Both the position numbers and the translations under genes were made by a program. Under the pieces are notes generated by a model, which saw only the letters and a list, made by a program, of their open reading frames with translations, searched no databases and was not told the DNA's origin. Positions 1 through 64,000 of a stretch of DNA of 64,000 nucleotides are shown one piece after another (position 1 is the stretch's first letter; each line of letters starts with the position of its first letter). The stretch is from Utricularia gibba (lineage: Eukaryota; Streptophyta; Magnoliopsida; Lamiales; Lentibulariaceae), in assembly GCA_002189035.1 (NCBI GenBank), contig NEEC01000008.1, forward strand, positions 806,001-870,000, written 5' to 3'.

Positions 1-361
1 GACCGAGTGAAGTAGGGCGCTGTGGTGTTGCAGGCGTTGAAGTTTTTGTGGGTAACACGCACCAAGTTGTGGAAGTTCTGGTTGTACTGAAACACTGTTC
101 ACAAACCATAACCAGATGATCGTACATTACCAGTAGAAAGAAAGAACAGAAACTACATCTTCAATGAACTGCGTTTGTGCATAACTTACGGAGAGTGTCC
201 CCAACGGTAAAATTCCTAGAAGCAGCCCACTTGCTGTAAAAGTCAACAGTAATGTTGATGGTAGTCCACCCAGATTCTCCTCCCACCATGAAAACCTCTC
301 CTTGACAAATTCCGGCCGCCATAGCAACCGCCAACAGTGGAACCAGAATAATGGTCGCCAT
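1..361 (-). CDS. Phytocyanin (plastocyanin-like blue copper protein), 3' end beyond window
   Basis: Partial gene read leftward; the C-terminal part lies outside the window. Exon 1 (361-190) encodes an N-terminal secretory signal (start MATIILVPLLAV) followed by VGGESGW, typical of phytocyanins. A GTAAGT donor at 189 and an AG acceptor at 96-95 join in frame to exon 2 (94 to below 1), giving GDTL-LFQYNQNFHNLVRV and then FNACNTT. The FxYN, HN and CN positions match the copper-site region of phytocyanins: the His of HN and the Cys of CN are copper ligands in the family. These are extracellular or membrane-anchored small copper or copper-less proteins. The missing C-terminus would decide between early nodulin-like, stellacyanin and uclacyanin types. 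The intron position is as expected for the family. Confidence 0.85.
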
Positions 362-664
362 GGTGACACAGCTCCTACAACCTCTTCAATGGCAGATATT
401 CATTTATACATACGAAGAAGAAGCAGGAGCAGAGAAAGAGGGAAGTTGTTCGTATTTGGAAACTGGAAATACTCTGAAAGGAAACACGCCAAACAGCCTT
501 GACTGAGAAGGCTTTCTTTGATTCTCTTGCCTTATTCCAAGTGCAATGCCATTGCCTCAGTCAACTCCCATTCAAATCATATCATACCAAATTATGAACC
601 ATGGAGGTGCGTGATTCTTCTGCAAAATAAGCCGAAACAACGAAGCATCACTCATCACTGATCA
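362..664. other. Intergenic, upstream of the phytocyanin gene
   Basis: No coding signature was seen on either strand. It holds the presumed 5' leader and promoter of the minus-strand phytocyanin gene. A short plus-strand open frame here is the antisense shadow of that gene. Confidence 0.5.
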
Positions 665-1135
665 CTGACTGATGTCCCCAAACTTCAAAGAAGCCATATC
701 TCATTTAAAACCGCAATCTTTCTTCATCTTACCAAATAATGCAACGGCGTCAGTTGGTCTACCGGCCCGAACCAAGCGATCAACAAAAGCTTCAAAACAT
801 TTCACCCCAACTACCCCACGGCCATCAACTAGAACCTCATGGATAGCCTTAAAATCCTTCCTTCTCCCAAAATAACGTACCCAATAAGAGTAAACCTCAT
901 CCGTGGCTTCAAACCCCGGCCTTGATTTCGCCCATCGGGGGAAATCAACCGCCGCACGAAAAAATCGAGCGGAAAGTCTCCCGTTGCTTAAGAGACTCGA
1001 CTTCTCATTTTCTCATGTGACCATTAGTCCCACCTTGCTGCTGGCCACGCTGCACGTAAAGTTCGAGCGGTTCAACCATCTGGGAGCTGTGGAGATGCTG
1101 GGAAGGCATTGACGCAACAAAGAAATCAGGTGGGT
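665..1135 (-). pseudogene. Rearranged 5' fragment of a PPR gene (paralogue of the gene at 33.6-35.2 kb)
   Basis: On the plus strand this stretch closely follows 34,530-34,800, the antisense of the PPR gene. Shared landmarks include CTACCGGCCCGAACCAAGCG and the run around CCCCACGGCCATCAAC. From about 965 to 1055 the similarity switches strand: the segment reading GCGGAAAGTCTCCCGTTGCT matches the reverse complement of 34,826-34,912, so an internal block is inverted. After about 1056 the original orientation resumes and matches 35,136-35,200. Part of the PPR N-terminal coding sequence is missing. No continuous PPR frame survives, so this is a non-functional fragment. It lies just upstream of the GT61 gene, as the intact PPR lies just upstream of eL42. 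Confidence 0.85.
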
Positions 1136-1139
1136 TGCG

Positions 1140-1279
1140 CATTCTCAATGTTGGGTCCGGCCCATTATATCACTTTAGGCAATTAGGAGTTTCCTATATA
1201 AACCAGGCGGCTCATCCGAGTTAGAGTACCGAACCGGAATTGTGGTGGGATCGTTGCTCCTCCTATGCCTTCAGCCATG
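1140..1279 (+). promoter_or_regulatory. eL42-derived promoter and leader in front of the GT61 gene
   Basis: This region closely matches the promoter and leader of the eL42 gene (about 35,315-35,466). It keeps a site II-like CGGCCCATTATATCA motif, a TATA-like CTATATAAAC, the GGTACTGAACGGG-like leader (here GAGTACCGAACCGG) and the TGCCTTCAGCCATGG start-codon context. Site II elements (GGCCCA) are known to drive plant ribosomal protein genes. That this copy drives GT61 is inference from position and from the in-frame splice to the GT61 exon. Confidence 0.65.
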
Positions 1280-2851
1280 GTATTTATCCCTTGAATTTGT
1301 TTTGTTGATGATAGGCTTTTGCAGTTGTGGATAGATGCATGTTTGGGTTCTTGGTTGATTTTTTTTTATTGCTTGGTTATTGATTGTGAAAAAATATTTC
1401 TAGAGTCTAACATGATGTATATATATATGATTGTCCAGAAATCCAGAACGTGTCATCTAATGGAACTTAGATCATTACCAAGCCAACGAAGTCAATTCAG
1501 ATGGTTGTTGTCTATAGTATGCTGCATTCTACTATTCACTCTATCTAACATCTTCATTCAATATTTTGGTAAGTGATACATCACATGTTCTAAATTCTTC
1601 TCAAACTTGACAACATGCATGCTTATAGCTTCCTTTTCTACAGTGAATTTGGAGATATCAATGGTGCTGGATCTCAAACTGCTTAAATATTCCAAAGAAC
1701 TAGAGAAATGGGTAGATCAAATGCCAGAATCAATACATAATTTGACCAATTCCAGATCAGATGCATATCAACTTGATGGAGATATAAGAGTTGATGGGAA
1801 ATCTTCAACTATTCTCATAGCAAGTTCGCAAGATCATATTACCTCTTGGACTTTGAAGCCTTACACTAGAAAATTTGATCCTTATGTAATGAACTATGTC
1901 AAGATGTGGAAGATCAATGCTCAACCTGCTGCAAATCTCCCTTCGTGTGATCGAAAAATGACATCTCCAGCCGTACTATTCTCTGGAGGGGGATATACTG
2001 GAAACCAATTCCATGACTTTACTGATGTGCTTATTCCCCTCTACTTAACATCACGACACTTCAACATGACTGTCGTTTTTCTTTTGACAGATATGCGGTA
2101 CCCTTGGCTCAGAAAATATGTGGACATACTCCACAAGCTTTCCATGTATGAAATTATCAACATGGACAAGGAGAACCAAGTGATATGTTTTACAAAGATG
2201 ATTGTTGGCCTTAGAGCTCACAAAGAGTTTGGAATAGATGTTCTTCAATATCCTCACTACTCCATGATGGACTTTAGGGAGTTCCTCAGAAGCACCTACT
2301 TGCTACAGAGACGTCTGTTACCTAATGGTTCATGCTCAGCAAAGCCTCGGTTGCTCATCATTTCACGGAAGAGCAGCCGTCTCCTGAAGAACGAGGACAG
2401 AGTAGCAGATTTGGCACAGAATATCGGATTACATGTGACAACAACTGAGATAGATGACAAGAACATGACAACAGTTTCAAGATTTGTGAACTCATTTGAC
2501 ATTATCATGGGGGTTCATGGAGCTGGATTAGCCAACATGGTTTACCTACCGGACAATGCAGTTGTGATTGAAATAGTACCTTTTGGAGTGGACTCGTTGG
2601 CAAGACCTTATTTTAATATTCCTTCAAGAGAAATGAACCTGAGATATATTGAATACAAAGTAAGCTTGGAAGAGAGCTCTTTGCTAGGAAGGTATCCAGC
2701 AGACAGTGAAGTGTACCGACATCCAGGTGAAATCCAACGTAAAGGTTTTCTTGGGTTTAGGTCTATTTATCTGGATAATCAAGATGTAACCCTTGATTTG
2801 AATAGGTTTAGGAGGGTTCTTTTGAGAGCCCTGAGTTACATATGTGGCTAG
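1277..2851 (+). CDS. GT61-family glycosyltransferase (xylosyl/arabinosyltransferase-like)
   Basis: Type II Golgi enzyme of the GT61 family, whose plant members transfer xylose or arabinose in N-glycan or xylan synthesis; the acceptor cannot be told here. Main exon 1644-2851 carries VLFSGGGYTGNQFHDFTDVL, TPF/SRKSSR-like elements and the family hallmark GVHGAGLAN near residue 300. Upstream exon 1439-1568 encodes a membrane anchor (FRWLLSIVCCILLFTLSNIF); donor 1569, acceptor AG at 1642-1643. A start at 1460 (MELRS) is possible in this exon. Alternatively ATG 1277-1279, followed by GT at 1280 and acceptor AG at 1437-1438, joins in frame to give MKSRTCHLMELR and a protein of about 446 residues. 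I prefer the latter because the ATG-only exon and intron derive from the eL42 gene. The ORF has no internal stop. Confidence 0.82.
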
Positions 2852-3046
2852 CATCTAATGAGTCAAGGATTCAGATGTTCTAGTTTCGAACTACTATTCA
2901 TGGCTTTCATTAAATAAGTGGATGATCCCGGATAATCACAAGCAAAGCAATGAATCACCTACTACTAATGAACAAGCTGTTGAACCACAAGCTCGGATGG
3001 ACAGCTCCAACATGAATACATGGATGGAAGATGTCCGACTTTTAAT

Positions 3047-3856
3047 TCAAGTGTCACGGGGAAGGCGCCTCGTTGCAAGTGTAGAATAATAGTGGGACTC
3101 CAACTCCCTCAGGCTAGCAGAGGCTTCTTCACCTATTCTCGCCAGTGATGAGTTTGTGTCATCAGCTAATCTTCCAAATACCTCTGTTTTTTGATCAATG
3201 TGGTCATTCAGAGATGCAAATCCAGAGTAGACCGCAGTCTGCTTCAGCTCAGATACCAGCTTCAGAAGCGAGTCTGCTGCTTGGACCTGTCATACACACA
3301 CACACAGTACACCCAAACACAAATGTCAGCTTCTCCTGAATTCTTCAGATGCATGAGAATGACGACAGTTTACCAAACGTGCAGCCCGCATCTCCATCAT
3401 GAAAGTTTCTTGGGAATTTCTGACTGGTGGATCATTAACCTAGAAGGAGCATTTTACTATTAGATGCAGCCATACTTGAAAGAATCGAACTTTCATCAGA
3501 GGAAGCATGTTTGTTCACATCAGCCGCATCAGGACTTCCACCCAATAGGGCAACTTAACAAATTGACATATTTCTAATGGCAATACTGTCTCCTGCGAGA
3601 CGAATTCCACAATGCGATTTTCTGAGACAAACTTGGGAGATGATCTAAAGATGAAATCTTCACCAAACACCCATCAGTAGAAGGCAAAGGCACATGAACA
3701 TACCCTTGTCGCATTCACCAGGAACCCGAAATTATCCAAAAGATTTCCAATGTCATTGTCCACCCTCTGCAGAAGCGATTTCTGCTTCTGCGCCGCCGCT
3801 GCGGCTGCGGCGTCTGTCGGTCCACCTCCGCCCAGGCCCGCTGCTGCTTTGTTCAT
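3047..3856 (-). CDS. MED22: Mediator complex subunit 22 (Surf5 family)
   Basis: Nuclear Mediator head-module subunit linking transcription factors to RNA polymerase II. Three exons in phase: 3856-3704, 3439-3374 and 3286-3047, giving about 152 residues, the usual length for plant MED22. The N-terminus [14 protein letters not shown], then an alanine run and [14 protein letters not shown], is the recognisable plant MED22 start. Exon 2 reads [20 protein letters not shown]. Exon 3 has [18 protein letters not shown] and ends with a region rich in LESHYYS-type residues. The protein is largely helical and coiled. It is convergent with GT61 upstream on the plus strand and divergent from the DUF1666 gene. 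No defect was seen. Confidence 0.88.
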
Positions 3857-4178
3857 TTCAAAAAGACACCTTTTTGCATCAAATCCCCGTTCGGACTTCG
3901 CGAATTTTAGGGTTTCCGGCCTACGCCGAGATTTGAAGCTGATTTCCCCAAGATGACTGATTAGTGCACAAGACTGGAATAGACCGAGTTACGTGGAACC
4001 TACTCCAAGCACACAAGGGCAAATCCGTCATGTAAAAAGACTTGCCGCACTACACTAAAGCAAAAGAGTCTATTGTCTCATCTCCTCCCACTTTTTTTTT
4101 TTTTTTTTTGTTGGAACCGCTTTTGAGTGTTTGTTGATTTGTCTGTGAGGATTATTCACTCCATTCAAAAAAAAAACA
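3857..4178. promoter_or_regulatory. Divergent intergenic region between MED22 and the DUF1666 gene
   Basis: About 320 bases separate the two start codons, so both promoters must lie here. A long T run (about 4092-4109) and a CT-rich leader precede the DUF1666 gene. I see no further defined element. Confidence 0.45.
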
Positions 4179-5968
4179 ATGCTGCAATGTCCTCAGCGAA
4201 CACTTGCATTTGCAAACCTTTTCTACAGTCTCTCCTCCATCTTCCTCCTCCTCCTATTCTTCTTCCATTTTACCTGCATTTTCCTTGCACCCCTCTTCAC
4301 CCTCCTTGGAGCCAACCCCTTCTGCCACAGGCATGTGCCATCTTTTGTTGCATCCTTTTTCTCGTTGTTTCCTCTCATTGTTTTCGTGTTGCAGGACCCA
4401 GAACGGGAGTGATGTGGATGAAGAAAATGAAGTGGGAGAAGCACAAGTTGAGGGTGATTCCGATGATGATCAGGTTATGCAGCAAGAGAATGGTGGAGAA
4501 GCTAGTCACTATGCGACCCCAAATCGTGAAGAAGAAGAAGAAGGTGTTGTTGCTTCAAGACTAGCATTTCATGAAGCTGATGTCAAAGGTAACTTGGAAA
4601 GTAGAGACCTTTGTCTTATGTATATATTCTCGAGCTTGACAAGTAGTTTCATGCCAGGGTATTCAAACAGGGTATCTGGGAGAGGGGAGATTCTTCCGGA
4701 GTATAACAATGGATTAGGGAAAGAAGTGTCTGAAGGGAAGAAATTGGCCCGGGATCATCATGTCTTTGCAGACTCGTTCACCATTGGATCCACATCAAAG
4801 GATTCTTCAGAATGGAGAAGCTCCACAAACTGCAGAGATTCAGGTACAGACGATCCCTTTTCGTCTTCGTCCAGACGAAGCTGCCCCAACTGGGAATCCT
4901 ACAGTCTCTTTCATAAGTACGACGAGGAGATGCTGTTTCTAGATCGGATCACTGCACAGAAGCTCCAAGAAACAGGTAATTTCCTTCATTCTCTTGTCTC
5001 TACGACCAACCAACACCAGCTGTTCATCAAAGTTCTCTTTGCAGAATCAGTTAAGGCGAATTCGACGTCTGTAAGAACCCCAAGGGTATCTCGGTTTCAA
5101 CATAATGCTTACCATGAACTCGAGTCTGCTTATGTAGCACAAATCTGCTTGACATGGGAAGCTCTGAACTGGAACTACAAGTACTTCAACCGCCTCAGGG
5201 CGTCACGAAAAGACTATGATCCGGGTTGCCCTGCATATACCGCGCAGCAGTTTCAACAGTTTCAAGTTCTGTTGCAGAGATACATTGAAAATGAACCATA
5301 TGAACGTGGCCGCCGGCCCCAAGTTTTCGCCCGAATGCGAGCTTCTCTACCGAAGCTTCTTCAAGTTCCAGAGTATCGAGGTACGATTCTGATCATCAAC
5401 CAAAGCTGACTAAGTTTGTGTTTTCCTGAGTTCAAAGCTTGGGATGTGCTAGATTCAGAAGATGGCAACATTGAAGATCATCCGAGAATCCCATCGATTT
5501 CATTTCTATGGATCATGGAAGAATCAATGAGAACATTCCTGTGTTTCCTGAAGAATGACAAGAAGAGCCACTGCAGGATCATCATGGATTTCTTCAGGGG
5601 AAGCCGAAGAAGAGGCTCCCTCCGTTTCTTACTCGAGAAAGTAAACAAGAAGGTAGATCAAATACTAATTTCCCTGTGAATAAATTCCCCATTCCCTTGA
5701 CTTCTATCCAAAATAAGCACAGAAAAGGAAGAGGGTGAAGGAGCTTCAAGGATCCAACAACTGTCTGGGAAGAAGGAAGCTGAATAAAGAAGTAGAGATG
5801 GAGGTTCTCATGGCATCAATAGATCTCAGAGTCGTCTCCAGAGTGCTGAGAATGCATTACGTGAACCAGGAACAGTTGCTCTGGTGTGAAAACAAGATGA
5901 GTAAAGTCACATTTTCTGATGGGAACCTGCTCAGAGATCCGGCCCTGCTTTTCTTCCCAGCTCACTAA
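4179..5968 (+). CDS. DUF1666 family protein ('ribosomal protein L34Ae'-like)
   Basis: Plant-specific family of unknown biochemical role; the old name does not mean it is a ribosomal protein. Six exons join in phase: 4179-4330, 4395-4588, 4658-4975, 5045-5380, 5438-5652 and 5723-5968, about 486 residues. The N-terminus has a hydrophobic stretch (IFLLLLFFFHFTCIFLAPLF), so it may be membrane-anchored. An acidic region (DVDEENEVGEAQ) follows. The DUF1666 core shows YDEEMLFLDRI, then HELESAYVAQICLTWEALNW, QQFQVLLQRYIENEP and LPKLLQVPEY. The C-terminal half has FLKNDKKSHCRIIMDFF and RVLRMHYVNQEQLLWCENKM and ends in LLFFPAH, as in relatives. The first intron would need a GC donor (4331); an uninterrupted alternative start at 4204 exists but lacks the membrane segment. 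Introns are very short (57-70 bases). Confidence 0.8.
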
Positions 5969-7290
5969 CCATCACAACAAGAACAAAGCCAATGCTGACA
6001 ACCTAATGGCACGTCACTACCAAGTTGTGCAGTCCAGGACTAGAGCAGAGGCTCAATACTACATGTAATGCATGTGCGCGAGTCAAACAAAGCAGGGCTA
6101 CCCTTTTGTGCAGTCCACCAACCAGCACCATCTTCTGTACACATACACACCGAAAAAAAAAAAGATTTTGCCTCTGAATCACCATTTCCTCACCTTTATC
6201 CTTCACTCAGGATCAATCAAAAAGAACCCCGCATCAAATAACTTGTAGTTACCAAGACTTATCACGCTGTTCAAGAGCTCTATCCACGGTTTGCCGATTC
6301 CCCAACCAAAAGAAAATACGTGTGTATATACTAAGACCATTCTTGTGCAGATGAAAAGAAGCCTGGACTTTAAAAAAGAGGATGGAAAGATAAAGAGGTG
6401 GACATTGGTAGACTTTAGCAAAAGTGAGCTGCAGTCACCATTGCTTTCCATCGTAAGCGTACAACCTTGAAATGTGAGAATCAACAAACTTTTATTTTCT
6501 TATTAAATACTAAACATATATTATAAATCCAAAGACGTTTTTGAAAATAATGAATGGCATTTTGCATTCAAAATTTATTTTAGAGTTATTTGTACATCAT
6601 TTTTCCTAAAAATTTCTCATCATTTTTATGATATTTCTGTAATTATACATAAAACACCAGAATATTAAATATAAATCGTTTTTACATATAATTGATTCAT
6701 TGGATTTTTTTAAAAAAATAAGGACTCGAAAATAATTGAAAAAAAAAAATAAAAAACTGATTTTAATAAAATATATAACATGGTTTTGAATTTAGTCTTC
6801 ACATTATTGTATATATGTAAACTTTGAAGATTGATTCAATTATATAACTTTTAAAAATATTATTTTAAAATAGTATCATTCAATAATTGTTATGATATTG
6901 TCTTTTGTTCAGTGAGATTATGGAATTAACTACATTATCAAAGTTATTTCACCTTTTGTTAAATCAATTATCAATTTTCATATTTTTACACTAATTTAAA
7001 TTTTCAATGTAATCACCTAATTTCAAAAGTAATAAAAACTCAAAGTTTGAACTTTTATTTGGCTGTGATGCTTGAAAATTAAATTTCAATTGATAATAAA
7101 ATTATTTATGAAATGCTTATATCAAACAATTGGAAAATTATGAAGGCTAGAATTTGCAGTTTAAGATTCCCAATATTGACCTTCCTTGTAGATGTTATAA
7201 AGGAACTGGCGTCTTCTTCTTTGTGATTTAACCTCAACTCGATTGAAGTTATCATCCATTTGCATGATCATGATGAAAGGCTGATGATCT
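5969..7290. other. Intergenic, 3' flank of the DUF1666 gene, then AT-rich DNA
   Basis: The first 500 bases are of moderate GC and may be 3' untranslated sequence. From about 6,490 the DNA is strongly AT-rich with no frame resembling a protein family. No RNA gene was recognised. Confidence 0.5.
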
Positions 7291-7297
7291 TGGAGTT

Positions 7298-7975
7298 ATT
7301 AGATAAGTGGTCACCTTCTCACATGTGTGTGATAAAAGTGGCCACTGTATGTAATTTATTACAAAAATGTCCATTCTTTCATTACAAAAAAAATTATTTT
7401 TATTAGAAAAATTGATAATAATGATATTCAGTTTTATATATAACATTCAAATTTAATAAATTTAATTTTTTCAAAAATATCAATTACTAAAAAATGTTTA
7501 AATATCCAAAAATTTTCTATAACTTTTCAACTTATTATTTATAAAATATTTTTGTATAAAATACGATAAATTATTTTAAAAATATTAATTCGAAAAAATT
7601 TGTTATTAAACATATAAATAATTATCAAATTTATTTTTTTTTCAAATAATGAAATATAATTATGTTATATTTGTAATCTAAATTATATTTTTTGTGAAAA
7701 AACAAACATTTGTTTCAATAATACAATAACAAAATATAAAATGCAGATTTTGTGATCCTTATTTATATTGACATATTAGAGAATATATTAATGAAATATT
7801 TATTTTAAAACTATTTATTTATGTTATATATAAAAAAATAGAATGAAAAATCGTATACAAAATATTTGTTATTTTTTTTAAGTTAAAAGATGGCCACTTT
7901 TGTAAGGAAATTCACAGAATGACCACTTTTTTCACACACAATTGGGGGCCATTTGAGTAAAAGACCCTCGATGAT
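7298..7975. mobile_element. Fold-back / MITE-like element with diverged inverted arms
   Basis: The left arm (about 7,298-7,385) contains GTGTGTGATAAAAGTGGCCA followed by TTACAAAAATGTCCATTCTT. The reverse complement of the right arm (about 7,885-7,975) reads GTGTGTGAAAAAAGTGGTCA and TTACAAAAGTGGCCATCTTT in the same order. The interior, about 500 bases, is extremely AT-rich and non-coding. This arrangement fits a non-autonomous DNA transposon, possibly MULE-related. The exact ends and target-site duplication were not resolved. Confidence 0.55.
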
Positions 7976-8803
7976 GATCCCGCCTACATTCTTGGGCTTT
8001 ACTACTTGCAATGAATACATAAAAAGGGAAGGTAACCACCCCCACCGGTCCCAATGGGTCCGACGTCGTTTCAGCTTGAGGGCTAGATGGATACTGGGTA
8101 CAACTTCCACTGGGTTTAGATTCTAACCCCACTTGGTTAATAATTTTTAAACACGAGAGATGGAATTTTGAGCAATGTTTTGTAAAATTTTTGAAAACTG
8201 TTTTTACTTTTTAAAATTATTTTTAAAAAATAGAAATAAAAAATAAAATTAACCAACTCATTATTTTTAAAAAAATAATTTTTTATTATAATTTAAAAAT
8301 ATTTTTGATAGAATTACTTTTATAATTAAAATTATTCTAAAACAAACTATTTTTAATTCTAAAAAATAGAAATATATTTTAAAAATTTTTCAACATACTA
8401 ATTTGGTAGTAGCATAATAATAATACCTACCTATTGCGAAAATTGTATTAAATATCTCAACTCTTTTACATAATATCAAAAATAGTTCTCAATATTTTAT
8501 TTGAAAAACACGATTAGTTCTCATTGAAAAAATTAATCTCCATCATTTTATTATCTTGCATAAATGGTTCCCAATATTTCAGATTGCTTACATAATTAGA
8601 ACCCTAATTTTTGGACGTTTGGCATTATTAATCCCCAATGCTTTTCTATTTGAAATAATTAGTCCCCATATAATATTCACACCAAAAGTTCCCACTAATT
8701 GAAATTCTCACAAAATTGGTCGCTTCTCGCATTCGCGCCGGTCGCTTGGGCATGCCCATCGCCGTCTAACATTGATCGGTTGCTGCCTTTGCACATCTCA
8801 CCG
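7976..8803. other. Intergenic, no gene seen
   Basis: AT-rich DNA with repeated phrases such as TAGTTCTCA and TAGTCCCC. Open frames here have no recognisable content. Confidence 0.45.
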
Positions 8804-8811
8804 ATTGAGCT

Positions 8812-9139
8812 CTGTGATTGTGACTCGGGTTTCAAAATCGGATCGGTGGAGGACCGATCCGGTTTTGAAACCGGTTTAACCGGTCAATATATATATATAT
8901 ATTAGATTAAATTTCATATTATTATTTTATAAAAACATACAAATATAATATATTCAATTAGTAAAATACAGAATTTGTGACGTGAAATCTGATTCCCAAA
9001 AACCCAAAATACGAAAAAATAATTGATTAACAAATAATCCTAAAAAACTAATAATCGCTTGGCCCGATTAACCGGCCACACAAGAAAAACCGGTTAACCG
9101 GTTTGACTCGCCGGTTAACCGGCCGAGTCACAATCTCAA
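8812..9139. mobile_element. hAT-like MITE, about 330 bp, with near-perfect 8-bp duplication
   Basis: The ends are inverted copies: left CTGTGATTGTGACTCGG and right CCGAGTCACAATCTCAA (reverse complement TTGAGATTGTGACTCGG). Flanks ATTGAGCT (8,804-8,811) and TTTGAGCT (9,140-9,147) match at 7 of 8 positions, as expected for an aged hAT target-site duplication. Inside each end lie repeated CCGGTTAACCGG or CCGGTTTAACCGG palindromes, and the centre is AT-rich. It has no coding capacity, so it would depend on a transposase elsewhere. Confidence 0.7.
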
Positions 9140-9147
9140 TTTGAGCT

Positions 9148-11690
9148 GCCTCATCATGTAGTGGTAGTTGAAGCTTCCACCGATGACGGCGGATGCTACT
9201 AGGCCGATTCACAGTGGGATAGTGGGCTGTTTTGTGTTGGCCGAGTGGGGCGATTCATGACCCAATTGGTGCATTGAAGGGTGGGGGGCCAAGTACAACG
9301 AAAGCTCAACCCAATTAAGTTTCGGCCCAAGCCGAAGCGCTCCGATACATAGTGGGCTATTGGTAGACTGTTCTATTCATAAGGCATTGATATGCATCTA
9401 TCATTACATTTTTTTATGACAATGGTAGATGCCTTTTTGGCAAGCTTCATCACAATGTCCATAATTCTGGAACAAACATTTGTAAAAAACCCTATGGGTT
9501 TGTTTGAAAAGCTTTTAAGACATTTTAACAAGAGTTTTAAATTAAAATTATGTTTGGTAGTGGTTGTAAAATTATATAATTTTGTTTATCTTCACACGTA
9601 TGTACCTAATGTTTGGATGTGAAGCTTAACATAGGAGGGGGGAGGAGAGGGTCTTCATTTATGCTCATAATCTCTCCTTATCCCTATTTAATATTAACTC
9701 TACAAGTGCATAAAAATTGTTGAAATAATAAAATAAGATTATATCTACATAAAATTGTTTTTAGAATTTTATTTTTAAAATAATGATTCAAAAGATTGAA
9801 ACCAAAACACTATAATAAGATTTGCTGGACTTTTTTTATGGCCTCGTATCAAATCTTTATCCGAAAATTCTATGATAAAATATAAATATTCCAAGATAAA
9901 ATAAGATTTGATCTATTCAAATGAATACCCAATTAAAAATTATTGAATTAGATAATATTATATGATCTTTGCTCATGTAAAAATCAAATTGAATCTTATT
10001 TAAATTAGGTCAAAATCATTCTAAAAAATCATAAAACTCACTTTTACTCCAAAAAAATTAATATGATATGAAGGTTAAAATTTATTAAAAAAAATAGGAA
10101 AAATAAAATGAAAGGATGATAAAACATATTTTTGAGTGTTTAGAAGTAGAAAAATATCTAATATTTTGCCACAAAATTCGAATTCTAACATGAATTCCTA
10201 TGTTTTTATGATTAATATTGTAGTCGCGTGTTTTATTTCTAATTGGGACTAAATCATAAATTTAGTCTCAACCTTGTTTCTAATAGTTACTTTGAGCAAT
10301 GCAGCAATTGTCAACTATCCCAAATCCCGATGAGCTGAAAAAGAATAGTACAATCACATAAAATATGAGCAAAAAGTTGAATGAAGTAGAAACAATCCCA
10401 AGGAATGAAAAAGATGATTTTTGGAAATGATGGAAGAGAGAGAAGGGGGATACCTTGAAAAACACCTGGGACTTTTGGAAAAGTATGTCTATTGCAAGAA
10501 CATCTAGAAGAGCGGAGGAAGACGATCCACAACAACACGCTCTCCTTTGAAGATTTTTTTCCGCTCTTGAATAATGCTATTCCTAGCTTATAATGGTTTT
10601 AGCTTTACTGTGTGAATCATTTGACTTCTCTATTTATGTTATGCACTGCTTGCTATTGTTTAATTTTAAGATCAGAATGTTGCTTAGATATGTTAGGAAA
10701 ATGTTTTTCTTTTCCTTATCATGTGTAGCTAAAACATTTAGGGGTGCCTTGGGGCAAAAAAAAGAGAAATGTGCTAATCAACTTTTTTTTTTACTTTGTT
10801 AACCATAAATCTCACCTCTTCCTTAACAAACTAAAATAGATCCAGGAGAGTTAAGAAGTGACACTCATCTTACAACTCTAATTTGAGGTAGATCAAAGAT
10901 TAGGGGAAAACACAAGTTCAGGTAAACCTAAACTTTGTTATTAGATGCATGATTTATGGGTAGAGTGGGGCTAATTTAGTGATAAGCATGCATTTCCCTT
11001 AGAGTCCCAAGGCATCACCTTGTTTCTTTTTTGAAAAGTTCTATTTTTATCTATTAATGTTCTTTTGCATTTTATCGTCGATCTGTCTTAGTCTTAATTG
11101 AGATTAAATCTATTAACTGTGACACATTGTATGCATTGATAATCACATGACAAGTACTTACTCTTCATGTTCGACCCTAATCATTATGTTCATAATTGTA
11201 TTATGCTCGAATGTATATTAGGTTATAAATTTTATTTGATAGGTAAAATTTTTGTTTATCAAAGTAATGCAAAACTAACCTAAAAAAATCATAAAAAAAC
11301 ATAAATATAAGTGACACAAAATTAATTATCACTCTTCTATCCCTCCCATCACCACAACTCATTTTTAGTGATTACTCGTGGCTTCCCTCATCAAAACACC
11401 ACTTTATCATTATCAGCTAGATTCCATTACCTATCTTTAGGTAATTGTTCGTATTCTTTGAGTTTTTATGGCTAATTGTCGTCTCTTTCAGTAGACAAAA
11501 TGATTAGTATTATTAATGGAAATAGTTTAATGTATCCATCATGGAATTGTTTCATCTTCTTTGGATTTCACATGGTATATTCAATTTCTAATCAGAATAT
11601 GTTTTTTGAAATTTCACTATATTTCCACAGCTTAGACTCCGATTTCAACTTATATGATTGACATTTTGCATTTCTTTATGGAGCATTCTT
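9148..11690. other. Intergenic, no gene recognised
   Basis: Mostly AT-rich DNA with a somewhat GC-richer start (9,150-9,360). Short open frames on both strands show no family signature. It may include the outer part of the decayed PIF/Harbinger element to the right, but I could not place a terminus. Confidence 0.4.
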
Positions 11691-11699
11691 GTTTGCCCT

Positions 11700-13010
11700 A
11701 GGAATGATTTCTGAATCAATAAGAGCAGCAGCTATGGGCGTTGCACATGCCATTAAACATGATGTTTTTATTCATATGATTGCTCTTATCTACGCATGGA
11801 TGAAGTAACAAGGTTACTCGAAAAACAAACTAGCATATTCATATAAGGAAAAAATTCCAAAGCAAGTTAAATACTTGAGGGGTCTTATTAGTGATCTGAA
11901 ATCAGCTTGTTTGGATGAATTAAAGCCTACAAAAGTGTATTTTTTAAGTTGTATAGTCTCCTATAAGAGAAAGCTAATTTGAAACCCACCAAGTATGTTG
12001 AAGTGTTAGAAATGGTTGCAATTTTTCTAGTTATGATAGCTAAATCAGAGGACAAAAACACTTTTTTCAGATATCAACATGGACAATGTGGAAGCATTTT
12101 TATATTGTGTTGATAACATCTTTCCCTATGGGATGAATTGAATATTAAGCCAAAATCGATAACCGATGTTGATCAAACATGATCAACATCAAGATTTAGA
12201 TTCTTTGAGGTTATAAGCTTTTATGTGCATTGAATTTTTTTTTACTTCAACACCATAATTACCTTTTTGTTTTATTTATGTCAAAATTGTCTTGGTGCAC
12301 TTGATGGATCACATTTTCTACCATGAGTGAAGCATTATTGGAAGCTGCAATTTAGGAACCAAAAGGGGCAATTGTCTACGAATGTGCTCGGAGTCTATGA
12401 TGATCAAATGAACTTCATACATATGTGTTTGAATGAGAGGGATCAGCTTTGGATAGTAGGGTACTACAATCAGCCCTTACTAAGAACTCAAAGTTCGACT
12501 AGGTGTGATTTGATTGATCTAGCTATATTCTATGTTTGTGCAATTTACTTTGTAATAAGAAAATATTTTTTTTATACATGTATAGGTTGTTACTATTTAT
12601 GTGACAATAGTTACACAAATTGCGAAGTCTTTTTAGCTTCCTATAGATATATATGTTTCCATTTGAAGGAGTGAGATATTGGTTCCCACCACAAAATACA
12701 AGGGAGTATTTCAATATACGATATTCATCTACAAGAAATATCATTGAACGAATATGGGGATTGATGAAAGTTCGATGGAGAATTCTTTAAGGTACAAGTT
12801 TTTATCCTATTCAAACATCAATCATAGCTTGTGTGTTGCTTCATAACTTTATTCGAAAGGAAATTAGGTCAAATCCATGGGAAAATGAGGTATCATAAGT
12901 GTTTCATAAAATGGATGCGGCCAAGGCAGAATTATGAAGATATTCGTAACACAAGTGGTATAGCTGCATGGAATGCTTGGCGAGATACAATGACTAACAC
13001 TATATAATAT
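11700..13010 (+). pseudogene. Decayed PIF/Harbinger DDE transposase
   Basis: Broken plus-strand frames carry the Harbinger nuclease order. First comes LGALDGSHF near 12,293 (first catalytic Asp region), then NQKGQLSTNVLGVYDDQMNF. Near 12,600 is NSYTNCEVFLASYR. After 12,690 come REYFNIRYSSTRNIIERIWG and LLHNFIRKEI, matching the C-terminal transposase block. Many stops and frameshifts separate these pieces, so it is inactive. An N-terminal remnant may start near 11,700. It is convergent with a Myb/SANT-like ORF on the minus strand, the two-gene layout of PIF/Harbinger elements. Confidence 0.75.
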
Positions 13011-13747
13011 TTGGATTCACTCTTGTAGAGGTGGGTAGTATATCTATGAAAATCAAGTAGCAGTCCTCTAGTTGTTTTTTTAGTTAACACAAGTTGTTTT
13101 AGCTCGTAGAATGTAGTGTCCTGTTAAATTTGTAATGTCATGATGAATTTGTAATTGGTTAAGGATTTGACTTCATCTTTGTTTACCTATGTTTCCAATA
13201 TATTGATCAATTATTTTCAATAATAGTGTATTATAAAAATATAATTTTTAATGACATATGTATTAAAAATGGCATTAAAAAGATATACGAAATGTGTTAC
13301 TTGAGAATCCATGATCCCACATGCATGCTTAATGCTACTCAATTAGCATCACAAATAAATATAAGCAATATTTATTGCTAATATTGCTTAGTTTTCATCA
13401 TTTACCTTCATTAGTGTTGTTAATATGATTTCTATTGTGAATGATCAGATTCATCTCCTTCAAGCACAAGTTCAAGGATCATCATATTAGTAGGTGTTTC
13501 CACATATAGTATCATGCCAAACTTAGAGTTAATACCTCAAATCCTTCATTCTTATAAGAAGCATTGCTGCTAAATTGAATTATAATTTCAAATTTTGTCA
13601 CTAAATGTTGTTGCAATTAAAACAACAATTTCTTTATGATTGGTGCTACATATAAGAAATCATTACTCTTGCTATGTAAAATATAAGTTCTGATTTTCAA
13701 GAGTAAACCCAAAATAACAAAAAACAGTAGTGTTAAATCAAACAATA

Positions 13748-14720
13748 CTACATTTCATTTCTTGCAATACTATCAACCATAATCTCCTGCTCTAAAATCG
13801 AACTATCTAAAAAATTGTCAAGGATAGCATCATCTCGAGTAGCTGACATTGTATTGCATTTCATATTCCAGATCCCACCCTCCTTTTTCTTCTCTTGCAG
13901 CTCCTTTTCCAAAGGAATTAGTTTGTCACCAAGGTCACGCATGGCAGCATTTGAATCTCTACATAGTTCCCTCAATTTAATTAGCAAATTCTCAATCTCA
14001 ATACCCGATAACCTTTTTTTCCCTTTAGTTCTTTCTGCCTCATCACTACTCTTTGAACCTATGTTGGCATTATTTCGTTTCCTCCCTCCATTTGCAGATG
14101 GTGTTTCATCATGAGCAGATTATTTATCATTGGCTTCGAATGATGAACTCAAAAAGGGTAGCAACAAGTTTATTGAATCTAATAACTCATCTTCGGTGGC
14201 TGGTGATGTTTCATACTTCATATTTGTTACATCAACTTTTTCTAGAAATGTTCCATTAGCTCTATCTTTTCCAAAAATATCAATCCAATCATCGTAATAA
14301 GGCCAACTCTTATTGCTTAACATGTTGTAAGAATGTTCATCATGTTACCCACATTATTGAGAACTATTACAAATAAATTAAATAAAGGTAGAACAGAAAA
14401 TTAACCAAAAAAATTTCACATATTATTAGCTTCATCTCAACTCACAATTCTAGTGTTGTATCTATAGTCTTGATAGTACAGTCAAAATTAGTTCCAAATT
14501 TGTTTAAAAAGTCAATGAGCATATTATAATCTCTCTTGAAAGTACCTATCTTGAAATGCATATGAGAATGAATTCTTTTTTCAATTCTAGAACATAGCTT
14601 CTTGAATGATTGTTGTAAAGCAGATAGATACTTTGGCTTCCATCCATTCCCAATGCCACTCATTAGCTACCAATTCTTTCAATGCAATTATAAACAATCT
14701 ATCTTCATGCACATTCTAAT
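13748..14720 (-). pseudogene. Decayed Myb/SANT-like ORF1 of the PIF/Harbinger element
   Basis: Minus-strand pieces read GWKPKYLSALQQSFKKL, IHSHMHFKIGTFKRDYNMLI, NKSWPYYDDWIDIFGKDRAN and a coiled C-terminal part with LIPLEKELQEKKKEGG. This is the order of plant Myb/SANT-like proteins (Myb_DNA-bind_3), which accompany PIF/Harbinger transposases and help them reach the nucleus and bind the element ends. The pieces are separated by frameshifts or stops. It pairs with the transposase remnant at 11.7-13.0 kb. Confidence 0.7.
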
Positions 14721-15500
14721 TATATCTAGGTCTAAGGCTCTCTCCATCCTTAGTACCTATTGATTTCTTCTTGGGTTTGATGGGTTTGTCTCTAATAGAG
14801 TTCGAGAGATTACAGTAAATATAACTAGTAAATTTCAATCAAATCAACAATAAAAAAAAGCAACACAATTTGCTTTTCATATAAATCAATCAAAAAACTT
14901 CAAAAACAATGAAGTCGATGAGATAGGAGTATTGAATCAATATTAGAAAGTAAAAATATAAATGGATCTTACATGGAAGTGTAGCACTAGAGAAGAACTC
15001 TAGAATCTTTGATGAATAAAATTGAAAGAATATGATAAATTATTGTATAAATTCTTTAAATAATAGTGAAGGTATTTTAGAAAATTTTCCATAAAATCAT
15101 CTATTTAACAATAATCTACTAAACACAAAATATTATAAACATTTGTATTTAGATACAATGTTATCAAATGCATATCCAATCTAAACAACAGATGTTCGTT
15201 TAACTAAACAATAATAATTTTAACGAACCACAAACTAAACAATGATACCAAACGGGAAGGATACTGTCATCACACTTTTAGAAAAACCAAGTTGCAAACG
15301 CCTTGTTTACCTTGATAAGGATCTCAAGGAGAGGAAGGTTATGTTCATTTATCAGTGTATAATTTATGAATTCAACATGATTGTTTAACACCATACCAAA
15401 TTTTAGTTCATTATCAAAAAAATGCCCTAGACCACAGACTCAGATTCACATCGCATAATATCTCTCATGTCTTAACATAGAACTCCTTCAATGTCTTCAT
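14721..15500. other. Intergenic, possible right end of the Harbinger remnant
   Basis: AT-rich. Around 15,240-15,265 the sequence ACCAAACGGGAAGG faintly resembles a Harbinger terminus read inward, but no matching left end was found. Nothing else was recognised. Confidence 0.35.
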
Positions 15501-16400
15501 CAAACGATCGAAGTCCATCGTTAATTGTGACTTGCATCTTTCCAAATAACATTTGCTTTTGATTATGTGAACTTTATTGCATAGGCTATGTTTTCCATCA
15601 AATGATGAACATAGTGACTCGTCTGCAATTAAACAAAAAAAACCTCAATGATGTATCATACACACTTAATCTCACGTGTTATGATTGATAAAGAAATACT
15701 TGGGTTCATGGGAATGCATGTTGCAATATTGAGACGAAACCTGTTCCATGATCTGACATTATACAAAATGTGTTTTGATTGTTTTCTAAAATCTCAAAGT
15801 CCATTCCAAGTTTTTTGAGATCCAATTACACTTTCTTTCACTCCACAACAATGCATATGCAATGGGGAACACACCATTATTAGTCTTTTCAGAAATCTGG
15901 CTATCGTTTCCCCCTCACACAGTAAGTACATATTTTATCACATGAGGTGGCCAGATTTCTCACACAATGAGGATGCAGTGTCCAAATTTCTAAATAACCC
16001 CATCATTATTAGCATTTGGTGTGGTGACCAGAAGTAATTTCTCTTTCACTGATGTAACACGGGTTCCATTAATACAAATTAACCGATGACAACCCATTAG
16101 AAACACATCTTTTCTTGCTTGCACTACATGAAATAAAATTAGCATTGCTTGAAATATATAGGTATAGTATGTGTTCACCTTCGAATAGATATATATGCAT
16201 CTGAAATGATAGTTTTCATCTACGATCATGTCAACAGTGCTTTCCGGATTAATGTATTTGTATCCTTGTTCGAATCGTTTGTTCTGAGAGAAGTTAGAAA
16301 TAACATTTTGCTCTATAGTTTGACATGTTTGCTCTCTTGCACAATATATTTCATGGGTTGAACTCTTCTTCAATATCACCCTTTAATTCTACAATCTTTT
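15500..16400 (-). pseudogene. Decayed MULE (Mutator-like) transposase, family distinct from the 25-43 kb copies
   Basis: The minus-strand frame ending near 15,990 contains FLMGCHRLICINGTRV, the start of the MULE transposase domain (family pattern: C-x-DGTH, then a K-x-LL turn). Further left, frames shifted against each other give NNGVFPIAYALLWSE and SDHGTGF-like pieces, matching the next MULE blocks. Stops and shifts are frequent. The sequence differs from the three related MULE copies at 25-43 kb, so it is a separate insertion. Its ends were not found. Confidence 0.6.
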
Positions 16401-17510
16401 TATTGAGTAAATTCATCAGTTTTAACTCATATTTAGTAGATAAAAAGAGGGCCTTCACAAGTGTATTTTCTGAGTTCCAAAGGCATCTCAATGAATACGG
16501 CACAATATTCTTGATGATCCAAGCATCATCATTACTTCTTTTGGAGACATTGACATACCAATCACATTACATGGTGTCATTATCCATGCATCTCATCCAA
16601 AGGTGATAATTGTCATCTTTAATGATTTTGAGGTAAAATCCATTATTTAATACATAGTTTGTAATAGCATTCTCTGCTTATAGCTTGCTTACAAATTGAA
16701 AGTTTTCCCTAAAATAATATATATTATTAATACAAAACATGTATAATAAGTTTATGAAAAAAAGAGACCCTCACTAGTCCATGTGTTCTAAGTTGTAGTA
16801 TCTCATTGTAAAAGTTTACTAAAATATGTGAATCAATAGAACAAACAATATTACTCTCATCAATGAATTCATGTTTTATTCCAATACTTCACATGGAAAT
16901 CTTATATTCTTCATCACTGCTGATTGTTAGGAAATCATCCAAGATGTAAGAATCACTGTCGCGTGTATTATAATATTTTAAGAAATCAAGTTTATTCAAA
17001 TAGATCAAAATAGATCATGTTTATGTAATTTCACACTTACAACTAATGTTTCTATTGTCATTCATTTTTCATAAATCGAACAAGTGTTAAAAGTGACTCA
17101 AATGTGCATTGCGCAATGTGATAAAGCATGATTGAGTGTTATTCTTGAGCATAGGCTTTTCGAGTGAGCTACAAATTTTCTAAGCATTTCTTACCAAGTG
17201 TGTTAATTGACCATATCTGTCGAATGTTTGAGTGTTTCAACCAAGTATGTTTTTCGTGCGTTTCTATGCAAGTTTTAGCGAAACATCTCACTTTTTGGGA
17301 ATTTCCAAGCATCTTGATCAAGTGTTACCAAGTGTTTCGTTTGGATCTGAATTTTATACTTAACATGGTGAATGTGAACATTTGAGGTGAATATTGTATA
17401 TATATAAATTCATTGTGGATTGATTTTGCTAGAACAATAAACAATGGATACTCTCTACACGCCTATTGGTGAAATAATGGGGATCATTTATGTTTGATTA
17501 ATCACTGAAT
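16400..17510. other. Intergenic, no gene recognised
   Basis: Short frames on both strands lack family signatures. The left part may still belong to the decayed MULE. Confidence 0.35.
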
Positions 17511-18307
17511 ACTATTTTTTTGGAGACTAAAGGTATCAAGTTTGAAAGTTATGGAGACTTATGTTCCCTGAAATTCAAGCATAAAGATCAATCTTTTGGA
17601 TAGTTTGTTATCCGAGACGAAACTTCCACTGAAAATAACTCAGGAAACAAGATAGCTGGGATTCACTAGAACTTCAATTGCTTTGGTGGTGAGGCTGCTT
17701 ATGGAGTCATTTCATCTTTCCTCAAGTTTGGGTACTTCATCAAAAGAGCATCCTTCTGAATGTGTTGTCCTTTTAAACCTTGTTTTGATTCTAGGAATAG
17801 ACGAGGGCTGCTACAAAGATTGGCACCCTTACCTGCTTACTGCTAGGGAGGTTAGTTTTTTTTTTCTGTAATGTGCTGATCCGGAAATCGATTTAACCTT
17901 CTTTGGATATAGAATTGGTGTATAACTGCTCATTTAGATTCTAGAAATTGAAAAGATCCCAAGGTTTCCACATTCTATGGTTCTGGAAGGTGGCAGCATA
18001 CATGTAGATTGGGATGGTTTGTATATTCTTCTCTCCAAAGCCTACTTTTAACATGTTAAGAACCCAAGTAGGATGTTCTTGTTTGTGTTTTATATACTTG
18101 GTGTTGCGTGATTTCTACTTCAGGTACTTATATTACGATTGAAGAGTGCCTCCTAAATAAAAACAAAAATCCAAACTTGAGCAGAACACAAATTGGAGAT
18201 GAGCTTAAAGCATACCTTGGCATCAAGAAGATCATTTGGCTGCCCAAAGGGTTATATGGTATCTTGATCCACTCCATATTTCATCTTCTTGAAACTGATT
18301 TCCATGA

Positions 18308-18589
<282 letters not shown>

Positions 18590-18609
18590 TGAGCACCCAG
18601 ATTCCTTGA

Positions 18610-21560
18610 CAAGCACTTGAGGTGGCTGCTACAAATTTGACTTCTGTAGTGGACAATGTGACTATTGCTTGTTTCCTTGAGCTCCATGCAACACTAGATC
18701 CATTTATCATAAACACATACCCTGAGATACTTTTCCGATCATCAGGATCTCTTGTGTAATCCTTGTCACTAAAAACACTCAGATCAAGATTTTGAGAGGA
18801 GTCAAAAAATAAACCATAATTCTTTGTCCCTTGGACATATCTCATTATTCTTTTCATAAGTTGCACATGGCTCTGTCTTGGCGATGTCATATATCGACTT
18901 GCTAGAAGCCTAGAGCCACATCATACATTAAGTTTGAATGGGTAGTGGTTAGATACATCAAACCACCAATCATCTTCCTTTAAGTTAAGGGATCAGCATA
19001 TGAGCCATACAAATCTTTACTTACATGCTCATTAGTGGCCGAAGGGGTCTTCAATGGTTATCAGTTGGACATTTCAAATTTTGCCAAAAAATCTCTCGCA
19101 TATTTCCCTTGGTTAGATAAATACCTTCTTCAGTTTGCATAACTTCCAAACCCAAGAAATACTTCATTAATCCAAGATCGATCATTTCAAATTCTTGAAC
19201 CATGGATTGTTTGAAAGCCTAAATCAGTTTTTCATCACTTCCTGTAAGCAATAAATCATCCACATAAACGCTGACAATTAGAATCAATTCCATGGTTTTT
19301 CCATGTTTGATGAACAAAGATGGTTACTCATGTTCTCTTGTGAATCCTATCTGCATAAAATATTTTTCCAATCTATTAAACCAAGCTTCCGGAGCTTGCT
19401 TTAACCCATATAAAGTTTTATATAATTTGTAAACTGACTTACTGTCTTTTTCAAAGCCCTTTGATTGTTAAACATATACCTTCTCTTCCAATTCTCCATG
19501 TAAGAATGCAGATTTTACATCGAATTGGAACACCTGCCACTTCTGCATTGCCGCCACGGCCATGATCATCCTTACTGTATCCATTCTTGCAACTGGTGCA
19601 AAAACTTCATCATAATCAATACCATGTTCTTGAGCATACACCTTCACCACTAATCTGGCTTTAAATTTGTCCACATTCCCAAGCTCATCATATTTCGTCT
19701 TGAAGACCCATTTCAGCCCGATGGCCTTTGCACCCTTTGGCCAACGACCAGGTTCCATTTCTCTCTATAGAGGCGATTTCTGAAGACATGGCCGTTCGCC
19801 AATCAGCAAATTTTGCAGCTTGCTCGTATGATGCCAGATCGTTTCCTGAGATGTTAACAAGATGAAGATGATCACCAAATAAGTACATTACTGTGTCCTC
19901 CTCATTTGCCGTGAAATCTTCAGTGATAAAATCTTCCATTAGAATGAGAAAAGAACCATCATCATTATCCAAATTATCACCGACGACGTAGTCCTACAAC
20001 CATCTTGGCATTCTCATTTCTCGCAGTCGTACAATAATCGGAGAGTTAAGCTGTGGATTTTTCGAGGTACTTAGCTATGGATTTTCTGAGGTGCTTCCCT
20101 CATCAACATATATTGGATCAGCGCCATTATCCACCAATCCATGATCTTCTTCCAAGTTGTCAGCACCATCAGCCAACATTTCCTCAATTTCTCCAAAGAT
20201 ATCATCCATTTCAAAATCAGAATAATCAATATTTAATCCCTCAACCTCAAAAACATCTGAACTCATATTTATGTTCCAATCCCATGATTTGCTTTCATAA
20301 AAAATAACATCTTTGCTCACCAAAATTTTATTGGTCACCGGATCATAAAGACGATAGGTCTTGGATTCATCACTTACTCCAAGCATGACACAAGCATTGC
20401 TACGATCATCTAATTTCTTTCTACTACCTTTCGGGATATGTACATGAGCCACACATCCGAAAGTTTGTAGATGAGAGACACTCGGTTTTTTGCTTGACTA
20501 TACTTCTTTTAAGGTTTTTTTCTCCAAAGCCTTGGTGGGACATCGATTGAGAATATATATACTCCAGTTTGCAGCTTCTGCCCAGAAATCTTTTGGCATT
20601 CCTGCCCAAGCAAGAAAGCAACGAATCATGTTTACCACTGTCTTGTTTTTCCTTTTGACCACACCGTTTTGATGTGTTTCCTTGGTGCAATAAGATGTCT
20701 CATCAACCCTTCCTTTTTTCACACTTCATTGAAAATATTTGATGTGAATTCACCTCCTTTTTCTATGCAAAATGTCTTGATCCATTTTCTAGTTTCTTTC
20801 TCAACTTTCACCTTAAATTCTTGGAATAAGTCATAGGCCTCCATTTTTTATGTCAGGAAGTAAATCCATGTTTTTCTCATAAAATCATCAATAAACAACA
20901 TAAAGTACTTCTTTATGTAGGAGCAATTGGTCCACATAAATCCGAATGCACTAATTCTAGTATCTCGTTGGCCCTCCAATGACTAACATGAGGATTTTCC
21001 CACCACACAAGTCTCACATATATTCTTTAATCTCTGAATTTTTGGTAGACCAACAACTAATTCCATTCTGCTAAGTGTTTTCAATCCTGGATAACTTATA
21101 TGCCCGAGTCACCTGTGCCAAAGTTCGCTTGAAACCATGTTGCATTCTTCTTCCTTTGTCTCATTTTGTTGTTCAGGAACAAGCATGAACATATGATTCG
21201 AACTCATATCGGTTTTCAAAATCAAACCCTTAGTGGGATGAACAACTTACATGTGTTGTTGTCAATTAATATGCTGACTCTCTTCTCCTGGAGCTGTCTA
21301 AGACTGAATAAATTATTCCTGAGATCTGGTATATAGTAGACATCAGAGAAGATATACTTTTGCCCATCAAATATTAATTTTATATTTCCTTTTCCCATCA
21401 CCGTTAACTATGATCCATCTCCGAGCCTTACTGAATGTTTGAATTTTCCATCCAGATTGCTGAAAAGATCTCTTCATCCACTCATGTGATTTGAACATCC
21501 AGAGTCTAAAAACCAAACATCTGGTTTTCCGGCTACAACACTGACCTCACCATAGGCCAT
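18610..21560 (-). pseudogene. Copia pol remnants (protease, integrase, reverse transcriptase, RNase H)
   Basis: Reading leftward from about 21,550: a protease-like DSGCSNHMSG region near 21,500, then integrase C-terminal text HQNGVVKRKNKTVVNMIRCF and GMPKDFWAEA near 20,650, and the linker HIPKGSRKKLDDRSNACVML near 20,430. Reverse transcriptase shows LKWVFKTKYDELG, FKARLVVKVYAQEHGIDYDE, FAPVARMDTVR and FQFDVKSAFLHGELEE near 19,470-19,710. RNase H shows RIMRYVQGTKNYGLFF and SWSSRKQAIVTLSTTE-like text near 18,640-18,850. Frameshifts and stops separate these blocks. All motifs are standard Copia. Confidence 0.85.
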
Positions 21561-21619
21561 CAATAAAATGTCCTCCTCCTTTTCTTAACTTTCAGAAAAA
21601 TTAACTTCCTTGTAATCAG

Positions 21620-22330
21620 GACACTCATATCTATAGTGTCACAATTTGTGACAGTGCTAACACTCCACAGTTTCTTTGTTCACATTTAGTCGCCCTCGAC
21701 CTCATCCTCGACCTTGAAATGAAGATCGTCCTCTTCCCCGGGAGGAACTTGCAGCCAATGCCTAATCTCATGTATGATAGACTTGCTGAATTTTTGCTCA
21801 TGAACAATGAGAGATCCCTGCAGCTTGTTGATGGGAAGATTCTTAATATCATGGGCCTCTTCTATTGAGCATACAATATAATTGTATCTCTCTGGAAGGG
21901 ACCTTAAGATTTTAAGAACGATAGTGGTGTTAGTAAGATTCTCTCCATAGTTTCTAGCAACGGTCAGTATGCGACCAAAGAATTCCGTGATGGTCTCATC
22001 ATTCTTCATTTCCAAATTCTCAAAATCCCTACGTAAAGCTTGTAGGAATGAACGCTTTACATGCATAGTTCCTGAAAATTTCCATTTCATATGAGTGATC
22101 CAAAGCTTGAAAGAGATGATTCTTCCCTTTCATATCCTTCAGAACAGCTTCATGAACTGCTTTCCTCTGTGCATCTGTCAACATAGCTCCTTCTGCCGGC
22201 ATCGAGACACCTTTTTCAATAACTTCCCATAATTCCTTAGATCCCATAATTCTCCATGAGCATAGCCCAATGCTCATAATGTCCATCAAATTTGGGAATC
22301 GCTGGTTGCATGAAGTCACCCATTGCTTTG
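21620..22330 (-). pseudogene. Copia gag remnant
   Basis: Starts near 22,328 with MGDFMQPAIPKF (frames shift early). ELWEVIEKGVSMPAEG and LKDMKGKNHLFQALDH follow. The second part has NDETITEFFGRILTVARNYG and LRSLPERYNYIVCSIEEAHD, the UBN2-type gag core of plant Copia elements. A zinc knuckle with C..H-C-H-K-L..H..C spacing lies near 21,620-21,665 but is interrupted by stops. Confidence 0.8.
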
Positions 22331-22338
22331 ATACCAAT

Positions 22339-22766
<428 letters not shown>

Positions 22767-23319
22767 TAACATTTTAGTAGAGCGCTTTTAGTTCAAACAT
22801 AATCGAACTCGCTGCGATGGTGCATCCACGGATCGTTATCGTCGAGGGTTGCTAGGAAATCGAGCTTGATGGAGGTAACATCCATTGCATCACTCTGCAG
22901 CAACCCCTTTGCCCCTAGCCTTGAGCAGCCACTCAGCATAGGCTCGTTTGTGATTTGTTATAATCGGGGCGCCCATTTTGTTGGTGGATCTAGGTCACCC
23001 GTTCGACCCACATAATAAATTTTCATTTGATTTATTTTATTAATTTTTGTAAGTATTAGATAATAAAATTATCAACAAAATCCATGTTTTGAAACTGGGT
23101 GTTAGAAGTGTGTTTTACAAAATTAATAAATTTATAAACGTTAATTATTTTTAATAACTTATAAAACCTCATTAATAGACTAATGAGCTGGGCCGATAGT
23201 AAACCTAAACTCGGACCGGTCCGGCTCGGCCCATTTTGGTATCTTTCAACAAAAACACGAATAGCTTGTTTTCTGTTTCGATTCGATCGGGAACTACAGA
23301 GTCATCTTCGGCCGCAAGA

Positions 23320-23725
23320 ATGGGTCGGAAGAAGAGCTACACCTTGCCGCACGATGGGCCGCCGGACAATTTTGATCCCGAGAATCCGTACAAGGATCCT
23401 GTGGCGATGCTCGAGATGAGAGAGTATTTGGTGCGGGAGAAGTGGATTGGTATCGAGAAAGCTAAGATTCTGAGGGAGAGAGTCAAGATGTGCTACCGCA
23501 TCGAGGGTGTCAACCACCTGCAAAAGTGCCGCGACCTTGTTCACCGTTATCTTGACGCCACTCGCGGCGTTGGATGGGGCAAGGATACTCGCCCCCCTGC
23601 TCTTCATGGTACCCACTGTTTTTTCTCCCGGCTTGATTGATTTCACCTGATTACCCTTTTTCCAGATAAATAAAACAAAATCGGTTCTTGTTTCAGGGCC
23701 CAAGGTAGAGGAATCTGCTGGTTGA
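23320..23725 (+). CDS. NDUFB10: NADH dehydrogenase (complex I) beta subcomplex subunit 10
   Basis: Accessory subunit of mitochondrial respiratory complex I, on the membrane arm. Exon 1 is 23,320-23,608 and exon 2 is 23,697-23,725, joined in phase to give about 105 residues, the plant length. MGRKKSYTLPHDGPP leads into NFDPENPYKDPVAMLEMREY and EKWIGIEKAKILRERVKMCY, then EGVNHLQKCRDLVHRYLD and TRGVGWGKDTRP, all close to plant NDUFB10-B. The conserved Cys of the QKC motif is present. An in-frame ATG upstream (23,236) exists, but the homologous proteins start at MGRKK. Promoter DNA upstream has GGCCCATT (23,229-23,236), a site II-like motif common in mitochondrial protein genes. Confidence 0.92.
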
Positions 23726-24965
23726 CGCCTAATACGAGGTATGTTTCGCTGGGGGGGAGTCTGCTTTGCATCAATTTTCTTGAATTTTCATCCAAGAGAT
23801 TAAAGATAATTGCTTCTTTACATCCTAATTCATATCCAATATCTGCATCAGCTCAAGTGTAAGCTGAGACTCTTGAATTTGGTTTTTGATATTGGCCTTG
23901 TTCTGCAGTTAGCGAACTTCGTCCACTAGAAAAATCCGTTTGGAGAATGCTTGGCCTGTTCAATCAGGCGTTTATTTTGGTTTTAATCATGAATCCCAGA
24001 TGGCTATTGTATAGTCTCATCTGTGTCATGTTTAACTCAACCTGCTGTAACCTGTGCTCAACTGTGTTGCAAATAATATCATTCGCCGTGGAATGGTACT
24101 ATCCGGTTTCACTAATTTACCTTTTTATGGATTTCCTCGGAAAGTGTGGCTTGGTGGTTTGATAATTGGCCCCTGCATACGACACATAGATATGATACAG
24201 CTCGGTGAGGTGAAAAAATGCACATTTTGTCTCATAAGTGTTGATTCTCTTACAGCCTTGCCCCTGAAGCTGTTCTTGTACATTCGTGTAAGAAGCATCA
24301 TCTATGAGCAATAATGCACTGTGGCCTCCTTCCATTCTTCCTTGAAAGGCTGTAGTCGTAACTGATGGCAGCAGTGTTGCTGTTATCGTTACCATGGAAG
24401 GAAGCTTTTTAAAACTGTGTTGAAGCGCACTTCCAACTAATAGCTGTGTCCGTGCTTACATTTTTTATATCCTGTGATCTGATGATATCCATCATAACAT
24501 ATGAAATCCTATGACTAGCAAGCCATCAATTAATAGGTTTGCATTTAGTTGGAATGCATGCTTCAAAATTTTGTCGTTTGGTTTGTGGTTTTACATTTTG
24601 CCTCGTGGTTCCACCGCTGGGGTAACTTGATCTGGAATTTCAATTCCCCAAAGGAGTATTAGAATAAGAATCAAAGCTTGTTGCATAAGGTTTAAGGCGA
24701 AGGTAGGTCACACAGTCAATCCACAGATATCGGGAGTACATTTCTGTGTTCAATGTGTTAAATACCAGTTTTGTTGGGGTGCCTCGTCGGCCAAATCTTT
24801 TATTGTTTTCAAGCACAGAGAATGAATGGACAAAGTTTCTCACGGGACTGCTGTTCGTCCCTCAGACTCTGAAGAGCAGCAACATACTTGGAAAAGGCCT
24901 ACCTGACAGACAACTTGCGCTCAAGCAGCAGTAAACACTTCGTGGCCTTAGGTGAGCTTTCTTTT
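23726..24965. other. Intergenic / 3' region of NDUFB10
   Basis: GC content is genic in places, but no frame of recognisable content was found. Part may be 3' untranslated sequence of NDUFB10 or a decayed gene. It ends where the composite MULE begins. Confidence 0.4.
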
Positions 24966-26149
24966 TTATGCGTGATGTAATTATAATACATATGTCTGCA
25001 TCAATGTTAAAGTTTTAAAATATATAGATATTTTTATCTAGTGAATTGATATAAAAACAATGACATATCTGCATATTAGACTATAAAAAAATATAAAATA
25101 TATAATTATAAAAAATATAAAATTATCTCATGTGCATGAAAATATAAATACATGTGGAGTTGTCAAAATCCATGAGAATAAGGTATTAAGATATATTTGT
25201 AATTTTAATTTCTAAGATAGATGAGATTTTTAAAAAAAATTGTTAAATACATGAGATTTCATTTATATACTTAAAATTATGGAAAAATTAATATATTTAA
25301 TTATTATTTTTTAATAAATAAATAAAAATTTATCAACTATATATTATTTTCATAACGTTTTAAGATAATTGTATAAATATAATATATTTAAACTATTCAA
25401 TATATATCAAAAAATTATTTAATGCAAAATAAATTATCATTGCTATAATTTTTTTTAAATAGCTATATAAAAACGATATATTTAATTTATTTAATATAAA
25501 ACTAATCAAGCTATACATATATTTAAAAAGATTACATAAAAACCATCAATTTAAATTTAAAATAATTATAAAAATAATGTATTCATTTTACATGATTTGT
25601 AATCTTATTGCATTTATTTCAAAAAAGTTAATTTTATCATGTATTTTAAATCTCCAATAATTTCGTAATTTTAATTATTTATTTTATACAATTAAATCAC
25701 AAATTATATTGATTTTCATTATGATTTATCTGAAATTAAAAATAATTAATTTTCATTCATTTCGTAATGTGATATGCAATTTTATAGAATACTTATCATG
25801 ACAAACATAACATTCAATATTTAAGTAATTCTATCAAACAAATAAGTCAAATATCATATAACTCAAATGATAATTATTGAAATTAATGTATCAAATGGAA
25901 AAAAAAATGATTTACTGTTTGACTTAGATTTTTTGTATTTTGTTGTTGATATTGATGGTGAGTTATATGAGTTTAACAGTGATATTGATGTACAATGTCA
26001 TGTAATAAGGGTGTGTTTGGTTAGAGATATTGTTAGGTATGGGGTTTGATGATTATTAGTTATTTGAGAGTAATTGGTATGGAATGAAATATGATAATGA
26101 TATATTTACTAATGCATGCCTATATTAATTTGTGGTGTAGATGAGGATT

Positions 26150-26700
26150 ATGGAAAAAGAGTTTGGGTTGAGGAAGAAAAAAACGCCTTGATCCTTGCTT
26201 TTAAATAGAGAATTGCAGATAAGTGGAAGTACGATAATTCATTTAAAGCTGAATATATTAATGTATTAGATGATATCTTGAAGAAAATGTTACCATGAGC
26301 TAACATTAAGGGTAACCCCCATATTTCTTCTAAGTATAAGGTTTGGAAAATAAACTTTGGAAAGATACATGACTTTGTTTCAAGATCTGGAAATAGTCTT
26401 GATTTAATCACACATAAGATTGATGCAACTAAGGAGCATTGAGATGAGTTGTTAAAGGTACAATTTAATTGATTTTCGATTTAACATTATGTATATTAAC
26501 TCATACAATTTTATTGTTTTTTTTTTCTTTTGTATAGCATGATAGGAAGACCTATATTGCTTTGAAAGATAAAGTTTTTCTTTACTATAACGATTAGCTT
26601 GAGATCTTCGTTAAAGATCATGCAAATGGAAATGGTACAATAGGAGCAACTGATGAAGGATTAGAGGATATTGCTGCCTCTTCGTATAAGATCAAAATGT
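26150..26700 (+). pseudogene. Myb/SANT-like ORF1 remnant in the Harbinger element
   Basis: Plus-strand pieces read ADKWKYDNSFKAEYINVLDD, then NIKGNPHISSKYKVWKINFG and, after a gap, LEIFVKDHANGNGT. This matches the Myb/SANT-like protein order (W-K-x-D-N-x-F-K, H-I-x-S-K, and an F-x-K-D-x-A-x-G end). Several stop codons interrupt it. Confidence 0.65.
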
Positions 26701-26756
26701 GTGTTTAATTTCCTATAAGTTGCTATTTGACACCATTGGCTGTAGAATACTTGCAA

Positions 26757-28075
26757 CTAAGCATTCAACCATTCTTCATACATTGCAACAGTAAGATTAT
26801 CACATAAAGCATTCCGAGCAGGGGTAGATTCAACCGTATCAATGTAATCTTGACCTTCTTCATTCACCTCTTGATAATCTTCCGGGACTTCGGCTTCTAT
26901 TGGATCGTGCTCCATTTCTCGACATATGAAATTATGGAGTAAGGCACATGCAATGATCACTCTCGTTTGCGTCTAGATAGCATAGAAGGATGGACTCCGT
27001 AGAATACCCCATCGCTTTTTCATTATTCCCCATACTCTCTCAATTACGTTTCTTGTCTTCTCATGTCGCATATTGTAATAGTCATTTTCATTTTATGATA
27101 CTTTCGTTCCAGACCCCCATTCCTTTAGATGGTAGTGACACCACAATACGGGGTTAGAAACCCCTCACAATTGGTATATCCACAATCACCTAAATAGTAA
27201 TAACCTACAAAAATAATCAACTTAGATAGTCATTCAAATTATCACATTTTTTCAAAAATTGCAACTTGTTTTATGTAAAATGACTGATGTTCATCATATA
27301 ATCTGAAATTTAATCAAGTTAACAAAAAAAAGAATAACTTGATCACATAAACATTCATAACTTAATAGAAAAACAAAGACAATCAACAAGTAAATAGAAT
27401 CTATAAGGTCAAATACACTATTCATGAAAAGCTACAACATAAAAAATGATACATACTCAAAATACTCATAAAAATAATCACATTACTTGTGCGAACATGA
27501 AAATCTGGATTCTAAGTAAGTGCATGACGTAGAACACGTCTATCCGCAACCAAACCTTCCTAACCGACAAGTATATATATAAAGTTCATTTTCTCGTTGC
27601 AAACCCCTAGAACATTGGTTAATATTCCACCTTTATAACTTCTATAAAGCTTCTTTTCAGACTCTTTAACCATAACATCTACAAACGTTCCATCTAAAGC
27701 CCCCCAAACAATTTTAAAATATTTGAAAGGAATTTCACCAATTATGGGTTCTGGTTTAACTAACAAAATATCATGTAATTTCAAAATACACTGAAGTACG
27801 GAGTTAACATATTTGCTAATGGTCTCAATAGACCTTTTAAAATCAAACTTAAGAACTCTCATTTTTTTGTGATGATTTAGGAAACCAAGGAAAATGGCTA
27901 CTTTTTCAGACACTGTAATATATTTCAATGATTTCAATCCACCACAAAGAGATAATAAAACACATAGATGCTTGAAAATATCTTCACTAATCCTAAGATT
28001 TTCAAGAGAAGCACCTCGACAATCACTAAATAAGTCTCTTAAATATGCAAATTGTCTAGGAATTCTTTCTTTCAT
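26757..28075 (-). pseudogene. PIF/Harbinger DDE transposase remnant
   Basis: The N-terminal part (28,075-27,560) is a long open frame with NLRISEDIFKHLCVLLSLCG, VSEKVAIFLGFLNHHKK, VWGALDGTFVDV (first catalytic Asp region) and GILTNVLGVCNEKMNFIYIL. The C-terminal part (26,960-26,757) has MIIACALLHNFICREM. The region between is shifted and broken, with ERVWG-like text near 27,030. It is less decayed than the copy at 11.7-13 kb. Confidence 0.75.
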
Positions 28076-29205
28076 AGAGTAGGTGATACAAGTTCTAGAA
28101 TTTTAACGCAGCTTCCTAACCCAAAACCAGAAAAATGCATACTCCATTTGTAACAAATTATTTGAATGAAACTTCAACATGAGCATTAAATTCAGTGAAA
28201 ACATTTGGATTCATGGATAGTATAATTAATCAAACCCTACGACAAAAAAAGACTTCCAATTATTGAATTTAGGCACTAACTTGAAAACATGAAAACAATA
28301 TCGATTTAACATATGCTAATTTCATTGAACATAGAATTCTAACATAAAAAATTGTGCGAATCCAGGGATATTGGGCTAATTTAACCAAATTTAAAAAAAA
28401 TAAACAACAAACCTGAGAGGAAATAAGGTAGAAAGATCGCACGCAACTTTTCCCCAAAAACCCAGCAAGAATCGATGCTTCAATTGGCCAACTTGGAAAT
28501 CTAGGTTTTTTTGGGATGCTTCAATTGGCCAACGAGAATCGATCCTTCAAGTATGAGAAGAAGGTATGCTTTATTTCAGTTTTTTTAATTAAATAGAAAT
28601 TATAAAAATAAGGGTAAAATTGTAAATACAATATAAGGTATTAGAAAGTTCAAAGTTTCAAGACTCCACATCCAAATCCTATACCTAAGAGATATTAAAG
28701 TATTTTTTAAAAAAACCTATGGAATAAGCATAATTGATACCAAACACAGGATTTGCAATCCAATACTTTCAAAATAACCCCAATACCCCATGCCAAACAC
28801 ACTCTAATAGGAATCATGATGCCATGTGCATATTGGTTCTTATGAAAGGATGAATGTTTATAAGAATGATTGGAAGACGAACTTTGAATTGAGATTGAAA
28901 GAATGTCGTCTCGTCTATCATCCTTGGAAGTGTCTATGGATTTTTGTTTTTATCGTGATCTGTGTTTACTAATTTATTGGTTTGATAATTAATAGAACAA
29001 CTATATCTAACGGTGCTATCACAACCTAATTTTTTTCTTTTTTCGCATATGAAATCTAAAATACAAGTGTTGTGGAAATCTAAAATGATGTATTATCTTA
29101 ATCACACTCATCGTGTAAAGGGTTAACAACTCTTGCAAAATTGTTAACCAAATACATAGTGCTATAATAAATTCTTGTCCTATGCAATGAACGCAGAATT
29201 AGTGA

Positions 29206-29880
29206 TAAGCCAGTAAATTATACCAACAGATGATTCTGAGTTGCTATTTATATTTGTAGAGAAAAACTTGTATCATCGCTAAGTAGAGGATTAAGAAACC
29301 TTACCAAATAGCATATCAGTACAAGAAGCCGCAATACAGTGGTTACGCCTACAAAAATATGAACTTAATCATCATCAAATTATCACAAACAGAAAGTAGA
29401 AAATGGAGAAGTAGGAAAGATTGATGCTGGAGGTTTGATGAAACTTATGATGCCATCCTATTAATAGGTGGGCTTTTTGTACTCAATTTTGGACCCGATC
29501 CATGATATCATTTTGGGCTACTGGGGTTTACTATATATTGGACGAGAATTGTGGTGGGATCAGTTCTCCTCTAGTGCTTTCAACCATGATATATGCCCAT
29601 TTACTCTATTTTCGTTAATGATATGTTTTTGGAGTTGTGGGTAAATTTATATTTGGGTTTCAAATTAATTTTGTTTATTGCTTGATTATCGATTTCAAAA
29701 AAATATTCCTAAAATCCACTATGATGCATAGATATATAATTGTCTAGAAATAAAAAATATATCATGAAATGAGACTTGTATCACCATCAAACCAACAAAA
29801 GCAATTCAAATGGGTGTTGTCTATAGTTGTTGTATTCTACTATTTACCTTATCTAATATTTTCATAAAAACTATCATTTT
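29206..29880. pseudogene. Chimera of PPR, GDPD, eL42 promoter and GT61 exon fragments
   Basis: 29,222-29,290 follows 34,992-35,060 (PPR antisense; shared ACCAACAGA and TATTTGTAGAGAAAA versus TATTCGTAGAGAAAA). 29,311-29,395 follows 38,285-38,370 (GDPD exon 2 and intron 1: GCATATC, ACAAGAAGC, AATATGAAC). 29,410-29,700 follows the eL42 promoter, start region and intron 1, and 29,700-29,875 follows GT61 exon 1 (TGTCTATAGT, ATTCTACTATT). The site II core GGCCCAT has become GATCCAT, the splice donor after ATG has become AT, and the GT61 part opens with AAA TAA. It cannot encode any of the parent proteins. Confidence 0.75.
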
Positions 29881-32024
29881 TTATGAATTGAATTACGTAA
29901 TATATGATTCAAGCCTTATAAAAATAATAAAATTGAAATATACTACGATGTATGCTAAATTGATTTAATAGATGGTAAATGTATTAGAATTAAATTTAAA
30001 TCAATTTGAATTTAATTTGATCGTTAAATACTATGATTCTAATATCGGATGTGTCAATTACATTGATAAATAAGAAGATTTAAAGTGTCTACTCTATCTA
30101 TATATTCACTTTAAAAAACAAAATAGGCTAAAAAAAGTTACTCTAAAAAATATTATAATAGTTTTGTTTTTATATGTTAAATAATAATATAGATGCAATC
30201 TATTAAAATAAAAAACATAGAAGTGCATGGTTCGTGCTCATAAATTAGAATTTAAAACTTTGGGAATCACCGATTAAAAAACTATCCAAATTCCTTGAAA
30301 AACTTAAATCTAATAATCTTGGTACTATTATAGAATAAGAGTACAATAAAAATGCATGTGAACGAAATTTGTTCAATTATGTCTTATAGATAATTTGAGT
30401 TCATCATTAAAGTTTTTCAATATTATCATTGAGTTCTCTGTATTGGTGGCGCTCATTTATACAATAGTTATACTTACAAATTGCTAATATATGTGAGTGT
30501 TGATGAAAGTAAGTATATTTTCTCAATCGGATATGCCTTTGTCTATGGAGAATCATAAGAATATTAGAAATTCTTCTTGCGACAAGTTGACCAACATGTT
30601 GTCTATGGAAGAAATGGTGTTTGTAAGATACTTGATCATGGCCCGGATTTGATTGTTGTATATGAAAGATATGAACGGTTCAGCTATACTTATGAAATAC
30701 ATTATTGGTGCAATTTGTATGTTTGAAAGAATTGTATGTTATTTATTAATAAAAAGTTGAAAGAAGTTGGGTATTCGATCAAAAGGGCATTATATGCAAT
30801 AAATGAAAACAATTTCAATGCAAATATGGTATAAATACTAAAAAAGATTTTATTGATACACGTGATTACTTATTGAAAATTCTAAAATAAAAATTGATAT
30901 TATTTTACAATATAAGACAAATGCATTAAATCTAACGAATTTATCATATTTAATTAAATTATCACATTTTTTATTTGAAACATACACTTAATCATGATAA
31001 CAAATCAGATCAAATTTATTAACAATGTTTTAAGAGTAGCTCAATGTAATTTTCAATTGCACTTGCAAAGATAACTTGCTAATTAATTTATCTTCAATTG
31101 AATATTTTATTTGACGTATTCCATGATACTTTAAAGTAACATTTGAAAAAGCATGTTAGTACTTTAAATGATATAGGATGGCAACATACAAATGATATAC
31201 AAATAAAATATTTTTGAATGATAAGGTTTATGAAAAGTATAAACAAGTATCGAAATTTATACCAAAACTTATATGCACAAAATACGACTCAACAAATCAA
31301 ACTTATACATTGTAACTTCGAATACAATATTTAATAAACATAAAAACGGTTGAAGTCAAAAATAGAAAATGTAAATGCGGGGTTTGATAGATTGATAGAT
31401 ATCCATGTGTTCATGCTCAAATGATAAGTGATTTAAATATCACACTAATTTAATAATATTGTTCAATTTTTTATCTAAAATAAATAATTTGAAGATTTGT
31501 CATCAATTTCATGTGAATCCATTATATACAATGAGTGTTTATTATAACATTATATATTTGATCGAAATACATCTATTAGAATGAAAAAAAAGATGGCATT
31601 CTTCCAATCTCAATTCAAACTTAATCTTCCAACTATTTTTATGGATACTCATCCTTCACGAGAGTCAATATGTCTTGGATATTATGACTTCTGCTTTTCA
31701 ATGATATTCTATATCAATATTGCGATCAAATCCACCTAACTTACCAACAACATTAGCAATAAAAATATAAAAAATTTAAGTCAATGTGTAAATCATTTTT
31801 TTCATTTGATCCATTAATTTTGGCAATTGTCATTTGAGTTATATGATATTTAGCTTATTTGTTTAATAAAATTACTTAAATTGAGTTAATTTTATATTTT
31901 ATAATTATATATCTATATTTTTTCATTCAAATATATAGACGTCATTATTTTTGTATTAATTCATGAGATAAAAATATCTATATATTTTGAAACTTTCACA
32001 TTGATATAGATATATACATCACAA
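29880..32024 (+). pseudogene. MULE copy, plus orientation, decayed
   Basis: From 29,880 the sequence parallels 39,790 onward (AATAATAAAATTGAAATA, then the N-terminal coding part). Near 30,440-30,560 it carries the MULE core equivalent to 41,110-41,230 (CTCTGTATTGGTGGCGCTCA versus CTCTGTATTGATGGCACTCA). Near 31,390-31,700 it carries the SWIM-like and C-terminal parts. Many stops and indels are present, and part of the MuDR-domain region is missing. Confidence 0.7.
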
Positions 32025-33614
32025 GTTGATATAACCCTCCAAATAAAAAGTGTTTGACAAACCAAATCTTGGATTCATAAGTAGTAATACTTCAATAAAA
32101 AAAAGAAGTTGGATCTTAAAGATTGGAAATACTTGTAACCCAAATTATGAAATTGTATTACACTTATAGAATATAAAGAAGTAAATGAGAGTGATAAACT
32201 ATACATTAGACATCACAAGTAAGACTTGATAGGTCTTAAATTCTATAAGAACTCAAAGAAGAAATATTGTTTTCAAAATTTATTACAATTAAAGTTATTC
32301 TTAAATAATAGTAAAACACTTCTTATATAAGTGGATAAGTGACTTATTCAAACAGAAGTAATACTAATAAACTAAAAAGTTGATCTATCAACTTAATTCA
32401 ACTTAATTAAGTTGAACTCTATACCACAAGTTTCATGATTTTCCTAATTGACTCATTATTCCTTGGGAAGTTCTTGGTGTTTTTTTTGTTTTGATCTTGT
32501 GAGTGGTTCAATTGAAATGAGTAGAGGATTGATGTCTTTATTTTCCTCATTTTCATTATCTTTATATGGAACATCCATAATCTTATCACAAGTCCATCAT
32601 TTATGTATAAAAAATTAGAATTATGTATTATGCCTTCTTTATTTTAAATTCATACTAACTTCAAACTAAGTTTATATAATAAAAGAATACAGTTGATTCA
32701 ATGATCTTGACAACGTACCTACACAATACTTAGATACATCTAAATCATCTTGAACATGTGCACCTCAAGATCATTTGATGAAAGTTATTTAACACATTGT
32801 TCTCAATAATACTCGAGGCCTTTCAAGTGAACAAGACATGAGATGAAATACAAATTTCTACCTAACAATGTTTATATTAATCAAAGTTCAATATTTAGAA
32901 ATTTATCATATGTGAATGTACCATCAATTATTATAATTCCTATGAGTCAAGTAGGTAAATCCTATGTTAAGTGTTCTACAATCAATTGAATATCCTTTAA
33001 AATTTGATTTAAGTCTATTAGAGTCTAGACTATCTTGTCAATCTATTACTTTATTTAATAAGATTATTCCACGTTTTTTTTGTTCAAACACATAATCATA
33101 ATGAATATTTTTTGTATCATATTTTTTATTATTGAATATTAATTAATTTATACTCTTAAATGTGTGTTATTAGATACTAATGGAGTATCTAAAGAAATTT
33201 ACATTTTTATGTTGAGTGCAATGTAATAAATAAATAATAAAGATTTTTGAATATTTAGAAAATAATATAAAAATAAAAATCATACCAATATATGGTTTAT
33301 TACAAAGCTTTTGTAGAATGCATAAATAAGAAATATGTTAAAAAGAAACACCACCGAGAAATATACTTATACATATAATGTCGTATATTACAAAGCTTTG
33401 CAATAAAATTAGTTATTTCGCAAATAAAAAATCAAACAATTAATTTGGTTAAACAATGTTCCGTACGTTTCTGTAGGAAGGCTGAGGAAATGCTCACAAT
33501 TTTCCGTATGCATCTGAACCAGTCTGAATCATGAGGAACAAAGGGGGAGAAGAAGTTCACCATGAACACAGTAGCTCAGCTTCTGATCTTCCAATAATCG
33601 AGCTCCTTAGTTCA
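32025..33614. other. Intergenic, no gene recognised
   Basis: AT-rich, without a recognised protein signature on either strand. The last 150 bases may be 3' untranslated sequence of the PPR gene. Confidence 0.4.
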
Positions 33615-35238
33615 TTAAGCACGGCGCATCGTGCGTTTTGGTTTCTTGACATAGCTTAGCCTGATTTTCTTGAGGCGTCTTCTCTTCCTGGCCATCTTCT
33701 CGGGGAGCGTTTCCCTTTTGCTTTCCCTCTTCGCGCCTGCTGCAGCTTTCTTTTGACAAACTTGGGATCCACCCTGTATTCCTTTGGCTCCACAGGTATT
33801 CCATTGCTCTCAGCTTCCTTGTAGAGTGCATTGGCCTTGTCAAAACGCCCATGAGCGCATAGTTTTGCCATCAACAGGTCATATGTTTTGATGCCAGGTT
33901 GACAACCATCCCTTTTCATCATTTCAAAAACTCTCAAAGCATGGTAGAATCTTTCGATTCCGCACAAAGCACGGATGAATTCGTAGTAAACCTTCTTATC
34001 TAGAGCATCTCCATAACCAGCGGATTTCATCTTATCGATCATCTCATCTCCTTCCCCCACACGGGCTGCCTGATACAAACTCTTGGTAAGGACGATAAAG
34101 GTAGTTTCATTGGGTGGCAGCTCCACTCCCCCATCCTGGAAAACAGTTTCACTGCATCCTCCGTTTTCCTAATCTTGCATAAGTTGGTAATCAGTATGTT
34201 AAATGTGTCCACGTTGCGGGGAACACCCTTTCTTTCCATCTCAATCAACAGATTCTGCGTCTCAGATTCAAGCCGGAAGGGATCCTTCTGCCTGCAAAGC
34301 CTACAAACACAGTCTAGAAGACAATTGTATGCAAATGTACTTATCTCGAAGCCTCCTCTGGACATCTCATTCATCAATCTTCTTGCCTCTTCTAATTTTC
34401 CATCTACACACCACCCACTGATCAAGGCATCACAAATGTAGTCATCAGGAAAGAACTCATTAGCCAAACTCTTGACCATCTTTTCAGCATAGCTGGCGTA
34501 CCCTCGCTCGCAGAGACTGGAAACAACAAACTTCAAAGAACTCATATCTCTTTTAAAACCATAATCTTTCTTCATCTTACCAAATAATGCAACGGTATCA
34601 CTTGGTCTACCGGCCCGAACCAAGCGATCAACAAAAGCTTCAAAACATTTCACCCCAACTACCCCACGGCCATCAACCAGAGCCTCATGGATAGCCTTAA
34701 AATCCTTCCTTCTCCCAAAATAATGTACCCAATAAGAGTAAACCTCATCCGTGGCTTCAAACCCCGGCCTTGATTTCGCCCATTGGAGGAAATCAAGCGC
34801 CGCACGACCCGCATCAGGCGAAATGTTGAGCGTGGCAAGCAGCAAGGTGGGATTAATGGTCACATGAGAAAATGAGAAGTCGAGACTTTTAAGCAACGGG
34901 AGACTTTCCGCTTCCGGCGATTGCAAGAGCTCATTAGAGAGAAGTTTCGCCGAGGCATCTTCATCTTCTCCAACTTCCTTTTGTTTCTCACCAACAGAGG
35001 ATCCCGAGGCGACATCTATATTCGTAGAGAAAAGCCTTGCGCTCGCGGAGAAGAGCTGAAATTGAGGAACAGAGAAGGGATTCTCATACACTGTACATCG
35101 ATAAGGCTCCCGCCCCAGAACAGGATACGGATGCGTAAAAATCAAGCGGTTCAACGATCTTGGAGCTCTGGAGATGCTGCGAAGGCATTGACGCAAGTTT
35201 GGCGCCAAGGAAGAAATCAAGGGCTTGCGCATTTTCAC
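33615..35238 (-). CDS. Pentatricopeptide repeat protein, mitochondrial, with two apparent frameshifts
   Basis: P-class PPR protein, probably organellar, binding RNA. Single-exon gene starting at 35,238 (MKMRKPLISS) with an arginine-rich N-terminus suggestive of mitochondrial targeting. PPR motifs run from about residue 180 (VKCFEAFVDRLVRAGRPSDT, YICDALISGWCVDGKLEEAR, VDTFNILITNLCKIRKTEDA). Near 34,112-34,114 the frame shifts by one base in a C run and resumes as NETTFIVLTKSLYQAARVGE. Near 33,716-33,719 it shifts again in an A run and resumes as ETLPEKMARKRRRLKKIRLS, a basic tail ending RTMRRA at 33,615. Both breaks are cured by adding one base to a homopolymer, so sequencing error is likely; a recent pseudogene is the alternative. 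Fragments of it occur at 0.7-1.1 and 29.2 kb. Confidence 0.8.
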
Positions 35239-35463
35239 AGAAAAGAGGAACTGGAGTGAAGCAGGAAGCAGTTCTGGAGGTGCGACGAAAACCTATGACG
35301 GCGTCGTATTAGTGGGTGGGCTTTTGGGATTCAGTGTTTGGGCTCGGCCCATTATATCATTTTAGGCCGTTAGAGGTTTAGTATATAAATGTTAGGGCTC
35401 CTCCAAATTAGGGTACTGAACGGGGAATCGTAATCGATTGCTGCTCCTTCGGTGCCTTCAGCC
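35239..35463. promoter_or_regulatory. Bidirectional promoter region between PPR and eL42
   Basis: Only 225 bases separate the two start codons. It holds TGGGCTTTTGGG and TCGGCCCATTATATC (site II-like GGCCCA and its reverse), a TATA-like TATATAAATG near 35,381, and TTAGGGCTCC and TTAGGGTAC (telo-box-like). These are known motifs of plant ribosomal protein promoters. The region was copied to 1,140 and to 29,410. Confidence 0.6.
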
Positions 35464-36445
<982 letters not shown>

Positions 36446-36600
36446 GCCAAGGACTAGGGTCCGGAGTCGCTGCTCGTTTTGTGGACTTCGCCCTTCTGCA
36501 TGATGCTTTATTTGATGAACCTGTCTTAATTGGGCTTGTTTCCTGGTTTCAAACCTCTTACAAGCTTGCTGTTTTCCTAGAAGAATACATTTGGTTGGAA

Positions 36601-38403
36601 CTAATGCTCCTTTAATTTTGAAATCATATAAAAGATCTTGTACAAGAGCTCATCAGTGCCCTCTGCATTTGATGGGAAAGGATTAGTCCAGTCCTGATAC
36701 CGGTGTAGACTGCCAGTGAAGTCTGTGAATAGCCCATCAACACCCATCTTGTGGATCCAGTAATCATATTCAAGGTATGGATCTTGGCTGAAATTGAAAT
36801 GTAAAAATTGGTTCTCATTCCTGTAGGTGTATGGATGCACCTGCATCAAGATGAATGGTAGTTAGTACATGAGGTATTCGAGAAACCATGTTTTTGAGTA
36901 GAACCTCTCTCTGTACCTGGAGATTACGAGCGTGTGCCCTGGATATGAGATCTGTTGGCGCTTCTAAATAGTTGTTTACCGGAGGATCGAGTGTGTCCTT
37001 CCATGGACCAATTCCGACAACATAATTCTTGATGTAGTCGAGATACTTATTCGAAGTGATCTCGTAGAATGTCTGGCCATGGATGCAGTGTAGCACAGTT
37101 AGGGTAATTTAAGATGAGTTTCATGATGTATATGCCCAGGGTTGAGAGGGTGACCTGATTTGTGTCCTGAGTGGGAATGTCAACATCATCGATGAGAAAA
37201 ATCTTGGGCAGATCAGTGAGGGAGGCAGCGTAGATGAGAGAAGTGGGGGCAAAAGATTGAATGAAACAGGGCTGCTTAAGCCATGACTCTGTCAAATAAT
37301 CCCCTTTGTATCCATACTTCACAAGAGTCTTCACGAACACATCCTCCACCCGCTGACCTGCAGGCCATTTTACCTGTTGGTACAATGCAATGGTGATACA
37401 CAATTTTCATTTCTTTTTTGTACTTGTGACCCCGAAGGCAGTCTCATGGAAATAACACTCACATGCTGGTTGATGAACACTGGATTCTTGATCTCTGGAT
37501 AGATGCCCACAACTCGAGAAGCATTGAGAGCAATCTCAATGAACTCTTCAAAGGTGATGATGTGATACCTTCCTGCAGACAGGCTCAGTACATGTAACTT
37601 CGTGCAATGTAACCTTTTGCATTTCATAAACTGGAGGATGCTTGCTGCATACCGTTGTACTGCTGATCACGAAAAGAATACCTCTGGTTCAGCCTCAGTG
37701 TTTTCAGTTCTTCCAGTGTGAAGTCAACTGTACATGGATACATGTTTAAGGCGATGAGGGTCTGAACAAGAATGCATCAGAAGCAAGAGGGCTACCGGTG
37801 AAGAAGCCAGTAACATTCTGTCCCTGCACTACGTAGGTTCTATTCCTGCCAGCAAACTCCTTGTGACTAGCAATGTTCGTCACAGCATCAAGAGTGAGAT
37901 CATGGAAGCATATCAGAAAACCGTCTTTTGATGCTATAATGTCCGTCTCTATGAAATCAGCACCTTCCTTAATAGCTCTCTGCAATTCTACCAAGCCATA
38001 TGTCAAAGAAAAATCTCGCACACCGTGAGCAGAGGATTCTGGAAACTCAAATCAATTCCGTTTCAACAAATCGCATCAACCAAAGCGTGAAATCAGCGGC
38101 GCAAAATCATGGAGTCAGTACGGATTCATATAACCCTACCTTGTAAGCTGGTCCAGATTCTTCTGGAAGCTCCCCATTGGCGCCACGATGAGCGATGTTG
38201 TAGGCGCGAAAGGTCTGAAGTTGTGTCTTCTGGAGATTCTGATTACCATCGCTAGGCAGAGGACTAAAAACCCTCGCCGCGGAGCATATCGGCACAAGAA
38301 GCAGCAATAGGAGGAGTACGCCTATAGAAATATGAACCCGATCATCATCGAATCATCGCAACAGTCGACAAGCCAATTCACCGCGCTCACCATTTGAAGC
38401 CAT
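36601..38403 (-). CDS. GDPD: Glycerophosphodiester phosphodiesterase, secreted or vacuolar type
   Basis: Hydrolyses glycerophosphodiesters to glycerol-3-phosphate and an alcohol; plant members act in phosphate recycling. Eight exons in phase: 38,403-38,391, 38,321-38,140, 37,979-37,796, 37,727-37,653, 37,572-37,463, 37,373-37,155, 37,072-36,917 and 36,840-36,601, about 392 residues. The N-terminus MASNGVLLLLLLL with VPICSAA is a signal peptide. Catalytic text includes AHRGANGELPEE (His-Arg), EGADFIETDI (Glu, Asp) and FHDLTLD (second His). Later blocks are YHIITFEEFIEIALNASRVV, GIYPEIKNP and GVDGLFTDF near the end. No defect was seen. The 13-base first exon is inferred from phase and could be wrong. 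Its 5' part was copied into the 29.3-kb chimera. Confidence 0.9.
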
Positions 38404-39234
38404 TGGAGAAGTCCGAAAGCAGCAGCAGCGACCGATAATATTCTTGCCGGCATAATCATGGGGATATAAATAAAGAGGGTGTTTATCTCTCCCTCCCATT
38501 TTTTTTTTAAAAAAATACTGTAATATGTTTCATCTGTAACATTATATAAACAAATGTGACTGAACTGACTTTCAAGCCAAAAGTCATGATTTCCTAAATG
38601 AAAAAGAATCTTCCATATCGATCTGCTATCTTACACTTGAGAGTAGGCCGTTGACTTTTCAGGGAGGTTTGAAAGTCAACGAGACTCCCCAGATTTGACT
38701 CCTCACTTTCTAATTGCATTTTAATGCACATTATTTCACAATTTGAACCAGAGGTCGGTCCCCTGCCTCCTCCACATCACCATGAAATGAATATCAACGA
38801 GTTTTGTTACCCTAAAGCATTTTTTTATTAATTTAATGCATATATCTACTAATGATTACAAAATTTGAATAATAATTTTATTATACAATTTATAAATCAT
38901 GAAATAAATTAATTTTTCATTCACATTAATTTAGATTATTTATTTAGTACTGATAACTTATAATTATATTTTTTGAATAATTAATATGCATTTAATTTTC
39001 TTGAAATGTTTATATTTAGGTCCCATATCAACAATTATTGATATTGAAACTGTGATTTGAGAAATTTTTAAAAACTATTTTTATTTTAAAAATAGAATTA
39101 ATTTGTTGTGAAGACTCAACTTTCTCTGAAAATAAAAAAAATAAAACATAAAATTATAAAAATTTCGATGTCCAAAACCAATAGACATTTTTTTTCTTTT
39201 TCTGCCTCTTTCGACATCTTTTTTTCTTTTCTGC
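38404..39234. other. Intergenic upstream of GDPD
   Basis: Holds the GDPD promoter (38,404 to about 38,700) and then AT-rich DNA without recognisable content. A CT-rich patch with TTCTGCCTCTTTCG precedes the MULE. Confidence 0.4.
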
Positions 39235-39274
39235 CTAAACACGGCATTTACTTAATCCCAGCTCCGTCGCTATG

Positions 39275-42200
39275 TAGATGTACTTAACTATTTTGGTTTC
39301 TAAAATAAATGAGGTTGATAAATAATTACTGAAATAGATGTAGTTTTTTTTCTGATTTGATAAATAAATGATATTACTAAAATATTAAATTTTAAGTATT
39401 TAATTATTTATTTTCAATGAATTTAAATGACAATAAATATTCTTATGAATTGATTATATCTAAATAATGCTTTAATATTTAATTAATTTAATAAAATTAA
39501 AGTTTTTTAACATTTAAAATATATAAATGATAGCTTGGATGTTTTTAAAATAATTTTGTAAGACAAAACAAGTGATTGATTTTAAGATAATAAAGTTGTG
39601 GATAATCATGAGATATACAAATGAATGGTTTAAATTCCATCTTGTAACAAAAATATCTCCAAACTTTCTTTATAAATAAGTTCATGATTTCATGAAAACT
39701 CACACAAAACTTTTCAATTTTCTTAACTTCTTGTTGTTCATTACAGCAATGAAGAAAGTAGTGGTTAAGATTTTCTATGTATAAAATCTTATTCGCGATC
39801 AATTGGATTATGTATCATATGATTGAGATCCAATAAAAATAATAAAATTGAAATACACTACGATGTATGAAAAATTAGTTGAGTATCTTGCAAATGAATT
39901 AGAATTAAATTTAAATTCTCTTGAATTTAATTTATCAACTAAGTTCTATGATTCTAATACCGAAAGTGCCAATTATATGGATATTACAAACATAGAAATG
40001 TTGCGATTTGTTTTGAAGCTACATAACTCAGAATATGGTATTGACTTGTTCGTGAGTACAAGAGCTAAGTGGGGTGACATTTCAACAAATTATCAAGGTA
40101 TATTTTCTATTATCTTATTGAACTTGCGAGTGAACCACGTTATAATATTGCGCATCCATTAAATGATGATCAAGGAGAATTTGATCCGTTTTGGAATCAA
40201 ACAACTCAAGTTGATTATGCGAGTTTTCATTATAGTGAATCTAATATCTCACATCATGAAGTTTCAAACACCTATAACAGTAATGAAGACTCAACATATA
40301 TTCCTAATGAGGAAGAAGATGAATTATAAGAAGTTCAATACATGTGGAATGAGGAATCTGGTGAATCTGATGAATCTTCTATGGAAGATGAAGATATGGA
40401 TTTTTACATCCCAAAACAAACTAATCATTTTTATTTATGCATATGAGTTTCAAGATAGAGTTCAAATAAACACTTATGATGTTGATAACAAAATTTTGGA
40501 AGAAGGTATGCATTTCAAAGATAAACAGGAGCTTATTGATGCAATGACTCTCTATCATGTAAAAGTTGCACATAGAGAAATTAGAGTGGAAAGCAATTCT
40601 CAGAAACAATATTGCATCCGGTGCCGACAAAATAAGGAAGAGAACTCTAATTGCTCGTTCTATCTATGGGTTGGCTTTCAAAAACAAACTGGAACTTGGA
40701 AGATTTCTAAGTTGGTGCAACCTCATACATGTGAGATAAGTTTTAGCATTTCCAAGTCAAATGTTAATTTGACTATAAAGTATATTGCACCAAGGTTAAA
40801 AGAACTTGCTTCAGAAAAGCTTATTTTTTAATTTGTGCGCTTATATGTTAAACACCAATGGGGATGCAATATATCGAAATTAAAGGCATGGAAGTGTATA
40901 GTTCGTGCTCATGAATTAGAATTTGAAACTTGGGAATCCAGTTAGAGAGCTACCAAGGTTTTTTTGAAGATGTTAAGTCTAGTAATCCTAGCACCATTGT
41001 AGAATGGGAGCACAATAAAGATGTATATGGGCGAAATTTATTATAGTATGTCTTTTGGGCATTTGGATTTACTATTCAAGGCTTTGAGTATTGTCGCCCG
41101 ATTCTCTGTATTGATGGCACTCATTTCTATAGTAGTTATAATTACAAGTTGCTAGTATGTGTAGGTATTGATGGAAGTAATTGTGTTTTTCCGATCGCAT
41201 ATGCTTTTGTTTATGGAGAATCAGAAGAAGATTGGGAATTCTTCATCTGACAACTTGATCGACATGTTGTCTGTGGAAGAAATGGTGTTCGTATGATAAG
41301 TGATCGTGGTTCTGGTTTGATCGCCGCATATAAAAGATATGAACGATTTAGCTATACTTATAGGATACATCATTAGTGTAATTTTCATATTCAAAAGAAT
41401 TGCATGTCATTTATTAATATGAAGTCGAAGGAAGTTAGATATTGGATTGAAAGGGCATCATATGCTAGAAATGAAAAAGATTTCAATGCAACGATGACAT
41501 AATTACAAAAAAGAGCTCTTGATGCAATTGATTACTTGCTGAAAATTCCAAAAGAAGAACAGACGTTACTTTACGGTGGTAGATATAGGTAAATGAATTT
41601 AATGAATTTTTTTTAAATTTAATTAAATTACTTAATTTTTTCTATTTAAAACAATCACTTGATCATGACCACAAACCATGCGGAGTTTATGAACAATGTT
41701 TTACAAGCAGCTCGAAGAAGACCTCCAACTACCCTTGTAATATAATTGACATATTATATAATACTTTAAGTTAACATTTGAGAAAGCACGTGAGTATTTC
41801 AAGTGATACAGGGTGGCAGCATATGAACGACATACAAATTGAATATTTTTGGGTGATAAGATGTACGAAAAATATGAGAAAGCATCAAGACTTATATCAA
41901 ATCTTACTTGCAAGATATACGACTCAAGAAATCAAACTTGTATAGTGAAGCTTCGAATGTAGCATTCTGTAGACACAAAAACAGTCGAAGTTCGAGATGG
42001 AAAATGTGAATACGGGATTTGGTATATTGATCAATATCTATGTGTTCATGCCCAAATGGTAAGTGGTTTATACCTCACACTAATTTAATACTATTGTTCA
42101 TTTTTTATATCTAAAGTGAATAATATGCAGGTTTGTCATCAATTCCGTGTGAATCCGCTGCATAGGACAAGTCCTTATTACAGTACTATGTATTTGGTTA

Positions 42201-43273
42201 ACATTTATGCTGGAGTTGTTAACACTTTACGTGATGAGCATAATTGGGGTGACGCACCATTCCAGGTTTTCATGGATCCTTTGCGAAAAAGGAAGAAATC
42301 AGGCCATGACAATACTAATAGACATAGGGGTCCCGTTGATTACCAACAGAGTGGTAAACATGGATCACGACGCAAATAGAAATCAAAGGACACTTCCCAG
42401 GATGATAGACGAGACAACATTCTCCCAACTTCAATGCAAACTTCATCTTCATATCATTCTTATAGACATTCATCATTTCATGAGAGTCACTATACACTAG
42501 GTATCATGACTCCTATTATTGCACGACATTCTACATCAATATCGTGATCAAAGCCATCTGACTTGCCAACAACGTCAACAACTCAATCCAAAAAGTCAAA
42601 GTCAAAGAGTAAACCGTTTTTTTTCTTTTGATTTGTTAATTTCAGTATTTTCATTTGAATTATGTAATATCTTACTCCTTTGTTTGGTGAGATTGGTTAA
42701 ATATTGAATTTTTTATTTTTTATTATAAATAATATGTAATATCATATGTCATGGTATAAAATAAATGAAAATTAATTATGTATAATTTTATATAATTCAT
42801 AATCTAAATCAATATGATTTTTGAACAAAATCAATGAAATAAATGAAAAAATTATCAAAAATGAAAAACACAAATGATAAAATTAACTTTTTGAAACAAA
42901 TGTAATAAGATTACAAATCATAAAAAACAAATAAATAATTTTTTACATTTATTTAAATTTAAACAAATGATTTATATATAAAACTTGATTATTTTTTTAT
43001 TTTCTAAATTAAATATATGATTTATATAATTATTTATAAAAAAACTTATAGTAATATTAATTCATTTATATTAAATAGCATACATTATTTTGAAATATTA
43101 TGAAAATAATATATAATCATTTATTTAATAATTTTTAACAATAATTAGTTACATTGTTTTTATAAAGTTTTTAAACTCATTTATTTTGTAAATCAAAACT
43201 CAATCATCATCTATTTTAGAAACCATTTTTAAACATCATCTATTTTGACAAACAAAAACTGAAAGTACATCTA
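39275..43273 (+). mobile_element. MULE (Mutator-like element) with visible ends
   Basis: The left end starts TAGATGTACTTAACTATTTT and includes GGTTTCTAAAATAAATGAG. The right end, reverse complemented, starts TAGATGTACTTTCAG and includes GGTTTCTAAAATAGATGATG. These are long, diverged terminal inverted repeats built on a repeated AAATAGATGA motif. The element is about 4 kb and contains a broken MuDR-type transposase gene. It is the fullest of the three related copies here. Confidence 0.7.
39848..42380 (+). pseudogene. MuDR-type transposase, frameshifted
   Basis: Pieces lie in order but in changing frames. The N-terminal domain is 39,866-40,100. An acidic linker follows (for example NSNEDSTYIPNEEEDEL near 40,280). 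The MuDR domain with EEGMHFKDKQELIDAMTLYH near 40,500 and CSFYLWVGFQKQTGTWKISK near 40,660 comes next. The transposase core is PILCIDGTHFYSSYNYKLLV near 41,100, PIAYAFVYGESEEDWEFF near 41,200 and MISDRGSGLIAA near 41,300. A weak SWIM-like zinc finger (KCEYGIWY, YLCVHA) lies near 42,010, and a C-terminal basic tail with RKRKKSGHD near 42,290. First catalytic Asp (IDGTH) is seen. Stops make it non-functional. Confidence 0.75.
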
Positions 43274-43386
43274 AACACGGCATTTACTTAATCCCTCCCT
43301 CTTTCATAGCTACATATCTTTACGGCTAAGGAATGGGAAATCTTTCTCCTGTTCCCGCGCCCCATATCTTTACGGCTAAGGAATGG
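43271..43386. repeat. Direct repeats flanking the right end of the MULE
   Basis: A 25-base string starting CTAAACACGGCATTTAC occurs at 43,271-43,295 and also at 39,235-39,259, just outside the left end of the MULE. In addition, a 24-base string starting CATATCTTTACGGC occurs at 43,313-43,336 and 43,363-43,386. The first pair is too long to be an ordinary MULE target-site duplication. Confidence 0.75.
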
Positions 43387-43568
43387 CATTTACATAATAT
43401 TTCTTGACTTGGGAGCGCCTAATTCATTCATTGCATGTCCTCCAAAGCACAACATATCATGAACGTATACGGGTAGGTTCCTTCAGGCTGCCGAGGGGGC
43501 GAAAAAACAAAAGAATAAAACAGACAGTGGGCAATGTGTTTGTTCCTTTTCTTACCTGGATGCGTTTC

Positions 43569-46092
<2,524 letters not shown>

Positions 46093-46395
46093 AGTCATCA
46101 TCGCTCGCCCCCGCCGTGTCTCCAATCCTCTATGGCGGTTTGCTGGACCCTTTGACGTTATCCGTATCGGGAAAACCCCCGCCTCCGCCGCCATGCCCGA
46201 ATTTTCTGAAATTTCAGACACACCCCTCAGTTTCGCTGTATTGTTAAATAAGACACCATACACGCGTGTCGCGCGTGCGCTTGTAAATTATTTAGACATT
46301 TTATTTGTTTCGACGGAAAAATAAATAAAAAAAAAACTAAAGTATTTCTCATACAAGCATACGTTCACTTGCAGACATCATGCCAAAACAGAGTG

Positions 46396-48861
46396 TTAAG
46401 CCTTGCTCCACTGAGTTCCCATGCCGGAACTGGAGTCTGCTTCTTCCATTGCAGTTTCTGCAACCTCATCATCCGCCTCTTGATGATAAAACGAGCCGGC
46501 GGTATCCGTCGAAAGCAGCGCCCATTTCGCCTTCAAGACCGCCGGAGAGCCCTGCCTTGCTCTCTCCACAATCTGCTGTATCAGCAGCCTCTCCATCTCA
46601 TCGTCGCCATTCTCACTATCATTCCAGCTTATACAGTCATCTGTCAAAACAATGTGCTGCTCGGGATGAGCATTTATGCCATCAAGCTTCTCCAAACCAA
46701 CTTGCTGCTTTTCTTGAGCAGACATGGCTTCATGGTTGCCCCTTTCTTCTTTATCAGATTCTGAAAAATGTGTTGGAATATCCTCGTAGTACGGTGCAGG
46801 AGCTTCTCCAGGTAGGTGGATGACTACAGACTGCTCTATGGATTGCAGTCCTTCAGGGCTGGATGATGGGCTTACAGTTTGGTAGTCAGGCGCCTTCAAT
46901 GAATCAGGCAGCATGTACTCAGACTCCTGGCCCTTCATCATATTCCCGAGAGCCGTTTCCAGTTGCTTGATTCGGTCTTCAAGTCTTGATTGGATAACTT
47001 CATGCAGCTTCACACTTAGCAATCTGGGGCATACAGGATACTGACTGCAGCCCGGGGTAGGCACGCCGCTTCGGTACCTCTCGGGATAACACGGACTGTC
47101 AGCTCTTCTACTGAAACATTCAGATTTCAGTTCGCCCTGAGCAATATCCGGAAGGGAACCAGGACTCAACTGCAATTCAGTTGCTCCATCAAATACATTT
47201 TAAAAGGAAGGCATGAGTGAAGATGATCATTTAAAAACAGAAGCTTAGATTCCAGTTGCTGAAGATGTTAAACAGTACTTTAACCTTACCTCGCCACTGT
47301 CAGTCAGATTGTTTTCCAGCTGAAACAAATTCACATTCGACTGCAACCTGTCCCATTCAGCCTGAAGCTCTGCTTCAATTTTTTTGAATGATTCCTCTTC
47401 TTCACCCTGATGACATTCCTCTTCACCGAGTATACTTGGAAAATTATCTTGAATACAAACATTGCTGGAATCTAGCAATTGATTGTTCTCTGTAGCCAGT
47501 TCCCTCACTGTTAAAGAATCTTTCATCTCAAGTTCATCATGCAGATCTTGAACAAGGTTCTGTGTGTGCCTCAGGGACTTCCTCAGCTTCTCCATTTCCC
47601 AAAGACTTACAGAAGAAGTGCATATAACACCAAGTGTGAAACCCAGATACAAAAGGACAAGCTCATTTGAAGATCCTGCAGAAAGAGAGACTGGAAAAAA
47701 TGCCATGATGTCAATACACAAGAAAACTACACATACACAAATTGTAGTGAAATCTAAGTCGCGCTATACGCCAATATCAAAATCATAAACTTAAACTTGG
47801 CACATTGATGCTGATATTGATACATGCCAAAATTCATGAGGTTGGCATCCGTTGTCTGAAAAAGACACACAGTTTCATTCATGTCATATAATCTGCATGA
47901 ATTCCAATAAAATGTACCAAAGTGAGTTTTAACCTGAGTCACTGCACCATTACAAATTGACATAGCTTTCTCAAATGCAAAACACTAAGGCTGATGGAAT
48001 ACTAGAAAAGAACCGTACACCACCTTCTGCTTTTTCTAGATCACCAGGAACCAATTCACTTGCATTGCTCCTCGCCAATACTTGATTCCTTTTGTTTCTA
48101 GTTGCAAAAAGTGATTTCTTTAGCGCAACATCAGGAAGTTTCGGGATTCCAAGAGCAATTTTGGTTGGATTCATGAAAATTTTGTCAAGCATATTGTTGC
48201 TTCCAGAACCTGAAGTCTCACAACACCATCCAGAATGTGGACGGCTCAATATTCTGCATCCACTAACAGGTGAAGCATGCACAAATGCACACCATGCTGC
48301 ATGTGCAGAGCAAGCATTCTCGTCGATTCTAGGGTCAGTATTCCACAACTGAGACAAGATTTCTAGAGATGTTTGAGGGTTTACATATTCACGATTGACT
48401 CCTTTGCATCTTAGGCTGCATTTAACTTGTTTAGAACCAAATAAATACCCGATTTCAATGATCGAAGGATGGCATGATGACCCACTAGGCACCATCACTT
48501 CATCAGCATCCTGAAGTATACCCTTGGAGAATACAATGTCATTTTCCAATCCATGTGGAGAGTCAGAATCACAAACCTCATCCAATGTTGCCGTATCTTC
48601 CCCTCCATTTCCACTAACGGAGGCTCTTTCTTCAGCAGAAGAATCATCAGAATGTAGTTCCTTGTATCTCTTCATTCTTTCTTTTTGAAATTGACTGTCC
48701 TTGTCAAATGCCTTCTGTATAAATGCTGGAGACTCAGCTCGACCAGACTTAAGAACGTCATACGAAAAGTTCGGCCAATTACGATTACCAATATTCAAAT
48801 GCCTCAGTTGCTGAGCCACGTATCCTGCACCAGCAGCTGCAGCAAAGATCCAAACATCCAT
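46396..48861 (-). CDS. POLAR-like protein (plant polarity/scaffold family)
   Basis: Member of the plant family related to POLAR, the polarity scaffold of asymmetric stomatal divisions; its own role is not known to me. Three exons in phase: 48,861-48,024, 47,675-47,290 and 47,169-46,396, about 665 residues. The N-terminus MDVWIFAAAAGAGYVAQQL is the family start (an upstream in-frame ATG at 48,879 would add six residues). A hydrophobic segment LVLLYLGFTLGVICTSS opens exon 2, followed by family blocks HTQNLVQDLHDELEMKDSLT (coiled coil), IEAELQAEWDRLQ and LLSVKLHEVIQSRLEDRIKQ. The C-terminal third is acidic and low-complexity. The end lies 300 bases upstream of the NFS2 start on the same strand. 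Confidence 0.7.
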
Positions 48862-48879
48862 TCCCAATTCTAGTCCCAA

Positions 48880-50443
48880 AATAACCCCTTTACCCAGCTC
48901 ACAAAACTATTGCCCCTACGAAATTTCATAAAACCAGCAAAAACGGTACGCAAAAATTCCTTCTCCGCCCGCAATATATTCAAATTTATTGTCTTCACCG
49001 CAAGAGACACAAAAAAGCGACACCCCCTCCTACGGCGTGAATTGCAATGAAAGACCAGTACCGAAATGCATCGCCGATGAAATCCTCATCCTTTGACTTC
49101 ACATGCTAATCTCAGAAAAAGCAACCTCACGCAAAACCAAACAGAGAACCCACTTCCGCAAGCAAACGGAGCAAAACCAGCATCCGGAAAGACCTACGAC
49201 CAGTTCCGCCTCTCCGACATTTCGAAATTTCAGACCGTGCCCAACGGAAACACGTAAGCCGCAAGACACCTACAACGAGAAGCTCTCAAAACGAACTAAA
49301 CCGAGGTCGAAGCCCATCGCAACGGAGGCGGGGAAGCTGCGAGTGCGTGGTGAAGGTTCAATTTTTTGAGGTGCGAGCTCAACAACAACTAGATTTTTGT
49401 TTTGCAAAACGCAGATACCACCAGATAGTACAAAATACTAAGGCCCTTCTCTTCTCTTCGGAATTTAATTATATTTAATTTCCCCATTATCAAAATAATA
49501 ACAACAACAATAATAATAATTCTAATAATGCCATTCGGATTCATGGATATATGAATTTGAATTTTAAAATAACCTCAACTATTATTTTAATAATTAAAAA
49601 ATATATATTATTTATTTATTTACATATTCAAAAATATGCCTAACATTAAAATTTAAACTCTAATATATAATTTAATCTACTAAATTATAAGAATAATTTT
49701 TTTATTATTCTATAAAATTATTTTATAATTTTCAAATTAATTATATTTTACATAATATGAAACACACATTAATAAAAACATGGAACATGGCCCAACTATT
49801 TTACATTCTATGAAATCAACATACAAAATGAAAATGAGTTATTGAGATCTCTTATTTTGGGTTCATATTTATTCAGATAACTTCACGCTTGTTTGTTTGT
49901 CATATCCCATGAAAGCTGCATCCCTCTTAAGTGACGCATCTGTGATTAGTTCATCATGAAAGCGAAATACAAGGGAGGGGAGAAGCCTCATGCTCTGCAC
50001 AGACGCAGAAGCCTCAGACCAGCCACCAGGTAGTAAATCCTCTCACTTGCCTTGTGTTTCTGAAAGCTCCACAGCATTAAGAATTGCTGCTGCATCTTCA
50101 GGGATGTAGAGAGGGAAATCATTTCCTTTTCTTTTGTCACTTGCTTTCCCTTTACATGCACGCGTTACTTGCCAACAGATGCAGATAGAAGAATCACAGG
50201 CTTTTTCTCACACCACATCTCCCCTTCTTTTCTTGACAGAGACCCCATGAGCAGCAGCTTCCTCTCACAGATGCCAGCCTTCCTCATGGAACTGGAATGA
50301 ACTCATCTCGCCAACAAAATGGAAAGCTCCTTTCAGCATTCTTATAACACGTACTCTGTGAATGACTTGTCCCTGTCAGGCTTTGGCTTCAGATGTATAC
50401 TAGAAAATAAATAGGCAGATGAGTAGAATGCAGCAAGGACCTG
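48880..50443. other. Intergenic between POLAR-like and CLE
   Basis: 48,880-49,380 is GC-richer and holds the POLAR-like promoter and leader. 49,440-49,780 is AT-rich. 49,960-50,440 is probably 3' untranslated sequence of the CLE gene. No protein-like frame was seen. Confidence 0.45.
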
Positions 50444-50749
50444 TTAGTTATGCAGGGGATTAGGCCCTCCGGGGACTAGTCGCTCCTCGACATCATACCG
50501 AGGGTGGACATCATTGTATCTTCTGCTCTCAGGGGGATGCTGTGGGGGCGGATGGAGGAGTCCCCCTGCTTGAAAAAGAAACCACTGCTTGGTTGGAACA
50601 CCAGGACGTTGGCTGAGATGCCTGTACGGGGGATAGAAAGTTTCTTCTTTGAGTGAACTTCCGGTGATTGATCCTGCCATGAGGATTATCAGAATGGCTG
50701 CAGAAATCCAACAGCCCGTGGTGGCGGAGGGTGATGAGAAGCTGGCCAT
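50444..50749 (-). CDS. CLE-family signalling peptide precursor
   Basis: Secreted precursor of a CLAVATA3/ESR-related peptide, perceived by leucine-rich-repeat receptor kinases to control stem-cell and vascular fates. Intronless, 101 residues from 50,749 (MASFSSPSATTG), with a signal-peptide core WISAAILIILMAGSITG. A variable middle follows, and the 12-residue CLE motif RLVPGGPNPLHN sits at the very C-terminus, followed directly by the stop. The usual form of this group is RLVPSGPNPLHN; here Gly replaces Ser at position 5. In the peptide, the two prolines (positions 4 and 7) are the known hydroxylation sites and are kept. An upstream in-frame ATG (50,833) exists, but starting there would bury the signal peptide. 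Confidence 0.9.
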   Translation of the reverse strand: MASFSSPSATTGCWISAAILIILMAGSITGSSLKEETFYPPYRHLSQRPGVPTKQWFLFQAGGLLHPPPQHPPESRRYNDVHPRYDVEERLVPGGPNPLHN

Positions 50750-51224
50750 GATGTTAGAGAAAGCAAGAAGCTCAGGAGCACAGAAATCTGATACATGAAG
50801 AGAAGAGCATGCCAATAAAGATGATGAACGCATTGCCTGCCTCTCTATGGGTATTTAAAACAGAAGCAAGAGATCCATGAACATTGTACTCATCTCCATA
50901 AATGCGCCAGCTGGTAATAAATGAGGACTTGTGCTTTTTGAGCCTATTCTAGTAGATAAACTGACAAGGTTAAATCTACATAATCACAAACCTGATAGAC
51001 AGGTTTAAGTGTTATTGTATCTGAGTCAATATCCGTTTATCAGAATTCAAAGTCATAGTGTACGTGCAGCAAAGACATGACAAGTTTGATTAGTAGCAGA
51101 GGCTCAATATGCCAACAGCTACAGGTACCCACCAAATGGGATGCTATGAGGAGAAAAGTTTGGTAAAACATCTCTGGAGCAAACACATAATCCAGAGTGA
51201 GGCAACTACATGAACCAAGGGTAT
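50750..51224. other. Intergenic between CLE and the SNAP33-type gene
   Basis: Contains the CLE promoter (a possible TATA near 50,855, on the minus strand) and the 3' flank of the SNARE gene. Nothing else was recognised. Confidence 0.45.
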
Positions 51225-52460
51225 CTATCTTCCAAGCAAGCGGCGGGTACGCTGATTGGCAGCTTTCACGCGGGTATTTAGTGACTCCACATCATTATGG
51301 ACATCATCCATTGCTTTGTTTTGGCTGTGTTGTTAGAAAGAAATGATGCAGAGAATCAGAAAAAGAATGCTTCCGAGAATCAAGAGGTAAAAAAACGTGA
51401 TTGCATAAGGTTCAAAGAAATACCTCCCAATTTCTGATCCCATATCAATAGCCATTTCCTTCAGCTCCCTAGAATATTACTCAAGTCATTGAGGGCGTCA
51501 TCTTGTTTTGCCTTCTCCACCTGTCGAAGAAAAAAAAGGAAAATGCAGTCATAAATGTTGTTGATTTCAACTGAACTACATACTATACATAATAAAGATC
51601 ATAAACTTACCTCAACTTTCTGCAACGCATTTGTAGGTTCAGGAGGGTGTTTAGATGCATGTGGTCGTGACTCTCTTGATGTGGAAGTAAGTCCCAATCT
51701 CTCTTTCTGTTCCAAATGATTACCCTTTCTATGTACTGGATCATCTGTACAACCGCCAGAGTATAAGCTAGACATGACAATTGCATGGGAAATTTAAGCA
51801 CGGAATGTCAAAGATGCTACAAGGAAGAGTACCTCGAATAATTATGGGGCCTGCTATTGGTGGGAACTTGACCGGCTTCCATTTCTTGGAAAAGATACCC
51901 CCAAGACTTCCAAGCAGCTTCTCACCCTGAAGTATTAAAAACAATTAGCCTTGGATCCTCGATGCAAAATGGAGACCGAAGTAACTGTTTATCCTTACTC
52001 TACTAAGATCATGGTCCATGTCTGCCGCAATCATGTGTGTTTTGTTAAGTTGCTCCCCTTGTTGATGCAAAGTTACCAAAGTTTTAGTAGCATCTTCTCT
52101 TATGTCCTCAGCTATCTTGAGACAAGTCTTCACACTCTTTGTGGTTTCTTCAGCTTTATATGCAGCATAATTTTCCAACTCCTGAACCGTTTGCTTCTCC
52201 AGCCCCCCAGAGTCACGAAAATCATTCTTGTATCTGTTTTTCGCTGCTGAAAATAGGTGGCTCTCTGCTGATGGTGTATCAATGTCATCAAAAGGGCTTG
52301 AACTTGAATCTAGTTGAAACATCGAAGTTCCAGATAATTTCTTTCCGGATTTCTCCGGCTCTTGCTTGCTATCCAACTCATCATCGGAATCGAAAGGGTT
52401 ATTTTTCAAATTAAGCACAGGCTTAGAAAACTTCAAAGGAAACTTCTTCAGCATAGACAT
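51225..52460 (-). CDS. SNAP33: SNAP25/SNAP33-type t-SNARE with one apparent frameshift
   Basis: Qb+Qc SNARE of the plasma membrane, partner of syntaxins in secretion, cytokinesis and defence. Exons: 52,460-51,999, 51,926-51,833, 51,744-51,611, 51,520-51,424 and 51,324-51,225. The N-terminus MSMLKKFPLKFSKP leads to NPFDSDDE, then NNDFRDSGG-like text and the Qb helix QELENYAAYKAEETTKSVKT with DHDLSR. Exon 2 reads GEKLLGSLGGIFSKKWKP. The Qc helix spans the last two exons and ends QRTRRLLGR. Exon 4 is one base short of the phase required: at 51,467-51,469 a run of three C (GGG in the gene) should be four, which would restore the LGELKEMAIDMGSEIG-like helix. The rest is intact, so a homopolymer error is likely. 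Confidence 0.85.
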
Positions 52461-53547
52461 TCTCACTCCCAATCAGCGGTCAGCAATAAGATGCTCTATG
52501 CTTCTTGGAGACACACCACCCGTAGAAGGAATCACACAGGTTGTGAATACTACGGCCTGAAGAAAAGGAAGGGAACACACACACACACACAAAATGCATT
52601 AGATTCACGAATTAGGAAATCGGCATGAAAAGGCACGCGAAATTTCAAGTACCACGTAGACTAAACCAACTTTACCCTAACAACAACAGATTCAATCAAG
52701 AAAAGTGGAGGAAGGGGAACGAGTGAAATCGAAAAACATTATGAAGTTGGCCTCGGTGTGTGCCAAAGAACAAGCGGAATCAAAAGCGATAGACAGAAAA
52801 CGTTACCTGGTATCACATAAAAAGCAAGTAAGAAGGAAAGGTTCAAACCTGGATGATGTTCGTCGTCTCCCTCCGCTCCTTTATTACCAAGAACTCAGGC
52901 TTGATTCAGAAACACCCCCTCGTTTTTCCTTCCAGAGAAAACCCACAGCAAACACGAATTCAACGCGGCAAGTTGAAAAACTAAGCAAAAAACCTTGCGT
53001 ACTGCTTGAACCCTTCAACACTTCGGTATACTTTCTCCGCTTCTTCCAGGGCACATTTTCTAGACTCCTACTTGTGTATCAGAGTCAAAGGTGACCGTTA
53101 CATCATCTTCCACGAATCTCCATTAAACTGTTCTGAAACTCCCCTGATGGGCCCGGTCTGGAGCTCATGAATCTTGGGCCTGGGCCGTACACATTGATTT
53201 TGATGAATATATAATTTTTTTAAAATTTAATTAAAATTCATTTAAATAATCACAATAATTTATAAAACACATCATCATAAATAAAAACTTATTTCGAATT
53301 TATTTAAATACAAATAATTTAACTTATATTAATTTTTCCAGAAGGGCCTAATTGAAAATGATAAGTTTTCATGGGGTGAAAGTGGGATTAAATAAGATTG
53401 GAGCGCCTTCGAATCGATTCAGTTGCGCGCAGAAACCCCAGGTCTGACATTACGCAAAACGGGTGTAAGGCAGCGAGTACATTCGTTAATTGCTCTGCTT
53501 GGCAGCACGGACGATCTCCTCCTTCGGAGTACCTGCGAGACGAGAAA
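52461..53547. promoter_or_regulatory. Divergent region between SNAP33-type gene and LEO1
   Basis: Holds the 5' leader of the SNARE gene on the left (a leader intron is plausible near 52,560-52,850), a (CA)n repeat at about 52,575-52,592, AT-rich DNA at 53,200-53,330, and the LEO1 leader on the right. No coding frame was accepted here. Confidence 0.45.
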
Positions 53548-56500
53548 ATGGTCGCTGAGGAGAAACGGCATCAAATGATGCAGAATTTGTTCGGCGACCA
53601 GTCGGAGGAGGAGGAGGACGAGCCGGAGGAGGTTGAATCGGAGCACGAATCAAATCGCCAGCCTGATTACGCATCTGTAGGGCTGATACTGTTTCCTCCG
53701 CTTTAGTATAATTATTTTTTTGGTGTTTCGAGTTTAGTTTAAGATGGAGAATGTTTTTGTCAGTTCTCTGGCGATGAAACTGTTTTTCAATGTTTGATGA
53801 AGTTGATAAAAGAATAATCAAACCTTTAATTTTTCTCAGGACTGATAGTTTTCTGAAGATCATTTTACTCTACTGCTAAAAACTTTGTCTTGAATTTGAA
53901 TCGGAACTGAGGAGTTTTGAAAGGAATAACTCTGTTGACATCAGATCTTACCTCGCCTTTCTTATAGGGCTGCTATCATTCAAGTCCGACTATAGTCCTT
54001 GTACTGCTGGTTACTTTTGCTGTAATGTTTGTTTACAGGATGACGGGGATGGCGTTATGGGACCTGAGAGTCAAGATGAAATTGAAGGCCACAGAGAGGA
54101 TGATGTTGATAGAAAGGATGAAAATCCGGATACATTACATGTTGACAGCGAGGGTGAGAGAGATAAAAGTTCTCAGGAAGTTACAATACCTAATCAAAGG
54201 GATGAGAGTGAAGAAAGATATTCAGAGAGTGGTGAAAGGCAGGAATATGGGCACCGGAATATATCAAGTAGAAGGCAAGCGGCAATTGAAAGTGGTTCAG
54301 AAGTGTCTGGAGACAGTCATTATGTTGTTGATGAAGACGATGAAGTAAATCAGGGTCAGAGTACAAGGTATCTTTCCTATCCGTGCATTACTATAATAGC
54401 TCTTATTACCGTTTATTGAATGATGTCCCTAGGGGAATCTTTTCAGGAGTATTTACAGAATTTTTAATTGCTTTTTTTTGCATATGTGCCAGTTAGTTGG
54501 AGCTTTATGGCGATTGTGTTCCTACTTTCAATATGTTAAACTTCATTTGTCTCTATGTTTTGTTGTCTCCGCAGAGTACGTGATGAGAAAGAAGAAGACC
54601 AATTTTTGCGCTCAGCTACAGAAATCCGTGATGTATTTGGAGAATCTGACGATGAAGAACCAGTTGAATATGGCATTCGCAATAAAATGTTGGATGAAGA
54701 AAATGTGAGCTATTATGCATGAGATTAACCATTCAGAAATAGAGATCGCCTTCTTGCTTTCTGTAAAATTAGGATAAAAATGATGTAGTTATTATTTAAC
54801 TGCAGCAATCTCCAACTGGAGAAGAGGAGAATTATGTAACAGAGTTAAGGCCAGAAGATATGGTGCATGATGAAGATATGCCATACGACTCTGAAGAGGA
54901 GCCTCTTGAGACCAAACTGAAGGAAAAGCCGGTTGGTCCCCCACTTGAGTTAGAAATTCCCCTCTGCCCTCCCCCAGCTCCATCTAGTAAGGTATATCTC
55001 TGTTTCCTTTCCTATCAAGTGGTGATTTTTATTCCCTTTGATCCTCGTCTGATGATGCTGTTCTTTGGTCCCTGCAAAAAACTAGATATTTGATCATTTT
55101 ATGCATGTGAATTTTTTCCACTAGAGAATGTTATAATGAAGTTTTATGAAATTTCCTATTAGAAGATCTGATATATCCCACAGGATTTTGAGTCAAATCA
55201 GTCCTTTGGGAATGCTTACAGTTTGTCTGTCATTTGATGCTTTCATGCCGAAGAGGCGATGGATGACAGAGAAATGGATTTGTTTGTAATACAATTGCTG
55301 CTGAATTTATCCATATTCAAAGCTTTTGTCCTTAACTTTCTAATACTTGATCGATATTTTATATGTTTGGTTTGTCACTATTCCTTTGGTGATTTTTTGT
55401 TTCAGATGAATATGATTAAGGTTTCTAATATAATGGGTGTAGACCCCAGACCTTTCGATGCACATGCATATGTCGAAGAGGATTTTTATGTAACTGATGA
55501 ATCTGGATTAAAGAAAAGGATACGCCTGGAGAATAATGTTGTCCGTTGGAGGAAGATAAAAAAATCCAATGGCACAACTGCAGTAAGTCAATTTGTGATA
55601 TGTGTTGAAATGGACAGCTGTATACTGGGTTTTTTGAAATGTTGTTCTGGTTTTCATTTGTGTAGTTTGAGAGCAATGCCCGCTTTGTGGAATGGTCAGA
55701 TGGTAGCCTTCAGCTGCTTATTGGAAATGAAGTGCTCGACATATGCAAACAGGATGCTCAAAATGAGCGAACGCATCTTTTCCTTAGACATGGAAAGGCA
55801 AGAGTTTTTGCACTGAAATTCAGTGGACGTTGAATTCCAGATACATTATATAGAGGTTTTTTGGATGGCGAATCCCTGGTTTAGAATTTTTTTTATTTTC
55901 TTAACCTTTTACAGGGAATTCTCCAATCCCAGGGGCAAATTCTGTCAAAGATGAGATTTATGCCTTCGTCATTAGCTTCTAACTCTCATCGCTTATTGAC
56001 TGCTCTCGTCGATTCACGGCACAAAAAGGTGTATAAAGTGAAGAACTGCATCACTGATATTGATCCTGAGAAGGAGAAGGAGCAGCAGGAGAAGGTTAGT
56101 CTGTCATTGATGCATTTACCTGGCTTACTTTTTCCACAGGGATGGATCAGTAAATGAATTCATGGTTAAGAAATAGACTTTTAACCTTATAGACTACCTG
56201 ACTTCGTAGGCTGTCAGCCAGACAATTAAGGCTAATGAACTTCTTAGCCGCAAGAAGGAGAAGGTCAACCGGAAGTATACACAACCCTTCCGCCGGGAGC
56301 GTCAACTTTCTCCTGGCTTCTTAGAGGATGCCCTTGAAGAGGTCAGCATTCTCCCCAGGCCCTACCGTCCATGCTATTTTTATCACTGTTAACCATGATT
56401 CGTACTCTCATGTTTACTGCAACCAGGAAGATGATCAAGATTATTATGAGCCACGGCGCTCTGCCGTTCGCCGGCGTTTCGAGGATGACCTTGAGCAGGA

Positions 56501-57055
56501 GGCTCGAGCTGAGAAGCGAATAATAAGCGCCAAGAAAGTATGTATCACATGGAATGAGCACCAAGAAATCTGCTACATATTTGCGTGTTGAATGCAATGT
56601 ATCAACCAGCTTGCCTCGGTTTCCTCCCCAGGGTTCAAAAAACATCCCTCGGAAGCCTGCTTTGCCTGTTTCCAAGTCATTTCGACGCCCTGGTGACTTC
56701 TCAGAAAGTGAGAAGGAAGAGTCCGAATACGAAACCGAAGAGGAGGATGAGGAGGGTTCACCAGTCCGTGGGGCCAACGAAGAAGAGCTTGAGGAAGGCG
56801 AGGAAGAGGAATACGTTGATTCCGAAGAGGAGGCTGAGGTTAGAAATCTGAAATCAAACGGTTTTTCGTTCTAGCATCTTGGTGGCTAGTTTAGCTAATC
56901 CCTTACACCGCTTCCAGGAGCCGAAACGCAAATCCAGGAGTTCGGGAAACAAGAGGAAGGGGGGAGCAGCAGAGGGATCGGATGCCGAGTCTCCTAGAAA
57001 ATCCAGCAGCCGGAGACGAATGAAGATGATCTATGACAGCGATGATGATGAATGA
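53548..57055 (+). CDS. LEO1: LEO1 subunit of the Paf1 complex (VERNALIZATION INDEPENDENCE 4)
   Basis: Nuclear subunit of the Paf1 complex, which travels with RNA polymerase II and supports histone modification; the Arabidopsis homologue VIP4 affects flowering time. Twelve coding exons were placed from 53,548-53,676 to 56,918-57,055, all in phase. The start MVAEEKRHQMMQNLFGDQSE matches VIP4, followed by a long acidic region. The LEO1 core starts near 54,930 with KEKPVGPPLELEIPLCPPP, then MNMIKVSNIMGVDPRPFDAH, NARFVEWSDGSLQLLIGNEV, GILQSQGQILSKMRFMPSSL and SNSHRLLTALVDSRHKKVYK, and continues to acidic and basic tails (YDSDDDE end). The exon ending at 55,797 uses a GC donor (AAG|GCAAGA). An in-frame ATG 150 bases upstream is unlikely, since homologues begin at MV. 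Confidence 0.93.
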
Positions 57056-58088
57056 AACAGAGGTGCGTTGCGTTCATCCTCGCAAAATGTCATTTCTTTC
57101 CTCCACGCTTTTTACTGTGTGTTTATATCCTTCCTACCGGAGTTGATGCTTTTTCTATGTCTTGATCCTCAATGGGAAAAGTGTATCAATGGTCCCTATT
57201 ATTATTATTATTATTATTATTATTTAGTTTTCATTATTTCCCGATCAGACATAACATCACTGTTTTCTAGAAATATTATATTTTTTAGTCTCCCCAATTT
57301 GATTTCTTACTGTTTATCGAAATAAATGATATCCATTGTGATCGTTCATTGTTTGTCGATTTTGCATTTTTAGAGGGAACCAACTATGTTTCCGTTTTCA
57401 AACAGTAACGACGAAAAGTGACATCACAAAATGTGGGGATTGATCCACCCCAAATGTTGGAGATTATTGAAATTCAATTTTGATTGTTTAAAAAATATCA
57501 TAAATTTAAAAATGCATTTTATTTTGAAAAGCCTAATTTTTTTTTCAAAAAATAAATTTCGAGATGCACAACAAGGCGATACGTCTAAATAATAGGGACT
57601 ATTGCGACGAATATGCACACCATTTTTTCATTATAAAATTCGATTATCTCAAAGCATTTTTTGGGAGGAAAAAATGAATATTGATTAATATAAATGGAGA
57701 CTCTCTTACAATTTCCGATGTTAAAGCATTTTTGAATTTTCGAAAAATTTTGAATTTCGTTTTTTTTTTTGTCAAAATAAAATATGAATAAAGTTCTTTG
57801 TAGGAGATACAAACAAAATTCGAAGTTTTTTGTTTTTTTAACACTCGGTAAAACCCAAGCAGCTCTTCAACTTCCAGAGCACCTAGCAGCAAGAGCAGTC
57901 TTCACGGTTAAACGAGTTTCAGGGGTTACTTCGTTGCTACCGGCATTAGCATCTTCAATAAAGCTTGCTTCTTCCTCGGGAATCTTCGCTTCTCGCTTTC
58001 ATATTCACCGCCACACTGCGGGATTCTGGGAGACGTGAACTTCTTGTGCTGATGGCTGGAAGACGAGCCGGCGTCAAAATATAGCCAA
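57056..58088. other. Intergenic between LEO1 and the PHD gene
   Basis: Contains a (TAT)n microsatellite at about 57,197-57,226, AT-rich DNA at 57,430-57,850, and then a GC-richer leader of the next gene. Open frames here lack family content. Confidence 0.45.
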
Positions 58089-60358
58089 ATGGTACTTTCT
58101 TTCTTTATTTATTTATTTTTTGAACACGAATAGCCGAAAATGGCGTGTTGTTTTCTTGGGTGTATGTGTGTGAGTTTCAGCCAAATCCTTTAAGTGGGTA
58201 CCTGGTAGTTATTCGGGTTGACGTTTTGCTATGGCTTGGAAGGATTTTTGTGTGTTCTTTGTACTGAAGATTCGGAATCTAATTCTTTCGCTGTTTCCAA
58301 GTGACAGGGATATCCCTGATTTTGTTACTATTTGCATTTTAGTGTCTGTGTGTGTAGTTGCTGAAGATCTATTCTGGCAGTCCTTGTCGAAATCTCTCTG
58401 CCTTACCCTGTTAAAATAGGTCCCGACTATTTAGCTCTTCTCGATTGCCCCTGGTGAATCTTTTCTAACTTGCTGCTTGTTGTACAAGAATTGATACTAT
58501 GTTTGCTTGCAGGAGCGAGTTTGCGGCACCTGTGGTGATGTAGGTTACACGGACGCACTCCATACGTGCGATCAGTGTAAAATAAGCACTGAGCATGAGT
58601 AAGCTCACTGAATTCTCCCATTCTTAGGTTGTTCTGCATTTCCTGGTTTTATGATGTACATTTGGTTTGGTGACCTTCATTGGCACAAATTGTTCCTAAT
58701 CATCCTGAAATGTTTTTCCTTTCATTGTCTTTGATGTCTTCCCCGCTATTGCTAGGTATTGCATGAGAGATTGGCCAGAAAGGGTTGCTGATAAATGGAT
58801 ATGTGAAGAATGTGAAGCACGCAATGAAGCAAAAGAGTTGACATCAAATCCAACTGAGGCTGCAGAAAAACTAAAACCAGACAACCCTGTGGCAAAAAAG
58901 AATGATAGTGGAGTGCCGGGGGGAAGCATACAGAAGGACACGAAATTGCAGAAAGCCAAGTTGTCTTGGGAGAATATGGTCGATCGTGGCAAGACAAAGT
59001 ATATACCTGTTAAAGAAGCTCTTAAAATGCCATCTGTGGCTACCAGTTCTTTCTCTAAAGAACTATACCCCAAGATGTCTTCCCGATTCGAGAAGACACA
59101 ATTCAAGCCCACAGCCATTCCCCCCACCCCCTCCGCTGGATGTTGCTAAGAAAGTTTCCGCACAAAGTGAGTATCATCTTCAATGTACATTTTGGATGTG
59201 TAGGAGAATGTAGTGTGATTTTTTTAGATAAGTTTTATGAGCTAAATAGGTTTGAAGTACATCTTCTTTAAGTTCCTATCACCAGTTTTGGATGATGCTA
59301 TGACTCTGCAAATTGTTGATTAATGTTTGTGGTTTCATTTCCAATTGTTGGCCATCTGAAAATTGATTTCTCAATGTTTTGACAGGGATGGAACCTTCAG
59401 CTAGCAGCAGTCATGCTCCAAGGCAAAGATTAGTCCTTACAGATAAAGATGCAAGATCTGAAGTTCCTCAAAAGAAGTTGACCTCAGATTCGTTGTCTCT
59501 TCGAGACGGAGCTAGCACACCACCCGGGTCTTCCCATTTCAATAACGAAGGAAGCAGTTTGATCGCTAATACTAATCCAGGCTGCGCTCCTGCGTTGAAT
59601 GTCTTGTGGAAGTAAGTTTTTGTCATGAACCTTGCTATTAACTGTTTCCTTTACCCTCACAGACTTCTGTGTTTTATCAGAGGAACCTTCTCTGTGGGGG
59701 TGGAGTATGGACAATGGGAACTGGATCACAAACTTCAAGCTCATCCTCCTTGTCAAGTTCTTCGAATCATCTACAATCTCCCCAGAAAGATGCCAGAAAT
59801 GCTACGCTTTCAAGCTGTTCCATCCAAGCAACGCTGGACTGAGCTTTTCAATGACTATACACCGGATGAAAGAGACATAGGACTCTATTTCTTCCCAACA
59901 GAATCAAGGTAAAACTGTGAATTGAAACACTTCCCCTCCAGTTTCACAGATCCAGCAACTTCCTTCCTTCTCCACCTTGCAGTTCAGATGGGTGGTATGT
60001 GTCCTTCGTGGAGTCCATCTCTTCAAACATGTACGCATTGAGGAAACAGGTTGACAACATCGAACTGCTGGTGTTCACATCCAATCTCCTAAACACCAAG
60101 TGTCAGCGTGAGTCCCACCACTGTTTTCTTCTTTTCTCGCAAAACATCCTAAAATATTCAGTACATCCATCCACGATGTGCTTGTCCTCAGGCTGGAAGG
60201 GAAAGTATTACCTCTGGGGAGTCTTCAATCCCCTGAAGCAAGACACCACCCTCCAGCGCCGACCCCAGAACCAGTGGCTGGTGCCCCACCTCACCCACAA
60301 GGCAAACCACTCACAAGATGAGAGGCTTCCATCCCAAACTCTGGGGTTTTGTAGCTAA
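58089..60358 (+). CDS. PHD-finger protein with AIPP2-like domain, one apparent frameshift
   Basis: Nuclear protein of the AIPP2/PAIPP2 type, whose Arabidopsis members read histone marks and act in gene silencing with BAH and EDM2-type partners. Exons: ATG only at 58,089-58,091, 58,513-58,598, 58,756-59,166, 59,386-59,611, 59,681-59,908, 59,983-60,107 and 60,192-60,358. The PHD finger reads CGTCGDVGYTDALHTCDQCK, then HEYC and WICEEC. The AIPP2-like domain has LNVLWKGTF, QAHPPCQVLRIIYNLPRKMP, DERDIGLYFFP, NIELLVFTSNLL and KGKYYLWGVFN. Exon 3 is one base too long for phase: near 59,119-59,131 the run of six C after ATT should be five, which removes a premature stop (reads ...GCC then stop) and gives PPPPPLDVAKKVSAQ. 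A homopolymer error is likely. Confidence 0.82.
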
Positions 60359-61544
60359 AAAGAACTTGGTTGACGCGCGTGCTCTGTGCAGGAGATCAGC
60401 TTCAGTATAGCTGCTGATGACAGAAGAGAGTTCTTTTAGGTTGCCATGGGAAGGGAATGTAGTTTGCAGTCCGAGTGAGCAGAGCCCATATGGTTTTGAG
60501 AGTATTAAATAAATAAATAAAATACACGATAATTATAATCAAAATAATATAATTAATTTTTATTAATATGATTCATTTATACTACTTGGATATGTTTAAT
60601 CTTTAAAGTTTAAAATATCCAGTAAAATTAATCTTCATTTTTTCTTTTACTACAAGTGTTTTATGTTTGTATTATTTTAATATCAAGTGTAACTAATTTT
60701 TATTATTTAAAAATTAAACCTATTTGATTTCTGTTAATTTGAATATTTGACAAAATGAATCTTTTATTACCGTTGACCATCGGCGACCACCGGACTTGGG
60801 TAATCAACCATCGCCCGCCGCCCCACTTGGGCAGCGCCATGCTCGACGATGCCTTCAAATGGGTGTACACGCGCGGTGGGGGCGACGGTGGACGGGCGGC
60901 GACCGATGGTAGACGACGGGAAGAGGAAATGAATATTTTTAGAGCAACGAATGGAGAAATGAAGCAATAAGATTTTGGTGTGTTTAATCACTTGAATAAG
61001 CACCTGATAATCACTAGCGAGCGAGCGAACTCATCCCAGTGTCGGAGTACTGGATTCGTTAGTCAGCCCACGAGCTGCTGCTCCAGCTGCTTCCATCGTC
61101 GTCTTCCTCGTCTCCTGGACTCCCCTACACTGTCATCTCCATTCCAGACCCCACTTCCCGTAAATAACTCCTCACAATTTCAACGACAGCACTATCAAAA
61201 AGTCAAACTTTGGATTGGAGGTTCCGGCGTTTTCCTGGTTTTACACCCGCGCCTGTTGCTTTTTGAAATTGGGGTGTTTGATTTGTCGATAACGCGGTGT
61301 GATGGATGTTTCTGATAAAGGAAAAGGGGGGAAAAGGGAGCAAGGGGCCGCCGTGCTCCTTGATTTTGATTCAGCATTTCGATAACAAGGGAAGGGTGCG
61401 ACCCATTTCTTTTTTCTGTAGCTTCTTGTCCCGCGACTGCCAGATTCCTGGGGTTTCGTTTCTTGATTCTATCGATGATGAGTCCCGACGCCTAAAGCTT
61501 GGGTTTTTTGTTCTTCCCCTGTGTCTGAATTTCTGTTTTCCCTC
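60359..61544. other. Intergenic / leader of the kinase gene
   Basis: 60,490-60,760 is AT-rich. 60,760-61,540 is GC-richer and holds the promoter and 5' leader of the kinase. The plus-strand frame at 60,755-60,970 has no protein-family content and was not accepted. Confidence 0.45.
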
Positions 61545-63848
61545 ATGGGCTGCGTGTCGTCGAAGCAAGCGGTATCCGTGACCCCGGCGGCATTGGACTA
61601 TTCCGGTGGTTGCAATGTCGGGTCTGGGAGGAGCCGGGTGGAGAGCTGCGGCGGAGCCGCCGCTGGTCTAGTGGCGGAGCTGGACCTCAATTTGAGCAAG
61701 GTGAAGAAAAGGGGGTCGTGTGAGTCTGGAAGCGAGCCCAGTGACTCAGGCCGCCTCAGTTCCAACGGCGGCGGAAGTGGGTCTGTGAGCTTTAGACTTG
61801 GGAATATGCACAAGTTTCTTGAGAGGGAGCAGGTCGCCGCCGGCTGGCCGGCGTGGCTCTCCGCCGTCGCCGGTGAAGCCATTCAAGGTTGGGTTCCTCT
61901 CAGAGCCGATTCTTTTGAGAAACTTGAAAAGGTCAGTTTCCCATTTCCCGTTTTGCACATTCCGATTCATGAGTGGACACTTAAGAAAGCATACTTCATT
62001 CCACCAGATCGGACAGGGTACATACAGCACCGTATTTCGAGCTCTCGATTTAGAAACAGAGCAGATGGTTGCACTCAAGAAGGTTCGTTTCGACAACTTC
62101 GAACCAGAAAGCGTTCGTTTCATGGCTCGAGAGATAACCATTCTTCGTCGTCTTGATCACCCAAACATAATCAAACTGCTAGGACTCATTGCATCTCGTT
62201 CTTCATGCAACATCTATCTTGTGTTTGAGTACATGGAACATGATATATCTGGACTGCTATCTTCCCCAGACATCACCTTCACTGAACCTCAGGTACTTGC
62301 CTGTGCTTCTCTTGTTCAAGTAACAAACAATGAAATCCAAGTCTTATTTCCATTGCCTCCGCAGATTAAATGCTACATGAAGCAGCTGTTATCTGGGCTC
62401 GAGCACTGCCATTCCCACGGTGTGATGCACCGTGACATCAAGGGGGCAAACATTTTAGTAGATAACAATGGGGTTCTCAAAGTTGCAGACTTTGGGCTAG
62501 CCAACTACCTCTCAACTCGCCCTCACAGACACCCTCTTACAAGCCGTGTGGTTACTCTGTGGTATCGCCCTCCGGAGCTCTTGTTAGGGTCAACTGACTA
62601 CGGAGTTACGGTTGATCTTTGGAGCACTGGATGTCTGCTTGCTGAGCTCTTGATTGGGAAGCCTATTCTTCAAGGGAGGACTGAAGTTGAGCAACTGCAC
62701 AAGATATTTAAGCTTTGTGGATCCCCGCCTGAGGAGTACTGGAAGAAGACAAGACTTCCTCATGCAACTTTGTTTAAACCAAATCAACCTTACAAGAGTA
62801 CACTCTGGGAAACCTTTAAGGATCACGATGAAGCCGCTGTCAAATTGATACAAACTCTGCTGTCTGTGGAGCCACACAAGAGGGGAACTGCAGCTTCTGC
62901 CCTCTCATCGGAGGTACACCCCTAAAGAAAACTGCTTGCTGCATTGATATATGACCTTTTCTCATGGGTGGTTTTGCATCAGTATTTCAGGAGAGCGCCG
63001 TATGCCTGTGATCCGTCGTCTCTTCCAAGCTATCCGCCCAGCAAGGAAATCAATATAAAACGCTACGAAGAGACTTCCAGGTGATGAATGATCCATTTGG
63101 AATTTCGCCTTGTTTTCCTGTCAAGCTTAACTGGTTTGCCCCCTCCAGGAAAAAGCAAGGTGGAAGAATTCATGCACCTGATGCCAGAAAACCAACTAGA
63201 AAACAGAATGGGATAAGTAAACATGCGCCAGAAGAGGTAATTTGACTTCATACATTCGACATACTGACAGTATTATATGGATACGTGACGTTGAATTGTG
63301 GTTTGCAGACATCACGTCTTCAAAAGACCAAAGCTGATAATGGTCGAACAGTCAGAGACAGAGTGCCATCATTCCAAGGTGATGATGGCATTCTTTCTGG
63401 TCATTTACAGGCTTCAACAGCCGGAAACAACTTCGCCATGGCAACGAGAAGGGATCCTGGATTGTCCTCAAGCTCAAGAAATAGATCCAGTTCCAGAAGT
63501 CTTAACATTGTGTCATCATCATCAATACTACCTCCCCATTTCAACAACTACTTAGATCCGAATCTGACCCATAACGGCAATAGCGATCAAGCCTTCGAAA
63601 GAACCAAGTTGTCCATGGTTGAGCAATGGCGGCTGTTGGAGGACCCCGGCCTCAACACGGCGAGTCACCTTCACAGTAGCAATGATCTTCAGCCAACGGT
63701 GAAGCAGAGGTACAATCACCATGACGACGAAACTGTCGAATTTTCAGGACCCTTGATATCGCACCATCGGGGGATTGATGAACTCTTGGAGAAACACGAA
63801 CGCCACATTCGAAGGACCGTGAGGAGATCATGGTTCCATAAAGGTTAG
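61545..63848 (+). CDS. CRK-type CDK-like protein kinase (At1g54610/IBS1 type)
   Basis: Plant CDK-like Ser/Thr kinase with an N-terminal myristoylation signal (MGCVSSKQ; Gly2 and Cys3 for myristate and palmitate), so probably membrane-associated. Exons: 61,545-61,931, 62,008-62,292, 62,365-62,913, 62,983-63,080, 63,149-63,236 and 63,309-63,848. Kinase features: IGQGTYSTVF glycine loop, VALKKVRF (Lys), HRDIKGANILVD (catalytic loop), VADFGLANYL (DFG), LWYRPPELLLG, DLWSTGCLLAEL. The C-terminal extension is Ser-rich with GPLISHH and a basic end RTVRRSWFHKG. The last codons overlap a possible donor (AAAG|GTTAGT), so an extra small exon after 63,940 is possible. Kinase length and all key residues are normal. 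Confidence 0.93.
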
Positions 63849-64000
63849 TTAGACTTTTGCAGCCATTTCACATCTGCGATTTTTAGCCACATTGTTGCTG
63901 ACACTCACCACCCCCTCATCGCTCATTTTGAAGCAGCCAGGACCGGCAGGTGAACGTAACCTTTCAGCCTGAAACTCCGATGACAACCGCCATGAACACA
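63849..64000. other. 3' flank of the kinase gene
   Basis: Non-coding or terminal exon and 3' untranslated sequence of the CRK-type kinase. An AG acceptor at about 63,937 could join the donor at 63,843 to end the protein in ARTGR instead of KG. Confidence 0.4.

Follow-up and report, generated by a model that had tools for sequence, protein, structure and literature searches.

The promoter, start codon and intron start of the ribosomal protein gene eL42 are duplicated at the front of a GT61 gene of Utricularia gibba

Partial duplication is a known way for chimeric genes to come by the promoter and 5' exon of another gene. At the locus described here, a DNA-level duplication likewise supplied a promoter and first exon to a GT61 glycosyltransferase gene and left the donor, the ribosomal protein gene eL42, intact; unlike in such chimeras, eL42 gives a start codon and no further protein, and only the control and the first few residues of the recipient would change. 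Across eukaryotes, and above all in ribosomal protein genes, introns that sit immediately behind the start codon are over-represented; as a possible reason it was proposed that they may allow 5' UTRs to join in exon shuffling, with genes exchanging regulatory information (Nielsen and Wernersson 2006, PMC1626468). As far as consulted, that article presents statistics and a conjecture without a dated transfer, whereas the GT61 case comes with a source, a junction and a relative date. The likeness is twofold: in both genomic copies the ribosomal protein gene eL42 has an intron immediately behind its ATG, and its promoter, 5' UTR, ATG and donor side moved together to an unrelated gene. The locus differs in that splicing of the recipient is predicted and a new upstream ATG has arisen, and as a single case it fits the 5'-module proposal of 2006 as set out there. 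A literature search, from whose reach most subscription journals were excluded, found no described transfer of a start-codon module.

Three further bodies of work bear on the locus. A telo-box adjoining a site II element is associated with coordinated expression of ribosomal protein genes in land plants (PMC3212954), first introns often increase the level and breadth of expression (PMC6374622), and Mutator-like elements have been described that pick up pieces of genes and join them together (PMC8277862).

The window, by which we mean the whole analysed stretch of 64,000 nucleotides (C414:806001-870000), was searched together with the assembly it belongs to (100.09 Mb in 516 contigs). Local alignment within the window matched positions 1,145-1,411 at the GT61 5' end to 35,331-35,597 at eL42 with 75.5% identity over 267 bp (E = 6e-49), with a score of 133 against a maximum of 28 among 500 dinucleotide-preserving shuffles. 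Across the assembly, and at this similarity, the stretch 1,100-1,600 had no match other than itself, the eL42 locus and one further place, at 29.5-29.9 kb. It is near certain that the GT61 5' end arose by copying. The initial annotation had matched 1,140-1,420 to the eL42 promoter, ATG exon and intron start; that match holds, but the extent was drawn too small, with pieces of a PPR gene lying at 679-1,147. It had also named only the GT61 and eL42 copies and overlooked the third, at 29,222-29,865. The copied pieces and their source are as follows.

679-959, plus strand: fragment of the PPR gene, 95% identical to its source at 34,527-34,807, with an in-frame stop
968-1,051, minus strand: second PPR fragment, inverted, 95% identical to its source at 34,829-34,912
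1,055-1,147, plus strand: duplicate of the PPR 5' end, 78% identical to its source at 35,134-35,237
1,145-1,411, plus strand: the block from eL42 (35,331-35,597), comprising promoter, 5' UTR, ATG exon and the initial 132 nt of intron 1
35,237-35,599, plus strand: the source, with the head-to-head eL42/PPR promoter, the eL42 5' UTR, exon 1 (35,464-35,466) and the start of intron 1
35,916-36,445, plus strand: eL42 exons 2 to 4

Intron 1 of eL42 has 449 nt (35,467-35,915), with a counterpart at GT61 for the first 132 nt only, and the 27 nt before the GT61 acceptor are not alike to it (score 7). The predicted intron 1 of GT61 is therefore a hybrid, and the view that the first intron of eL42 had been copied stands for its first 132 nt but fails for the 3' 27 nt and the acceptor at GT61. 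On the other side of the block, the PPR gene lies head-to-head with eL42, and the pieces at 679-1,147 derive from it; since they stand left of the GT61 promoter copy, the source was the shared PPR/eL42 promoter with both its flanks.

The PPR pieces differ in age from the promoter copy. The 281-bp piece shows 14 differences from the PPR gene of the window, of which 5 are private to that gene and 7 to the fragment, the latter confined to codon positions 1 and 2 and including one that creates a stop. Because such changes go with an identity of 95%, against 75% for the promoter copy, the fragment is younger or was later converted, and dating the event by it was rejected. The 95% pieces thus appear to be younger than the 75-78% pieces, or to have been converted later; either a later gene conversion or another round of copying, primed by the older homology, would account for them. 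As a separate observation, the window's PPR gene has a frame of 417 aa that reads from 35,292, stops early and resumes in another frame (33,656-34,168), with the break at 34,039-34,168, and the PPR homeolog on C3 has a single open frame; the break is either a base error of the assembly or the onset of gene decay.

Direction and relative date follow from a second eL42 gene at C3:2,413,572-2,414,041, which carries site II boxes, a TATA box and GCCATGGTATGA, the same ATG-only exon. Read from the sequence, eL42 has a phase 0 intron directly after the ATG on both C414 and C3, and because promoter layout and ATG-only exon are shared, they are native to eL42. Over 256 shared columns the distance is 0.27 between GT61 and the C414 eL42, 0.39 between the C414 and C3 eL42 genes and 0.40 between GT61 and the C3 eL42, an order kept in 99.96% of 5,000 column bootstraps. 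As less separates the GT61 copy from the C414 eL42 than separates the C414 eL42 from that of C3, the copying to GT61 followed the split between C414 and C3. The similar distances to C3 suggest no great difference in rate between the GT61 copy and the C414 eL42. A four-sequence promoter tree, with one internal branch at 65-70% support, was set aside. The reverse course, with GT61 as the original owner of the block and eL42 as its recipient, has next to no chance of being right: similarity alone is symmetric, and nothing was found that favours this direction, whereas the C3 eL42 has the same promoter layout and ATG exon (128 of the 256 columns are common to the three copies) and part of the block is 5' coding sequence of PPR, a component of the PPR/eL42 pair. 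On C3, eL42 and PPR stand about 4 kb apart, with another gene between them (C3:2,414,424-2,418,377), so that the head-to-head promoter has been split there, with each half keeping its own part.

The third copy lies within a transposable element of the same window.

24,985-32,015, plus strand: Mutator-like element region with the third copy, resembling an element at about 39.27-43.27 kb
29,222-29,865, plus strand: third, decayed copy, carried as transposon cargo and made of a PPR piece, a GDPD piece, the eL42 promoter to intron 1 and a piece of GT61 exon 2

The pieces of this cargo follow each other in the order PPR (34,990-35,055), GDPD gene (38,244-38,361), eL42 (35,237-35,599) and GT61 exon 2 (to 1,557), and its alignment with the GT61 locus is unbroken across the join of eL42 intron and GT61 exon. 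This indicates that the join is old and argues against a misassembly. An artefact of the assembly joining two loci, for which nothing but the unusual structure speaks, can practically be discounted, as the copies are 25% different, with numerous indels, and the junction recurs in a decayed copy that is independent. Together with the C3 homeolog and the copying after the split, the junction in the transposon copy strongly supports what had been proposed for GT61, namely that it acquired the promoter, the start codon and the 5' part of intron 1 of eL42. In the third copy the donor is lost (ATGAT), a stop has been gained just past the acceptor, and 22 of the 34 private changes are G to A or C to T, which would reflect the usual decay of methylated transposon DNA.

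The flanks of the third copy match the element at 39.3-43.3 kb, which bears the MULE transposase domain PF10551. The element flank is repeated on C2 and C402, and the cargo matched, in the same search, only the GT61 locus besides itself. GTGATGTA and a long inverted repeat are common to the two ends of the element, where no clear target-site duplication could be made out. The copy at 29.2 kb thus consists of captured gene fragments inside a Mutator-like element, one of the marks of a Pack-MULE, and resembles described Pack-MULE captures (PMC8277862) in combining several nearby gene pieces and in being single in the assembly. It differs from them in that the cargo copies an already fused gene start and no target-site duplication was found, and the intact GT61 copy lies outside any element as far as seen. 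Two other observations concern the surroundings of these elements. A separate transposon-like insertion at 26,008-28,805, with an ORF on the minus strand (27,560-28,102) without Pfam match, breaks the left arm of the Mutator-like element, whose matches break off and resume, left and right of the insertion, at element coordinates that adjoin. The Mutator-like element region at about 39.27-43.27 kb is flanked by a direct repeat, some 25 bp long (CTAAACACGGCATTTACTTAATCCC; 39,236-39,262 and 43,268-43,295), which is much longer than the usual 9-bp target-site duplication.

The capture of gene pieces raises the alternative that the chimera was first built in the Mutator-like element, from GDPD, PPR, eL42 and GT61 pieces, and was then passed to the GT61 gene by recombination. 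The element at 29.2-29.9 kb does have the same junction and other gene pieces from within 30 kb, and gene-piece capture and fusion are known for such elements (PMC8277862). However, 35,134-35,237 lies directly upstream of the GT61 promoter copy, where the element has the GDPD piece instead; because the element lacks this segment, the GT61 5' sequence derives directly from the eL42 locus, and it is more probable that what the element copied was the fused gene. Conversely, 35,237-35,330 is present in the element copy and absent at GT61. With these complementary retained parts, GT61 does not derive from the element copy and lost about 93 bp later. We therefore hold an origin within the element to be improbable; most likely, the fused gene start existed before the element copied it.

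The features of the GT61 gene itself, as far as they bear on whether the copied block is used, are the following.

1,159-1,164, plus strand: GGCCCA, the sole site II element kept at GT61
1,195-1,201, plus strand: TATATAA box kept from eL42
1,265-1,267, plus strand: new in-frame upstream ATG in weak context (GTG in eL42 and in the 29-kb copy)
1,277-1,279, plus strand: eL42-derived start codon, putative exon 1, followed by the donor GTATTT
1,280-1,438, plus strand: putative hybrid intron 1, with the 5' 132 nt derived from eL42 and the 3' 27 nt and acceptor AG not
1,439-1,568, plus strand: GT61 exon 2, membrane anchor, with an alternative start ATG at 1,460
1,644-2,851, plus strand: GT61 exon 3, catalytic part, Pfam PF04577

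The splice coordinates of the initial annotation (ATG at 1,277-1,279, GT at 1,280, AG at 1,437-1,438, and the product MKSRTCHLMELR) are exact, and its claim of signals for in-frame splicing to the anchor exon is borne out by the fit of the sequence, with the 1,279/1,439 model giving an uninterrupted frame of 446 codons to 2,851. The acceptor is a CAG ending at 1,438, and the stretch around ATG and donor is the best-conserved 20-bp window (18 of 20 identical). The product scores 47.3 bits for PF04577, against a cutoff of 27, has POMGNT2 and EOGT as its best solved relatives, and shows an N-terminal hydrophobic stretch, WLLSIVCCILLFTLSNIFIQYF, which was judged by eye to be a membrane anchor. The GT61 frame is intact, whereas its C3 relative is frameshifted, and differences fall on codon positions 1, 2 and 3 in the numbers 17, 23 and 35. 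The description of an exon consisting of the ATG only is right for eL42, in both the C414 and the C3 copy, but GT61 may differ: a G-to-A change creates the in-frame ATG at 1,265, which, if used, is predicted to yield the N-terminus MPSAMKSR and may give exon 1 a coding part of five codons. The native 5' end of GT61 was found neither in the paralogues, whose identity is only about 35% and whose matches begin at residue 78, nor in the truncated C3 relic.

The promoter copy has fared less well than the start codon and donor. The source promoter of eL42 combines three site II boxes with a TATA box and with two short cores of the telo-box (TTAGGG), and thereby resembles described ribosomal protein promoters of plants (PMC3212954). 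The GT61 copy, diverged by 25-28%, has lost two of the three site II hexamers and both short telo-boxes, and is unlike those promoters in keeping one site II element and the TATA box only; the combination of multiple site II elements with a telo-box that marks the ribosomal protein type is absent from it, and the eL42 genes have more of both elements. The earlier statement that a site II element and a TATA-like motif are kept is thus correct for GGCCCA at 1,159 and TATATA at 1,195, but leaves out the losses. Only 24 of 143 promoter hexamers are kept at GT61 and the boxes survive about as often as random hexamers, so that the retained boxes by themselves are no proof of selection. That GT61 took over a housekeeping promoter is right as to its origin from eL42; the broad, housekeeping-like expression expected from it is weakened, since most boxes have eroded to background and the core alone (TATA box, one site II element, ATG and donor) is intact. 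It should be noted that part of the eL42 first intron came along in the copy.

Alternatively, the eL42-derived block may be a passive duplicate left at a rearrangement breakpoint, its promoter and ATG unused, with GT61 transcription starting at a native or new site near 1,417-1,459 and translation at the ATG at 1,460. A TATATATAT stretch at 1,417-1,427, upstream of this in-frame ATG, would permit a start without the borrowed module, regulatory hexamers are kept no more than background, and the block lies at an inversion breakpoint amid debris such as the broken and partly inverted PPR fragment. On the other hand, ATG, donor and acceptor are intact and in frame at GT61, with the window of ATG and donor conserved best, and the transposon copy, by contrast, lost its donor and gained a stop after the acceptor. 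We consider a passive duplicate unlikely, though far from implausible.

The breakpoint emerges from comparison with C3, where 2,398-2,431 kb form the homeolog of the window. Relative to C3, one orientation is shared by PPR, eL42 and the genes up to 59 kb, and the part from GT61 to 24.6 kb has the opposite one; the inversion concerns window 1,300-33,600 against C3:2,418-2,431 kb, with breakpoints at the chimeric GT61 5' end and in the transposon-rich 24.6-33.6 kb. On C3, GT61 is a relic, covering about codons 331-421 in a first search and showing nine gaps and frameshifts in a wider alignment. A GAUT-like gene lies between PPR and this relic (C3:2,421,192-2,422,634), and no homeolog of it on C414 was found in this assembly; a search for homeologs of the genes beside the second inversion breakpoint likewise found none. 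Inversion through staggered breaks and recombination between inverted repeats were rejected, as both would leave inverted copies; with the copies at 1.1, 29.4 and 35.3 kb all in direct orientation, the simplest inversion models are ruled out. It is plausible that the promoter was copied during repair of the rearrangement.

Taken as a whole, the GT61 5' end is a DNA-level duplicate of the head-to-head PPR/eL42 promoter, in which at least 35,134-35,597 was copied beside GT61 after the homeologous C414 and C3 segments had separated. This stretch brought along the PPR 5' end, the shared promoter and the eL42 5' UTR, ATG exon and intron 1 start, with the join falling within intron 1, immediately upstream of an AG usable as an acceptor. 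Because the eL42 intron comes directly after the ATG, the copied block is a self-contained unit of promoter, 5' UTR, start codon and donor, one that could be attached to any phase 0 exon behind a downstream acceptor. Transcription of GT61 would most likely begin from the retained TATA box, and splicing of 1,279 to 1,439 would yield a type II membrane-anchored GT61 protein with a few extra N-terminal residues. We put the probability of this reading, a duplicate copied after the split that now starts GT61 transcription and the spliced product, at roughly two in three. Functional use of the borrowed start by GT61, considered separately, seems reasonably probable. We are more tentative about the wider claim, and lean slightly against it, that the start codon and intron unit of eL42 is a transferable regulatory module which drives GT61 today, making the locus a dated natural case of 5'-module shuffling.

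The GT61 locus is a concrete case that can be tested: one genome offers the donor and the recipient, the junction, a relative date for the transfer and an independently preserved fossil of that junction. It also suggests a genome-wide search for similar transfers. If transcripts confirm the model, the locus would show that the expression of a gene could be changed almost without a change in its protein, via a unit of promoter and ATG joined through an intron.
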